Positions 1 to 64,000 of a DNA stretch of 64,000 bases are shown one piece after another (the stretch's first letter is position 1; the number at the start of each line of letters is the position of its first letter). This DNA comes from Cyrtodaria siliqua (Eukaryota > Mollusca > Bivalvia > Adapedonta > Hiatellidae). Location of the stretch: NCBI GenBank assembly GCA_037043455.1, contig JAWPHD010001421.1, positions 124,001 through 188,000 of the forward strand, in the 5' to 3' direction. The translations under genes were made by a program, and so were the position numbers. The notes beneath the pieces are model-generated. The model was given only the letters and a program-made list of their open reading frames with translations. It did not search any database and was not told the origin of the DNA.

Positions 1-714
1 AACGGGTTAGTCGAACGATTTAACGGGACGTTAAAGCAAATGTTACGGCGTATGTGTACCGAGAGACCCAAAGATTGGGACAAGTATCTCAATGCTTTAT
101 TGTTTGCATTTAGAGAGGTACCACAAGAGAGTTTAGGATTCTCTCCGTTTGAGTTATTGTACGGTAGGTCAGTTAGAGGTCCCATGAGGATTCTTAGAGA
201 GATGTGGGCAGGTGAAGTAGATAGTGATGAGGTTAAGACTACATATCAGTATGTTTTAGATCTGAAGGAGAAACTAGAGGAGACTTGTAAGATAGCTCAA
301 AGTCAGTTAGTTAAGGCAAGTACCAAGTATAAACGGTACTATGACCAGAAAGCTAGAGCTAGGAAGTTTAAGATAGATGACCAGGTGTTACTGTTACTCC
401 CGACCGACAATAACAAGTTGTTATTACAATGGAAAGGTCTGTTTTACGTTAGAGGGATAGTGAACACTATGGATTACCGTATCGAGATAAACGGAAAGTT
501 AAAGACCTTTCATGCGAATATGCTGAAAGAGTATATAAGTAGAACCGATAATGTGCAACAAGGGGTGTTAACCGTAGTTAATGTTGCAGTTATTGAGGAT
601 AGTGAGGAAGACAGTAGTGAGGACACTAGTCCCATGTATTTTCCCACTAGTGTAGGTAGGGAGAGAGCAGCCGATGTAGACATATCGGGCATGCTTAGTG
701 TAGAGCAGCAATGA
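1..714 (+). CDS. Integrase C-terminal part of a Gmr1-like Ty3/gypsy retrotransposon (partial, 5' end outside window)
   Basis: The frame is open from base 1 and begins with NGLVERFNGTLKQ, the block holding the final catalytic Glu of a DDE integrase. About 235 codons follow: the end of the catalytic core, a charged helical stretch (residues ~75-125), and a GPF/Y-type module (QWKGLFYV) near residue 155. The tail is acidic and Ser-rich. The stop is a single TGA at 712-714, and the downstream RT frame resumes three bases later in the same frame. Integrase joins retroelement cDNA to the host genome. The unusual point is its place: in most Ty3/gypsy elements it follows RNase H, while here it precedes RT, as in the Gmr1-like group. 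Element identity is confident; whether the TGA is functional or decay is open. Confidence 0.9.
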   Translation, partial: NGLVERFNGTLKQMLRRMCTERPKDWDKYLNALLFAFREVPQESLGFSPFELLYGRSVRGPMRILREMWAGEVDSDEVKTTYQYVLDLKEKLEETCKIAQSQLVKASTKYKRYYDQKARARKFKIDDQVLLLLPTDNNKLLLQWKGLFYVRGIVNTMDYRIEINGKLKTFHANMLKEYISRTDNVQQGVLTVVNVAVIEDSEEDSSEDTSPMYFPTSVGRERAADVDISGMLSVEQQ

Positions 715-717
715 GAG

Positions 718-2070
718 ATGGGTAGTTTACTCTCGGAGTTCAGTGATGTCTTGTCCGAAAACCGGGGGCAGACAGATGGAGTGCAACATGATATTGTACT
801 CACATCAGGGGAACCAATAAGAATTAAGGGGTATCCCATTCCATTTCACTCCCGATCAATTGTTGATGAGGAGGTGAAAGACATGTTGAAATTGGGTGTC
901 ATCGAACCTTCAAACGCCCCATTTTCATCCCCAGTCGTACTTATTAAGAAGAAAGATGGGTCAATTCGATTCTGTATCGATTTTAGGCAGCTCAATAAAC
1001 GTACCATCTTTGATGCAGAGCCAATGCCTAATATTGAGGAGGTATTCTCTAAACTTGCGGGATATTCGTATTTCTCCAAGTTAGACCTCAGTAAAGGTTA
1101 TTGGCAAGTCCCACTTTCAGACCGAGCTAAAGAGATGACCTCCTTCGAAACTTCGCAAGGACTTTTTAAGTTCAAGGTCATGCCCTTTGGTCTCGTAAAC
1201 GCCCCAGCAACATTCTGTAGGTTAATGAGGAAAGTCCTGAAGGATTTGTCCAACACAGACAGTTTTGTAGATGACATCCTGGTGTTTACAACAACATTTG
1301 AAGACCATATTAAGGCTCTACGTAATCTGTTGGAACGGCTACGCCGGTTTAAACTGACTGCAAAACCTAGCAAGTGTCACATAGGTTACGCAGATATAGA
1401 GTGTCTGGGTCATGTTGTCGGGAGGGACCAGAAATTGAAACCCAACCCCGACAAGGTTAAGGCAATTCAGGAAGCACCAAGACCCGAGACAAAGAAACAA
1501 GTTAGGTCATTTTTAGGGTTGGCGGGTTTTTACAGGAAGTTTATTCCAAACTTTTCGGCTATAGCTGCACCTTTGTCAGACTTGACAAAGAAAGGTCAAC
1601 CCAATAGGATAACTTGGGGGGAAAGCCAGGAGCGAGCTTTTGTCTCTTTAAAAAGGAGTCTGGTCAAAACCCCAATACTAAAATTACCTGAACTTGACCA
1701 GGAGTTTATCCTCAGAACGGATGCCTCCGATATCGGGGTGGGTGCAGTCCTACTGCAAGAGCAAGATGGGTGTAGTCTCCCCGTGGCTTATGCAAGTCGG
1801 AAACTATTACCCCGGGAATGTAACTACTCTGTTATCGAAAGGGAGTGTCTTGCAGTAGTGTGGGGTGTCAGTAAATTCCACCGATATGTTTTTGGTAAGG
1901 AATTTGTCTTGGAGACTGACCACCAACCGTTAGCTTATATGAATAAAGCAAAGGTAGCTAACAGTAGGTTAATGAGGTGGGCACTGACTCTGCAGCCTTA
2001 CCGGATGAAAATTAAAGCGATCCGAGGAAAGGACAATATTGGGGCAGACTATTTAAGTCGCCGCACATAA
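718..2070 (+). CDS. Reverse transcriptase-RNase H of the same Gmr1-like element
   Basis: A 450-codon frame. RT blocks appear in order: SSPVVLIKKKDGSIRFCIDF (residues ~70-90), LDLSKGYWQVPL (~123), FKVMPFGLVNAPATF (~150), and the active-site FVDDILVF (~183), with FVDD in place of the usual Y-L/V-DD. The connection block FLGLAGFYRKFIPNF follows at ~265. RNase H starts near FILRTDASDIGVGAVLLQ and ends with GADYLSRR, so all four domains look intact. The ATG lies three bases after the integrase stop, in the same frame, so pol may once have been one polyprotein. No integrase follows: the sequence goes straight to noncoding DNA, a polypurine tract and the LTR. This confirms the IN-RT-RH order. Function: copies genomic RNA into cDNA and degrades the RNA strand. 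Confidence 0.95.
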   Translation: MGSLLSEFSDVLSENRGQTDGVQHDIVLTSGEPIRIKGYPIPFHSRSIVDEEVKDMLKLGVIEPSNAPFSSPVVLIKKKDGSIRFCIDFRQLNKRTIFDAEPMPNIEEVFSKLAGYSYFSKLDLSKGYWQVPLSDRAKEMTSFETSQGLFKFKVMPFGLVNAPATFCRLMRKVLKDLSNTDSFVDDILVFTTTFEDHIKALRNLLERLRRFKLTAKPSKCHIGYADIECLGHVVGRDQKLKPNPDKVKAIQEAPRPETKKQVRSFLGLAGFYRKFIPNFSAIAAPLSDLTKKGQPNRITWGESQERAFVSLKRSLVKTPILKLPELDQEFILRTDASDIGVGAVLLQEQDGCSLPVAYASRKLLPRECNYSVIERECLAVVWGVSKFHRYVFGKEFVLETDHQPLAYMNKAKVANSRLMRWALTLQPYRMKIKAIRGKDNIGADYLSRRT

Positions 2071-2352
2071 TGACCGGTTTAATACAATAGTGTATTGCAG
2101 TGTATTGTACAATAGTGGTATATGTTACGACAGGGTAGTGTACAATTGTAGAATAGTGTTGAAATTGTAATTACATATTATAGTTAGGTTATAACTGCAG
2201 TGGTAATAGTTAACATACTCAAGCGATTGAGCGATCAGCTGGTACGTTTTGTCGCTCGTTTGCTCAGAAGAATTAATAGTTTCTTAACGTGTAAATATTA
2301 ATTATCATTTTGTTGAATTTTAAAAGTGTAGCACTTTCTTTAAGTGGGGAGA
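2071..2352 (+). other. 3' untranslated segment and polypurine tract of the LTR element
   Basis: About 280 noncoding bases between the RNase H stop and the LTR. They end in the purine run AAGTGGGGAGA (2342-2352), immediately before the TGTTGTCAC that opens the LTR. A polypurine tract here primes plus-strand DNA synthesis in LTR elements. Confidence 0.7.
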
Positions 2353-3952
2353 TGTTGTCACAAAATGTCACGGGTAGAGCGTACTGGTCGTATATAGCTC
2401 TTGTATCGGTTACACCCAAAATCTATTGTTCGAGTTGAAACAATTTCACAATATTCATGATCTATTCATGTAACACGTAAAAGCGTGCACATTTTAAGTG
2501 GCCGCCAGAGAGGCCGTGTCATAAGTTTAGTTTTGTGCTAATGCATGTAAACGTATAGGTATATTTTCCTTAAACGGCAAAATTGTATAAGGGGCCTCTC
2601 GTGTAGATTCAATACTGTAGATTTAGCCACGTTTGTCACGGACTGAACGGGGGAAATAATGATTTGGGCGTAATGTTTGCTATAAAACCCATTGTCTTCT
2701 AGCTCTCGCCGGGATCATCGATAGTACTTTGTTGGAACAGAGATTGGACGGCAAATTTCATAGGCAACATGTGGTTAGTAATTTTATTAAACTTTTATCG
2801 TACATTTGTATTCAGTGGGCGGCGCCATCTTGTTTGGCGGTTACGACATCCGGTTAGCATTGATGTTTCTCAAACATAACTTTAGACTAGCATATGATTT
2901 TGAAGTTACTTTATTAGATGTAATTATTGTAATTGATCATTAATTGTAAAACAATATTAATTTGATAACAGTGGATAAACGGTGCATTAGTTAACGTTGG
3001 CGTATAACTCAGTGATTGTAATACACGATTGTTAACATTGGTTAACAATGAGATGAGTGACAAGAATAAATGTTCGACGCATATGCATAGCGTTGTATAA
3101 TGTGGTCATTAGTTGACATGCGTGCATGCATAACTCAGTGAGTGTAATATATGAGTAATTTGATCATGTTTATATTACATGTATTAGGGGCATTGATTAA
3201 CAGCGACGTACATAGCGTTAACATGGCATTGTAGAATATGTATACATTGCTACTCATCATTAGTACAGCTTACATATATTGATTGAATAATGATTTGTTT
3301 GGGTAATGGTAATTATGCAAGATTGTTATGTTAGTCAACCGACATCTAAAACGTATGTATAATTAAAGCCTAAGCCATCCAGGATATAAGCCAGCCAGGG
3401 TTGGAGTAAGCCATCTAGGTTTGGATATCCAGGAGTGGAGCTAAGCTTCCACGACTAACGTTACAAGCGGTGGAGACGGTCCCCGTACCTGCGCAGCCAG
3501 GTTTTACTAACGACAACCCCCGGGACACACGGTGGGCCCGTTACCAGTCCTCACTGGAGGAATATCATTCACAATCTCAGTGGAGATTAACTATCATTGC
3601 ATCGCGTCATCAACCCTTACAGAAGGCATTTGATGACAATCATCCATTGAATTCGCGCATCATCATCTTCATGAGCTCTCGCGCATCACAGTTATCGCGC
3701 TAGATCAACATTGTTATAGATTTAACAACACTTTAGTGTCTTAGACTTTCAGTATTCATAACAATACTAAGAACGTCTTACACGTTCATGAGAACATTCT
3801 TTTCATAGTTCATTTGTGTATTCGCTTGTTTTTTTTAGATAATTGTATATATATTAAACATATTTTAAAAGTTGCATTAAACTTATGTAAATGCATTCAC
3901 CGTCATTGATTCTTTCCTGAGTTAGCCCAACCACTAAGGTCATCCTGTGACA
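2353..3952 (+). repeat. 3' long terminal repeat (about 1.6 kb)
   Basis: Starts with TGTTGTCACA right after the polypurine tract and ends near TGTGACA (3946-3952); a second possible end is 3959. TGTCACA and TGTGACA are inverted relative to each other, as expected for LTR termini. It contains a TATA box (2681) and AATAAA-like signals (near 3065). A 3470-3703 open frame lacks an ATG and is probably chance. The 5' LTR lies outside the window, so the right border and target duplication cannot be checked by pairing. Confidence 0.6.
2681..2687 (+). promoter_or_regulatory. TATA box of the LTR promoter
   Basis: TATAAAA about 330 bp into the LTR, a plausible U3/R promoter position. Inferred from sequence only. 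Confidence 0.45.
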
Positions 3953-3959
3953 TATGACA

Positions 3960-4366
3960 GTTAGCAAAGTGAGAAAGATTTCATTGTCGTGCACTATTTT
4001 CATTTTTTAAGGATATACGGAATGGAACATCACTTATGGCAATTTATTGTGTATTATATTAGACAGTACTAGTATTTGTTGTACAATTGTGAAAATAATA
4101 ATTTTCAAGCCAGACTGTTCAGTGAAATAACTGTTTACAATAAAACTTCAAAAACATGATACAATACACCAGTGATTATGATAGCCAATAAGCTACATGT
4201 GCCAATGGCCCCATATTGGCCCCATATACTAGAGTTTCAATGGGCCATTTGCAGTTCTAATGGGCCATGTTCAAATGTGTCATTCAGACATCTGTCTAAG
4301 AAATTAATAAAAAAAACACGCAAAATCAACTAGGTACCCTAATGTCGACATTGCTATAACACTAGT
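3960..4366. other. No gene seen
   Basis: AT-rich sequence 3' of the LTR. The only structure noted is a short cluster of ATGGGCCAT / ATATTGGCCCC motifs at 4200-4270. No convincing ORF or RNA gene. Confidence 0.5.
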
Positions 4367-4860
4367 CAGGGTTCAAACTAGGCCTTTGAATTTTAGGGAG
4401 AAGTGACTTCTCTCTCTAAAGAAAATAGAGAGAAGTGACAGATAATAATGAGAAGTTAGGGAGACAAAATATTTTAAGAACTCAATCATTTCTTGTTTAT
4501 ATTAAATTATTAATTCATAGATAAACCCCATTGGTTATAACCTTGTTATTATTTAAGTTATGGCTAAATGCACTTGAAGTATGCCGTTTCACAGTAAAGG
4601 TGTTTATTACTTTCATTCATAGGGACTCTTTACACACATACTGTAACTATAGAAGAATGAAGGATGATAGAAGAATTAATACAAATATATTGCAGGTATC
4701 CTTATTCATTCATCTTTTTATCAATTTGTATGAAGATCTATGGAGGGTGTGAATAGGATTCTCAAACTTACACATCTTCCGAAGATGCTTATTCCCATAT
4801 GGCCTATATGAACAAATATGTTTTGTTTCCCCATTTGTAATAGCTAAACACAATGAGGCA
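4367..4860 (+). mobile_element. Dispersed element, left part (CAGGGTTCAAACTAGGCC family)
   Basis: Begins CAGGGTTCAAACTAGGCC and continues with repeats of GGGAGAAGTGAC. The following ~400 bp match 28860-29290 closely, for example the shared TTCTATGAAGGG/ATGGAGGGTG stretch and AATATATTGCA. A right terminus like those of the other two copies (TTGAACACTG, TTGAGCCCTG) was not found, so this copy looks truncated. Confidence 0.6.
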
Positions 4861-4894
4861 CAGTTCTGCTGATGTTAAACTGATTCAATTATAT

Positions 4895-5160
4895 CTTATA
4901 ACAAGAGCTGTCGGAGAATAGCGCAGCTCGACTATTCGATTTTTCAGAGAATAATAAATTATATAGCTGGTATATACAAGAATTTGTACAATAAGAGGAT
5001 TAGAAAATAGGTCAAATTATATAGGGCGAAAAAGGAAGTCTCGCAAATTCTCGGACAGAAATCCTGAGATCGTGTCACGTGACAGTCATCGTCTTCAACC
5101 GCCATTTTGGAAAATATTGAATACAACGCTGGGTAGATTAATCTCGATAAACAGCAAGAT
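4895..5160 (+). repeat. Dispersed repeat head 'acaagagctgtcggag'
   Basis: ACAAGAGCTGTCGGAGAATAG resembles the heads of the aacaagaggccc repeats elsewhere in the window (18284, 24533, 35325) and a repeat type common in bivalve genomes (general knowledge). No terminus was found on the right. Confidence 0.35.
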
Positions 5161-5507
5161 AACGCTTTATATAAGCATTTATCCAGTAAGTATTAGTTTA
5201 ATATGATGTATTTTAATGAGGAAGTGTTTATTTTCCAAATGTTTTTCGTTGGTAGTGTAATTTTATGTTGATATTCTCCCGATTCTCGGCAGTGTGATGT
5301 TGGCGGGTGGGGTAATCGTATTTTTAGGAATATTGATATAAAATATGCTTTCCATTGAAGAAAATACGTTTTTGATTATAAATGTATTCGTTATACGACT
5401 TGGTTATTAAAATTTAATAAATAACATATTGATATCGATACCATTCCGTATTTTTTTCTGATTTAAATTTCACTTTGAGTTTAAAACCAAAAAAAAAAAA
5501 ATACGAT

Positions 5508-6500
5508 GTTACCGCCTTTTTAGTAGGAAGGCACAAAATCATGTTCTTTTTTTAAAAAATACACATATTTGTGTTCTTATATAATTTTAATATTGCATGG
5601 TAACATTTATTTTGTACAAAGTATTTTTTTTCTTTTTTTCTCAGCTTTCAAATGGGCAGTATATTTCTTGTTGTTATAATTCACTTTGAAAATTTAACAC
5701 TAGTGTGTTACTGTCTATTTAATAGAAAGGCGTAAAATCAAGTTATTTTCTAAAAAAATACACATAGTTGTGTTCTTATATAGTTTTTATACTGCATGGT
5801 TAACTTGATTTCATACCAAGCATTATATAAAAAAAGAATTATAGATTTCAAATGGGCATATATTTCTTGTTATAATTCACTTTGAACTTTTAAAAGCAAA
5901 ATTTAGAAACACTAGTGTGTTACTGCCTTTTTAATAGAAAGGCATACAATCATGTTATTTTCTAAAAAAATACACATATTTGTGTTCTTATATAATTTTT
6001 ATACTGCATGGTTAACTTTATTTTATACCAAGCATTTTTAAAAAAAAAAGTATTTCAGCTTTCAAATGGGCATATATTTCTTGTTATAATTCACTTTGAA
6101 CTTATAAAAAACTAAATCTAGAAACACTAGTGTGTTAGTGCCTTTTTAATAGAAAATCATGTTCATCTTCTGAAAAATACACATATTTGTGTTCTTATAT
6201 AATTTTTATACTGCATGGTAACCTTATTTCATCATGCAAAGCATTATATTTTTTTCTTCAGCTTTCAAATTGGCAGATTATTTCTTCTAAGAAATAATTT
6301 AAAAAATCAAAAAAATATGTGTTATCGCCTTTTTAATATAAAGGAACACAATCATGTTCTTTTTAAATATATATATGTATATATTTGTGTTCTTAAATAG
6401 TTTTCATACTGCATGGTTGTCCTTTTATCAAGCAAAACATTATTTGTATATTCTTTTCACATTTCAATGGGACACAATATTTCTTTAAAAAAATAATTCT
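5508..6500 (+). repeat. Tandem array, about 5 copies of a ~200-bp AT-rich unit
   Basis: Units start at 5508, 5707, 5919, 6134 and 6321 (spacing 199, 212, 215, 187). Each carries a GTTACTGCCTTTTTAATAG-like start, then TACACATATTTGTGTTCTTA, ATACTGCATGGTTAAC and TTTCAAATGGGCATATATTT. Copies differ by substitutions and poly-A/T length, so the array is old. Not coding. Confidence 0.85.
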
Positions 6501-7045
6501 AAAATTTTAAAAATACTACTACAATAAGTGGTACATGTTGAAAACTCACGACGGTGATAATTAATACAACGTAACACAGATTGTAAGTCATGGGTATATA
6601 TACTTAACACAAATAAAATAGAAACAAATCGTGACCACATGGCTGCAAACCTTTAATATTAATTATAACATTAATATTCAGTTTTAAACCAATACTCTGC
6701 ATTTAATCCCTTATAAAAGCAACACTTATCTTAGTTTATTTTCAGCCGCTTCAAAAGGGGAAGGATACAGAGGAATTCAGGAACCACTCCATACTCTACT
6801 TTATACATTCCTATGCACGGGACTGCAAATTTGAACCATATATTGAAATGTCTTGGGGTTTTTTTTGCACTGTATGTGTCATTTCTTGTTTATGTTAATT
6901 TAATTAAAACTCTTTTATTACCGTATGTTTTGAACTCTTTATTACCGTATGTTTTGTTTACATAACTCAAATAAAAAGCTATGAATTTCTGAATTTTGTC
7001 TTCTTGTTATTGTTTAGCTTGTGGAGCATCTATTTGAATAGTTGC
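6501..7045. other. No gene seen
   Basis: AT-rich sequence without a recognisable gene. A short direct repeat TTTATTACCGTATGTTTTG occurs near 6910-6955. Confidence 0.45.
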
Positions 7046-7049
7046 TTCA

Positions 7050-7345
7050 GGTATGGCACTCTACATGTAGTATGGGACAATACCGGATTTTAATGACCTA
7101 GTGTTGTTACCAGCGAAATATAAGACACCAGCTCAAATGAGCTGCATATATAGCATGGATCTCAATACCCGGTTTTATGACATGGTGTTGTTATTAGCAA
7201 AAGATAAGGCGGCAACTTGCTTAAATATCTGCATATTCGGCATGTGTTTTATGGCACTACCAAATCAATATAGCATGGGTCTCAATACCCGGTTTTATGA
7301 CATTGTGTTTTGAGAAAAGATAAGGAACTCGCTCAAATAGGGTGC
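7050..7345 (+). repeat. Imperfect tandem repeat, ~125-bp unit
   Basis: ATAGCATGG(A/G)TCTCAATACCCGG, TTTTATGACAT(G/T)GTGTT and GATAAGG(C/A) recur about every 125 bp, roughly 2.5 copies. A 70-codon frame across it is a by-product of the repeat. Confidence 0.6.
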
Positions 7346-7560
7346 ATATTCGGTATATATTTTATGACACTCACAGCAATAAGACACTAGTGCCATAGGG
7401 CGAGCATAAATATATACTTAACATCATAGCAATAAAACACGAGTAAGTACCACATTTTATGACATGCGCTAAGACTCTCAGTGGAGCTAACAATTCAAAC
7501 GTCCGGGGAATGGGATGAGGATTGGGAGCTTTTGATAAAGTACGCACGCACAATCAAATT

Positions 7561-7783
7561 TAAAAAAATGTATGTATGATTCGTGGCATGCATAGCATGG
7601 ACAGTTTAGGAGTCGGCTTATTACTCATATCTACACCATTATCACACAGTTCATCATCAGAGACCTCATTTTCACTTGCAGTAAACTTGCCTAATAAAGC
7701 TTCAAGATCTAGATCATCAAAATTAATAAAAAATCTTCTTTTCCGTAAGACATGTTCATGTACGTAAAGATAATCAGAATGAC
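7561..7783 (-). CDS. Protein-like fragment, unknown (possible exon or decayed element)
   Basis: On the minus strand one frame is open for about 70 codons with coding-like composition: a basic start (LRKRRFFINF), an acidic middle (DDLDLEALLGKF, ENEVSDDELCDNG) and a stop at 7561-7563. A TAA lies just upstream, so it is either an internal exon with an unclear acceptor or a transposon remnant. I do not recognise the family. The surrounding DNA is repetitive. Confidence 0.3.
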
Positions 7784-9230
7784 ATTACCAAATGGTAAAT
7801 ATGTACAAGAGATGCATGTTCACATTTTTTTTTTTAATAAAGCATTGATTAATATAACAGTTTAATCAGCAAACTATAATTATGCATTCAAGTCTCGGGA
7901 CATATCAAAAGGATCGGCCGATGCCGCGCTTTAAACTCGAAGAAAATAAAGGATAATTTCGCTAATTAATTACCATACATTTGCACAAACAATATGCTTT
8001 TTTTAATTCAATTGGTCTAATTGCAATACAGTTAAAATCGTTACAAAAGAAGAAAACAAAATCAACCGACACCGCGTTACACAATGTTAGTTTTCCTAGC
8101 GAAAATAATACAATTAATATTATTGATTTACGCCTTGTAACCCAAACACTTTAAGAATTATAAAACAAAATGTCCGATAATTATTGGTATTTAAAATATT
8201 TTATTATTACAGCAAGGAATAATTACTTATTTAGAGCATAGGATTCGTCATCATTTTCACGGTAATCGGAGTATCAACGTGTGTTTATATATTTTATAAA
8301 CACCCTTTTTGAACTCGTCTCCGTGTTCGTGACACAACCCTGAGCCATAATTCCCGAGTGCTTTATGCAATTAGGGTTTCTATTGACTATGTAATCAAGG
8401 ATTTAACAAGCCGCCAGTTAAAAAGAAGCTGTATATTTCTCACGTAACATATGAGATAAACACAGCAGTAGCACCGAACTGGTTTTGTGTCGAAACGTAC
8501 AGGTAAGCTCACCGCGTTATCGTTATCGATCGGACCCGTCTTATCGGAAAGACCCGCCTTATTGATAGACGCTGAAATCTCGTACTTTCTACGCGAGAGT
8601 CTACGAGATTTCATCATATTTTCTAATCCTTCTTATTGTACAAATCCTTGGTATATACCATCAGAAAACAAGGCTAAAACAATGTGGGGTGGGGTTGGGG
8701 GATGGGGCTTGTATAGAAACTCTGGCCGATATAAAATTATGTGAAATTTTATTATTTTTATCCTTTTAAATCCAAAATTGCTGTAATTTTAAAGAAATTT
8801 GTGGTCGAAAGGCAACTCTAGAGGGAGCTGATATCTGGCAATTTTTATTGGGCCTCATTTAATTTTTTTATTGATATTTCATCTGTGTATCTGAATTTGT
8901 TTTATATGTAAATGATTGCGTTCAAACTGGGTGAGGGCAACATATATGTGTAAGAAGCTATGTAAGAATTGACCAAAGGCGGGGGAGGGGGCAACATATA
9001 TGTGTAAGAATTGACTAAAACAACACAGAAATATATAAAAATAAAAAAAACGTGTGGAGTGGGGGTGGATGGAGGGAGCCCATGCCCCAATATTGGTGAA
9101 GTATGAATAAGATGCATAATGCTATAATGAATGAATGGTGTTTTACGCCACGTCGACACATAAATAGGTCACATTGTGCGCAAAAATTGATGAAAAATGA
9201 ATAAATGAAGTATTAATTAAAAATTAATGT
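7784..9230. other. No gene seen
   Basis: AT-rich DNA. Open frames at 8387-8744 overlap on both strands with no known motif. A GGGGTGGGGTTGGGG-like G-rich tract lies at 8683-8704, and a short direct repeat GGGCAACATATATGTGTAAG near 8936 and 8988. Nothing further recognised. Confidence 0.45.
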
Positions 9231-9234
9231 AAAT

Positions 9235-10280
9235 ATATAAAGATATAACTATTAAAAAATAAGGGATGATAAGGTGTAATATAAACTATGTATGTAAATC
9301 AACAAATGCCCGTCAACGGGTATATAAACAAGTAAATATATATAAGAACACATTATAATGATTTATATAGTCTGATCTCTTTTAGGAAATCTAGAACAAG
9401 ACTAAAATCTACAGTATCAAATAACTCTTTCATTGTATTAACATTGTAGTACCTTTGACGCATAGGATCAAAGTCTACACATTCCAATAAGATGTGTTTG
9501 ACCGTTAACGGTGCAAAGCAGGGTATACATTCTGGTAATTGCTCACCTTGTAATAAATATGAATGAGTATAAGGTGTATGCCCTATCCTGCACCGGGCTA
9601 GGACAACTTCCTCTCGACGAATGGGTCTACTAGAAGAACGCCATTCTCCGAGTAACGGTTTAATTGAATGGAGTTTATTGTTAACTGACAAATCCCAAGC
9701 GGTTTGCCAAGAGTTACGAATATATGTGTTAATACAACTTTTAAAATCAGTATAAGGTAATTTGGTATTAGATATATGTAAATCTAATGCTGCCTTAGCA
9801 GCACTATCAGCCAGCAGAAAATAATAACATCATCAATTATAAGAGAATTGTACTTTTCTAAAAGTTGAAGCACGACTGGGTTATCATGTTTCATATTACC
9901 CAGTGCTTGAAGAAATGAAAGGGAATGAGAAAAGATTACAAAATGGTCATCATCAGATTCCTGAATATAATTTAAGGCAAGTTCAATTGCCTTAAGTTCA
10001 GCTGAAAAGATAGAGGCCTTGTCAGGCAGGCGGCTCTTTATGCTGTGTTTGTGAACAACAGCTGCTGCAGCTACCTTATCTCCATCTTTAAATTTGCTTT
10101 GAAAGACAGTAGGGTCTGTACTGGATTTGTTATTATTACAAAGATCAAAAATAATTGTTGGTGTTTCCAAAGTCCACGGTGGAATTTGTGGTACTTTGTA
10201 CTTGGCAATCAAATTTAGGTCGATTTCAGTGTCTCTTAATTTTGGTTTAATACAAAGACCAAATGGTGGAATGGCCGCAT
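9235..10280 (-). pseudogene. 5'-truncated non-LTR retrotransposon tail with RNase H domain (I/Nimbus-like), inactivated
   Basis: The minus frame from about 10280 to 9784 encodes an RNase H fold: FKDGDKVAAAAVVHK (first Asp), FSAELKAIELAL (Glu), then VIFSHSLSFLQAL. The third catalytic Asp (FSDS in the second copy) is His here. At about 9825 a 37-bp deletion relative to the copy at 47253-47289 removes the PSHVGRHGND motif and shifts the frame. The C-terminal frame then continues from about 9780 to 9353 with HTPYTHSYLL and CVDFDPMRQRYY, typical of LINE C-termini of the I group. A 3' UTR is shared with the second copy to about 9235. No upstream RT is present, so the 5' end is truncated, as is usual for LINE insertions. 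Confidence 0.85.
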
Positions 10281-10324
10281 AATGCTATAACTTAGTATAA
10301 GAAATCCCAAACCAAAATTATAGA

Positions 10325-10935
10325 TATATACATGCTTACATGCAAACCTAGATCTGCCTTTATTGCACATTTTATGGGCCATCACAATTTGGGTTCCATG
10401 GGAGCCCAGAATTTGCAGAAGACAAAATTATTTACCCAACCCTTTACAACATACTATATTAAGGAAACCAATTCCTAAATTTAGTTCAGCTAGGACAAGA
10501 AATGTTAGAGATATAGACCTGTAAACACAGCTTACACGCAAAATTTGATGTGAAACAGACACATTTTAAGGGCTATCAGAATTTGGGTTCCATGGGAGCC
10601 CAGGGGTTACAGGAACCTAAATTACTTAAGCAGCCCTTAAGATAATGCTATAAGGAAGCTAATGGCCAAATATGGTTGTGCTAGGGTAAGAAATGTAACA
10701 GATATAGACTTGTAAACACAGCTTACACGCAAAATTTGATGTGAATTGGGACACATTTTATGGGCTATTATAATTTGGCTTCCATGGGAGCCCATGGGTT
10801 CCAGGAACCAAAATTGCTTATGCAGCCCTTAAGATAATGCTATAAGGAAGCCCATGGCCAAATTTGGTTGTGCTAGGATAAGAAATGTAAGAGATATAGA
10901 CTTGAAAACACAGCTTACACACAAATCTTGAGGTG
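10325..10935 (+). repeat. Tandem array, 3 copies of a ~193-bp unit
   Basis: GGGTTCCATGGGAGCCCA recurs at about 10391, 10585 and 10777, with shared flanks AGAGATATAGAC, TGTAAACACAGCTTACACGC and AGGAAGC. Spacing is 194 and 192 bp. Noncoding, within or downstream of the TMEM209 intron. Confidence 0.8.
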
Positions 10936-11222
10936 GGACGCTGACGCCGGGGTGATTACAATCATAAGCTCTCTTACTCTTCAAATAGTCAAGCTAAAAA
11001 CCTACATTTCACCAATAATATATTTAAACCTATGGTAGAATAACAAAGACAAGTTGAAAACTCAAATTTGTATTTAAATATATGCAAGCAGATTTAAAGT
11101 CAAAATGATACTGGACTAATAAATCAAGAGGCTAATTTCAATCCTTAATAAAGACTTCAAGATTGCCATGTGACTCTTTAATTGTACATTTTTGAATAAA
11201 TATTGCTAACAATGAAGTGTAC

Positions 11223-11380
11223 CTCTTCGCCCATGTTGTCTGTATCGTCAGATCGCGACTTGTACGACTGCGGAGACCTGCTGGCAAGTTGATACTGGCT
11301 CTTACGCACGTGACTGTAATCCAGACTCGGGCGGCCATAACTCCAGAATGACGGGTTGCCAAAAGAAAGGTCTGGAGAAC
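11223..11380 (-). CDS. TMEM209: TMEM209 exon 7 (158 bp)
   Basis: Acceptor TTCCTCAACAG|GTTC; donor GAAGAG|GTACACTT. Encodes SPDLSFGNPSFWSYGRPS, YSHVRKSQYQLASRSPQS and an acidic end DDTDNMGEE. SFWSYGR and QYQLASRS match TFWNYSR and QYQLACRS in the human protein. Phase 0 out. No later exon was found to the left, so the next intron exceeds the rest of the window. Confidence 0.88.
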
Positions 11381-14300
11381 CTGTTGAGGAATTTAGCACA
11401 AAATGGATATGCAAATATTTTTTCTAGGACTATTTTTTGTTTTTAACAGGTCAAACATAAACAAACTTCTGAAAACACTGATATACTTACCATCTTAATC
11501 ACCAAGTAGTTTTGTCTGGCAGCATCTCACAAATACAAAGTTAAAGATGAATACACCCGCTTAAATTCTAAGACAAATGAAAAATATCTTACGGGACAAA
11601 AATGTGTTAAGAGACGCTACGCCATAAAACGTTACGGACAGCATGACTCGTATATAGCCCCCACTTCACTCTGCGAAAGCGGGGTATAAATATGTGAACA
11701 CAACACAAGTTCTTTTAAGAGCTGATGGCAGAAATACACCACCATACACAACAGAAATACACCACCATACACAACAGCCAATGATTAATACAACACAGTA
11801 CAACAAATAAATACGTGGAGATGTGCAACCAAGTATTAAGTGGACACGTCAAACAAATTCAACAAGAGTGTCCATTGGACACAAAATACGCCCGTCGAAA
11901 GTGGATCATTTGTAACTGTGATAACAGACGGATAGACGGACAATGTCGCGACATAATACAAATTCCGTTGTTACCAGGGCGATTGGTCTGGTTTTCGAAC
12001 TTGACCGAGTTTCATCAAGATTGAAAAATAAATATTCAAGTTATTGAGTGGACATCATCAAAATTGTCAATTTTCAATAATTAAAGGGCCATAACTCCGT
12101 TGTTACCGGGACGATCTGGCTGGTTTCAATAATTAAAACGCCATTACTCCGTTGTTACCAGGGCGATTGGGCTGATTTTCGAACTTGACCCGAGATATTA
12201 TGCCCATAAACATTATTTTCGAGTTTCCTAAGGATTAAATAATGTTTGTTCGAGTTAAAGAGCGGACCGTTAAAATTGTCAATTTTCAATAATTAAAGGG
12301 CCATAACTCCGTTGTTACCCGGGCGATTGGGCTAGTTTTCAAACGCGACTGAAATATTATGCCCATAAACATTATTTCCAAGTTTCATAAGGATTGGATA
12401 ATATTTGTTTGTGTTAGAGAGCAGACATCGCAAAACTTAACAGACAAACGGACGGATGGACAACGTTACATCATAATATGGGCGGGCGTATAGAAATGTG
12501 TTATCTGTTATCAAATGAATTTAAATGAAATGAAAAAATTAAACATACCAGACTTATACATGTCTTTTCTTTCTTTAACCCCTTTGCTTACCATTTCGGT
12601 AATTCCTTACCATTAATTCCTGCACTATTTAAGCATACTGCACTCTTACTGTGCGAGGTCTTGCTCTATTTATTAAAGCATACTGCACTCACTGAGCAAG
12701 GCCTCATACTATTTAAGCATACTGCACACTCACTGAGCGAGGCCCTGTACTATTTAAGCGTACTGCATACTCACTGAGCGAGGCCCTGTACTATTTAAGC
12801 ATACTGCATACTTACTGAGCGAGGCCCTGTACTATTTCAGCATACTGCATACTTACTGAGCGCGGCCCTGTACTATTTAAGCGTACTGCATACTTACTGA
12901 GCGAGGCCCTGTACTATTTAAGCGTACTGCATACTTACTGAGCGTGGCCCTGTACTATTTAAGCATACTGCATACTTACTGAGCGAGGCCCTGTACTATT
13001 TAAGCATACTGCATACTTACTGAGCGAGGCCCTGTACTATTTCAGTATACTGCATACTCACTGAGCGAGGCCCTGTACTATTTCAGCATACTGCATACTT
13101 ACTGAGCGAGGCCCTGTACTATTTAAGCATACTGCATACTCACTGAGCGAGGCCCTGTACTATTTAAGCATACTGCATACTTACTGAGCGAGGCCCTGTA
13201 CTATTTCAGCATACTGCATACTTACTGAGCGAGACCCTGTACTATTTAAGCATACTGCATACTTACTGAGCGAGGCCCTGTACTTACTGAGCGAGACCCT
13301 GTACTATTTAAGCATACTGCACACTTACTGAGCGAGGCCCTGTACTAATTCAGCATACTGCACACTTACTGAGCGAGGCCCTGTACCATTTAAACATACT
13401 GCACACTTACTGAGCGAGACCCTGTACTATTTAAGCATACTGCACACTTACTGAGCGAGGCCCTGTACTATTTAAGCATACTGCACACTTACTGAGCGAG
13501 GCCCTGTACTATTTAAGCATACTGCACACTTACTGAGCGAGGCCCTGTACTATTTAAGCATACTGCACACTTACTGAGCGAGGCCCTGTACTATTTAAGC
13601 ATACTGCACACTTACTGAGCGAGGCCCTGTACTATTTAAGCATACTAACTGAGCGAGGCCCTGTACTATTTAAGCATACTTACTGAGCGAGGCCCTGTAC
13701 TATTTAAGCATACTGCATACTTACTGAGCGAGGCCCTGTACTATTTAAGCATACTGCACACTTACTGAGCGAGGCCCTGTACTATTTAAGCATACTGCAC
13801 ATTTACTGAGCGAGGCCCTGTACTATTTAAGCATACTGCACACTTACTGAGCGAGGCCCTGTACTATTTAAGCATACTGCACACTTATTGAGCGAGGCCC
13901 TGTACTATTTAAGCATACTGCACACTTACTGAGCGAGGCCCTGTACTATTTAAGCATACTGCACACTTACTGAGCGAGGCCCTGTACTATTTAAGCATAC
14001 TTACTGAGCGAGGCCCTGTACTATTTAAGCGTACTTACTGAGCGAGGCCCTGTACTATTTAAGCATACTTACTGAGCGAGGCCCTGTACTATTTAAGCAT
14101 ACTGCACTTACTGAGCGAGGCCCTGTTCTATTTAAGCATACTTACTGAGCGAGGCCCTGTACTATTTAAGCATACTGCACTTACTGAGCGAGGCCCTGTA
14201 CTATTTAAGCATACTTACTGAGCGAGGCCCTGTACTATTTAAGCATACTGCACATACTGAGCGAGGCCCTGTACTATTTAAGCATACTTACTGAGCGAGG

Positions 14301-17300
14301 CCCTGTACTATTTAAGCATACTGCACACTTACTGAGCGAGGCCCTGTACTATTTAAGCATACTGCACATACTGAGCGAGGCCCTGTTCTATTTAAGCATA
14401 CTTACTGAGCGAGGCCCTGTTCTATTTAAGCATACTTACTGAGCGAGGCTCTGTTCTATTTAAGCATACTTACTGAGCGAGGCCCTGTTCTATTTAAGCA
14501 TACTTACTGAGCGAGGCCCTGTTCTATTTAAGCATACTTACTGAGCGAGGCCCTGTTCTATTTAAGCATACTTACTGAGCGAGGCCCTGTTCTATTTAAG
14601 CATACTTACTGAGCGAGGCCCTGTTCTATTTAAGCATACTTACTGAGCGAGGCCCTGTTCTATTTAAGCATACTTACTAAGCGAGGGCCTGTTCTATTTA
14701 AGCATACTTACTGAGCGAGGCCCTGTTCTATTTAAGCATACTGCACACTTACTGAGCGAGGCCCTGTACTATTTAAGCATACTGCACATACTGAGCGAGG
14801 CCCTGTTCTATTTAAGCATACTTACTGAGCGAGGCCCTGTTCTATTTAAGCATACTAACTGAGCGAGGCCCTGTTCTATTTAAGCATACTTACTGAGCGA
14901 GGCCCTGTTCTATTTAAGCATACTTACTGAGCGAGGCCCTGTTCTATTTAAGCATACTTACTGAGCGAGGCCCTGTTCTATTTAAGCATACTTACTGAGC
15001 GAGGCCCTGTTCTATTTAAGCATACTTACTGAGCGAGGCCCTGTTCTATTTAAGCATACTTACTGAGCGAGGCCCTGTTCTATTTAAGCATACTTACTGA
15101 GCGAGGCCCTGTACTATTTAAGCATACTTACTGAGCGAGGCCCTGTTCTATTTAAGCATACTTACTGAGCGAGGCCCTGTTCTATTTAAGCATACTTACT
15201 GAGCGAGGCCCTGTTCTATTTAAGCATACTTACTGAGCGAGGCCCTGTTCTATTTAAGCATACTTACTGAGCGAGGCCCTGTTCTATTTAAGCATACTTA
15301 CTGAGCGAGGCCCTGTTCTATTTAAGCATACTTACTGAGCGAGGCCCTGTTCTATTTAAGCATACTTACTGAGCGAGGCCCTGTAGTCTTTCTCGTCCTG
15401 CTCTCGTAGGTAGTGGGTCAGTGACTGCAGGTCTGTCATCTTGTCCGATGGTGCTGTAATGGACGTATATTATGTAACACGTTGCACCAAATACAACTAG
15501 GCCAAAAATAGTTTCATTCTCGAGCATGTCTTCATTTTTGTTTTTGAAAAAAGGCAAGCATCTAAAGTAATCATCCGGAAGTAAACTTGAACGTCAAGGT
15601 CAAAATAATAAATTGATGTCATCTAAAATGCTGGTTTTCGACATTAAGTCGGGTTTTATGGGGTGTCCAGGTAAATAGCTCTATTGAAATAATGGCTTAT
15701 TACTTAGAGGTTAATATACGGGCGTGGTGTGCCTTTTGTCCATAATGGCACACCTAGTGCAGTAATGGCCCAAGGGATTTATCGACAAAAGGCACACCAT
15801 GGCCGTATATTTGCCTTTTTATTACACACCTTACTATAAATGAATAAGAACAACAGCAGCATTTTTATGACAAAATACATTGATATGTGAAAAAAAGCGG
15901 TGCAATTTAAACATATAAAAAAAATAGGTGTTTCCTATTGCATGCTCTAAAAAAATAGGGTAGGTCAGTAGGCATTTTCGTTTTTTTTTGCTTTTTTTGG
16001 AGCAAGATATTGTGATATTCTACATATATTTATCTCATAAACCCCCTACAAGTTGATGATACAACTAAAAGTTTCTCTGTGATGTCAGTTTACCTCGATA
16101 TATGTTTAATAAATCATTGTTCAGAACAAACTGATTTTTTTTTTTTCATTAAAAGTTTTAGGGTCGGCCCCTTAAAAATAGGGTCGGTCATGCCACCGGA
16201 ATCACAGGTATTATTTTTTTTGGCCTAAGTAGCATAAGATGCAAATAATTATTTGGCAAATAAATACATTATATTAAATGAACAAATTGTGTTCAATTAG
16301 TTTCCTACCTTGGCCGTTTTTAAAAACCACATCTTTCACTTTAATGATATGTTTTTTTGTGCTGCTTTCAAGTTAAGAAAATCGCTTAAATGTACGACTT
16401 CACGAGTTTTCAAGGATAAAATATTAAATAACAGGTGAAACAAATGATAATCTGGGTTGTTTTAGAAGTTGTTCGACACATCAACACATTAATGAGCTTT
16501 TATTTTTAGAGCACAAGGCAGCCTGTCGATCTCATGCACCGTTGTGTTGTTTTACGTACAAAATAATGGTAATCAATTATATGGTCCAGCAAATTTTTGT
16601 CAGCTGATAACATGGCCGAAAAAACAACAATATTTTATTTTGCAAAAAATAGCTCTGGCAAAATAATATACATGATTTCATAGCAATATGGTGAGTTGAA
16701 ATTTTATGCACCGACCAAAATTTGCTAGTGCATAACAAAGTTAATTTCTACCTCTGCCACACCTCCCTACTTTTTTTAATGTGATTACTGGTGTGACCAA
16801 TATTCTTTTTTTTGTTATGGTCATCAGAATTATTATTTGATGTGTTTTTTTGTGATGCCAGATCCCCATCCAAACCTATACATTTAATTCTGGAAAGAAT
16901 GTTCAATACTTACACGGTGATCTAAATGACGACGACAGTGAGAGTCTTGACCTGATCCCACTGCTATCCATACTAGAAATAGACGCCCCTGGTGAGTAGG
17001 CCAGACTCGGGGAGAACGACATGTTGGCAGAGTATGATGACATGTTACTATGCGAGCGACTGGCACTCTGAAATGATATTAATTATTGTTACTTAAAAAT
17101 TCAGAGCATATGGTGACATGTTCGAAGACCTGTACTCTAAAACGATATATAATACTAGGGCTATTTCATTAAAATGTACATGGGACCCAAGGAAGGCACT
17201 TGTGAAATTGAACATCCACCCTTAGATGTAAAATTTAGTTTAAAGAACGGAATATAAAAAAATAGGGTTTATCCATAGATCGAGGGCATAGTGTAAAACT

Positions 17301-20188
17301 GTTGTATTTTGTTCTTTATTTATATATAGTTACAACAGTTTTCCACTCACCCCTCGACATGTTTATAAATTGCCTTCCTGAAGTCCCGGGTAAGTTTTAA
17401 TGGAATAGCCATTAACAGCAGATTCTCAAAAGATGGGCGAATAGGCAACATGTACAGCAACCATGAATGTTGCCATGAAGCACTCCAAAAGGATAAATAA
17501 AATTAAAGTTTGCACACACAATAATGTTGTGAGGATATGACAACCTCATACAAATGAGCACTGGAAATGATACTTAATCATAACACACTATATAACATAC
17601 ATGTATGACGACAAATAACTTGCATACTGAAATCATGCAACTTGCAGTGTCTATTCTAGGGACGCGCGATCACGCCATTTTCTACAAGATCGCGCTTTTT
17701 TAAAAACCTAATGCGCGCTGATCGCAGGTACAAACGAAGAAAAAACAATTCAATTTGTGCCAAATATGCATGCAACATCGTAATCCGTAAATTTTAACAA
17801 AATGGAGACAAATTCTGATTATTGTTTATCAGAGCTAGTCTTGATCATCTTGAACGCTCGATTGTAAATACAAACGTTTGTCTTGAAAACAAGCAAGCGT
17901 CGCAGATGATCTAGACTAAGCATGTAAATCGTAGCGGAGTTACCGTTATTTGTGTATTCCTGGGTTAGGTGGCGCTAGGTATCACATGGCGTGCTGACGA
18001 AAAAATGGTTTAGGACATGCTTGTCTGCCTTGCGGTTGCAGACATTATTTTCGTTCGTTTTAAAATTTGTAAAATTGTTGTTTACAGTCACATGTACGGC
18101 AAATTTAAAAGGTATCGGTCAGTTCATGTGTTTTCACATATTCCAACTGCTTTTTTAAAATCCCCCCTATTTTTCAACTAAAGTAGGGGGTGAAATCCCC
18201 CCATACTTTTCGACTTCTAGAATAGACACTGTGCAAGCTATGTTTTTACCCTAGTATTTCAAGCCTGGTTGAAGATAGTACTAAACAAGAGGCCCAAGAG
18301 GGCCTGTAGAAGCTCTACTGGCTAAAACGGCTCTTATATCTACGGTTGTCGTCATAAAATTCCCATCAGTACTTCTTTTAAACTAGAAGGCCATGACATA
18401 TGTCGAGCCCTTTTATAAAGGTCCAGATTTTTTATTTGACCAACACCAATGTCAATCCCAAAAGATATTAAATTTAATGTAATTAACAGTGGGGGATGCC
18501 ATGGCTTTTTTAAAAATGACATAATTTACATAGATTGCAGGTTAAAATTAGGGGTGTCACGATATCAGAAACCAATATCGCGATATATTGCAATATTTAT
18601 TAAATTATCGCGATATATATCGCGATATATTGCCTAAATCTTCTGCATGCATTTGTAAGCTATATTTCTTCTTATATGTACATGACAAGTATGAAATAAA
18701 AACATAGTACAGTTAAAACATTTTATAATGCTTTAGGATGCACAGCTTTTGACTAGAACAAGAACATGAGAAACAAAACATAACTCATTTTGCATAGTAC
18801 AGTAGACACACAGCTTTCGACTAGAACAAGAACATGAGAAACAAAACAAAACTCATTTTGCATAGTACAGTAGACAGTAATAGACACACACAGTCACATT
18901 AAGTAGTGTTCTAAAAGTTTTTGCTTTATTTTGAAAGACATATATTTTAGACGGCGTAGAAAGGCACCCTACTTTGAAATGGCAATTATTCAATAATGCT
19001 TGTGAAAACAGGCTTACCAGTACACATTTGATGATTGATAATTGGGCCAAACAAGATCGCACCTTGGCTGCGGTATAGACACACTTTAGTGTTAGCCCTA
19101 CTTTTTCCTCCAATCAGACGCTGAGGAATTTTAAAAAAATGGCGAACTTATTCACGTAAATTTCTAACGATCACGAATTTTAACCATTTAATCATTAAGT
19201 AATCGCTTACTAAATGGCACACTCTTGTTTTGGCGCGAACGTGTTGACGTGTCGTTTCGTAGAAGCGCGGGGAAAAAGTAGGGCAAACACTAAGTCAGTT
19301 AGAGGCTATGAAGTGAAATTTTAACAATTAAGAAACCCCGGTCAGTCGCTGCGCTCCTTCCCTTAGAGTTTCTTAATTGTTAAAATTTCACTTCATAGCC
19401 TCTAACTAATACTTAAACATGGGTAGAGTGGGTTATTCTAATTCTATAATCCTTTGAAGTTGCCGCAAGTACCGACTATTTCTGAGGATGCACTCTGACA
19501 CATCGTGTGACCTTTACCAGATTTAGCCACGGGGTACAGGTAACTGATCACGCGTTACACTTATGATTACACTTGTGATAAGCCCTGGTTCCCGTGAATA
19601 CACAATGTTAGTATAATCGGCGTAATCGATTGCGGTAACCAACGACTGCTGTATTTGTTTTAGGTCTGTGGTTTTAGTAGATGTAATTATCGGATTACGG
19701 ACAATTATCTGCGGCTTTATAATCGGCTCTTTGATGAGTTGATGACATGATACAAGATAGGTACTCCCCTGAAGATTGGCAATTAATGATTGAAGTAATT
19801 ATATTGTTCCGGTGTTGTACAGTATGCGTAATGCCAGTATGTATACATAACATGGCTGGACGACGCAGCTTCGTGGAGTGGTACATGTTTTTTTATTTCT
19901 CACTTTCAAATAAGCGTGCAAAGATTAAAAGCCGCTGAAATACGATGGATATATAAAAGAAAACACAACACACTTCATGAATATCGCGGAATACCGATAT
20001 GTACTTTTAATATCGCGATATTTTATCGCACGGGTGAATACCGTGATTTACCGGTATACCGGTATAGTCGCGACACCCCTAGTTAAAATAACTAAATTCT
20101 AAACCTGATCAATATTTTACCTAAAAAATACATCTTAATGAAAAATGTTCCCTTTAAAAACATTCATTAATGAGAATATCACGCTATT

Positions 20189-20223
<35 letters not shown>

Positions 20224-23200
20224 TTGGACAGTCTCGCGCTTCTTTTCTCCCAATTTTCTTGAAAAAAGCCCTGGATGCATGTCATAGCGGAGATCGGCGT
20301 GACCTTTATTTCAAAAAGTAGGTCACAGCCATCCGAAATTTTGCACATAAGGAACATTCTGGTGAAGTTTGGTGAAAATCCTGCAAGAAAGAAGCAAGAT
20401 ACGCATGTCGTAGCAGAGACCGGAAAGAAGCAAGATACGCATGTCGTAGCAAGACCAGACTTGACCTATATTTCATCGAAAGTATGTCGCAGCAACCCAA
20501 AATTGTGCATGTGATGTTGGAATATACAATGAACATTTTGATAGAGTTTGGTGAAAATCCTGCATGTAACGAAGAAGATATTAAGTAATGAAAATAAGAC
20601 ACATGGCAATATAAACGAACGAACAGACCTGAAGATGAACTGACACACATACACTTGGATGATATTTTGATTGCTAAGTCGAGATCAGTAAACAGGTTCA
20701 AAAAAGTGTGATACCTTACTCATAACAAAAGTTACTGAGCAGAAACCATTTTTTCTATTTTTAGTAACAGTGACCTTGACCTTGAATCCAGTTGCTCCAA
20801 ATAGAATCCCAACCTTTCTTTCCATATAAGCTACCAACCCAGCAAGTGTCGCCATAGTCCCTCACTCCTAACAAAAGTTTTGAGCCAAAGCCATTCTTCG
20901 ATTTTTAGTAACAGCAAACTTAACCTTGATTCCAGTAGCCCCAAATGCCATATCAACCTTCCTTTCCATATACGCTACATACCCAGCAAGTTTTGTCACA
21001 ATACATCCCTCCTAACAAAAGTAACTGAGCAGAAACCATTTTTCTATTTTTAGTAACAGTGACCTTTATCACAATGGCCCCCAAACACAATCCCAACCCT
21101 CCTTTCTATATAAGCTACATACCCTGCAAGTTTCATTGCAATAACTCCTAACAAAAGTTATTAAGCAGAAACCACTTTCTATTTTAGTAACAGTGACCTT
21201 GACCTTAAACCCAGTGACCCCAATTGCAATCCCAACCTTCCTTGCCACAGAAGCTACCTACCTACCCTGCAAGTTTCGTCACAATACCTCACTCCAAACA
21301 AAAGTTATTGAGCAGAAACCATGACTTTGACCCAATTTTCCAATATACCATATTGCAGATTAAAAAGTCAAGGGCCGTAACTCTTGTGTTATTTGTCCTA
21401 TTTGGATGCTTTTCGAACTCGTCCAAGCTTTTGGGAAAAGTTTTAAAAAAATTGGGTGGAAAAAAAAAGGCCGATCGTTTTTAAATAAAGACGGAAAATA
21501 TAGCAATTTTAACTAAATCAAGGGCCATAACACCAGAGTTACTGGTCCGAACTGGCTGGTTTTCAAACTCGTCCGAGCTTTTATTGATATCAACAATCTG
21601 GTAAAGTTTGAAAAATATTTGATGAAAAATGAAGGCGCTATCATGTTAACGAGGCAAAAAAAGTTAACAAGACAGATGGACTGACCGACGACGGACAACT
21701 TGCCATCCCATAAGCTCTGCTGGCCTTCGGCCCAGAGAGCTAAAAATCACCATATTTTTATTTGAAAATATAATCGGACACAGACAAGCAAAAAGAGTTT
21801 TAAAATACGAAAAGTATTGTTAAAAATTATTTTTTAAAGCATAAATTATGAAATATTGTTAAAATCTAACTTTCCTGTTTTCTACACTCACCCTGTCAAA
21901 GGATAAATGGCCTCCAGTGGAGTTAGACTGGAAAGAGTTAGCAGGGCTCGCGTAGCTGTAGGACCCAGAGAACGACCCCATGTTGGTAGGTGTCACATGA
22001 CCTAGACTGCTCCAGGGGCTGGAGGATGGTGAGTATGCAGTCTGGCTGCTGGACGGGGAGCTGGAGAACACGAGACTGCGATCACCGTCAGACAGTGTGG
22101 GGGACTTGACTGGCGATAACATGAATCCAGGATCTGGAAATACAAGAACAATTTATGTTCAAGCTTAAATTTTTATTCAAACCTTTTGGGTGAAATTATT
22201 TAGTACAGTTCTACCTTTTTGCCTCGTAAGCACGAAGTTATTAATTACTATCTGCCATTTTGGAAAGATTTAAAGGTGGAGTTTAGTTTTGATTATTCTG
22301 TCCTTATGGGGAGGTAACTCACGACTGGAATTACACATACTTTAAAGGCACACATGGTAATTTTATGTTTGTAAAACTCATGCCGTTACATTCTTTTTTC
22401 TACATAAGGCCATAATAAATTAATTGCTAGTTTCTCATCTAATTTCATCTCAAATTAGGGGCGGGGGGTGAAATTTTATTTTTTATTTTATACGACAAAT
22501 GGAAAATGGCCTCGGCACAAGGTAAAAATAGTAAAACATACTACTGAGTACTTTCAAGATTGAAAACACATTTATTTTTAATAGTGTTTCATACTTAGAG
22601 CATTTTTTTTTTATTAATATTTTTTTTTTTGGGAAGAAATAAAAATTACCGGGGCGGCATAAATAAACGGGGCCGGCGAGGATGAGAATCTAGCAATTAA
22701 TTTATTATGGCCTAACACGCACATTTGAAAAATCATTATAAATAATTGTTTGAATTGAAATGAATTGGGATTTAACGCGCACCAACACATGAAAGGTTAT
22801 ATGGCGCCTAGCAGGCATTAACATGACAGGCTCATCCTCCATGTACATCGAGATAAAATATGGAAAATGGGCCTAGAACCTTCTCACTCTGAACTGCAGA
22901 GTTGCTGCAAATTCTATCGTAGAAACTCCATTTATGCTGGAGTCACGTTTATTGTTTTTCTGCCACTGCTCTTTTGATGTGGCACCTGAAACAATGCAGG
23001 GATCATGATGAAGACCTTTAATGAACATGAACAAAAAATGATAAAATGAAGATGAATTTGGGGAGATTCTACCCCTCTGCCTAACCCTCCAAAGGGATCT
23101 GCAGTGGCCCTTTTCTTTGCCCGGTGACCAAACAGGGTCCCCGGGAACCACATGGGTTCAAAGCAAATTGTTTTTGCATATAACTAATTGCTGCTTATTG

Positions 23201-26200
23201 AACCATAATTTATTCAAACCTACGGTAGAATATCGAAGAACAATTTGAAAAATCCCAAATTATATTTTTTTATTCAAAAATATTTACGCTAGTTTAAAAG
23301 TCAAAAGGATACTGAATAATAAACAGGTGTTACTTTAGTGCTTTAAAAATGCTTCAAGATTGTCATGTGTCCCTTTAATTAAGCTACATAAACTAGAACT
23401 ATCACTGAAGGTAATGAATACCACCGCTTAAATTTTAAGCCAAATAAAGGGCCAATATTCCATAACAAGACCTCGGTCTAAGGGTGTCTATGAAATATTT
23501 TATTAAATTTGTGCTTAAATGATGTCCACCAAAGACAACACTTCATATGACCAAGTATCAATCAAACAAATAAAAGCGAGGTAATCATAAAGTTACTGAG
23601 GTTAGGTGGTTTAACCAGGGTGTAGTTTTGGGAAAATAATGCAAAACATGACCTTGGTAATCATAAAGTTACTGAGGTTAGGTGGTTTAACCAGGGTGTA
23701 GTTTTGGGAAAATAATGCAAAACATGACCTTGGTATTTTTTTTCATTCAGCGATGTCCACCAATGCCAATAAATCATATGAACACGTATCAGACATAAAG
23801 TGAGGCAATCACTTGAAGTTAACTGAGGTTAAGTTACCTAACTAAAGTTAAGTTTGGGGAAAATAATGCAAAATATGACCTTGACCTTGGTAATTTTTGT
23901 CATTGAGTGATGTCCACCAATGCCAAGAATACATTTGACCAAGTATCAAACAAAGAAAGTGAGGCAATCACATACAGTTAAACCTAACCAAGGCTGTAAC
24001 CTAACCAAGGTTAAGTTTTGGGAAAATAATGCAAAATATGACCTTGACCTTGGTAATTTGGGCAATACGAGATGTCCCTTGACCTAACAAAGCATCTAAC
24101 AAAGTTCTGCGACATAAAAATGTGTTGAATGACAGGATGCGACGAAACGTGACGGGACGCAACGTTACCGACAACGTGATTCCTACATAGCCTCCACTTT
24201 ACTTTGTGAAAGCGGGGGTATTATTATGCTACAATAAAGTCACGGTGCAAACATGAGGATGATTGAAGTTAACTGCAAGGAAACCGGAGACTATAGTTCT
24301 CTTGGCCAAAAAACCTTCACACAGTGATCATAGTTATTCATACCTGCATATCAAGTTTTAGACTCAATTTGTCAGTTCAAAAGTGACAACTCCAAAACAC
24401 CAACATTATTTTTTTAAAACATAAATCTGTAGGTAATTTAGGATTGTGAAAGCATGTAAAAAAGAACATTTTTAAGCCTGAAAAACAATGTAAAAAGGGC
24501 ATTTTCCAGCGCGCAAAAAAATCCAAATGAAACAAAACAAGAGGCCCTGTGGATGCTCTACTGGCTAAAACGCCTCTTATATCAAGCATTGTCGACAAAT
24601 ATCAACTTACCGCTGTCTCTAACACCAAGCAGACGTTTTTGTTGCTGACTGACTTCGACCTGGCCACTGAATAAGTACTGGGATACGTATCTTAACAGGT
24701 CACACGCGACGTTGAGTAGGAAAATAAAACATAATGAAAACTCTGAAATAAAGTAAACAATAAATGGTAGATTGCCTTGATGCTTCAATTGATCCATGTA
24801 CATAAACTGATGAGGGCTGTCTATAAAGTGGGGTACATATGATCAGAAATGTCCTGGGTGTTTAGGTGTACTGATTCAAAACTGATAAATACATGACATT
24901 TTCTAAATTGCCAAAACATAAGGCCTAATATTACTCCTTGTTTACAAGGCGTAATAATTCTGCACAGTAATATATTCTATCCTAGGTTGCGCACCAGGGT
25001 TAATTTAAGTGTTTTAAGCCCAGTTTCATTCGAACTCTATGGTCAATTCTTACACATTTAGCTATGTTGCGCTCCACTCACCCCCATCCACTCGAAAACC
25101 TTTTTCTATTTTTTATTTTATTTATTTTTTATAAATATTTCCGAGTTTTAGTAAATTCTTACACATATAGCTATCTTGTGCACCCCATCCACCCCAACCC
25201 ACCCCCACCCCACCCGCACCCCCACCCACCCCCACCCTAAACAACACAATTCTTTGACTGATGTGACATTTGTATCATTTTTTTCTAGGAAAAATCTGTC
25301 AGCTGCTGTTTACCCATGGGTAACAAAGGTGGGTTGGTAGTTGGTAGGTTGGCACAAGTTTTCCCAAAACAAGACAACTCTAATTTCAGCATTTTGATCG
25401 CCAAGAAGCAATTTCAGTTAAGAGATAAATTATGTACATACACAGACTGAGGGTCTCCTCACTATTAAATTACTCTTAAAACAACCAAAATGATGAAAAT
25501 TTACAAAACTAATTCAAGGAATTAATGTTTTGGGTTGAAAGACAAGCTTGACACCGATGCCAATCGCTAATAAACCCACATTTATTTGAGGCCTGCAAAT
25601 CACAAGCTATGGAAAGTGTATCATGCTGCTCCTCAACATGACTGCGTCTGCAGGGTTACAAATTGTCAACAAGAAGCAACTATGGGCCGACTATAAAATA
25701 ATGTTGGTTTCCTGTTTCCCTACCTAACCACGAAAAAAGAGCTCCAGCAAAAATGTTTTATTAACATTGTTTAACTTTTTTTTTATTGTAACCGTTGCTA
25801 TCTTCAGTAATTTTTGTCTAATTTACTGTCCATGAAAAAAAATATAATAAAAATAACCTACTACTTATACCTACCCATTTATGAAATCCTGGGTCGGGAA
25901 CCAGCAAACAAATATTTTTTTCAAGGATGGCCCCATATTGTATGCGAGATAATACCAAGGGCGTTATGTTTTGTTTTGCGATTGGGGAACAAAATAATGT
26001 ATGTTTTCATAAGTTTCTCAAAAGCTTCTCTTCACTTGGTGTTTTACAAATCAAAATAATTATATAATTCATAAACTTAAAGAGTGAAAACAGCTTGCAA
26101 AGATTTATAAGTTATGCAGATCTATTATTAACTGCAGGATGGCAGAAATGTGCCTCCAAAGAAATAACATTTTAAACAATTTCAAGGGCATTATTACTTA

Positions 26201-29200
26201 CCTATGTACCAGAGCAGGGGGTGATGAATCTCAAAATAATCCCCTAATGTACTGAAACACCTGGAAAAAAATAATCAGAATTTACTACCGTACAATCCCT
26301 AATAAACGCCCCAGGGAGTGTAACATTTTTGAAAAGGGGGGTGTTTATTTGAGACCAAAAATACATAATTTAACTTTTAAATCAGACATTATTTAATGAT
26401 TTTCTTTATCAAGAAAACCAAAGTCTGCATGTCAATCAATCAATTAATGCATCGGATTTCAAGTTTTCTGGTGATTTTGTGTGTTCCATTGTGAATGAAA
26501 CCGATTAACCTGCATCTTTTGGTAAGTTTAAAAAAAATAATCTGAAAAAATGGTGGAGGGAGGGCGTTTATTAGGGGAGGGGCGTTTATTAGGGGAGGGG
26601 CATTTATTAGGGGAGGGGCGTTTATTAGGGGAGGGGCGTTTTATTAGGGGAGGGGCGTTTATTAGGGGAGGGCGTTTATTAGGGATTATAGGGTATTCTC
26701 CAAAACATCTTCTTTTGGCGCATAACTTAGATTAGTTTCTGTGAAACTGTCAGTTTCCATGAAACTTTAATAAAATGTTCCTTGGAAACCTTATACATGT
26801 ACAGAACTGAGAAAAGACAAAAATCTTAATTTTAAAAAAATATCACGCATCAAACATAAAAACTACTAATTTTATCTGTAAGTAAAAATAAAATTTAGTA
26901 TATGTGTGGTTTCTATTACATACTAACATTTTTAGGGCAGATCGGTAGGGAAAATATATATATATTTTTCCACTCAATACTTTTAAAACATATAAACTAC
27001 CTTAAGCAGAGTATATGTTGATACCAGGTACAGAACAGATGGAAACTAGAACTATCACTTAATGTGATGAATACCCCCCGCTTAAATTCTAAATCAAACA
27101 AAGGGCCATAATCTGTAATAATTTTTTGAGATAATTCGTTACCTTAGCGGTAAAAGGTGCTATGAGTATATGAACAAACAAGAGGTCAATGACCTTGAAG
27201 CTCTACTGATTGATTTTGATTTCAGGAAGTAGTCGCTAAAGACTTGTTTTTTGAAAATCTATTTTTAACCATGGCGGCCATCTTGAATTTCCGGCCGACC
27301 TGAAATTTTGCTAAGATCAATAAGACATTAAGAGCAACATTCCTGTGAAGTTTCATGAAAATCCGTCAAGTAGTTTCAAAGAAGTAGTCGCTACAAGTTT
27401 TCATTATATAACTCAAAGCAGCCATGTTTAAGGTCAAATCAAAACGATTTTCGACAAGGACCAACATCATGTCATACTGATCATTTTAGAAAAAGTCCCA
27501 TATCAATATCTCTTATTGTTTTGAAGAAGTAGTCGCTACAAATTTATTTATTTTAAATCTATTTTTAGCTGTGGCGGCCATCTTGAATTTCCGGCCGACC
27601 TGAAATTATTCTAGGATCAACTAGACATCAAGAGCAACATTCCTGTGAAGTTTCATGAACATCCGTCAAGTAGTTTCAGAGGAGTAGTCGCTACAAGTTT
27701 TTACTATATAACTCTATGTAACCAAAGATGGCCACTGGCAGCCATGTTTAACGTCGAATCAAAATAATTTTCCACAAGGATCTACATCATGTCATGCTGA
27801 TCATTTTAGAAAAAGTCCCATATCAATATCACTTATAGTTTTCAAGAAGTAGTCGCTACAAACTTATTTTTTAAAAATCTATTTTTAGCTGTGACGGCCA
27901 TCTTGAATTTCTGGCCGACCTGAAATTTTGATAGGATCAATAAGACATCAAGAGCAACATTCCTGTAAAGTTTCATGACAATCCGCCAAGTAGTTTCAGA
28001 GGAGTAGTCGCTACAAGTTTTTACTATATAACTCTATGTAAACAAAGATGGCCGCTGGCAGCCATGTTTAACGTTGAATCAAAACGATTTTTGACTAGGA
28101 TCAACATCATGTAATGCTGATCATTTTAGAAAAAGTCCCATATCAATATCACTTATAGTTTTCAAGAAGTAGTCGCTACAAACTTATTTTTTAAAAATCT
28201 ATTTTTAGCTGTGACGGCCATCTTGAATTTCCGGCCGACCTGAAATTTTTCTAGGATCAATTAGACATCAAGAGCAACATTCCTGTAAAGTTTCATGACA
28301 ATCCGCCAAGTAGTTTCAGAGAAGTAGTCGCTACAAGTTTTTACTATATAACTCTATGTAAACAAAGATGGCCGCTGGCAGCCATGTTTAACGTTGAATC
28401 AAAACGATTTTTGACAAGGATCAACATCATGTCATGCTGATCATTTTAGAAAAAGTCCCATATCAATATCACTTATAGTTTTCAAGAAGAAGTCGCTACA
28501 AACTTGTATTTTAAAACTCTATTTTTAGCTTTGGCGGCCATCTTGGATTTCACATCAACATGAATTTTTGCTAGGATCAACTAGACTTTATGGGCAACAT
28601 TTCTGTAAAGTTTCATGAATATCCATCCAGTAGTTTCAGCTGTGAAGTCGCTACAAATAAAAGTTTACGGACAGACGGACGGACGGACGACGGACGCCGC
28701 ACCACGGCATAAGCTCTGCTGATCTCTGATCAGTAGAGCTAAAAAGGCATATAGCACCTTTTACTTCTAAGATGACTAATTATGCAAGTATTAAAAATTG
28801 TGTTACGTGTCGGGATGCGACGGGACGTTACAGACAACGTGATTCTTTTGTGAAAGCAGCAGTGTTCAAACTAGGCCTGGATTTTAGGGAGAAGAAAATA
28901 GAGAGAAGTGACCAAAAAATAGAGAGAAGTGACCAAAAAATAGGGAGAAGTGAGGGAGACACGATCTTTTAAATTAAGCGCGCAATCGGTTATTGTTAAT
29001 TATTAACTGATATACATGTATACACTCTATTGGTTTTATTCAGACTCACAGGCACTCTTTACTTATATATATATATACTTTAACTATAGAAGAAAGGATT
29101 GAGAGAAGAATTAATATAAATATATTGCATGTATCTTTATTTATTCATCTTTCTATCAATTTGTATGGAGTTCTATGAAGGGTGTAAATAGCATTCTCAA

Positions 29201-31007
29201 ACTTTTTCCTAAAAGGCTTATTCCTAATTTAGACATATAAGACCAATTTCTGTGTTTTGTTTCCCAATTCCCAAGCTAAAAACAATATTTAATAAAAAAA
29301 TAAGTTTTTCCTCCATCCGAACTTATGTACCTATCCGAACTACTATGACACCGCATTTTTCCGGAAGTAAAATATTGCCGAAAATTCAGTAGAAATGTCA
29401 TCTATTATTAACTCTTTTTCATGCATTAATTTGTTTGGAATGCCAAAAGGTCCGTTTTTTTCAAACAATTAAGAAAACACAACTCTAATCATTATTCGGT
29501 GGTATCATCTAATCACCTCATAAGTTATTTCAGATTGTTGTTTCGATCACGTACTCGTCTAACAGTAACGGAACCTACGATTGGTCAATTGTTCAGCTAT
29601 AAGCAATCTCATTGGATAAGGCGTGTGTATTCCCTGTACAGTCTAATTTGTAAACAAAAGCGAAGTCACGGAGGAAAAAGCGACAAAGTCGCATTAATAT
29701 GCCGCCCTCCAGGTTGAACACTGAAGCAGGGGTATAAACATGATTAAAATAAACATATGATTAAAGTTTGTTCATATGTTGTTGTTTTTGGCATAAAATA
29801 TTTAGGGTCGGCCACTAAAAACAAAGTCGGTCATGTAACCGGAACCACACATATAATTTTATTTAGCCTAAGGAGGGTCTCCTCTGGCCATTTTTTTCCT
29901 TTCACAACCAATTTCGCCAAATGAAAAAAGTTGGTGCCAAATTGGAGACACTGAAGCCAAAATTGGCTCAAAGATAGCATATAATATTATTTTTATGTAT
30001 TTTTAAATGAAGTATGGCCCATGAATAAAGCAGTTAGTAATAATTATAAGGCCAGAAAAAAAAATACCTGTGTTTCTGGTTACTCTGCTGAAAAAATTAG
30101 GGTAGGTAGGTCGGTAATTTTTTTTTTTTCTTTTTTCTTTTTTTTTGCCCATGTTTATGGACGATGTTAAAGGTATCTTTAACTTTGTCAAGTAGTTAAT
30201 TTGTAGTGATTTTGCAAGGAGAGAAGGTAAACAACCTCATGATATCTTCTTAATTTGTTTGTTATGAATAAAATAAATTGAAAACACATATTTTCTGTCA
30301 TTACGAATTTACATACGATTGCATTTTATAATTTTCCTGAGGCTGGGTGGTAATGGAAGAACAAATCTGCTGGCAGCATGTCATGATTAATGTTTTTCAT
30401 AACTTCTGCTCTGTCCCATGGCTGCATTTTCCAATACGGATAGCCAAAACGGGTTTTAGCGCATGTTTCGTACTCAATATTTTCGTACATTACCGTTTCG
30501 TACCCAGCTTTTACGTACTATTTTTTATTTATTTATTTTTTGATATAAAACTGTAGGGTCGGCGCCAAAAAATAGGGACGGTCGGGTAACCAGAAACACA
30601 GGTTGTTTTTTTTCTGGCCTAATCATTAATTATATTTAAAAAAAATATTTTACTCAATTTCTTTCGCCAAAGTCATCTTTTTAGCGCCACTTTTATTATT
30701 TTGTCTCATTTGGTTCCATTTGCGAATACCAGAGGAGGGTCTGCTAAGCTTTACCTGTCTTGTAAAGGAAAGTAGTTTGTACTCATTTTCTTATTCTCGT
30801 CAAAGTTTTATCACTATTATTGCTAAAAGTTATGTTCACTCACATTTCCATGTAGACAAAAACGGCCATTGCCACATTGATAAAAGCCCATCTAAATGAT
30901 CGTTTAGCTTCCTTCCACGACCCCCTCTTTTTCCATGTACGATCCACGATAGGGCTACAAGTCTGTCCTTGAAGGATCGGTGATGGACTTTCTGACTGTC
31001 CCATCAT
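11223..31007 (-). CDS. TMEM209: TMEM209 homologue, 5' part of gene (7 coding exons; 3' exons outside window)
   Basis: Seven exons on the minus strand join in phase to 331 codons: 31007-30844, 26260-26202, 24742-24611, 22133-21892, 17067-16914, 15453-15370 and 11380-11223. All introns begin GT and end AG. The product starts MM, then has a basic stretch (VDRTWKKRGSWKEAKR), two hydrophobic segments (AFINVAMAVFVYMEM; FSLCFIFLLNVA), then a long Ser/Pro-rich linker. Conserved blocks match human TMEM209 as I remember it: the IDRT block, PLLWYIE, SSGIRSR, MTDLQSLTHYLREQ, SFWSYGR, SQYQLASRS. The family (Pfam 'cytochrome B561 N-terminal') is a nuclear-envelope protein reported to contact nucleoporin Nup205. 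The conserved C-terminal domain would be encoded left of the window, at least 11 kb away. Confidence 0.88.
11540..12490 (+). repeat. Dispersed intronic repeat with tandem GGGCCATAACTCCGTTGTTACC blocks
   Basis: A head TGAATACACCCGCTTAAATTC also occurs at ~23407 and ~27066. GCCATAACTCCGTTGTTACC recurs near 12088, 12132 (variant) and 12300, each followed by GGGCGATTGGGCTGGTTTTC-like text and ATTATGCCCATAAACATTAT. Also AGAAATACACCACCATACAC duplicated at 11730-11775. Noncoding repeat of a type shared with 21520 and 36190. Confidence 0.65.
12626..15369 (-). repeat. Minisatellite of ~73 tandem exon-end/5' splice donor units in TMEM209 intron 6
   Basis: Read on the minus (gene) strand, each unit contains TACAGGGCCTCGCTCA (or AACAGG...), the last 16 nt of exon 6, then GTAAGTATG or GTAAGTGTG and CTTAAATAG. 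By hand I count about 73 units in addition to the real exon end. Unit length is 34 bp near the exon (roughly 14390-15369) and mostly 41 bp further away, owing to an extra GCAGTAT-type insert. The far end (12626-12780) is degenerate. Nearly all units keep the GT; one (near 13888) reads AT. The frame does not stay open, so this is not coding repeat expansion. Confidence 0.95.
15370..15453 (-). CDS. TMEM209: TMEM209 exon 6 (84 bp), adjoining the donor minisatellite
   Basis: Acceptor GTCCATTACAG|CACC; donor CGCTCA|GTAAGTATG at 15369. Encodes PSDKMTDLQSLTHYLREQ and DEKDYRASL, aligned with MTDLRTLDTFLRSEEEK of the human protein. The last 16 exon bases plus the donor are the founding sequence of the 2.7-kb tandem array that fills the start of the next intron. 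Using any donor further inside the array would add SKYA followed by TAA, so only the first donor keeps the frame. Confidence 0.88.
15713..15811. repeat. Foldback (28-bp inverted repeat)
   Basis: AATATACGGGCGTGGTGTGC... (15713-15740) pairs with 15784-15811 (26 of 28 positions) around a 43-nt loop. Probably a tiny inverted-repeat element or foldback. Confidence 0.7.
15915..16226. mobile_element. Small DNA element, TAGGGTCGG family (copy 1)
   Basis: Left part AAAAAATAGGGTAGGTCAG and right part TAGGGTCGGTCATGCCACCG, with GGAATCACAGG and GGCCTAAG at the right end. It shares both halves with the copy at 30049-30622. Poly-T inside. Noncoding. Confidence 0.55.
16227..16913. other. Intronic sequence, nothing recognised
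   Basis: AT-rich part of TMEM209 intron 5, without clear repeats, ORFs or RNA genes. Confidence 0.4.
16914..17067 (-). CDS. TMEM209: TMEM209 exon 5 (154 bp), Ser-rich linker
   Basis: Acceptor ATATCATTTCAG|AGTGCC; donor CACCGT|GTAAGTAT. Encodes SASRSHSNMSSYSANM, a MSFSPSLAYSPG block and SSGIRSRLSLSSSF; SSGIRSR aligns with SSGLRSR of the human protein. It ends in phase 1 and forms TCA with the next exon. Confidence 0.88.
17645..18231. mobile_element. Nonautonomous DNA element with 15-bp perfect terminal inverted repeats
   Basis: CAGTGTCTATTCTAG at 17645-17659 is exactly inverted at 18217-18231. Length 587 bp. The CAGTG...CACTG ends are hAT-like; the flanks share only TGCAA, so the target duplication is uncertain. 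No ORF. Confidence 0.7.
18734..18872 (+). repeat. Tandem duplication (~70 bp) inside the hAT-like element
   Basis: CACAGCTTTTGACTAGAAC through CATAGTACAGTAGACA is repeated with few changes (second copy CACAGCTTTCGACTAGAAC). Confidence 0.85.
19297..19407. repeat. Perfect 40-bp inverted repeat (hairpin) inside the hAT-like element
   Basis: Arms 19297-19336 and 19368-19407 are exact reverse complements (AGTTAGAGGCTATGAAGTGA ... inverted) around a 31-nt GC-richer loop. Confidence 0.95.
20190..20220. repeat. Run of 31 cytosines
   Basis: Uninterrupted C31. The opposite strand can form G-quadruplexes. The length is likely unstable or imprecise in assemblies. Confidence 0.98.
20700..21345 (+). repeat. 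Tandem array, ~5 copies of a ~145-bp unit
   Basis: GAGCAGAAACCATTTT, TTTTTAGTAACAGTGACC and ATCCCAACCTTTCTTTCCAT recur about every 145 bp, with CCTAACAAAAGTTA between. Internal part of the aacaagaggccc element. Confidence 0.8.
21892..22133 (-). CDS. TMEM209: TMEM209 exon 4 (242 bp), Ser/Pro-rich linker
   Basis: Acceptor GTATTTCCAG|ATCC; donor GACAGG|GTGAGTG. Encodes FMLSPVKSPTLSDGDRSLVF and a run of Ser/Pro/Tyr residues with many SP sites, probably disordered and phosphorylated as in vertebrate homologues. Codon use is GC-richer than the flanking introns. Ends in phase 0. Confidence 0.88.
22140..22872. other. TMEM209 intron 4, nothing recognised
   Basis: AT-rich, with GGGGCGGGGGG and GGGGCGGC tracts (22450-22680). 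TAATAAATTAATTGCTAG (22415) and CTAGCAATTAATTTATTA (22690) are inverted, so a ~300-bp foldback element is possible. Confidence 0.4.
22873..22985 (-). CDS. Possible alternative terminal exon of TMEM209 (or exon-like repeat)
   Basis: Acceptor GCATTGTTTCAG|GTGCC at 22985. In phase 1, the phase in which TMEM209 exon 3 ends, it encodes GATSKEQWQKNNKRDSSING, then VSTIEFAATLQFRVRRF and TAG. Thus exon 3 could splice here and make a truncated protein keeping both hydrophobic segments. Against this, a degenerate copy including the intron side lies at 47838-47998, so it belongs to a dispersed sequence; no clear poly(A) signal follows. The human protein has nothing like it. Confidence 0.35.
23392..24230 (+). 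repeat. Dispersed repeat with internal tandem copies
   Basis: TAATGAATACCACCGCTTAA head as at 11545 and 27066. Internally a 76-bp unit is duplicated exactly (23580 and 23656), and GATGTCCACCAATGCCAA / GGGAAAATAATGCAAAA(C/T)ATG recur about every 150 bp. The tail GACGGGACGCAACGTTACCG...CATAGCCTCCACTTTACTTT matches 11615-11690. Confidence 0.75.
24533..24597 (+). repeat. Truncated aacaagaggccc head next to TMEM209 exon 3
   Basis: ACAAGAGGCCCTGTGGATGC, CTCTACTGGCTAAAACG and GCATTGTCGACA match the heads at 18284 and 35325, then stop about 12 bp before the exon 3 donor. Confidence 0.7.
24611..24742 (-). CDS. TMEM209: TMEM209 exon 3 (132 bp), second membrane segment
   Basis: Acceptor TTTATTTCAG|AGTTTTC; donor CAGCG|GTAAGTTG. 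Encodes the hydrophobic FSLCFIFLLNVA and then QQQKRLLGVRDS, aligned with the human QQTLLGL block. It ends in phase 1 and splices in frame to 22133. It is also phase-compatible with the exon-like sequence at 22985. Confidence 0.85.
25180..25245. repeat. CCCACCC-rich low-complexity tract
   Basis: Runs of CCCACCCC/CACCCGCACC on the plus strand; GGGTGGG on the gene strand, so an intronic G-quadruplex candidate in TMEM209 intron 2. Confidence 0.85.
26202..26260 (-). CDS. TMEM209: TMEM209 exon 2 (59 bp)
   Basis: Acceptor TTTTTTCCAG|GTGTTTC; donor ACATAG|GTAAGTAA. Encodes CFSTLGDYFEIHHPLLWYI, the loop between the two hydrophobic segments. Phase 2 in and phase 1 out match the neighbours, and WYIE across the junction matches the human protein. 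Confidence 0.85.
26294..26687. mobile_element. Small inverted-repeat element with an expanded terminus
   Basis: AATCCCTAATAAACGCCC at 26294-26311 is perfectly inverted at 26670-26687 (18 bp). The right end has been amplified: GGGGCGTTTATTAGGGGAG is repeated about seven times from 26560. It lies 34 bp beyond the acceptor of TMEM209 exon 2. No ORF of interest; a 61-codon frame is repeat translation. Confidence 0.8.
26905..26965. repeat. Fragment of the TAGGGTCGG family (left end)
   Basis: GTGGTTTCTATTACATACTA and TTTTTAGGGCAGATCGGTAG resemble the left terminus of 30049-30622. Fragment only. Confidence 0.4.
27150..28764 (+). mobile_element. Repeat element with ~4.5 copies of a ~320-bp unit and hairpin tail
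   Basis: Outer inverted flanks GTAAAAGGTGCTAT (27150) and ATAGCACCTTTTAC (28751). Inside, AACAAGAGGTCAATGACC starts the body, and GTAGTCGCTACAAGTTTTTA, GGCGGCCATCTTGAATTTCC, AGAGCAACATTCCTGT and AGAAAAAGTCCCATATC repeat at ~320 bp (27383, 27682, 28003, 28323). The tail is a 13-bp-stem hairpin AGCTCTGCTGATC...GATCAGTAGAGCT (28712-28740) after GGACGGACGGACG. A shorter relative lies at 58664-59277. Confidence 0.75.
28854..29729. mobile_element. CAGTGTTCAAAC element with 6-bp flanking duplication
   Basis: Body 28860-29723, ends CAGTGTTCAAACTAGGCC and CCAGGTTGAACACTG, flanked by AAGCAG on both sides. The first 430 bp match 4367-4860; GAGAAGTGACCAAAAAATAG is repeated near the left end. No transposase frame. 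Confidence 0.75.
29790..29878. repeat. Solo right end of the TAGGGTCGG family
   Basis: TTTAGGGTCGGCCACTAAAA and GTCGGTCATGTAACCGGAAC then TTTAGCCTAAGG match the right ends at 16150-16226 and 30555-30622. Confidence 0.6.
30049..30622. mobile_element. Small DNA element with ~35-bp terminal inverted repeats (TAGGGTCGG family, copy 2)
   Basis: Left AGGCCAGAAAAAAAAATACC, TGTGTTTCTGGTTAC; right GTAACCAGAAACACAGG and TTTTTTTTCTGGCCT are inverted relative to each other. Length ~574 bp, T-rich centre, no ORF. Located in TMEM209 intron 1. Confidence 0.8.
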
Positions 31008-31022
31008 CTAAAATCTAACCAG
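30844..31022 (-). CDS. TMEM209: TMEM209 exon with start codon
   Basis: Acceptor TTTGTTTCAG|CTGG sets the exon start at 31022, with 15 nt of 5' UTR and tandem ATGs at 31007 and 31004. I use the upstream one because the human protein also starts MM. The donor is AAAT|GTGAGTGA. The exon encodes the N-terminal cytosolic/nucleoplasmic tail and the first hydrophobic segment, ends in phase 2 (AT), and is completed by G in the next exon. A 5' UTR exon and promoter should lie further right; not identified. Confidence 0.85.
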
Positions 31023-31404
31023 CTGAAACAAAGATGAAACATCTGATCAACAATAGGCTTGAGTGTGTGTCACACAGTATACCCGTGTGTATACAGTATA
31101 ATATTTATGAGTTGTCAATAGAATAAGTTTGATATTGTGACCTTTCACCACTTGTGCTACACTTCATTATCATAAAGACAATTGTTAGCTGTAAAATAAA
31201 TTGCAACTATGATGTGTATGGGTCTTTATGGGTCTTTATGGGTCATCGCTTCGCGAAGTCCTAACAAATCAAATGAGTTCCGCTCGTTGTTTTGTTATGT
31301 ACAGTCTAATCTATTCTGTAACATGCAGTTCCCTTTGAAAATGTCAACTAAGGTCAACCACGGGTATACTCATGGCTGTAGACTTACCTTTGTGAAGCTT
31401 AATA

Positions 31405-31705
31405 CCAAAATGTTATTGATTGAATTGATTGAATCTGATTTTATAGTCGCACCAACAGCTAAGGTCATATGGTGACTTTCCAGCTTCCATTGGTGGAGGA
31501 AGACCCCAGGTGCCCCTCCGGGCAATTTTCGTGCACGGGCAGGCACCTGGGTAGAACCACCGACGTTCCGCAAGCCAGCTGGATAGCTTCCTCACATAAA
31601 GATTCCTAGGCCCCTGAGGGATCGAACCTACGGCGGTGAGGGGCAAGTGATTTCAAGTCAGAGACGTTAACCACTCGGCCGCGGACGCCCCCCAAAATGT
31701 TATTG
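31405..31705 (-). mobile_element. tRNA-Ser-like SINE with 14-bp target duplication
   Basis: On the minus strand, from 31691, the head reads GCGGCCGAGTGGTTAACG (A box), TGACTTGAAATCA (anticodon-arm-like) and AGGTTCGATCCC (B box), as in tRNA-Ser. A conserved central domain (TGGTTCTACCCAGGTGCC, GGCACCTGGGGTCTTCCTCC) and an (ATTCA/ATCA) tail follow. CCAAAATGTTATTG flanks both sides exactly (31405-31418, 31692-31705). It sits about 380 bp upstream of the TMEM209 start exon, so probably in the first intron or near the promoter. Confidence 0.93.
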
Positions 31706-31954
31706 TTTTAGTTAACGTTCGAGGCTTCGCTTCCAACAAAACTCAATACTTTATTATTATTACATTTTTACGAATTATATTAAAGTTTACTCCGGACTAC
31801 AGGTACATATCTAGGCCCAATTGAGAGCATAGGCCCGATGTTTAACTTATCATAGCGTGGTTGGGGTGGGTATGGCGGGGGCGGGGAGGCATGATCCTCT
31901 GGAATGTTTTTATATATTTATATCTTACCAGCGTTTTTTTACCTCATATAAATG

Positions 31955-32680
31955 GGTCCGATAAACGGCCCCATTCCCAATTGAAAAATTGACCATTTTT
32001 CCCAATTTCCAACTGAAAATTTCCCAAATCGAAGTTGTTTTTCCGTCAATTTTTCTCCTGGGATATTCTCAATACACAGATGTAATAGATCTTCCCAGTT
32101 CTGTTTTAGACTAATCTTCTTAATAAAGTTTTTTACGTTTTACGTTTCTTCTGCTTTTCTGTGTAAATTGAAACGCAAAACACAGCCTCGTCACCCGATG
32201 ACGACGTCATGTTGTTTATGCAATGCAGAAACGCTTTACAGCTTGTATGTTATCGAAACGCTTTACCGCTAGTATATTCTACTATATATATATGTAACAA
32301 GCGCCTCAGTGAGCGATGGGTTAATACTAAATAAAGGACGAATAACAGAAATCGTCTGGGCCAGGAAACTCTTTAATATGCAGAGAATCTGGTGCAACCC
32401 TAAATGACAATGAACTTAACAGCATTGTTAACATTTTCAGGGACAACAAAAACAGGGAAATGATTCTGTTACAACACAGTGAAGTACAATAAAAACTTGA
32501 AACATTACAGTTGTGAAAATATTTTATTATGTAAATCATCAATAAATATGTAATATTTCACAAAATACAAAAAAAATGTTTTTCCCAATTCTGAGAAAAA
32601 ATGCGCGTTTTTTTCCCAATTTTGAGAAAAATCCCGTGTTTTTTCCCAATTTGACCGGCCACGGACCCATTCCCAAAATG
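31955..32680. mobile_element. Possible DNA element bounded by inverted AATGGGTCCG ends
   Basis: AATGGGTCCGATAAACGGCC (31958) and GGCCACGGACCCATT (32658) are inverted. TTCCCAATT motifs occur repeatedly near both ends. Borders and target duplication not resolved; no ORF. Confidence 0.45.
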
Positions 32681-32712
32681 GTGAAAAAAAATGCTGCTTA
32701 CAATGCATTAGA

Positions 32713-33850
32713 TAACTACACTGTCATAGATGTGTCTGAAACTACACTGTCATAGATGTATCTGAAAACTACACGGTCACAGATGTATCTGAAAACTACA
32801 CGGTCATAGATGTATCTGAAAACTACACGGTCATAGATGTGTCTGAAAACTACACGGTCAAAGATGTGTCTGAAAACTACACTGTCATAGATGTGTCTGA
32901 AAACTACACGGTCATAGATGTGTCTGAAAATTACACGGTCACAGATGTGTCTGAAAACTACACTGTCATAGATGTGTCTGAAAATTACACGGTCACAGAT
33001 GTGTCTGAAAACTACACTGTCATAGATGTGTCTGAAAACTACACGGTCATAGATGTGTCTGAAAACTACACGGTCATAGATGTGTCTGAAAACTACACTG
33101 TCATAGATGTGTCTGAAAACTACACGGTCACAGATGTGTCTGAAAACTACACTGTCATAGATGTGTCTGAAAACTACACGGTCACAGATGTGTCTGAAAA
33201 CTACACGGTCATAGATGTGTCTGAAAACTACACTGTCATAGATGTGTCTGAAAACTACACTGTCACAGATGTGTCTGAAAACTACACGGTCACAGATGTG
33301 TCTGAAAACTACACGGTCACAGATGTGTCTGAAAACTACACGGTCACAGATGTGTCTGAAAACTACACTGTCATAGATGTGTCTGAAAACTACACGGTCA
33401 TAGATGTGTCTGAAAACTACACGGTCATAGATGTGTCTGAAAACTACACTGTCATAGATGTGTCTGAAAACTACACGGTCACAGATGTGTCTGAAAACTA
33501 CACTGTCATAGATGTGTCTGAAAACTACACGGTCATAGATGTGTCTGAAAACTACACGGTCACAGATGTGTCTGAAAACTACACTGTCATAGATGTGTCT
33601 GAAAACTACACGGTCACAGATGTGTCTGAAAACTACACGGTCACAGATGTGTCTGAAAACTACACGGTCATAGATGTGTCTGAAAACTACACGGTCATAG
33701 ATGTGTCTGAAAACTACACTGTCATAGATGTGTCTGAAAATTACAAGGTCACAGATGTGTCTGAAAACTACACTGTCATAGATGTGTCTGAAAACTACAC
33801 GGTCATAGATGTATCAGAAAACTTAACTGTCATAGATAGATGTATCTGAA
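32713..33850 (+). repeat. 27-bp minisatellite, ~42 units, open in one frame (SENYTV[I/T]DV)n
   Basis: Unit GATGTGTCTGAAAACTACAC GGTCATA (27 bp). Because 27 is divisible by 3, one frame stays open from about 32742 to 33849 and would encode nine-residue repeats with an N-Y-T sequon. No ATG, splice site or flanking exon supports expression: the only in-frame start is GTG at 32839. Variation is limited to ACG/ACT, AAC/AAT, GTG/GTA (silent) and ATA/ACA (Ile/Thr), plus one AAA and one AAG. I treat it as a satellite, not a gene. Confidence 0.9.
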
Positions 33851-35324
33851 AATACCCCCATCCCCTTCCCTCTTCACCCTTTTGCCATTATCAAAGCTCG
33901 CTCTTGTTTTTCGCGAGATTTCGAGTTCGGGGTGTCTCAACACTAACTCTGTATAGCGAGTATACAGTGTTTATTGGTTTCAGACACATTTTAGAATGTA
34001 TCGTGCGAGTGCTGTTTCTAGTTGTGTTAGTAATATAAACTGTCAGACTATTGATCTTTTCTGGGTAAAATGGCTTTTTTATTGCCATTATAATGATACC
34101 TTGAAAGTGAAAGTAGATAAGACGTGCGTTACTCAAATAGCATACTCCTCGCGTTTCTTAAATTATTTAAAGTAATTAGCTTTACTTATTACACTTAAAT
34201 AAGTAAGTCCCTGCATTTTAATCACATTTAACAAGATATATATATATATATTTATAAGTTGCTTTTAAACACGAACGGTTCATATTAATCGTTTCTACCA
34301 GTAGTTTGAGAGTCCAATACTGTACATGCTGTGTTTTAAATTCACCACTTAAACATAAGTATATAAATTCCCTTTAAATAATGTTCATAAAAGTATATTC
34401 CACAAACGAATATGTATTGCAAAAAGTCATTTGCTGTTGGTAATTGTTACGACAATTATTATGTAAAATAACTAACAGGACTCTGCAATATATTGTTATT
34501 CCTACCACAGTACAAGATTTCATAAATCGTAGGACCTACATAGATATATACTAAGCTATGCCAAAAACAATTAATTGAACAGTTGCTAATGTTGAGTTTA
34601 TGGCAGGTTGTTTATTGCAATCAAAAGATAAAGGGTTTCTCTAATAGTAATAATGCGGTACCCCGTGGCTAATTGGCTGTCCAGAGCAGGATGATTGTTT
34701 AGATCAAAGAGGCCATAAATCACGAACACATGTTGACATTATATATATACAGTATACATTGTGTAATATTTTAATTTTCAATTTTATGTATACATGTATT
34801 ATGTATAATGTGGGAAAGCTGTTTGTAGTTATGATATTTTGAAACCGAAAGTACATGTAGGTAGCCCAATATTGTCGATGTTCCTGACGTTACTCGAAGA
34901 TCATAATTATTGTGTTTCTTAAATTGCTTTAAAGGTTTGTTTATCTGCAAGACAGATGGATAATGTGACATGAAATACATAATTTCGATTTAAATAACAA
35001 ACAAGCATGTAACAGACTTCCATTTTTTTTTTTGAAAAATCCGACTGAACGTAATCTATTTGTAATGTGTTTAGTTTCACAAATGCATACTATAAATAAA
35101 ATTGAAAATCAAAACAGTTAGCTGAAGTTATTGTTTTACCCTCGCCATATGCACAAATTAAACAAGAAATCCGTGGATTCACATGTCTCGCCTAACAGGG
35201 GCTGGACTTAAAAATAAAACGGCCATTGATGCTTAAATGAAGTAACTAAAAACAATCGAGTTTGCCGTTTGCTGAGATGACATTTAAGTGCATTTGTTTA
35301 AAAACAAAATGCCATTCTATTAAA

Positions 35325-36343
35325 AACAAGAGGCCCACGAGGGCCTGTGGATGCTCTACTGGCTAAAACGGCTCTTATATCAAGGGTTGTCGACATAAAA
35401 TTCCCATCAGTAGTTTTTTTAAAACATTGCAAACACAACAGGGATAGGATGGCCTTAGAGCGCTCATCTGGTAATCATGGGCAATAAGTCTACTGTGTAT
35501 AGTCTGGCATGGGCATTTTTTAATTTGTCCCACTTTCTTCTATGAATGAAATTTCATAAAAATGTGGGGGGGGTGGGGGGAGCATTTTTCAACAAATCAA
35601 TGGCCATAACCTGTCGTTACTAACTAGATCTCCAAAATGTCATTGATATACCATGCTTTGCACAACTAGACATCATACTGAGGCTTCCTGCCAAATTTTG
35701 TAGAAATCCAAAAAGCCGTTTAGGAGGAGTAGCGCCGACAAGAAATTTAAAGTAAGAATGTCAAAGTGCCATAACTCCGTCATAAATCAGCAAACTGGAA
35801 CAAAAGCGTGAATTGCATAACTAGACATCTTACCGATGCTTCCTGCCAAGTTTCGTCGAAATCCAACAAGGCGTTTAGGAGACGTAGCGCCGACAAGAAA
35901 TTAAAAAAAAAAACTCCATCAAAATTCAATTAACCGGAAAAAAATGCAATAGGCACAGCAATGCTTCCTGCTAACACACCAAAAAAAAAATTGAAACAAA
36001 AAAATAATGAAATAAGACAATTAAAAAAAAAAAATAAAAAAAAAATATATATAAATAATTTTTATAATCTATTAAAAAAATAAATAAAATATATACTAAT
36101 AATAAAAAAAAAAAGGCAAAACATCTTGTAATGTTTGGTAAAGATCAGATGAAAAATGAAAGCCCTATCGTATTAACGAGGCAAAATATAGCATTTTTAA
36201 CTAAATCAAGGACCATAACTCCGCTGTTATTGGTCCGATCTGGCTGGTTTTCGAATTTGTGTGAGCTTTCATTGATATTAACAATCTGGTAAAGATTGGT
36301 AAAGATCGGATGAAAATGAAGGCCTTTGGCCAGTAGAGCTAAA
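35325..36343 (+). mobile_element. aacaagaggccc element, second copy (~1.0 kb)
   Basis: Head AACAAGAGGCCCACGAGGGC, GCTCTACTGGCTAAAACGGC and AAAATTCCCATCAGTAG match 18284 onward. Tail GGCCTTTGGCCAGTAGAGCT AAA. Internal GCCGACAAGAAATT is duplicated (35736, 35891) and a poly-A-rich block lies at 36020-36115. Confidence 0.7.
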
Positions 36344-36539
36344 TATCATCAGCTCCAAAAAGTAGGTCAAGGTCATAGATGAAATCCAGGCATCCAAAAA
36401 AAAAAAGCACTACCGAAGACACAACTATGTCAAAATAGATTAAGTTTTCTTCCAAAGATTAAGCTATAAATTAGGTTTAAAACATCTAGTGCATAATTCT
36501 AGTTCATGAGAAAGTGATGTAAATATAACTATTAAAGTT

Positions 36540-37015
36540 ATCTGCCCTTTGCTTGGATGGTGAAGGTCACATCCACATTTGCTTTGTCATGTTGCAATGT
36601 ACCACTCGAGATACAACTATTAGCAAAGTTTGAAAGGTCTTAGTGCATACAGTTTGTGAAAAAGTGACCGAAACGCCAAAGTTGAAGGTAAAAATTATAA
36701 CGTTATCTGCCCTTGCTTGGAGGGTCAAGGTCACTTCCACATTTACTTTGTCACGTTGCGATGTACCACTCAAGATACAACTATAAGCAAGGTTTTAAAG
36801 GTCTAGTGCATACAGTTTGTGAAAAAGTGACCTAAACGCAAAAGTTTAACCTAAAAATTAGTAAGTTATCTGCCCTTTGCTTGGAGGGTCAAGGTCACTT
36901 CCACATTCGCTTTGCCACGTTGCGATGTACCACCCATGATACAACTATAAGCAAAGTTTGAAAGGTCTAGTGCATAAAGTTTGTGAGAAAATGACCTAAA
37001 CGCAAAACTTGAATG
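36540..37015 (+). repeat. Tandem array, 3 copies of a ~163-bp unit
   Basis: GTTATCTGCCCTT, GGTCAAGGTCACTTCCACAT, ATGTACCAC and AAAGGTCT(T)AGTGCATA recur at ~36538, 36703 and 36867. Ends near GACGCCGCCGCCACCGG (37019). Confidence 0.85.
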
Positions 37016-37123
37016 TTGACGCCGCCGCCACCGGAAAAGCAACACCTACAGTGTTTTTTTATGCCTAATTTGGGGCCGTTATTCGGCTCCATTCACAATG
37101 CCAAAAAGTATACTTTTTTCACA

Positions 37124-37506
37124 ATTATACAGGGCTCAATCTAGGCCAGGAATTTAGGGAGAAGTCACTTCTCCCTCAAGTGATTTTAGGGAGAAGTGGA
37201 GAGAATTTAGGGAGACTTCACGCGACGTGTATATGTAGACAACGGTTGAATATTCATCACCATGTATATTGCAATGCAGTGAATACAGTGTAATGCACAC
37301 TAATTCTTTTTACTCTATAATATGAGCTTGAAATATTGATGCAAATTTCTATGATAATGGATTTATTACTATACTGTGCCTTTTTAAATTTTTTTTTTAA
37401 ATTTCGGCGACTTGAACTTTCGCTTTGATTTGTTGCCAAGGCGAAGTCAAGAGGTCGCGGGCGCGTTCTTCGCCCGAATCGCCCCCTAGATTGAGCCCTG
37501 ATTATA
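37124..37506. mobile_element. CAGGGCTCAATCTAGGCC element with 6-bp flanking duplication
   Basis: Body 37130-37500: ends CAGGGCTCAATCTAGG and CCTAGATTGAGCCCTG, flanked on both sides by ATTATA. Contains GGGAGAAGT repeats as in the copies at 4367 and 28860. Length 371 bp, the shortest of the three. Confidence 0.8.
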
Positions 37507-39056
37507 TCCAAAAAATTCACAATCAGAAAAAAAAATAAAAATGAAAAAATACAGGCAGTAAGGATCCTAGTCAATATAAGCTGGTGTCAAAACTAGTCTG
37601 TATTTACCAAAAAAAACACTTAAAACCAAGGGATATTAAACTGTGAAAATAAAAGTGAAAAAAGTTTCTTTTTCTTTTGTTATAATATTTCACAATTTTC
37701 ACAATTTCTAGAAAAATGCCGCTATTTTTCACAATGGCACAGGCACAGGCTGCATTCACAAAACACATAAAAAAAACACTGACCTATGTCTACTTTTTTC
37801 TTCGAAAAGGCAAGACAAAAATGACACAATTATAGTATATATCTGATGTCAACATACCACGCGTAGCCAGTGTTTGTGATTTATGGCCTATTTGATCTAA
37901 ACAAACATCCTGCTTTGGACAGCCAATTAGCCACGGGTTATCGCATTATTACTATTGGAGAAACCCTTTATCTTTTGATTGCAATAAACAACATGTAAAT
38001 AAAACCCAACATAAGCGACTGTTCAATTATTTGTTTTTGGCATGGCTATATAGGTCCTATGATTTATGAAATTGTATAGTAGGAATAAAAAATATTTTGC
38101 AGAGTTCTGTTAATTATTTTATCTAGACGTAACAATTATCAATAGTATAATACTTCTTGCGATACATATTCGCTTGTGGAATATACTTTTATGAACATTA
38201 TTTAAAGGAGAATTTATAGACTCTCAAACTACTGATGCTTAATTATTCTTTTATTTTTATTTTGAAACTGGTAGACAAGATTAATATGAATCGTTCCTGT
38301 TTACAAGAAAGCTAGGCTCGCGTTAACCATTCACCAAATCGCCATAGACGAAAAGAAACCCGATCTGGCGAATGAAAATCGTAAGAAATACATATCAAAT
38401 TCGCCAGACATCGGCGGTCTGGTGAATCTAAATTTCCGACCGATTTTGTCTAAAATCTCGGAAAATCCCAAATTCTAATACACAAAGTATTTCACTGTTT
38501 ATAAAGCCACTACCCCGCTTGGTGTTGTTGGCTAATTAGCGACAATCAATTTGGACTGATAAACTAATTATCGCAGTGTTTATTGAAGACCGCTGTAATT
38601 TATTGTTTCTATTGCAGAGCTTCCGTTAATGGCCGTACGGCCGTATATTACGCCCTAAAATTTGAGTTGTACGCCGAAAATTGAGATCAAAGACGTACAC
38701 TGAACTTCCAAAAACATCAATGTACGCCGACTTTCTTTACCACGGGCGTACAGCTGTCAGTGTCAAATTGGTAAAATCATCGATATACATGTAGCTCCGC
38801 CCATCGGGTCCAATTACATCCAAACGCTGCACAGTCAAGTTGTAAAGCTATTAAATTAACACCCACTGTGTTACTGTGACAGCGTTCGACAGGTGAAACC
38901 GGTTGGATCCAGTTTTATTATGGGGTTAGCCACGTGTGTAAATTGAATTGTGTATTGTGTCAAGTATTATGTAAACAAACATCGCTTCTGGGTTCAAAGA
39001 AGTGTGGCAATTAATTAATGGGATTAATAGGATTAAAGTGGATTACGTTTCATTGA

Positions 39057-39400
39057 TGACTGATTGAATAATTATGAATGGCAGGTTCGTTTTATGCACC
39101 TAATTATTTTAAATAAAATATTACGGAATAAGCTGCCGATTTATAATGAATGTTTGCGATTGTTTGCATTCAGCGCGAATTTTTACTTTGACGTTAGTGA
39201 CCGATTGACTAATTATGAAAGGCAGGTTCGTTTTATGCACCTGTTTGTTTATTACAGATATCTTAACCGAACGTGCAATTGTTTTAAATAAAATATTACG
39301 CTGCCGATTTATAATGATTGTTTGCATTAAGCGCCAATTTTTACTTTGACGTTGTGACTGATTGACTAATTATGAAAGGTAGGTTATTTGTATGTGTTTG
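39057..39400 (+). repeat. Tandem array, 3 copies of a ~145-150-bp unit
   Basis: ATTGACTAATTATGAAAGGCAG begins copies near 39061, 39207 and 39359 (first variant ATTGAATAATTATGAATGG); each has GCTGCCGATTTATA and TTTTTACTTTGACGTT. Cut out by the same composite insertion. Confidence 0.8.
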
Positions 39401-39677
39401 TTTATTGGCAAACGGATTACGAGACATTAGCTGATTATGAAGATGCAACAGTTTGCCGATCGAGTAATTGTTTTGAATAAAATCTTAGCTGCCGATTTAT
39501 ATGATTGTTTGTATACGGCGAGAAGCAATTTTAAAGCATAATAGAACATCTTTTATTTATGAAAATGAGTAAAAATATGAGTAAATTTAAGAAAGGGTTA
39601 AATATTGTCTGCTTTAGTTTAGACCGCCATAAGCGTCAAAATGTCGCAACGTTCTTCAAAGGGCCACGATTTTTGTT

Positions 39678-39725
39678 GTAGATGATGATGATGATGATGA
39701 TGATTGATGAATCATGATGATGATA
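39678..39725. repeat. GAT/ATG trinucleotide microsatellite
   Basis: GATGATGATGATGATGATGA with a short interruption and a second GATGATGAT block. Confidence 0.95.
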
Positions 39726-40228
39726 AATTCAATAAACTTAAACTTAATACAAACATGAAGCTATTTAATATAATTTAATTTAATGAATAATTTAATAAAT
39801 AATTTAATAAATTTAAAAAATATCCATCAATTATGTACTTTAAATGTTTTCAAAACACATTTAAAGAACATGAACTATGCATAGTTATTTAAATTTTATT
39901 AACACAAACACTAATTCGAACGGTGATGTCGCGTTAAGCGTGAACTTCCTTAAATTTTCCCTTCAACTTCCAAAATTGACATGAAGGAAGTTTAAACTTC
40001 CTTGATTTGAAAATTAGTGGAACCCCTGTATTGTCAATGTGCGATAGACTCCGCCCACTGTTCAGCCTCTTGCTGTCAATCAACTTGTTTGTGACCCCGC
40101 GCTCAATATTATCCACATATTTAACTGTGTTATCGAGCCGGGTAAAACATTAAAAATAATGTGGCGCCCTCTAGCGACCAAAATGTCTTTTCAAAACACA
40201 AAGTTTGCTTACAAATTAATAAGCTTGA

Positions 40229-40362
40229 GATGCCGTCGGTGTTTTTCGAACTTTAGGATCAATGATAAGAGTAATTAGTTGTACACCCGGTAGCGATGCC
40301 GTCGGTGGTTTTCGAACTTTACGATCACTGATAAGAGTAATTAGTTGTACACCCGGTAGCGT
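40229..40362 (+). repeat. Tandem duplication, ~66-bp unit
   Basis: GATGCCGTCGGTG(G/T)TTTTCG through AGTTGTACACCCGGTAGC occurs twice, with three differences. Confidence 0.9.
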
Positions 40363-40390
40363 AAACTGGAACAATGGCAAGTGTGAACCG

Positions 40391-40639
40391 ATGTTTGATC
40401 GACTGTCTCTGAAATGGGATAATTTATGGTTGAACAATCAACATGAAAAAATGCAAAGGGTGCGCTTACTCAAAATATTGAGGTACAATTTTAGAATGAA
40501 GCGGCTTTTATTACTTACTCTGTGCATGATATTCGTGGTGTATGTGGCATTTCTGAATTTTGTCTCACAATGCAGCGCGTTCTTTCTAGCTCCTTTGGAA
40601 CTACTGTTAGTTGAACTTGTTTTATATGCCTCAGCTTAG
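40391..40639 (+). CDS. Signal-anchor-like ORF (possible captured first exon), function unknown
   Basis: An ATG at 40391 opens an 82-codon frame. It has a polar N-terminus (MFDRLSLKWDNLWLNNQ), a basic stretch (RVRLLKILRYNFRMKR) and then LLLLTLCMIFVVYVAFLNF, the layout of a type II signal anchor as in Golgi glycosyltransferases or sulfotransferases. After that the frame runs on without recognisable domain to a stop. No clear donor site follows. It lies within a mobile insertion, so it may be a captured gene fragment or chance; I cannot name a parent gene. Confidence 0.3.
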   Translation: MFDRLSLKWDNLWLNNQHEKMQRVRLLKILRYNFRMKRLLLLTLCMIFVVYVAFLNFVSQCSAFFLAPLELLLVELVLYASA

Positions 40640-42533
40640 CCTTACATTTTTAAATATATTTATTTTATTTGAATTTCTATGAATGTTAGTAGGCCTATAT
40701 TTAAATACATTTAATGAAAATACTAAATGGTTTAATCAATGGTGACAAGAGTCTGTATTTTTATATTTTCTTATATGCATGCATTCATTGTCTTTTTTTA
40801 AATTTCAGTCGACATTTTTAAAAAAGTAAAATAGCATTAAATTAAATACAATTTTTAAAACTTTTTGAATATTGTACAGCTCCAATTGTAATTATAAGTA
40901 ATTGTAAGCGTAAGCGCTAAAGCAGAATGCATATGATGTGGACATATTGATACCTATACATATAGGTTAATAAAGCATACTTTTTTTAACTTACTATTGA
41001 TGTGTACGCAAACGCGAAGTTTTAGCACCTAAATATCTAGGCAAAAGTCTGGCTAAAGACATTCTAATCTGGCTAAAGGAATTTTTAGGGCTTTAGCCAG
41101 ATTTGGCTAAAGGGTTTAAAATCCTAGCGCTAGCCTAGGAAAGTTATATATAACTTGGTAAATATGATTAAAATGCAGAGACGTATTTAAGTGTATCAAG
41201 TAAAGTTAATTACTTTAAATAATTTATGAAACACGAGTATTATGATCTTTGACTAACGCACATCTACCTACTTTCGGTTTCAAGGTATCGTTATAATGGC
41301 AATAAAAAAGCCATTTTACCCAGAAAAGGTCAATATTCTGACAGTTTATATTACTAACACAACTAGAAACAGCACTCGCACAATATTTTCGCATGACACG
41401 TTCTAAAATGTGTCTAAAACAAATAAACACGGTATACTCACTATTCATAGTTAGTGTTGAGACACCCCGAACTCGAAATCTCTCGAAAAACAAGAGCGAG
41501 ATTTGAGACCGTATCATGCATTTGTCTAACGTTTACTCGCAAACAATGTAGACCAAAAGAATTAGCCAATGTTCAGGCACATGTCGTCATGTTTACATGT
41601 CGCATGTCATCATGTTTAACGTGATGTTGTCAGTTGTTGATGCACAAGTTATATTTCTTGAAGTCACATGCTGCTTCTCACAAGTTAGAATTAATAAATT
41701 TACATTTAATTAACTTATTGATGAAAGTCAGGTTCTGAATCCACTTACCATGGGGCATAACGTTACTGAAAAAATCTGAGAGCATGCCATACAAGGTAAA
41801 CTCCGGACATGAAAAATATGGTCAACACAATGTCATAAAGATAAATAATTTTGGGCTTCGATGAGCGAAGCTTAGGGGTAATATTAATGTTTTTGCTATT
41901 TAATTTCGGGGCTTAGCTATGTGGCTCATTTGTCGGGCTTTGCTCATCCATATTGTTTTCACGACTTTCGTGAAAGTTTACTTGGTGGATTTTTTTGCCA
42001 TTTGTTCTGTAATCGCCGCCATTACAGAAAAAGCGACTAATAGTGGACAACTTCGACGCCGGACTGCGCCCGTCGAGAATAATTTGTCCAAAAATTGAAA
42101 TCGCGAAAACTGATGATACTTCTTACGGCGTAAAATTTCTAAGTTTATGCTTGGCTTGGATCATATGCACTACAATAGTTATAATTCAAATGTATTAAAT
42201 ATCGCGCAGAACGAGATTATTTACTTACTAGCTTTACTAAACCTTAGGAAAAATGAAAATTCCCTTTCAACTAAAGCGGGAGAATGCCAAGCGACATTTC
42301 AATGTGCGTCAAACGATACAGACTTCATTGTCATTCGCAACTTCTCGATCAGGGTTATCCAGACGCTTCTGTATCCGGTTTTATTTTATTTTCTTACACC
42401 ACAAGTCGACACGTAAACAAACACGTTTTTAGGTACAAAAACAAAAGAATAACTTGTAAGTTGCAGATTTCTCTTCAATTTGAAAAAATAATTGTGTATT
42501 CATCTCATACATGATACTGATTTTACCTGTCAA

Positions 42534-43055
42534 AAATGTAAATTCAAAACGTCACACCCACAGTTCGCCCCGGCTACAGGACTGACAGGAGAGAGAGAAG
42601 AGTGATAGAGAGAAGAAAAAATAAATAGTGTTGTAGTATATGCACAGGCCACTCCCCACCCCTACGGGAGAGAGTAATATACATACAACACTATTTCTTC
42701 TTCTCTCTATCCCTCTTCCCCCTCTACTGCCCTAATCATTAAATGTAAATTCAAAACGTCACACCCACAGTTCGCCCCGGCTACAGGACTGACAGGAGAG
42801 AGAGAGAAGAGGGATTGAGAGAAGAAGAAATAGTGTTGTAGTATATGCACAGGCCACTCCCCAACCCTACGGGAGAGAGTAATATACATACAACACTATT
42901 TCTTCTTCTCTCTATCCCTCTTCTCCCTCTACTGCCCTAATCATTAAATGTAAATTCAAAACGTCACACCCGCAGTTCGCCCCGGCTACAGGACTGACAG
43001 GAGAGAGAGAGAAGAAGAAATAGTTTTGTAGTATATGCACAGGCCACTCCCCAAC
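42534..43055. repeat. Tandem array of a ~206-bp hairpin unit (2.5 copies)
   Basis: AAATGTAAATTCAAAACGTC starts units at 42534, 42741 and 42946. Each complete unit contains GAAGAAGAAATAGTGTTGTA and, inverted, ACAACACTATTTCTTCTTCT around a centre GCACAGGCCACTCCCC. The third unit is cut within the hairpin and runs into a C-rich tract (43058-43085). Confidence 0.85.
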
Positions 43056-43571
43056 CCTCCCCCCCCCCCCCCACACCTCCCCCCAAATTTATTCCTTAAT
43101 GCTTCCAGATTAACTCATGCTTATTTTGTTTACTCCCATATTGTTTAACCATGTTAACTCCTAAGACTCATCATACAAAATCTCTTACGCAGTTATCTCT
43201 TTTTGTTGGTATTTATAATTTGTTATAATGAATTATGTCAAACTATTTCGTTTGTACTATATATAATAAGGCAACCTCCGTGCAGTGATATTGTAGCCAA
43301 TAATCCCTGCCACCACACAAATCACGTGACGATAGCTCAGAGCCATGTGATTACAAAAAATGGCGATACACTAAAGTAATGCTTGGTACAGCAAACTTTT
43401 GCCGTAACCAACAGGAAATTGGCAATAACATCATCATCTTCGAGAAGATGTTGAAAACATTCAACCTGTTTTGGCTTGGGTCATAGATTTAAATAGTGTG
43501 AAAAACGGTATCTGGTAACAAGAATAATTTCTTTATTAAAAAAAATCAATTTTAGCGAATATGAACACCGG

Positions 43572-43677
43572 CACAGATACCGTTTAAAAAAAAAAAAAAA
43601 AAAGTCTTATATTCTATTACACACAGTATGTAATAAAATATAAGATTTTTTATTTTTTTTTTAAACCGGTATCTGTG
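43572..43677. repeat. Long palindrome (~106 bp)
   Basis: CACAGATACCGTTTAAAAA... pairs with ...TTTTTAAACCGGTATCTGTG, and CTTATATTCTATTACA with TGTAATAAAATATAAG, leaving a loop of about 10 nt. The poly-A and poly-T parts differ in length. Confidence 0.85.
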
Positions 43678-44264
43678 AACACCGGTTACTGGCAAAACTG
43701 GACCTGCTGGTAAAAAGTGGACTGAAAATGAGCCATATATGTGTTACTTGGTTACTTGTAAACAAACATGTATTCTGTTGAGAACATTACAGAAGCTGCC
43801 TGTAAATATAATACAGAGATTACACCCAAGCATAGACCTACATACATATTTTCCTATATTATGAACAATGCAAGTGGAAATATTGACCTAAAAAATATTT
43901 AACCAAAAAAATTCAAACTTAGCTCGATTTCAGCTATAAATGTGTGTGGTGGCTGTGATTACTGTAACAGAAAGGGGAAATAACCACTGTGGAAAATGGG
44001 GTCATTGTCGTACCGGGTACTACAGAAAGGCACCCGGGGTACATTTATGTATACTGCAGAAACGTACCCGAAAATCATCGAAATCCAGAAAGGCCCCCAA
44101 ATATACATAAAAGTACCCGAGACAAAATACAATGTCGTAAAACGCGGCCGTAACGCGTTCTGTTACTCCACGGAAACAAAACATTCATTGTTTCCAAAGT
44201 TCTAGCAGTTGCCTCCACCTTAAAGGAATGCAGTTGGTCTAAATATTTGACCAACTCTTCTTGA

Positions 44265-45770
44265 ATGACGGTCAGTGTACAATGGTAGTTATACTTATTA
44301 CTGGCAATAGTAACTGTAACACTCACGGTCATGTACAGTGGTAGTTATACTTATTACTGGCAATAGTAACTGTAACACTCACGGTCAGTGTACAGTTATA
44401 CTTATTACTGGCAATAGTAACTGTAACACTCACGGTCAGTGTACAGTGGTAGTTATACTTATTACTGGCAAAAGTAACTGTAACACTCACGGTCAGTGTA
44501 CGGTGGTAGTTATACTTATTACTGTCAATAGTAACTGTAACACTCACGGTCAGTGTACAATGGTAGTTATACTTATTACTGGCAATAGTAACTGTAACAC
44601 TCACGGTCAGTGTACAGTGGTAGTTATACTTATTACTGGCAATAGTAACTGTTACACTCACGGTCAGTTTACAGTGGTAGTTATACTTATTACTGTCAAT
44701 AGTAACTGTAACACTCACGGTCAGTGTACAGTGGTAGTCATACTTATTACTGGCAATAGTAACTGTAACACTCACGGTCAGTGTACAGTGGTAGTCATAC
44801 TTATTACTGGCAAAATAGTAACTGTAACAATCACGGTCAGTGTACAGTGGTAGTCATACTAATTACTGGCAATAGTAACTGTAACACTCACGGTCAGTGT
44901 ACAATGGTAGTCATACTTATTACTGGCAATAGTAACTGTAACACTCACGGTCAGTGTACAATGGTAGTTCTACTTATTACTGGCAATAGTAACTGTAACA
45001 CTCACGGTCAGTGTACAGTGGTAGTTATACTTATTACTGGCAATAGTAACTGTAACACTCACGGTCAGTTTACAGTGGTAGTTATACTTATTACTGGCAA
45101 TAGTAACTGTAACACTCACGGTCAGTGTACAGTGGTAGTTATACTTATTACTGTCAATAGTAACTGTAACACTCACGCTCAGTGTACAGTGGTAGTTATA
45201 ATTATTACTGGCAATAGTAACTGTAACACTCACGCTCAGTGTACAGTGGTAGTTATACTTATTACTGGCAATAGTAACTGTAACACTCACGGTCAGTGTA
45301 CAGTGGTAGTTATACTAATTACTGGCAATAGTAGCTGTAACACTCACGGTCAGTGTACAGTGGTAGTTATACTTATTACTGGCCATAGTAACTGTAACAC
45401 TCACGGTTAGTGTACAGTGGTAGTTATACTTATTACTGGCAATAGAAACTGTAACACTCACAGTCAGTGTACAATGGTAGTTATACTTATTACTGGCAAT
45501 AGTAACTGTAACACTCACAGTCAGTGTACAGTGGTAGTTATACTTATTACTGGCAATAGAAACTGTAACACTCACGGTCAGTGTACAATGGTAGTTATAC
45601 TTATTACTGGCAATAGTAACTGTAACACTCACGGTCAGTGTACAATGGTAGTTATACTTATTACTGGCAATAGTAACTGTAACACTCACAGTCAGTGTAC
45701 AGTGGTAGTTATACTTATTACTGGCAATAGTAACTTTAACACTCACGGTCAGTGTACAATGGCAATGAAA
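44265..45770. repeat. 57-bp minisatellite, ~26 units
   Basis: Unit made of GTAGTTATACTTATTACTGG, CAATAGTAACTGTAACACTC and ACGGTCAGTGTACAGTG (57 bp = 19 codons). Long open frames result on both strands, (VVILITGNSNCNTHGQCTV)n on plus and (SVTVTIASNKYNYHCTLTV)n on minus, so ORF length is not evidence of coding. Variants: GGC/GTC, GTA/GAA, CAGTG/CAATG, one 8-bp deletion near 44393 and a 1-bp insertion near 44815 that shift frame. Confidence 0.95.
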
Positions 45771-46684
45771 GTATGTTGAGTTAGTTGGTGCACCGTAACA
45801 GTTTGTTCCAAAAAGTATCATTTGTGTTTGTTATGTTGGGTTGAACCATTACATGGTCCGAGTATTAACTTTCATCCCCCATCCAACCCCTTCTCAAAGA
45901 AGCGAAAATGGGTTTGGCTTGGGTATGAAATAAAACCTTCATTTCGGCTTAAAAAGTTTGCATATTATAAAATTAAAACATTTAATAGGTAATTTTAAAC
46001 AGGTTATCACATTTTTACTATAAAAAATGTTTTTAAACGTGTTTTATTGTTTCAATCCTGTTAATATAAGCTTTCTCATTGCTTAATGAATTTAAGACTG
46101 GACCATATAATGCACCTTAAAATGTAAAATACTTTACTGTCGCCAACTAACAAATTTGACATTAATTTGATAAGATAATTAAATAGATAATTCGTAGATA
46201 AATATTATAACATTTAGAATAGTAGGAATATCATGTTAAACTTACAACTAAAACTTCTTACAATATGTTAAGTCAATGTTGTCTGCAAAGATGTCGCCAA
46301 AGTGAATGAATTGAAACATACGTTACCATAACTTGTATACACTAGCTTTATAAAAATTGCCCGAACATGTTCATGTGGACCCATGTACACTATTATCATT
46401 TGAACTTAAAATTAGCTCAGCTGAATTTATTTTATAAAATAGGCTATTAGGATAAAAAAAAATCAAAGCATTTTACGTGACCGTCCCTCTTGCTATATGT
46501 ATGTTCCATGCTTATTTAGAAAATAACGGTGTGTTTTCATAAAACCTGTTTGCTATACCCTTATCATAGACATATATAGTAGACCTGTTCTCTGTGTGAT
46601 TTTAAAAATAATGCATCAACATAACTAAAATGTAACATACATGAACTAATGTAGCGTACGTTACCTTACACTGAATGCAATAAA
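45771..46684. other. No gene seen
   Basis: AT-rich unique-looking DNA; no ORF above 50 codons with coding character, no repeats recognised. Confidence 0.45.
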
Positions 46685-46740
46685 ACAGTCTATTAAATCA
46701 TTTTAGAATTATTTTATTTTTAGAATTTTGTGATTCTTGA
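46685..46740. repeat. Solo terminus of the ACAGTCTATTAAATCA element
   Basis: ACAGTCTATTAAATCATTTT and TTTTAGAATTTTGTGATTCT match the left end of 49346-49723; the remainder is absent. Confidence 0.8.
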
Positions 46741-47092
46741 GTATTTTGTGAACATTTAGAACAGTATGACATAAGTGAACACCCTTACTCTGAAAACTGG
46801 TTTGCAGTTCTATTATGCATCATATATATGTAAATGTTGATTAATGAAACAAACTTTACTATTATATATTCAAGCTTTTACATTTAATAGATGGCAAAGA
46901 ATGTTTTTGTTGTTGTTGTTTTTTCATTTTGGCATAGTGCAAGCTAGCGCTTTCTAGAAGAATCTTTTTCATAAATAATTAAAACTTTAATGGCTGACGA
47001 AAAAACAACAATTTAATATGCACATGCTTATTGTGCATATAGACAGTTACATCCTAGCTCATAATGGGCTGATTTTGTTTGTTTGTGTTTGG

Positions 47093-47815
47093 CGGCCTTA
47101 AACGATATTGAATCTGATGATGACCATTTTGTTATCTTTTCTGATTCCCTTTCATCTCTTCAAGCCCTAGGTAATATGAAACATGATCACCCAGTTGTGC
47201 TTCAACTTTTAGAAAAGTACAATTCTCTTATAGTTGATAATGTTATTATTTTCTGCTGGCTTCCAAGCCATGTAGGAAGACATGGTAATGATAGAGCTGA
47301 TAGTGCTGCTAAGGCAGCATTAGGTTTACATATATCTAATGCCAAATTACCTTATACTGATTTTAAAAGTTGTATTAACACATATATTCGTAAGTCTTGG
47401 CAAGCCGCTTGGCATTTGTCAGTGAACAATAAACTCCATTCGATTAAACCATTAATCAGAGTATAGCGTCCTTCTAGTAGACCCATTCGTCGAGAAGAAG
47501 TTGTTCTAGCCCGGTGCAGGATAGGTCACACACGTTATACGCATTCATATTTATAACAAGGTGAGCAATTACCAGAATGTATACCCTGTTTTGCACTGTT
47601 AACGGTCAAACATATCTTGTTGAAATGTGTAGACTTTGATCCTATGCGGCAAAGGTACTACACAAAGAGTTATTTGCTATACTATAGATTTTAGTCTTGT
47701 TTTAGATTTTCTGAAAGAAATCAGACTTTATAAGTCATTTTAGGTTCTTATATATGTATATTTACCTATATTATACATAGTTTATCTTACTACAATATCA
47801 TGATCCCTTATTTGT
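47093..47815 (+). pseudogene. Second LINE tail with RNase H (I/Nimbus-like), 5'-truncated
   Basis: Homology to 9235-10280 starts at about 47093 in the RNase H domain (ESDDDHFVIFSDSLSSLQAL). It keeps the third Asp, PSHVGRHGNDRADSAAK and NTYIRKSW. A frame-breaking change at ~47458 gives a stop at 47464-47466. The C-terminal region continues with at least one more stop (TAA near 47553) and a deletion near 47660. The 3' UTR is shared to ~47815. Abrupt 5' truncation is normal for LINE insertion. No intact RT remains in the window. Confidence 0.85.
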
Positions 47816-47837
47816 AAATAGTTTTATCTTTGTTCAT

Positions 47838-47998
47838 GCTCATTAAAGGTCTTCATCATGACCCCTGCATTGTTTCAGGTGCCATCTCACTCACATCACT
47901 AAGAGCAGTGGCAGAAAAACAATAAAAGTGGCTCCAGCGTAAATGGAGTGTCTACAATAGAATTTGCAGCAACTCTGCAGTTCAGGGTGAGAAGGTCC
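47838..47998 (+). repeat. Degenerate copy of the exon-like sequence at 22873-23030
   Basis: CATTAAAGGTCTTCATCATG and CTGCATTGTTTCAGGTGCCA, then AGAGCAGTGGCAGAAAAACA and CTGCAGTTCAGGGTGAGAAG match the minus strand at 23010-22870. It carries a 9-bp insertion and in-frame stops. It follows the LINE tail directly. Confidence 0.8.
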
Positions 47999-48235
47999 AC
48001 CATTCATTCATTTGTGTTTGGCGGGTGTCGAGTCCTATTATTCACATGCTGGAGAGCATGCTGTGATCATGCAACAATTATAACATGCATCATGTTGACT
48101 GATATGTTTGCCGTACTATGTCTAAATGACATGTATATATATGTCATGTATGAGTGTGATGGTGATAATGATACACAATAATAAGATGAGAGGGAAGGGC
48201 TGATCCAGTCCATCTTCAGGTTCAGGTCATATATG

Positions 48236-49288
48236 ATAATAATCAGGGCTTCTAAAATTTTAAAATGCAAATCGGTCCAGGTTTTTAACTGCCGTAAGAA
48301 TCACACTTATTTTGAAAAAATCACTAAAATCGCCGTACCCCACCCACCATGTCAGCTGCACCATGAATTTTTACCGTTCAGTCATTGATATAGAGAACTA
48401 TTTAAAATGTATGTTTGTATTATATTTGTATTATTTATAACTTACTTTATCACAATTTGTACATTTTAATGACTGACATCATGTCTTCGCTTTACTGACT
48501 GAATAATTTTCACTCAATATTAAAATTGTTGATAATTTGAGGAATTGAACCGGAAGTGTCTAATAAACCGGGTAGGTATAAAACGCGGACTAACACGCGC
48601 GGACTAGCGGATTATATACGATTTTACATAAATTTAAGTAATATCTTTTTTCATCAATTAGCTTAATTAATACCAAATGTTACGACTAGCGCAAACAATT
48701 TCGGTCCGACTTAAAAAAAAAACAGTGTCAGGTTTGATCACTTTCCTTAATATTATACTTAAAGTTATTGTAAAAAAAAAATCAAACAAACAATTAACAC
48801 ATCTCGGTATTTTAATGACGCAAACAAATTTCAGTCCCAGCTTTGGGCACTTAAAAAAACAAACCGACACAAGCAAACAGGCTAAAACCTTACGACTAAC
48901 GGTATATCAAAGAAATCACAGACGGTAACACTCGCTTCAGTGAACCGACAGAACGCGTGATATACTTTCACTGATCACACATCAAAGGCGTGCTACATGG
49001 ATATAGACTCTTCCGGAAAACTCCCTACTATCTGTAATGGTTTAGTCCAAATTGACCAAATTGACCTACTTTCGCACAGCGAGTGACAAACAATCGTGTT
49101 ATGGATCAAAGAATATTGCCGCAAGGCATATTTTAGGTGTGAAGGGCAATTGTAGATTTTTTAACGACCGATAGATACAATATCTGGGACCGATTCAAAC
49201 AGAGATTTTGAAAAGAAAAACGGTCTGGAGACACAGATTTCGGTCTGGGAACCGATAAACCGGCGATTTTAGAAGCCCTGATAATAAT
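48236..49288. mobile_element. Nonautonomous hAT-like element with 8-bp target duplication
   Basis: Body 48244-49280 with ends CAGGGCTTCTAAAATTTTA and GATTTTAGAAGCCCTG, flanked by ATAATAAT on both sides. About 1.04 kb, no transposase frame. Confidence 0.88.
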
Positions 49289-49345
49289 ATATGTGCCAAT
49301 TAAATATATAGGTTTATATTCACGGATTCTTAAAATACCCATGAA

Positions 49346-49723
49346 ACAGTCTATTAAATCATTTTAGAATTATTTTATTTTTAGAATTTTGTGATTCTTG
49401 GTTTCAAGAAACTCATTATAACTCAGTGAGTGATACAGACAGTCTTAATCTGTTTCTCACAGCAATTAAAAGGCTCATTCAGTTCTGAGAGCACACTGAG
49501 TTGCATCATAATAGCATGCCGTGATGTCATAATACCAGGATGTGATGTCATAATATCAGAAAGTGATATCATGATAGAAGCAACCAAATGAAAATATGAA
49601 TGAAGCATTCTGATTGGTTCAGTGATAAAAATTGGACCAATGAAACCAGCTCATGAGGTTCTTGAAACCCAGAAACACAAAATTCTAATAATAAAATAAT
49701 TCTAACATGATTTAATAGACTGT
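49346..49723. mobile_element. Small element with ~48-bp terminal inverted repeats
   Basis: ACAGTCTATTAAATCATTTT...TTTTGTG at the left and CACAAAATTCT...GATTTAATAGACTGT at the right are inverted. The centre has four GTGATGTCATAATA(C/T)CA-like repeats. It abuts the next element (gap 4 bp), and both interrupt a sequence related to 60060-60140. Confidence 0.8.
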
Positions 49724-49727
49724 AACT

Positions 49728-50155
49728 CAGGGCAGGAAAAATCCACTCGTCCGCTCGTCATGACGAGTGACACCTCATGTAGGACGAGTAAGTTTTCCTG
49801 TCTGGTCGTCCTGTCGGACAAGTGAAAATATTGATGAGCTAATTTTTTTTCTAGCTTAAATCGCGTGTCTAGCTAGAAATACGATATTTGCGCTGTTAAA
49901 ATCAAAACCGGATGTTTACTTGTTGGTAAGCAAGCAGACTTGCTTCTAAAAATAGAATGAATTCAAGAACGACAACTCCTACGAAATTTCGTTCTTCGTC
50001 CACAATTAGATTCGTACTATTGTACATCATACTCAACTTGTTTCATACTATCGGTTATTTTTCAGAGAGAAGTTATTATCCAGCCATCCGTGCAGCCGTC
50101 GTTGCACGGCCGTTTTTGAAAAATCGCGCCCAATATTTGGTGGAGTGGGTGGGGT

Positions 50156-50190
<35 letters not shown>

Positions 50191-50609
50191 ACTTACTTTC
50201 TCAATATTGTTATGTTTTTTAAAGTACGAACATATAACAACAAACTTTAAAGTGACACTGTCTGTAAGTATTAAAGCAGATTATTGAGCATAGCCAAATA
50301 ACAGCGAAATGAACAGTGAAAACATGAGGATAGACCCAAATAATTCTGACATTTATCGCCAGCTGTTTGTGGCAAGCACCAAGTGTTTGAAAAAATAAAC
50401 AAATAGTGAATTTGACTATTTATTTAGAAGTTTTGTTGTGAATCAGTAAATACTAACCACATTAAAATACAGTGTTGGTTTTAGTTAATAAACACATCAT
50501 GATATAACTTGTTTTTTGTAGGACGAGTAGATTTTTTGAAGGACGAGTAAGATTTCCAATCCACTAGTCCTACAGGACGAGTAGGCTATTAAATTTTTTT
50601 CCTGCCCTG
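49728..50609. mobile_element. CAGGGCAGG element (hAT-like ends), with GACGAGTA repeats
   Basis: Ends CAGGGCAGGAAAAATC and TTTTTTTCCTGCCCTG (inverted). Flanks CTGTAACT and CTGTTATG agree at 5 of 8 positions, a decayed target duplication at best. AGGACGAGTA recurs near both ends; a T28 run lies at 50159-50186. No transposase frame. Confidence 0.7.
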
Positions 50610-51165
50610 CTGTTATGATTGAATATGCGTAAATTGATTTATGACTGGTAACTCTTAGTTTGACGCTGCAGTTTTGGGGTTTGGCCTGGCTGTTTAAAAC
50701 TGTTTACATTGTGTCTACAGAGTTTGTATTCTCAAAATATGTAAGTTATATATATATATACCTCATCATCAAGTTTAAAAGTGTGTACATATTTTGTAAA
50801 ATGTGGCTTTTGATGGCGGGATATCTACTAGAAGGATAATCCTTTGTAGATCTGCTCCTAATTTTAATTTAGAACATTGTCACATGTCACATGGTGTCAC
50901 ATGGTTTATACAAATATTTTCATTTAATTCATGACTGATTATGTTAAATGATTATAATTATATTTCCCATGTAAAGATAATATATTCCGCACTGACATGG
51001 CCAAAGTGTAAAGTTCAAGCATGCTTACCTGCCATGTTTCCCCTAATAATAGCGCCCGGGCACTAAGCAAAATGCCAAGGGGGCGTTCTTATAAATGTAA
51101 AAAAAATAATTCAAAAATGTATTGAATTTTGAAGACTTTTTAAAACAAAAACAATTTTTTTTTTT

Positions 51166-51472
51166 TTAAAGGGACGCATGGCAATCTTGAGTTTTATTTA
51201 AAAAATTTACTTATCCTGCGTCATTTTGACTTTAAAACTGCTTGCATATAATTAAATAAAAAAATTGAGATTTCAATTGTTATCACTATTTTAACAATTT
51301 TTTAAATATATTATTTGTGCAATATTATAAAAAGTTAGTAATATGTAAAAATAATTTGCTTTGAACTGTTCTAACAATTAATATTAATGATTTAACAAAT
51401 GCAAGTTAAGAGGAAAACTAACGGGACCCCGCAAGTTTTTAAAAAAATCGAGATTGCCATGTGTCCCTTTAA
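51166..51472. mobile_element. TTAA-flanked MITE (piggyBac-type), copy 1
   Basis: Body 51170-51468: AGGGACGCATGGCAATCTTG and inverted GAGATTGCCATGTGTCCCT, bordered by TTAA on both sides. Same family as 63330-63645; right ends alone also occur at ~11160 and ~23365. TTAA duplications are typical of piggyBac. Confidence 0.85.
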
Positions 51473-51944
51473 AGTGTGGCACACTACTGCTAGGGGAGGT
51501 GATCGTATTAGGGGAAATACGATATATGAATTATACATGGTAATGGGCTGAGGAGAAATCATTATGTGTTTCACAGGCTTGAAAGCAACACAATGTCTCG
51601 CGGGAATAAAGTTTTAAGCCAGGATTATGTATCAGTACAGGCTGGAGAAAATAACCAAAATAAATTAAGGTCCTAGGTTTGCTGGATTTTTTTTTTTTTA
51701 GAGATTTGAACAATAATTGTTAAAATATATAGCTAAAATTTAGGTGTTTTGGAGCGTTAGTTTCATTTTATCTTCTTTTTATCAAATGAGTGATTTGAAT
51801 AATTTAAGTTGACCATTGATTATATTGCTGGATGGGAAATTTCTAAACGGAATATTAACTTAACATATTTGACCTTTTTAATGGAGACACAGTTTTAATT
51901 ATACAAGTTGTGCTTTAGTTAATTTTCATCTTGTGAAACACAAG

Positions 51945-52165
51945 CGCTTCTGTGGCCGTAATGGTAAAGACGCTGTGTTTGAAACCTTCTTGCCTCTCTG
52001 CGGGTTCGAATTCCACTCCTTATAATTGATGGCGGGAGGTATACAGAACTGGTTCTACTCAGGAAAAAGTAGGTTGCCTGCCTCCCCCACCGTAAAAACG
52101 ACCGTCATATATAGCCTAAAATGTGCTGAAAATGACTTTAAATACCATTCAGCCAACCAGCCATC
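51945..52165 (+). mobile_element. tRNA-derived SINE (degenerate head)
   Basis: TGTGGCCGTAATGGTAAAG (A-box region), GGGTTCGAATTCC (B box at 52002), then CAGAACTGGTTCTACTCAGG and CCTGCCTCCCCCACCG, and a tail GCCTAAAATGTGCTGAAAAT shared with 63840 and 59440. It shares the TGGTTCTAC core with the SINE at 31405. Confidence 0.8.
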
Positions 52166-52350
52166 TTTTGAAATATGATGTTTATGATTCTACGTAAAAC
52201 AGGCAATATTTCTGCATAGTCTGGTATGTTTTAATTATAAACTAACAGTTTGTTTTATTTAATAATATCAACTAATAGTTTGTATTGTATTAATTATGAA
52301 CTATTGGTGAATATCCTTATAATACTCTTTATTTAAGACCCCTGTTTTTA

Positions 52351-54212
52351 GATCACCTGAGCCTTCGGCTCAAGTTGATCTATTGGGATCACTCTTCGTC
52401 CGTCGTACGTCGTACGTCGTTGTCCGTCGTCATCGTTAACTTTTCTTCAAACGACTTCTCCTCAGAAACCGCTTGGCCAATTTTGACCAAACTTCAAATG
52501 GATGATCCTTAGATGAATGTTTTTTAAATTGTTAAAATTAGGTCAGCGCGACATCCAAGATGGCCGCCATTACCATATATGGTCGAAACCTTAAAAAATC
52601 TTCTTCTCAAGAACCGCTGGACAGATTTTGACAGTTTTTCTTTTAAAATGATTGCCAACGCCTAGACTATCAATTTTTTTCAAATGAAGTCCCCGGGGTC
52701 AAAAATGACTATGCCCTCGGGATCCAAAGTTTGTATATTGAGATTTTGCATGTTTTTCATAGACTTGTGTAGGAAAAAACTTTTAAAAAATGTTCTTCTC
52801 TGAAACCGCAAGGCACAGAGCTTTCATGTAATACATGTAGCATCAGCTTATTGTCCTCTACTAAGTTTGTTCAAATGGTGACCTTGGGGTCTAATTTGGC
52901 CCCGCCCCGGGGATCACGGTTTTACATAGACTTATATAGGAAAAAAATTAGTCTTCTTCTCTGAAACTACAAGAGCCAGAGGTTTAAGATTTTGTATTTA
53001 CTATAAGATTATGGTATTTTACCAAGTTTGTTCAAATGGTGACCCTGGGGTCGCATTTGGCCCCGCCCCAGGAGTCGCATGTTTTACATAAACTTGTATA
53101 GGGGAAAACTTAAAAAATCTTCTTCTCTGAAACTGCTTGAACCAGAGGTTTAATACTTTGCATTTGCTATACTACCAAGTTTGTTCAAATGGTGACCTTG
53201 GGGTCTAATTTGGCCCCGCCCCGGGGATCACAGTTTTACATAGACTTATATAGGGACAAAATTAAGTCTTCTTCTCTGAAACTACTAGAGCCAGAGTTTT
53301 AATATTTTGTATATACTATACGATTATGGTCCTTTACCAAGTTTGTTCAAATGGTGACCCTGGGGTTGCATTTGGCCTCGCCCAGGAGTCACATGTTTTA
53401 CATAGACTTGTATAGGGAAAAACTTTAAAAAATCTTCTTCTCTGCAACTGCAAGAGCCAGAGGTTTATTATTTTGAATTTGCTATAGGCTTATGGTCCTT
53501 TACCAAGTTTGTTCAAATGGGGTCACATTTGTCCCTGCCTCGCGGGTCGCAGTTTTACATAGACTTGTATAGGGAAAAACTTAAAAAAATCTTCATCTCT
53601 GAAACTGCAAGAGCCAGAAGTTTAATATTTTCCATCTGCTATAAGCTAAGGGTCCTACACCAAGTTTGTTCAAATGGTGACCCTGGGGTCAAATTTGACC
53701 CCGTCCCGGACATCACAGTTTTACATAGATTTATATAATAGTAAAAGAATTTAAAAAAATCTTCTTCTCTGAAACTACAAGAGCCAGAGGTTTAATATTT
53801 TGCATTTACTATGAGCTTATGGTCCTTTACCAAGTTTATTCAAATGGTGACCCTGGGGTCCATTTGGCCCTTCCCCAGGGTTCACATGTTTTACATAGAC
53901 TTGTTTAGAGAAAAACTTTAAAAAAAATCTCCTTCTCTGAAACCACAAGGCACACAGCTCTCATATATTTCATGTAGCCCTGGAGTAACATTTGACCAAG
54001 CCCCAGGGGTTACACTCTAGCACTTTCATTTTGTATTTGATCTTTACCAAACTTTCTTTATACCAATGTTGTTTACACAACAGAGGCCACATTTCTTGAA
54101 CAATTATAACCAAACTTGCACAGATTGTATATGACCATGAAATTTCGAAGAAGTTCGATAGTGGGCCAGTACTCAGGTGATCGATATAGGGCCATCTTGG
54201 CCCTCTTGTTTT
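52351..54212 (+). mobile_element. gatcacctgag element (1.9 kb) with seven ~160-bp internal repeats
   Basis: Left GATCACCTGAG (52351) is inverted as CTCAGGTGATC at 54172-54182; then GGGCCATCTTGGCCCTCTTG hairpin and T5. Inside, AAGTTTGTTCAAATGGTGAC repeats at 52863, 53023, 53177, 53338, 53505, 53661 and 53830, each with GGCCCCGCCCC, TTTTACATAGACTTGTATAG and TCTTCTTCTCTGAAACT. Resembles widespread molluscan repeats with a 'TCACCTGAGC' head (general knowledge). No ORF. Confidence 0.8.
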
Positions 54213-55324
54213 TGTTCTGTTTCAAAGTCAGAAAATAAGATTTCTAAAAATGTGTAGTATCCTTGACACCTAATATTCTAAAAAAAAAAAATTAAAAAAA
54301 TGTTTGACTGGCTTTCAAATATTGTTTTGGGGAAAATTAATTATGTGGAGAGAAAAAAAGAAAGAAAGGATTTGCTTTTGCTTTATTTTTCTTTGAATCA
54401 GTTTTGATTTAAGTAACTATTATTGGTCAACAAAAACAAGATTAATAGTGTTAAAACATTTTTAGATCAACATTTTTACAATATAAACAACATATTTTAT
54501 CCGTTTCACAGATAATAGTTTAGTTTTAACAAAATAAACATCGTATCAATTTAAACAAAATACCATGATATAATTAAAAAAAATAATATGATATTTAAAC
54601 CATGGGTAGTGTCCATAATTACCAACTTAAACTAGCCACTTCAATATTTACCAAAATAAATAGTTTAGGGTTGGACATGTCGACAGTCTTTATGAGTTGT
54701 GGAAACTTGTTGGCACCATGTACATGTAGTTTTATGAAAACTCAATTTCTAAAAACTCGTTACTAAATTTGTAGAAAATAATTTCCTGGTTTGTAGAAAA
54801 TAATTTCCTAGTTTGCAGAAAAGATAATAATTTCTGGTTTGTAGAAAATAATTTCTAGGTTTGTAGAAAATAATTTCCTGGTTTCTCCAAATTGTGCAGT
54901 TTCCTCCTACTAAGAAAAAAAGTCGGTGCATGTAGTATTAAGCAAGCAAAGAAAAACAAAAGAAAATTTAATTATATGTTCAGCGTTTTTTTCTGTGCTT
55001 TTTTCTTCATATTCTGCCCCCTCCTAAATCCCCTCCTTGAATGTTCTAATTAAACCTCCTCACTTGAGAAATGAACCACATTTCACGTCATATAAACTAT
55101 TTATCTGTAATCAGGAGGTTAATCACGTGAATCGTTTACGTACACTGCATCACAAGTGGAACATTTATCAGTTCAATAATTTGAACATTTTAAATTTAAA
55201 TGATACGAGTATTTATGGTAAGACATTATGTAAATAACATTTTATCTTCTACTATCATGTATATAGGGAAAAGATACATTGATAATAAATAAAATTTGTT
55301 ATAAAATTACATATTTTTTTACAG
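54213..55324. other. No gene seen; region 5' of the SLC7 exon
   Basis: AT-rich. TTTGTAGAAAATAATTTC(C/T)TGG is repeated four times at 54770-54880 (~28-bp unit). The promoter and 5' UTR exon of the transporter could lie here, but I see no clear signal. Confidence 0.5.
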
Positions 55325-55437
55325 TAATGCGATGGGTTTCATACAAAAGTTGGTACGAAAGAAATTTATTTCATCCGATTCAGTTGGGGATACACAGCTG
55401 GCCAGGTGCCTGAACACGTTTGATTTAACTGCACTAG
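55325..55437 (+). CDS. Cationic amino-acid transporter (SLC7 family), first coding exon; rest outside window
   Basis: Acceptor TATTTTTTTACAG|TAATGCG, ATG at 55332, donor GCACTAG|GTAAGTAA. It encodes 35 residues, MGFIQKLVRKKFI then DTQLARCLNTFDLTAL, plus one base. ARCLNTFDLTALG is the hallmark just before the first membrane helix of CAT transporters (human SLC7A1: SRCLNTFDLVALG). These multi-pass plasma-membrane or lysosomal proteins carry arginine and lysine. The next exon (GVGSTLGAG block) was not found in the remaining 8.5 kb, so the first coding intron is long. A short out-of-frame ATG overlaps at 55327. Which paralogue (A1-A4, A14) cannot be told. Confidence 0.85.
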
Positions 55438-56685
55438 GTAAGTAAGCATACTTTTCTTCAACTGTTGATTTGATTTGTTTGGTGTTAAACTCATTTTTCA
55501 GCACATTTTAGGCTACAAATGGCAGTCGATTTTATTGTGTTGGAGGCAGACCCCCCACTTATTTCTGGATAGAACCAGTAGTGCATGTAACCTCCAGACA
55601 TTGTAAGAATCGACATTTTCCCACTTACAAGTTGAGCTTTTAATGCATCTTAAAAAACCACGATGTATTTTTTACGCACATGCATGCCATTATGTGAGGT
55701 AGAAACAAACTATTGACAGAAAAGTCCAGCGAATAATTGCTAGCGTCTGACCAGGCCACTGTTTCGTACCAATCTTTGAATTGAAATGTTTCACTAACCC
55801 GAATTCTTATATACTCAATGAAACCCTGTACATTTTCCTTTAGCCCGACTACATAAAAAAAAAATCACTAGCCTGAATGACAGTTTACTAGCCCCGGGCT
55901 TTGGGCTAGTGGGTTAATTCGAAGACTGGGGTACTGGAGTTCCGGCCACCTTCGGTGTTGTGTGTTTCTTGAAAACTATTTATTGTTTCTCCAGTTTGTG
56001 TTAAATATGTTGACGTAAGTTTATGTCTTTAAAAACGTCAAGCGATTTTCTGACATTGCTTTAGTATTCTTAGCATTACAATCATTAGGTAAGTTCAGTT
56101 ATTTCTATAACAAAAACTTGGAAAATCATGTCATTTTTAAGAGGCAGTAGGCACGATTCCTTTCTTTTACATTTGAAAGTAGTTCATTGTCAACTCTCAA
56201 TATAGGTCTCTATCAATGTTCACTGTTTTAGAATACTGAATGAATAGCTCAGTGCAAAGTAAAAAAGACAATATGAAAGTATACAATAATAGGTTATATT
56301 GGGACAGTGACTTTTGAAGGACATCCACGGCATAGAGTGGCATACTCAAATACTCACATGAGTAACATTGAAAATCGAAAACTAAAAAAAATATGTAAAC
56401 GTCTATATGTGACATGTTTCCCATGAAGTGCAGAAGTGTTGTTTTTTTGAAACGCCGTGGTTGTACATGGACATTGAATTCATTAAATCCTGCTTTAAAA
56501 TATGTGAGAATGCCTTTAAATAGATTCCACGATTTTACGTCTTCATTTTCCAATTTTTCCGGGGTAGGCCTTCCACATTCTCACCAGTGGATAACCCATC
56601 CCACACCCATGAGTACGGTAAAACATAGCCATGCTAGGCCTCTGGAGATGTGCTGAAGGATGAAGTTTTCCATTAGAAATGAGGC
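55438..56685. other. SLC7 intron, nothing recognised
   Basis: AT-rich. Opposing long open frames at 56197-56656 lack known motifs. No repeats recognised except GACTGAGGTC duplicated near 56693-56716. Confidence 0.4.
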
Positions 56686-56689
56686 AGAG

Positions 56690-56815
56690 CACGAGACTGA
56701 GGTCACGAGACTGAGGTCTGCAGCTCTAAAGCCAAGGCCTTATCCACTGAGCTACCAATTTCTTATTTTATCTTTTGGTCCAGAGTGCAATGCCCTATCC
56801 ACGAAGCTACCAGGA
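56690..56815 (-). repeat. tRNA-like fragments (possible SINE head)
   Basis: On the minus strand TTGGTAGCTCAGTGGATAAG (A-box-like) near 56760 and a second TGGTAGCTTCGTGGATAGGG near 56811. No B box, so not functional tRNA genes. Confidence 0.4.
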
Positions 56816-57204
56816 CAATCTTCACGAAACTACACACACAATTAACAGCTGATATCTGCTTGGTCTACATAGATTCAACTTCACTTGGACTGAAAGATAC
56901 ATTAAGTTATATGAAATCAAGATTCCAAAACAATCAGCTTGACATGTAATTGGTCCAATTTTTTATCAGACCTTCAAGGTCACAGACAACCATTGATTTT
57001 TCCATATGCCTCCATTATAACCTTTAAGCTACCCTGATTTCCCTATATCGCTTAGCCATATATGGCACCCTAGCCTGAAACTTACATCCAAGTGGTACTT
57101 TAATAATGAAGAAATAAATGTTTGACTGTTTTGTTTCCCAATTTTATGAAAAATCACGTTAAAATTCCCAATTTTGAGGGTATGGGTTATGTTCCCAAAA
57201 TGTA

Positions 57205-57645
57205 GAAAACAAGCACTGCCTGTACGAAATGTGACGCCTGTAAAAGAGGCGTCGTTTTACTAAAATTCCAGGCGTCAATTGAAATTCACCTATAAACTAG
57301 TATACTGGAAAATCCAGGCGGAATCGGGCAGGAAACCAGGTGGAAACCAGGCGGAAAGGAGGCGGAAACCAGGCGTCATTTTTGCGAATTATGCAAATGA
57401 GGTAAAATCAAATGACGCCCGGCATTTTTAAAACGACGGGCGTCAAAATATCCTGGCGGAATCGAGCAGGAAACCAGGTGGAAACCAGGCGGAAAGGAGG
57501 CGGAAACCAGGCGTCATTTTTGCGAATTATGCAAATGAGGTAAAATCAAATGACGCCCGGCATTCTTTAAAACGACAGGCGTCAAAATATCCTGGCGGAA
57601 ACCAGGCGTCATTTTACATGAATTATGCAAATGAGACAGATGCCA
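57205..57645 (+). repeat. GGCGTCA-rich repeats with 2.3 copies of a ~155-bp unit
   Basis: Starts after CCTGTACGAAAT. AGGAAACCAGGTGGAAACC, AATTATGCAAATGAGGTAAA and TGACGCCCGGCATT recur at ~155-bp spacing; a third shorter copy ends at 57637. ATGCAAAT is the octamer (POU) motif, here three times. Related GACGCC text with the inverted ATTTCGTACAGG lies at 63061-63304. Confidence 0.7.
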
Positions 57646-57927
57646 TCAAGAAATTATTTGGGGAATCACTGAAAATAGATAAAAAACTACTATAATACAA
57701 TAACTACATGTATGTGGAATACAATACGTGGGACTAAGGGAAATAACATGAGGGAGCGCCTCTACTGCCACCTTGCAGACACAAGTGCGGGAAACAGCGC
57801 AAAACGAGTATCGCAGCATTTTTTGGGTGCCGGGTGTTTTCTTGGTCTTAAAGTATAATCTACATGCTTCAAGTTTTTGTTTCACCAAACGAGTAGTCCA
57901 GCCCATGTCTGAGAGCACTGTTAGCAA
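57646..57927 (-). CDS. Uncharacterised ORF (93 codons), weak
   Basis: ATG start, MLTVLSDMGWTTRLVKQKLE followed by a basic Lys/Thr stretch and a hydrophobic end. Composition of the first 60 residues is protein-like, but no domain is recognised, no splice context is clear, and it abuts repeats. Could be a transposon remnant. Confidence 0.2.
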   Translation of the reverse strand: MLTVLSDMGWTTRLVKQKLEACRLYFKTKKTPGTQKMLRYSFCAVSRTCVCKVAVEALPHVISLSPTYCIPHTCSYCIIVVFYLFSVIPQIIS

Positions 57928-58308
57928 GATGAAGAATGCTTGTTAATTTCTGTTTGACAATGTTGCCTTCGAGCACATATGCCCTTCTTTAACCTTAATT
58001 GTACTATATTGTAAACAGACAAGGATACCACTATTATACTGTATGCTCTTTCCATAGGGTGAAGCATAATGACAAGAGTTAACTTTTTTCAATTTTTAAT
58101 ATACAAATCAGAACAATAACTGTTAAACAAAAAGTGACAAAGGTACTTACCGACAATGCAGATTTTCAAAATTGGAAGAGAATTATCACAAACCCAATGA
58201 TAATATTAAAATCACATGTACTCACAAAAATAATCCACATATTTTTGCTGTTTCAGAAGAAAAAAATAATAAATTATAATGAAAAATAACTTTTTTAAAT
58301 ATGGTTTG

Positions 58309-61266
58309 TTAAGTGTCAGTGTTCTTTTCTCTGGCTCTCTCATTTAACAATAACATCTCACTGTCTTCGGCATCCATGGAATTTAATTCATCTGCACTTA
58401 ATAGATTCTTCCATCTACCCGCGGACTGATCTCTAACCCTGAAAATTAATATATTAAACTTGTTATTGATAGATTTTTAATATATTCCATTTTGTCAAAG
58501 TATCTGCAAGATATCAAAATAAATATATAGCTTAATAGTAACACATGTAATTGTTAAAATATCATGAGTTTTAGCTGTTTAAAAACCATAGACTTAGGAA
58601 TTGTATAATGGTTTAATCTTATGTTTTGGTGTACATGAGCTTGAATTTTTGCTTGTCAAAACGTTTAATGTCGAATCAAAGTAATTTTTCAACAAGGACC
58701 GACATCATGCCATGCTGATCATTTGAGAAAATGACCCTTATCGATATCACTTATAGTTTTCAAGAAGTAGTCGCTACAATTTTTAAAAAAAAATCTATTT
58801 TAAGCTGTGGCGACCATCTTGAATTTCCTGATATTTTGCCATGATCAATAAGACATCAAGAGCAACATTCCTGTGAAGTGTCATGAAAATCTGTCAAGTA
58901 GTTGCTACAAGTTTTTTACTATATAACTATGTAAACAAAGATGGCCACTCAGGCAGCCATGTTTGACATCGAATCAGAACGATTTACGACAAGGACCAAC
59001 ATCATGTCATGCTGATTATTTTAGAAAAAGTCCCATATCAATACATACTTGTTTTTTAAAAATCTTTTTTTAGCTTTGGTGGCCATCTTGGATTTCACAT
59101 CAACATGAATTTTTGCTAGGATCAACTAGACTTCATGAGCAACATTTCTGTAAAGTTTCATGAAAATCCATCCAGTAGTTTCAGAGGAATAGTCGCTACA
59201 AAAAAATTACGGACGGACACACAACGGACACCGCACCACGGCATAAGCTCTGCTGATCTTTAATCAGTAGAGCTAACTTGGTATAGCTCCTCAGAAATGC
59301 TGGATATAGTTATAATAGATATCGCTCCAAGCTGGTTATTCATTGTGGCAAGTTTGAATGAAAAATTTTAAGAGATATGGACCAGACACACAACATAAGT
59401 GGGTGGTGTGCCTCCACCACTAAACAAATATCATTAAATACATAGCCTAAAATGCGCTGAAATGACACCAAACACCAAGAAAATCTTCCTATAAATAATG
59501 AACTGTCTTCATGGTCTTAAATCAGATATTTAAAATTTAATTTGACCAACATATATACACGGTTTGAACTTTCTAAAGCTACTGAGGTTACACGTACACT
59601 AACTTACATATTTTGAGAATTCAAACTCTTTTGACGAATTATAACCGGCCAGGACAAACCCAAAAACTGGAGCGTCAAATTAAGTTACCAACTTGTAATT
59701 AATTTTATGCATATTCATTCATGGATATTTTAAGAACCGGTGAATAAACCCATACTTTTTAATACATACATAATACACCTTATAGGCTGTTTTTCTTTTT
59801 GGCCTTACCTAAGATGTACAAGTATGAGTGGTTTAACTTGTTGGTGTCTTCGTAGTTTCCCCAGTCAAGTCATTCTTTCCAGTCATAGAAGCAACTGGTG
59901 CTTTGAACACTGGTACATACTGGAACAAACAGCTCCTGTCTGCAATAAAGTTTATAATAAAAATATAAATATATATATATAATTATGCTGTGATACAAAA
60001 TATTAAAGACACTAACACTACAAAATCATATGTTTTATCAACATTTTATCCAGGTCATATAATAATGTACATGTGCCAATTGAAAGTGTAGTTTTATTCA
60101 CGGATTCTTAAAATACCCACGAGTGAATATGCATAAAATGAATTATGAGTTGGTTTTGAAGTTTAATTGGCCGTAAGTCTCATTTATTTGACGTCTGGGG
60201 TGCTTCTTTTACATAAGGACATTTATATATGCACCCTGTGATGTCTCATTGCGACGAAAAAATATGTGGACAATTTCAGACTGTGACACGGTGTATGTTT
60301 CTTGTATGATGTCACTAGACACTTGTGTTTTGCCGTTTAAACAATGCATAATGAGTACCTAGATTTAAACTATCGGTAATGCATTTTATATCAAAATGTT
60401 TTTTGGATTAAAGGTTTAGTGTGAAAGTGGATATAACTTATTCTAATACACCAGCACTATATAGCCTAGTTAAAAATATCTTGTTATATTGAGCGATATA
60501 TGACACAGTAATTTTTGTAACATTAGGAGAACAAGCATTGCGCATTTTGCATTGTAACGTATGCAACGTTAGGAGAGTAAGCAAAACAATGCGAAAGATT
60601 TCAGATGTGTGGGTTATTTTCACAGAATAGAAATAGAACATCGTTTACGGTGAATTATCTATAATATATCTTTGGAGTTCAACTTCAATTGTAAACAATA
60701 ATTTCACGTTTCCTATACTATTTGTTTAAGCAATACCAGGAGTGAGACATTATAGTCCGATATCGTCATTGGAACATCAGCTACACGGATAAGTAGGTTT
60801 TAGCGTGTTTTAACTTTTATACACTATCAACATGGTGCGATGTGTGTCGGACTACCTGACGGTACAAGTCCCCAGCAGGGTTCATGCATTGAGGCTCTAT
60901 AATATTAGGATTGAATGGGATGTTGATGGAACAGTCAGCGCTAAAAAAATGGCCTCCAATTGAGTGCGATTGATGGGCTGTGCCTGAAACTCACGGTGCC
61001 TAAGCTGTGCATCATGGGTCTGCTTGATAACCACTGCTAAGGCCATTAGAGTCCTACTTATTAGGTTTTTCGAATATTCCAATAGGTCAATCAGATAAAT
61101 ATCTCTGTATGTATTAGCTAAGATTTAAAATTAAACAAAATAAAAGCTGCAAATATTAAACTTACCACTCAAAATTATACCGATACCAGGCAACGGCCCA
61201 AGAGTTCTGTCCCTTCTCATCCGAGTAGTTGCATACACATCTTATTTTTTGTTGTTGTATATTCAT
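58309..61266 (-). CDS. Candidate small two-exon gene (76 aa), function unknown
   Basis: Exon A 61266-61166: ATG, then MNIQQQKIRCVCNYSDEKGQ and NSWAVAWYRYNFE, ending TG at a strong donor GAGTG|GTAAGTTT. Exon B 58438-58309: acceptor TTAATTTTCAG|GGTTAG; read in the phase set by exon A the junction codon is TGG and the frame continues VRDQSAGRWKNLLSADELNS and MDAEDSEMLLLNERAREKNT to TAA. Phase agreement, good splice sites and coding-like composition support a gene; the intron is 2.7 kb. It lies in antisense orientation in the SLC7 intron. I do not recognise the protein; exon A may be an internal exon instead of the first. Confidence 0.4.
58664..59277 (+). repeat. Shorter relative of the 27150-28764 element
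   Basis: GATATCACTTATAGTTTTCA, AAGACATCAAGAGCAACATT and AACAAAGATGGCC match the 320-bp units; tail GCACCACGGCATAAGCTCTG with hairpin GCTGATC/GATCAGTAGAGCT analogue (GATCTTTAATCAG). Confidence 0.8.
59400..59490 (+). repeat. SINE 3' fragment
   Basis: TGCCTCCACCAC and AGCCTAAAATGCGCTGAAAT match the 3' parts of the SINEs at 51945 and 63656; the tRNA-like head is missing. Confidence 0.6.
59575..60140. repeat. Dispersed sequence shared in inverted orientation with 49280-49345 and 50612-50765
   Basis: AACTTACATATTTTGAGAAT, CAAACCCAAAAACTG and TTAATTTTATGCATATTC are inverted at 50630-50750; CACGGATTCTTAAAATACCC occurs here (~60098) and at 49321. The 59809-59939 segment lies inside. Confidence 0.6.
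59809..59939 (-). other. Exon-like segment with in-frame TGAs (possible poison exon)
   Basis: Bounded by CTTTATTGCAG| and CATCTTAG|GTAAGGCC. In the frame set by exon A of the 61-kb candidate it starts with TG|A, a stop, then reads QELFVPVCTSVQSTSCFYDW and, after a second TGA, LDWGNYEDTNKLNHSYLYIL. If included between 61166 and 58438 it would end translation at once. Alternatively a decayed exon or chance. Confidence 0.25.
60832..60963 (+). CDS. Small ORF (43 codons), weak
   Basis: CAACATGG start, MVRCVSDYLTVQVPSRVHAL and RLYNIRIEWDVDGTVSAKKM. Composition is protein-like, but it has no known motif and no flanking splice evidence. Confidence 0.18.
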   Translation: MVRCVSDYLTVQVPSRVHALRLYNIRIEWDVDGTVSAKKMASN

Positions 61267-61375
61267 TTGCCAATATTACACTGGCTATGGTCTCTATGTG
61301 CTTCTTTAATTACAATTACCTTCACTTTGTACTAACACTTTTGTGTGTTTACGTTGGGCAAGTTTAAATAATTAA

Positions 61376-61624
61376 TTATGGACAATAATCTTCGAGAATT
61401 TCTTTGAAATACTCCAAATGCCATTCTAATCTCCATGTTTCTTGCATCTGCTGCACTGTCTGTTTCCCGTTAGAACTTGTAGGTTTATATGATATCCTTC
61501 CAGACTGTCTCTTGCTATAATATCACAATCCGTTCAAATGTATTTTCAAGCTGTGTTCTTTCTGTCGTAAGTCTGTCACAATTTTCGTATAAATAGTGTT
61601 CAACAGTTTTATCGATGACATCAT
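61376..61624 (-). pseudogene. Protein-like ORF broken by one TGA, function unknown
   Basis: Tandem ATGs at 61624/61621, then 83 codons to TAA at 61376-61378 with a single internal TGA (61523-61525). Before it: MMSSIKLLNTIYTKIVTDLR; after it: SKRQSGRISYKPTSS and QQMQETWRLEWHLEYFKEIL, a helical, charged end. Located 110 bp upstream of the 61266 ATG on the same strand, so it may be an upstream exon or a decayed neighbour. Family not recognised. Confidence 0.3.
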
Positions 61625-63055
61625 GCGATCCGTTTGATCGTCAATACCTCACATTATGAATTGGCGATTGTTTGGCCGTCTTCTTACAGATCCTTCATTC
61701 AAAATCAAGTAGAGTCTTCATTTCTAAAATCACTTTTTAGATCCGTTGACTTTCCGGAAGTTAAAATTTGAAAACATTGTTCTGTTTGAAAAACTGACAT
61801 GCGCAGTGTAACTGTCTACGCTAGACTAAATGCGATTGGCCAATTCAAAATGAAAGTAATAAAAAACAATTGAATAGAATAGAATAGCAGTAAAGTAAAG
61901 TGAGCCAGACGCTTGCAGAGAAATATGAGTGTTCGATTGCATGCGTCTTTGTGATAGTACGAATAACCGTGAATTGTCAACATCAGGAAATGGAAATGAT
62001 TTCTCACGATTCTCTACGTATCAACGCCAAGATAGCATGTATTTACGTTGTAATAAGTCATACCTTTATGTGTGTCTTTTGTTTTAATTTAAATGCAAGT
62101 AGGATTTGAATAATCACTAGAGAACACTCCCAAAACGAACTTTCATGACATTTCGTACTAAAGACTATTCGTACTCGTAGTGTTTTTTTTTCATTGGCGA
62201 AGTTATCTATTCAAGTTTTCTAAATCAGATATCTAAAAGTGCAAAAAAAAGACATACATTCGACACTCTTCTAGTCAAAACTAACAGTGGGCAGAGAAAT
62301 ACCATTTTACATTAGGCACAATAGTGTTTTTTTAATATTTTGATAAAAAGCTTTAATTAAGCATACTTTTGATAGAGCATCATCAAAAAAACTGACCAGT
62401 CAGTGACCAGAAATAAGACATACCAATACATTCTGGTAGGTGATAAACTCTGTCTTTATCTTTGATGTTCGACCAAGTTTACTGTTAAATTTAAGGTATC
62501 TACAGTGTGATTCTTTAAAAACCCTGCATATTTCATGCACATTCATGCAAATTGATTCATAGTATAATTGTATCTTTCAAAATCAAAATCTTGAAAATAA
62601 TCGTCTTTTTTATTCTGCCGCCAGAGATTTTTTATTTTACTATTGAACGTAAGGATAAAAACCGAGTAACACTAATTTTATCACCTACTGAAAATTGGAT
62701 AAAATCTCAATATCTCTGCTATGGAAAATTATGAATAACTGATCTATGATCTTCGCAGTACATAGTGGTACATAAATCAATGTTGTGTCACATTCCTAGA
62801 ATCGAGCTTTGCAATTTATGAACGCCAGTCAATTAAAGAAACCAATGATTAAATTTGAATTAATTGCAATGTTATTGAGTCGCTTCCCTAGCATGGCATA
62901 CACTTAGAATGTTTTTTTTGCCATTTTTTAGGGGCAGCAAAGGCCTTTTAAAACCCTCCCCCGCCCACCAACAAATCCAACCTTAAACATTCTGAGTACC
63001 ATGCAATGTCGCCCTGATATTAACTTCAAAATAACATTACTGTAAAATTCCTAAG
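61625..63055. other. No gene seen
   Basis: AT-rich SLC7 intron. Only short frames on both strands; no repeats recognised by eye. Confidence 0.4.
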
Positions 63056-63059
63056 TATG

Positions 63060-63304
63060 AAATGACGCCTCAGCGAAATTTCTAAGTCCAAATTGACGCC
63101 CGTCATCTAAAAGGACGCCTTTTGCCGGGCGGCATAATAATTTCCGGGCGGCATAAAATCATTTTGACGCCTCCTGAGAGGCGTCAAAACTTCAAAAATG
63201 TTACAGTCCTGCTCAATGACGCCCGTCAAATTCCAATTCCTTCTACTTTCCAGGCGGATTCCGCCTGGTTTCCGGGTAGAATACGCCTCGATATTTCGTA
63301 CAGG
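63060..63304. repeat. GACGCC/GGCGTC-rich terminal block
   Basis: AATGACGCCTCAGCG, TTGACGCCCGTCAT, GACGCCTCCTGAGAGGCGTC and CCAGGCGGATTCCGCCTGG (palindromes). Ends ATATTTCGTACAGG, the inverse of CCTGTACGAAAT at 57217. Confidence 0.65.
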
Positions 63305-63329
63305 TGATGTTACATGTACATCAACAGTG

Positions 63330-63645
63330 TTAAAGGGACACATGGCAATCTTGAGTGTTTGAAATGGGTGTCTCGATTTATATAATCGGTATCATTTTTA
63401 CTTTTACCCTGGTTACATTTAAATAAATCAAATTTTAACTATTCACTATTTCGTCTTATTATACTGTATTAAGTTTTAATATATTATTGGTGCAATAATA
63501 TCAAAAATTAATAATATGCAAGTACAAATGGCTTAAAACAATTCTTATAATTAACATTAATGATTGAACAAATGCAATTTATGTAGAAAAACTATCGGGA
63601 TGCCGCTAGTTTTTATAAAATCAAGATTGCCGTGTGTCCCTTTAA
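63330..63645. mobile_element. TTAA-flanked MITE, copy 2
   Basis: Body 63334-63641: AGGGACACATGGCAATCTTG and inverted AAGATTGCCGTGTGTCCCT, with TTAA at both borders. 308 bp, AT-rich interior similar to 51170-51468. Confidence 0.88.
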
Positions 63646-63655
63646 GAGACAAATT

Positions 63656-63895
63656 TTACTCTGGAAGCTGTGATAGTGCATTTGTGACTCCGAGAGTTCA
63701 AACCCTCTAGGAGCTCGACTTGTAAGTGAGGAAGTGTTGATTCTTAAGCATGGTGGGAGGAATACAGTACTGGTTCTACCCGGGGAAAAAGTGAGTGGTC
63801 TGCTGCCTCCACCACGAAAATATTGACTGTCATATATTATGAGCCTAAAATGTGCTGAAAATAACATAAAACACCATTCAACCAAGAAGCCAGTC
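63656..63895 (+). mobile_element. tRNA-derived SINE (third copy)
   Basis: Degenerate head with GAGAGTTCAAACCCTCT (B-box-like), then GGTGGGAGGAATACAGTACT, GGTTCTACCCGGGGAAAAAG, GCTGCCTCCACCACG and GCCTAAAATGTGCTGAAAAT. Directly follows the TTAA MITE. Confidence 0.75.
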
Positions 63896-64000
63896 TGTTA
63901 CAGGAAACAACTGTGTTGCTTTGGCCGTGTTGTGCTTGGTACGAACCACCAAAACACACTTAACGACCATCTTGACGGGAAATTAAATTGGTCCTCTTAA

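Follow-up and report, generated by a model that had tools for sequence, protein, structure and literature searches.

The TMEM209 locus

The window, by which we mean the whole 64,000-nucleotide stretch of Cyrtodaria siliqua DNA analysed here, carries on its minus strand a gene that we identify as TMEM209 by homology. Four exons (22133-21892, 17067-16914, 15453-15370 and 11380-11223) join via GT-AG introns to give an uninterrupted 212-aa frame, and this frame continuity defines them. The third, an 84-nt coding exon ending in KDYRASL, is supported by alignment to relatives as well; it bears the repeat array described below, follows the exon at 17067-16914, and is in frame with the exon at 11380-11223 on the other side of the array intron. 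Two more exons, a first coding exon (31007-30844, placed by eye and with an approximate end) and one with a membrane segment (24742-24611, boundaries by eye), bring the partial protein to 312 aa. The label 'exon 6', which the original prediction gave to the 84-nt exon, holds as a coding-exon number only if a short exon lies unfound within 30843-24742, as phase and P0001 lead us to infer.

The 312-aa partial protein has 13 homologues at E <= 1e-3, ten from Mya arenaria, one from the coral Porites lutea and two without a source name. Eight have TMEM209-like or TM209-like source names (seven Mya arenaria, one Porites lutea), three Mya homologues are labelled uncharacterized or hypothetical, and PF09786 is precomputed for 7 of the 13. 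These matches bear out the gene identity proposed originally. A Pfam scan of the partial protein returned no family; the query is incomplete, and TMEM209 C-terminal exons, not found in the window, may lie beyond its edge. Pfam likewise gave no match above cut-off for the gene pieces or for other reading frames in the window, and the partial protein matched no solved structure. The ten Mya arenaria predictions (P0003-P0012) are TMEM209-like or contain TMEM209 pieces, and nine of them are assigned to contigs of identical length, which suggests local duplication of the gene or of its pieces.

Alignment with relatives gives KDYRASLS for the end of the array-bearing exon in the window, against KDYKAALS in P0003 from Mya and EYKAALSS in P0002; in P0010 this exon end is missing, and P0013 has diverged there. 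The conservation of the exon end marks it as old coding sequence from which the array is derived. The reverse, an exon that originated from the array, is excluded by the presence of the same protein end in relatives (KDYKAALS in P0003). The Mya gene prediction P0004 continues past the exon/intron junction as AALSKSANIHLIT, as if reading through the donor, and P0012 has additional residues at the same place; these may be prediction errors or may reflect alternative donors.

A minisatellite of exon ends and splice donors

At the start of the TMEM209 intron lies a minisatellite that runs on the minus strand from 15385 to about 12626 and, by tandem repeat and motif counts, comprises 74 tandem units, mostly of 34, 39 or 41 bp. 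Each contains the last 14-16 nt of the TMEM209 exon and the 5' splice donor, followed by an AT-rich tail; the exon part reads CAGGGCCTCGCTCA, usually preceded by TA or AA. TRF reports the region as 12619-15366 at period 41 and 13606-15384 at period 34. The original prediction had it begin at 15370, but the array begins at 15385, inside the exon. It takes up 2743 nt (69%) of an intron of 3989 nt, intron 6. When 11 TMEM209 exon boundaries were checked against 20 arrays, only the donor of the exon ending at 15370 fell inside an array.

The final 16 nt of the exon, TACAGGGCCTCGCTCA (15385-15370), form the exon-derived portion of each unit. At a tolerance of 3 mismatches, this 16-mer has 72 matches in the window, all on the minus strand and all within 12734-15385, against 0.09 expected and a maximum of 2 over 100 shuffles. 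The array is therefore real, and chance resemblance to the exon, the objection raised along with the prediction, is excluded. A 14-mer search, again with up to 3 mismatches, finds 73 copies; our total of 74 includes the true exon end and one decayed copy added by hand. That every unit repeats the exon end to the letter is true of 39 exact occurrences of the 16-mer; another 26 read AACAGGG. The GT is intact in 73 of 74 copies, and GTAAGT is present in 61. One of the two donor strings expected to follow the exon end, GTAAGTAT or GTAAGTGT, does so in 57 of 74 copies, though not in the rest, and GTAAGTAT occurs in 43 of 74, so that the near-identical U1-complementary sites foreseen originally are indeed there. 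Among the 73 pieces into which the array divides, 35 are 34 bp, 30 are 41 bp, 5 are 39 bp and one is 21 bp long, and the far end adds two irregular pieces (84 and 64 bp).

The donor at which the exons join in one open frame (GTAAGTAT, 15369-15362) is the first member of the array, as predicted. Any transcript spliced at a later donor would gain the four residues SKYA and then meet a TAA at 15358-15356, a reading that also stands from the original prediction. At the far end (12632-12616), the last AAATAG is followed by TGCAGG, which resembles the TACAGG of the exon.

Other repeats and mobile elements in the window

A 57-bp minisatellite (44268-45762, 26 copies) contains GTRAGT 25 times on the minus strand, where its unit carries CCGTGAGTGTTACAG, which combines a donor-like with an acceptor-like motif; it has long open stretches in one frame, and no exon was recognised at either edge. 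A 27-bp minisatellite (32714-33837, ~42 copies) is open on both strands, for 365 codons (minus) and 369 codons (plus), as is possible when the unit length is divisible by three. By eye, plus-strand frames at 1-2067 resemble LTR-retrotransposon integrase and reverse transcriptase. Also by eye, 9356-10284 and 47065-47463, on opposite strands, encode very similar RNase H-like protein sequence and probably represent one mobile-element family; the former matches Pfam RVT_3 weakly, short of the cut-off.

Growth and origin of the array

Copies differ from the exon end and donor at 0.17 sites per copy on the exon side (above 14000, n=40) versus 0.62 on the far side (n=34). A single 34-mer type accounts for 24 identical copies, all within the 40 on the exon side. 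The exon side consists mostly of 34-mers and the far side mostly of 41-mers, which have one additional AGTATGC copy, and the last units are decayed. No recurring runs of at least 3 unit types were found in the array. The gradient in copy differences suggests that the latest growth adjoined the exon. At the true junction the donor is followed by exon-side 34-mer sequence, which suggests concerted evolution of the array and the start of the intron.

We consider it probable that the array is a minisatellite of the kind called a 'mirage' in amphioxus, produced by duplication of the exon-intron junction and carried as a passenger, with the first donor mainly used. It would have been founded by tandem duplication of a stretch that took in the exon's last 16 nt and the adjoining 18 or 25 nt of intron, perhaps by slippage at the microhomology of the exonic TACAGG with the intronic TGCAGG, although truncation of the last unit would also account for the TGCAGG at the far end. 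Unequal exchange, slippage or conversion could then have enlarged it. The first donor would be the one mainly spliced because it adjoins the exon's own acceptor and enhancers, and the array would be removed as part of the intron. Rare use of a later donor would give a product that is cut short at SKYA and could undergo nonsense-mediated decay. The repeats themselves would have no selected role. As a control, six of the eight larger arrays in the window lack GTRAGT on either strand, which we count against the idea of a passenger; the GTRAGT-bearing exception besides the TMEM209 array, the 57-bp array at 44268-45762, counts in its favor.

Donor strength, accessibility and conservation

The first donor is predicted to pair with U1 at -8.2 kcal/mol, a value equalled or bettered in 61 of the 74 copies, itself included. 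The other TMEM209 donors span -12.7 to -5.7 kcal/mol (-9.3 at 24610, -12.7 at 21891, -7.5 at 16913 and -5.7 at 11222), which makes the first donor of the array one of middling strength. In predicted local accessibility it ranks 36th of 73, or 28th of 73 with a wider window. By these predictions the first donor is neither stronger in U1 pairing nor more open than other array donors, and if donors are equal in both respects, position would have to decide among them.

Counted in a fixed register over the array copies, differing cells number 13 of 444 (2.93%) in the donor hexamer. For the exon part the figure is 15 of 1036 (1.45%), and for the tail it is 26 of 1022 (2.54%), where 13 of the 26 differences come from two aberrant tails. 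Over the 74 copies the hexamer is thus not less variable than the rest of the unit, as selection on the donor would require. Set against exon and tail without the two aberrant tails (13/444 vs 28/2030), the donor is the more variable (Fisher p 0.037), in a test whose power is low because array copies are non-independent.

Could the array have a function?

Of the functional readings, the one that survives best, although we think it unlikely, is that splicing does take place at several array donors and lengthens the exon by at least one unit, and that such unproductive SKYA splicing reduces the output of TMEM209, array length being the dial. Precedent comes from human IFI6, where two repeat units further downstream serve as donors (PMC4526556). 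The U1 pairing of 61 of 74 copies, equal to or better than that of the first donor, fits such use, as does the single common stop that precedes all later donors, and the P0004 prediction from Mya reads through the same junction. However, amphioxus mirages reportedly give rise to no aberrant mRNA (PMC3087553, PMC3902484), and donor conservation is not seen across copies. Less likely still is the stronger version, in which some transcripts are spliced at one of the 73 later donors and copy number, expected to vary among animals and cells, sets the amount of productive TMEM209 mRNA.

A quite different possibility is that the units, being quasi-palindromic, pair with one another in the RNA and hide their donors from U1; tolerance of the array would then be understandable. 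Self-pairing of UAAGUAUGCUUA is predicted at -11.6 kcal/mol, versus -8.2 for U1, and the exon with the first units (15453-15000) folds at -147.6 kcal/mol, with a z of -3.94 against plain shuffles. That z is not upheld under the fairer null of tiled-unit shuffles, which are as stable in 45 of 200 cases for the 34-mer and the 41-mer alike, and we dropped the notion of a special RNA structure. Masking would also hide the first donor. We give this explanation very little credence.

The original prediction suggested that the array could act as a U1 decoy or buffer or protect the intron from early cleavage. In such a role the pre-mRNA would hold U1, shielding a long gene from early cleavage (telescripting), or U1 would be titrated. 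The string GTAAGTAT, present in 43 of 74 copies, is complementary to the 8 nt at the 5' end of U1. Such sites are uncommon elsewhere, with only 1.2% of the 3640 minus-strand GT sites outside the array pairing with U1 as well as the first donor does. Motif aside, we find no positive sign of these roles. The donor hexamer has no extra protection relative to the rest of the unit, and under local folding about three quarters of 211 GT sites in the neighbourhood are predicted to be more open than the median array donor, though tiled shuffles of the same composition often fold as stably. Between 31007 and 11223 the gene has 46 AATAAA and 14 ATTAAA motifs; the array intron contains one AATAAA, at 12674 inside the array itself, and no ATTAAA. 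With a single AATAAA in the intron, there is little early cleavage for the array to prevent. The cellular U1 pool is large, and the sites on one transcript are few beside it. This is among the least plausible of the readings, slightly behind mutual masking, and functional proposals for the array are at present unsupported.

Least probable is that the array is an assembly artefact or a mobile-element repeat adjoining the exon by chance: repeats are prone to mis-assembly, one amphioxus mirage was seemingly aberrantly assembled in the draft genome (PMC3087553), and the copy number here could be wrong in the assembly, but the copy differences form an ordered gradient, and an adjoining insertion does not fit a unit that itself includes the host exon end.

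Comparison with known boundary repeats

The array provides a natural experiment on donor choice, as about 60 donors with equal predicted U1 pairing stand behind one exon. It is also raw material for the idea, drawn from amphioxus globins, that boundary duplications can make new introns.

The original prediction regarded a minisatellite founded on an exon-intron junction as undescribed. That part does not stand, because both the amphioxus mirages (PMC3087553, PMC3902484) and human IFI6 (PMC4526556) precede it. Mirages are minisatellite-like tandem duplications of exon-intron boundaries, reported in globin genes and Adh3, with AG/GT signals in many units and with length and somatic instability (PMC3087553). 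As far as tested in these accounts, they leave regular splicing undisturbed (PMC3087553, PMC3902484). Cases beyond the globins BflGb6 and BflGb9 and Adh3 include troponin C and PGBD5 (PMC3902484). Units of the Adh3 mirage measure 10-72 bp, and the BflGb6 cluster, with 6 and 3 units in its two haplotypes, shows concerted evolution inside with the edge excluded (PMC3087553, PMC3902484).

The TMEM209 array has the same anatomy. Its unit spans the exon-intron boundary, its units contain splice signals (GT in 73 of 74, GTAAGT in 61 of 74), and, in the one haplotype available, it appears homogenized inside with the edge excluded. On these three anatomical features, read from sequence, the array belongs to the mirage kind. 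It differs from the amphioxus cases in occurring in a bivalve, in TMEM209 and at a donor boundary, and its 74 units compare with the 6 and 3 of the two BflGb6 haplotypes. Human IFI6 (6-16, G1P3) also has a minisatellite, reportedly the subject of a 1995 paper by Turri, Cuin and Porter. Its units likewise contain donor copies, two downstream units act as donors, and three mRNA species result (PMC4526556); in TMEM209, by contrast, splicing at any later donor would run into a stop. Human segmental duplications, too, have internal tandem repeats at their exon-intron boundaries; these may give rise to novel introns and alternative splicing, lie in recent primate paralogues and average 4 copies of 30 bp (PMC2812944). 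The TMEM209 array is likewise a minisatellite at such a boundary, but has 74 units.

Among the matches listed for literature naming bivalves or molluscs, no splice-site repeats appear in titles or abstract starts, which is weak evidence of absence. The mirage phenomenon, described in cephalochordates and paralleled by a single human gene, appears to extend to a mollusc, and apparently in this new phylum it reaches a larger copy number than in the amphioxus and human cases compared.
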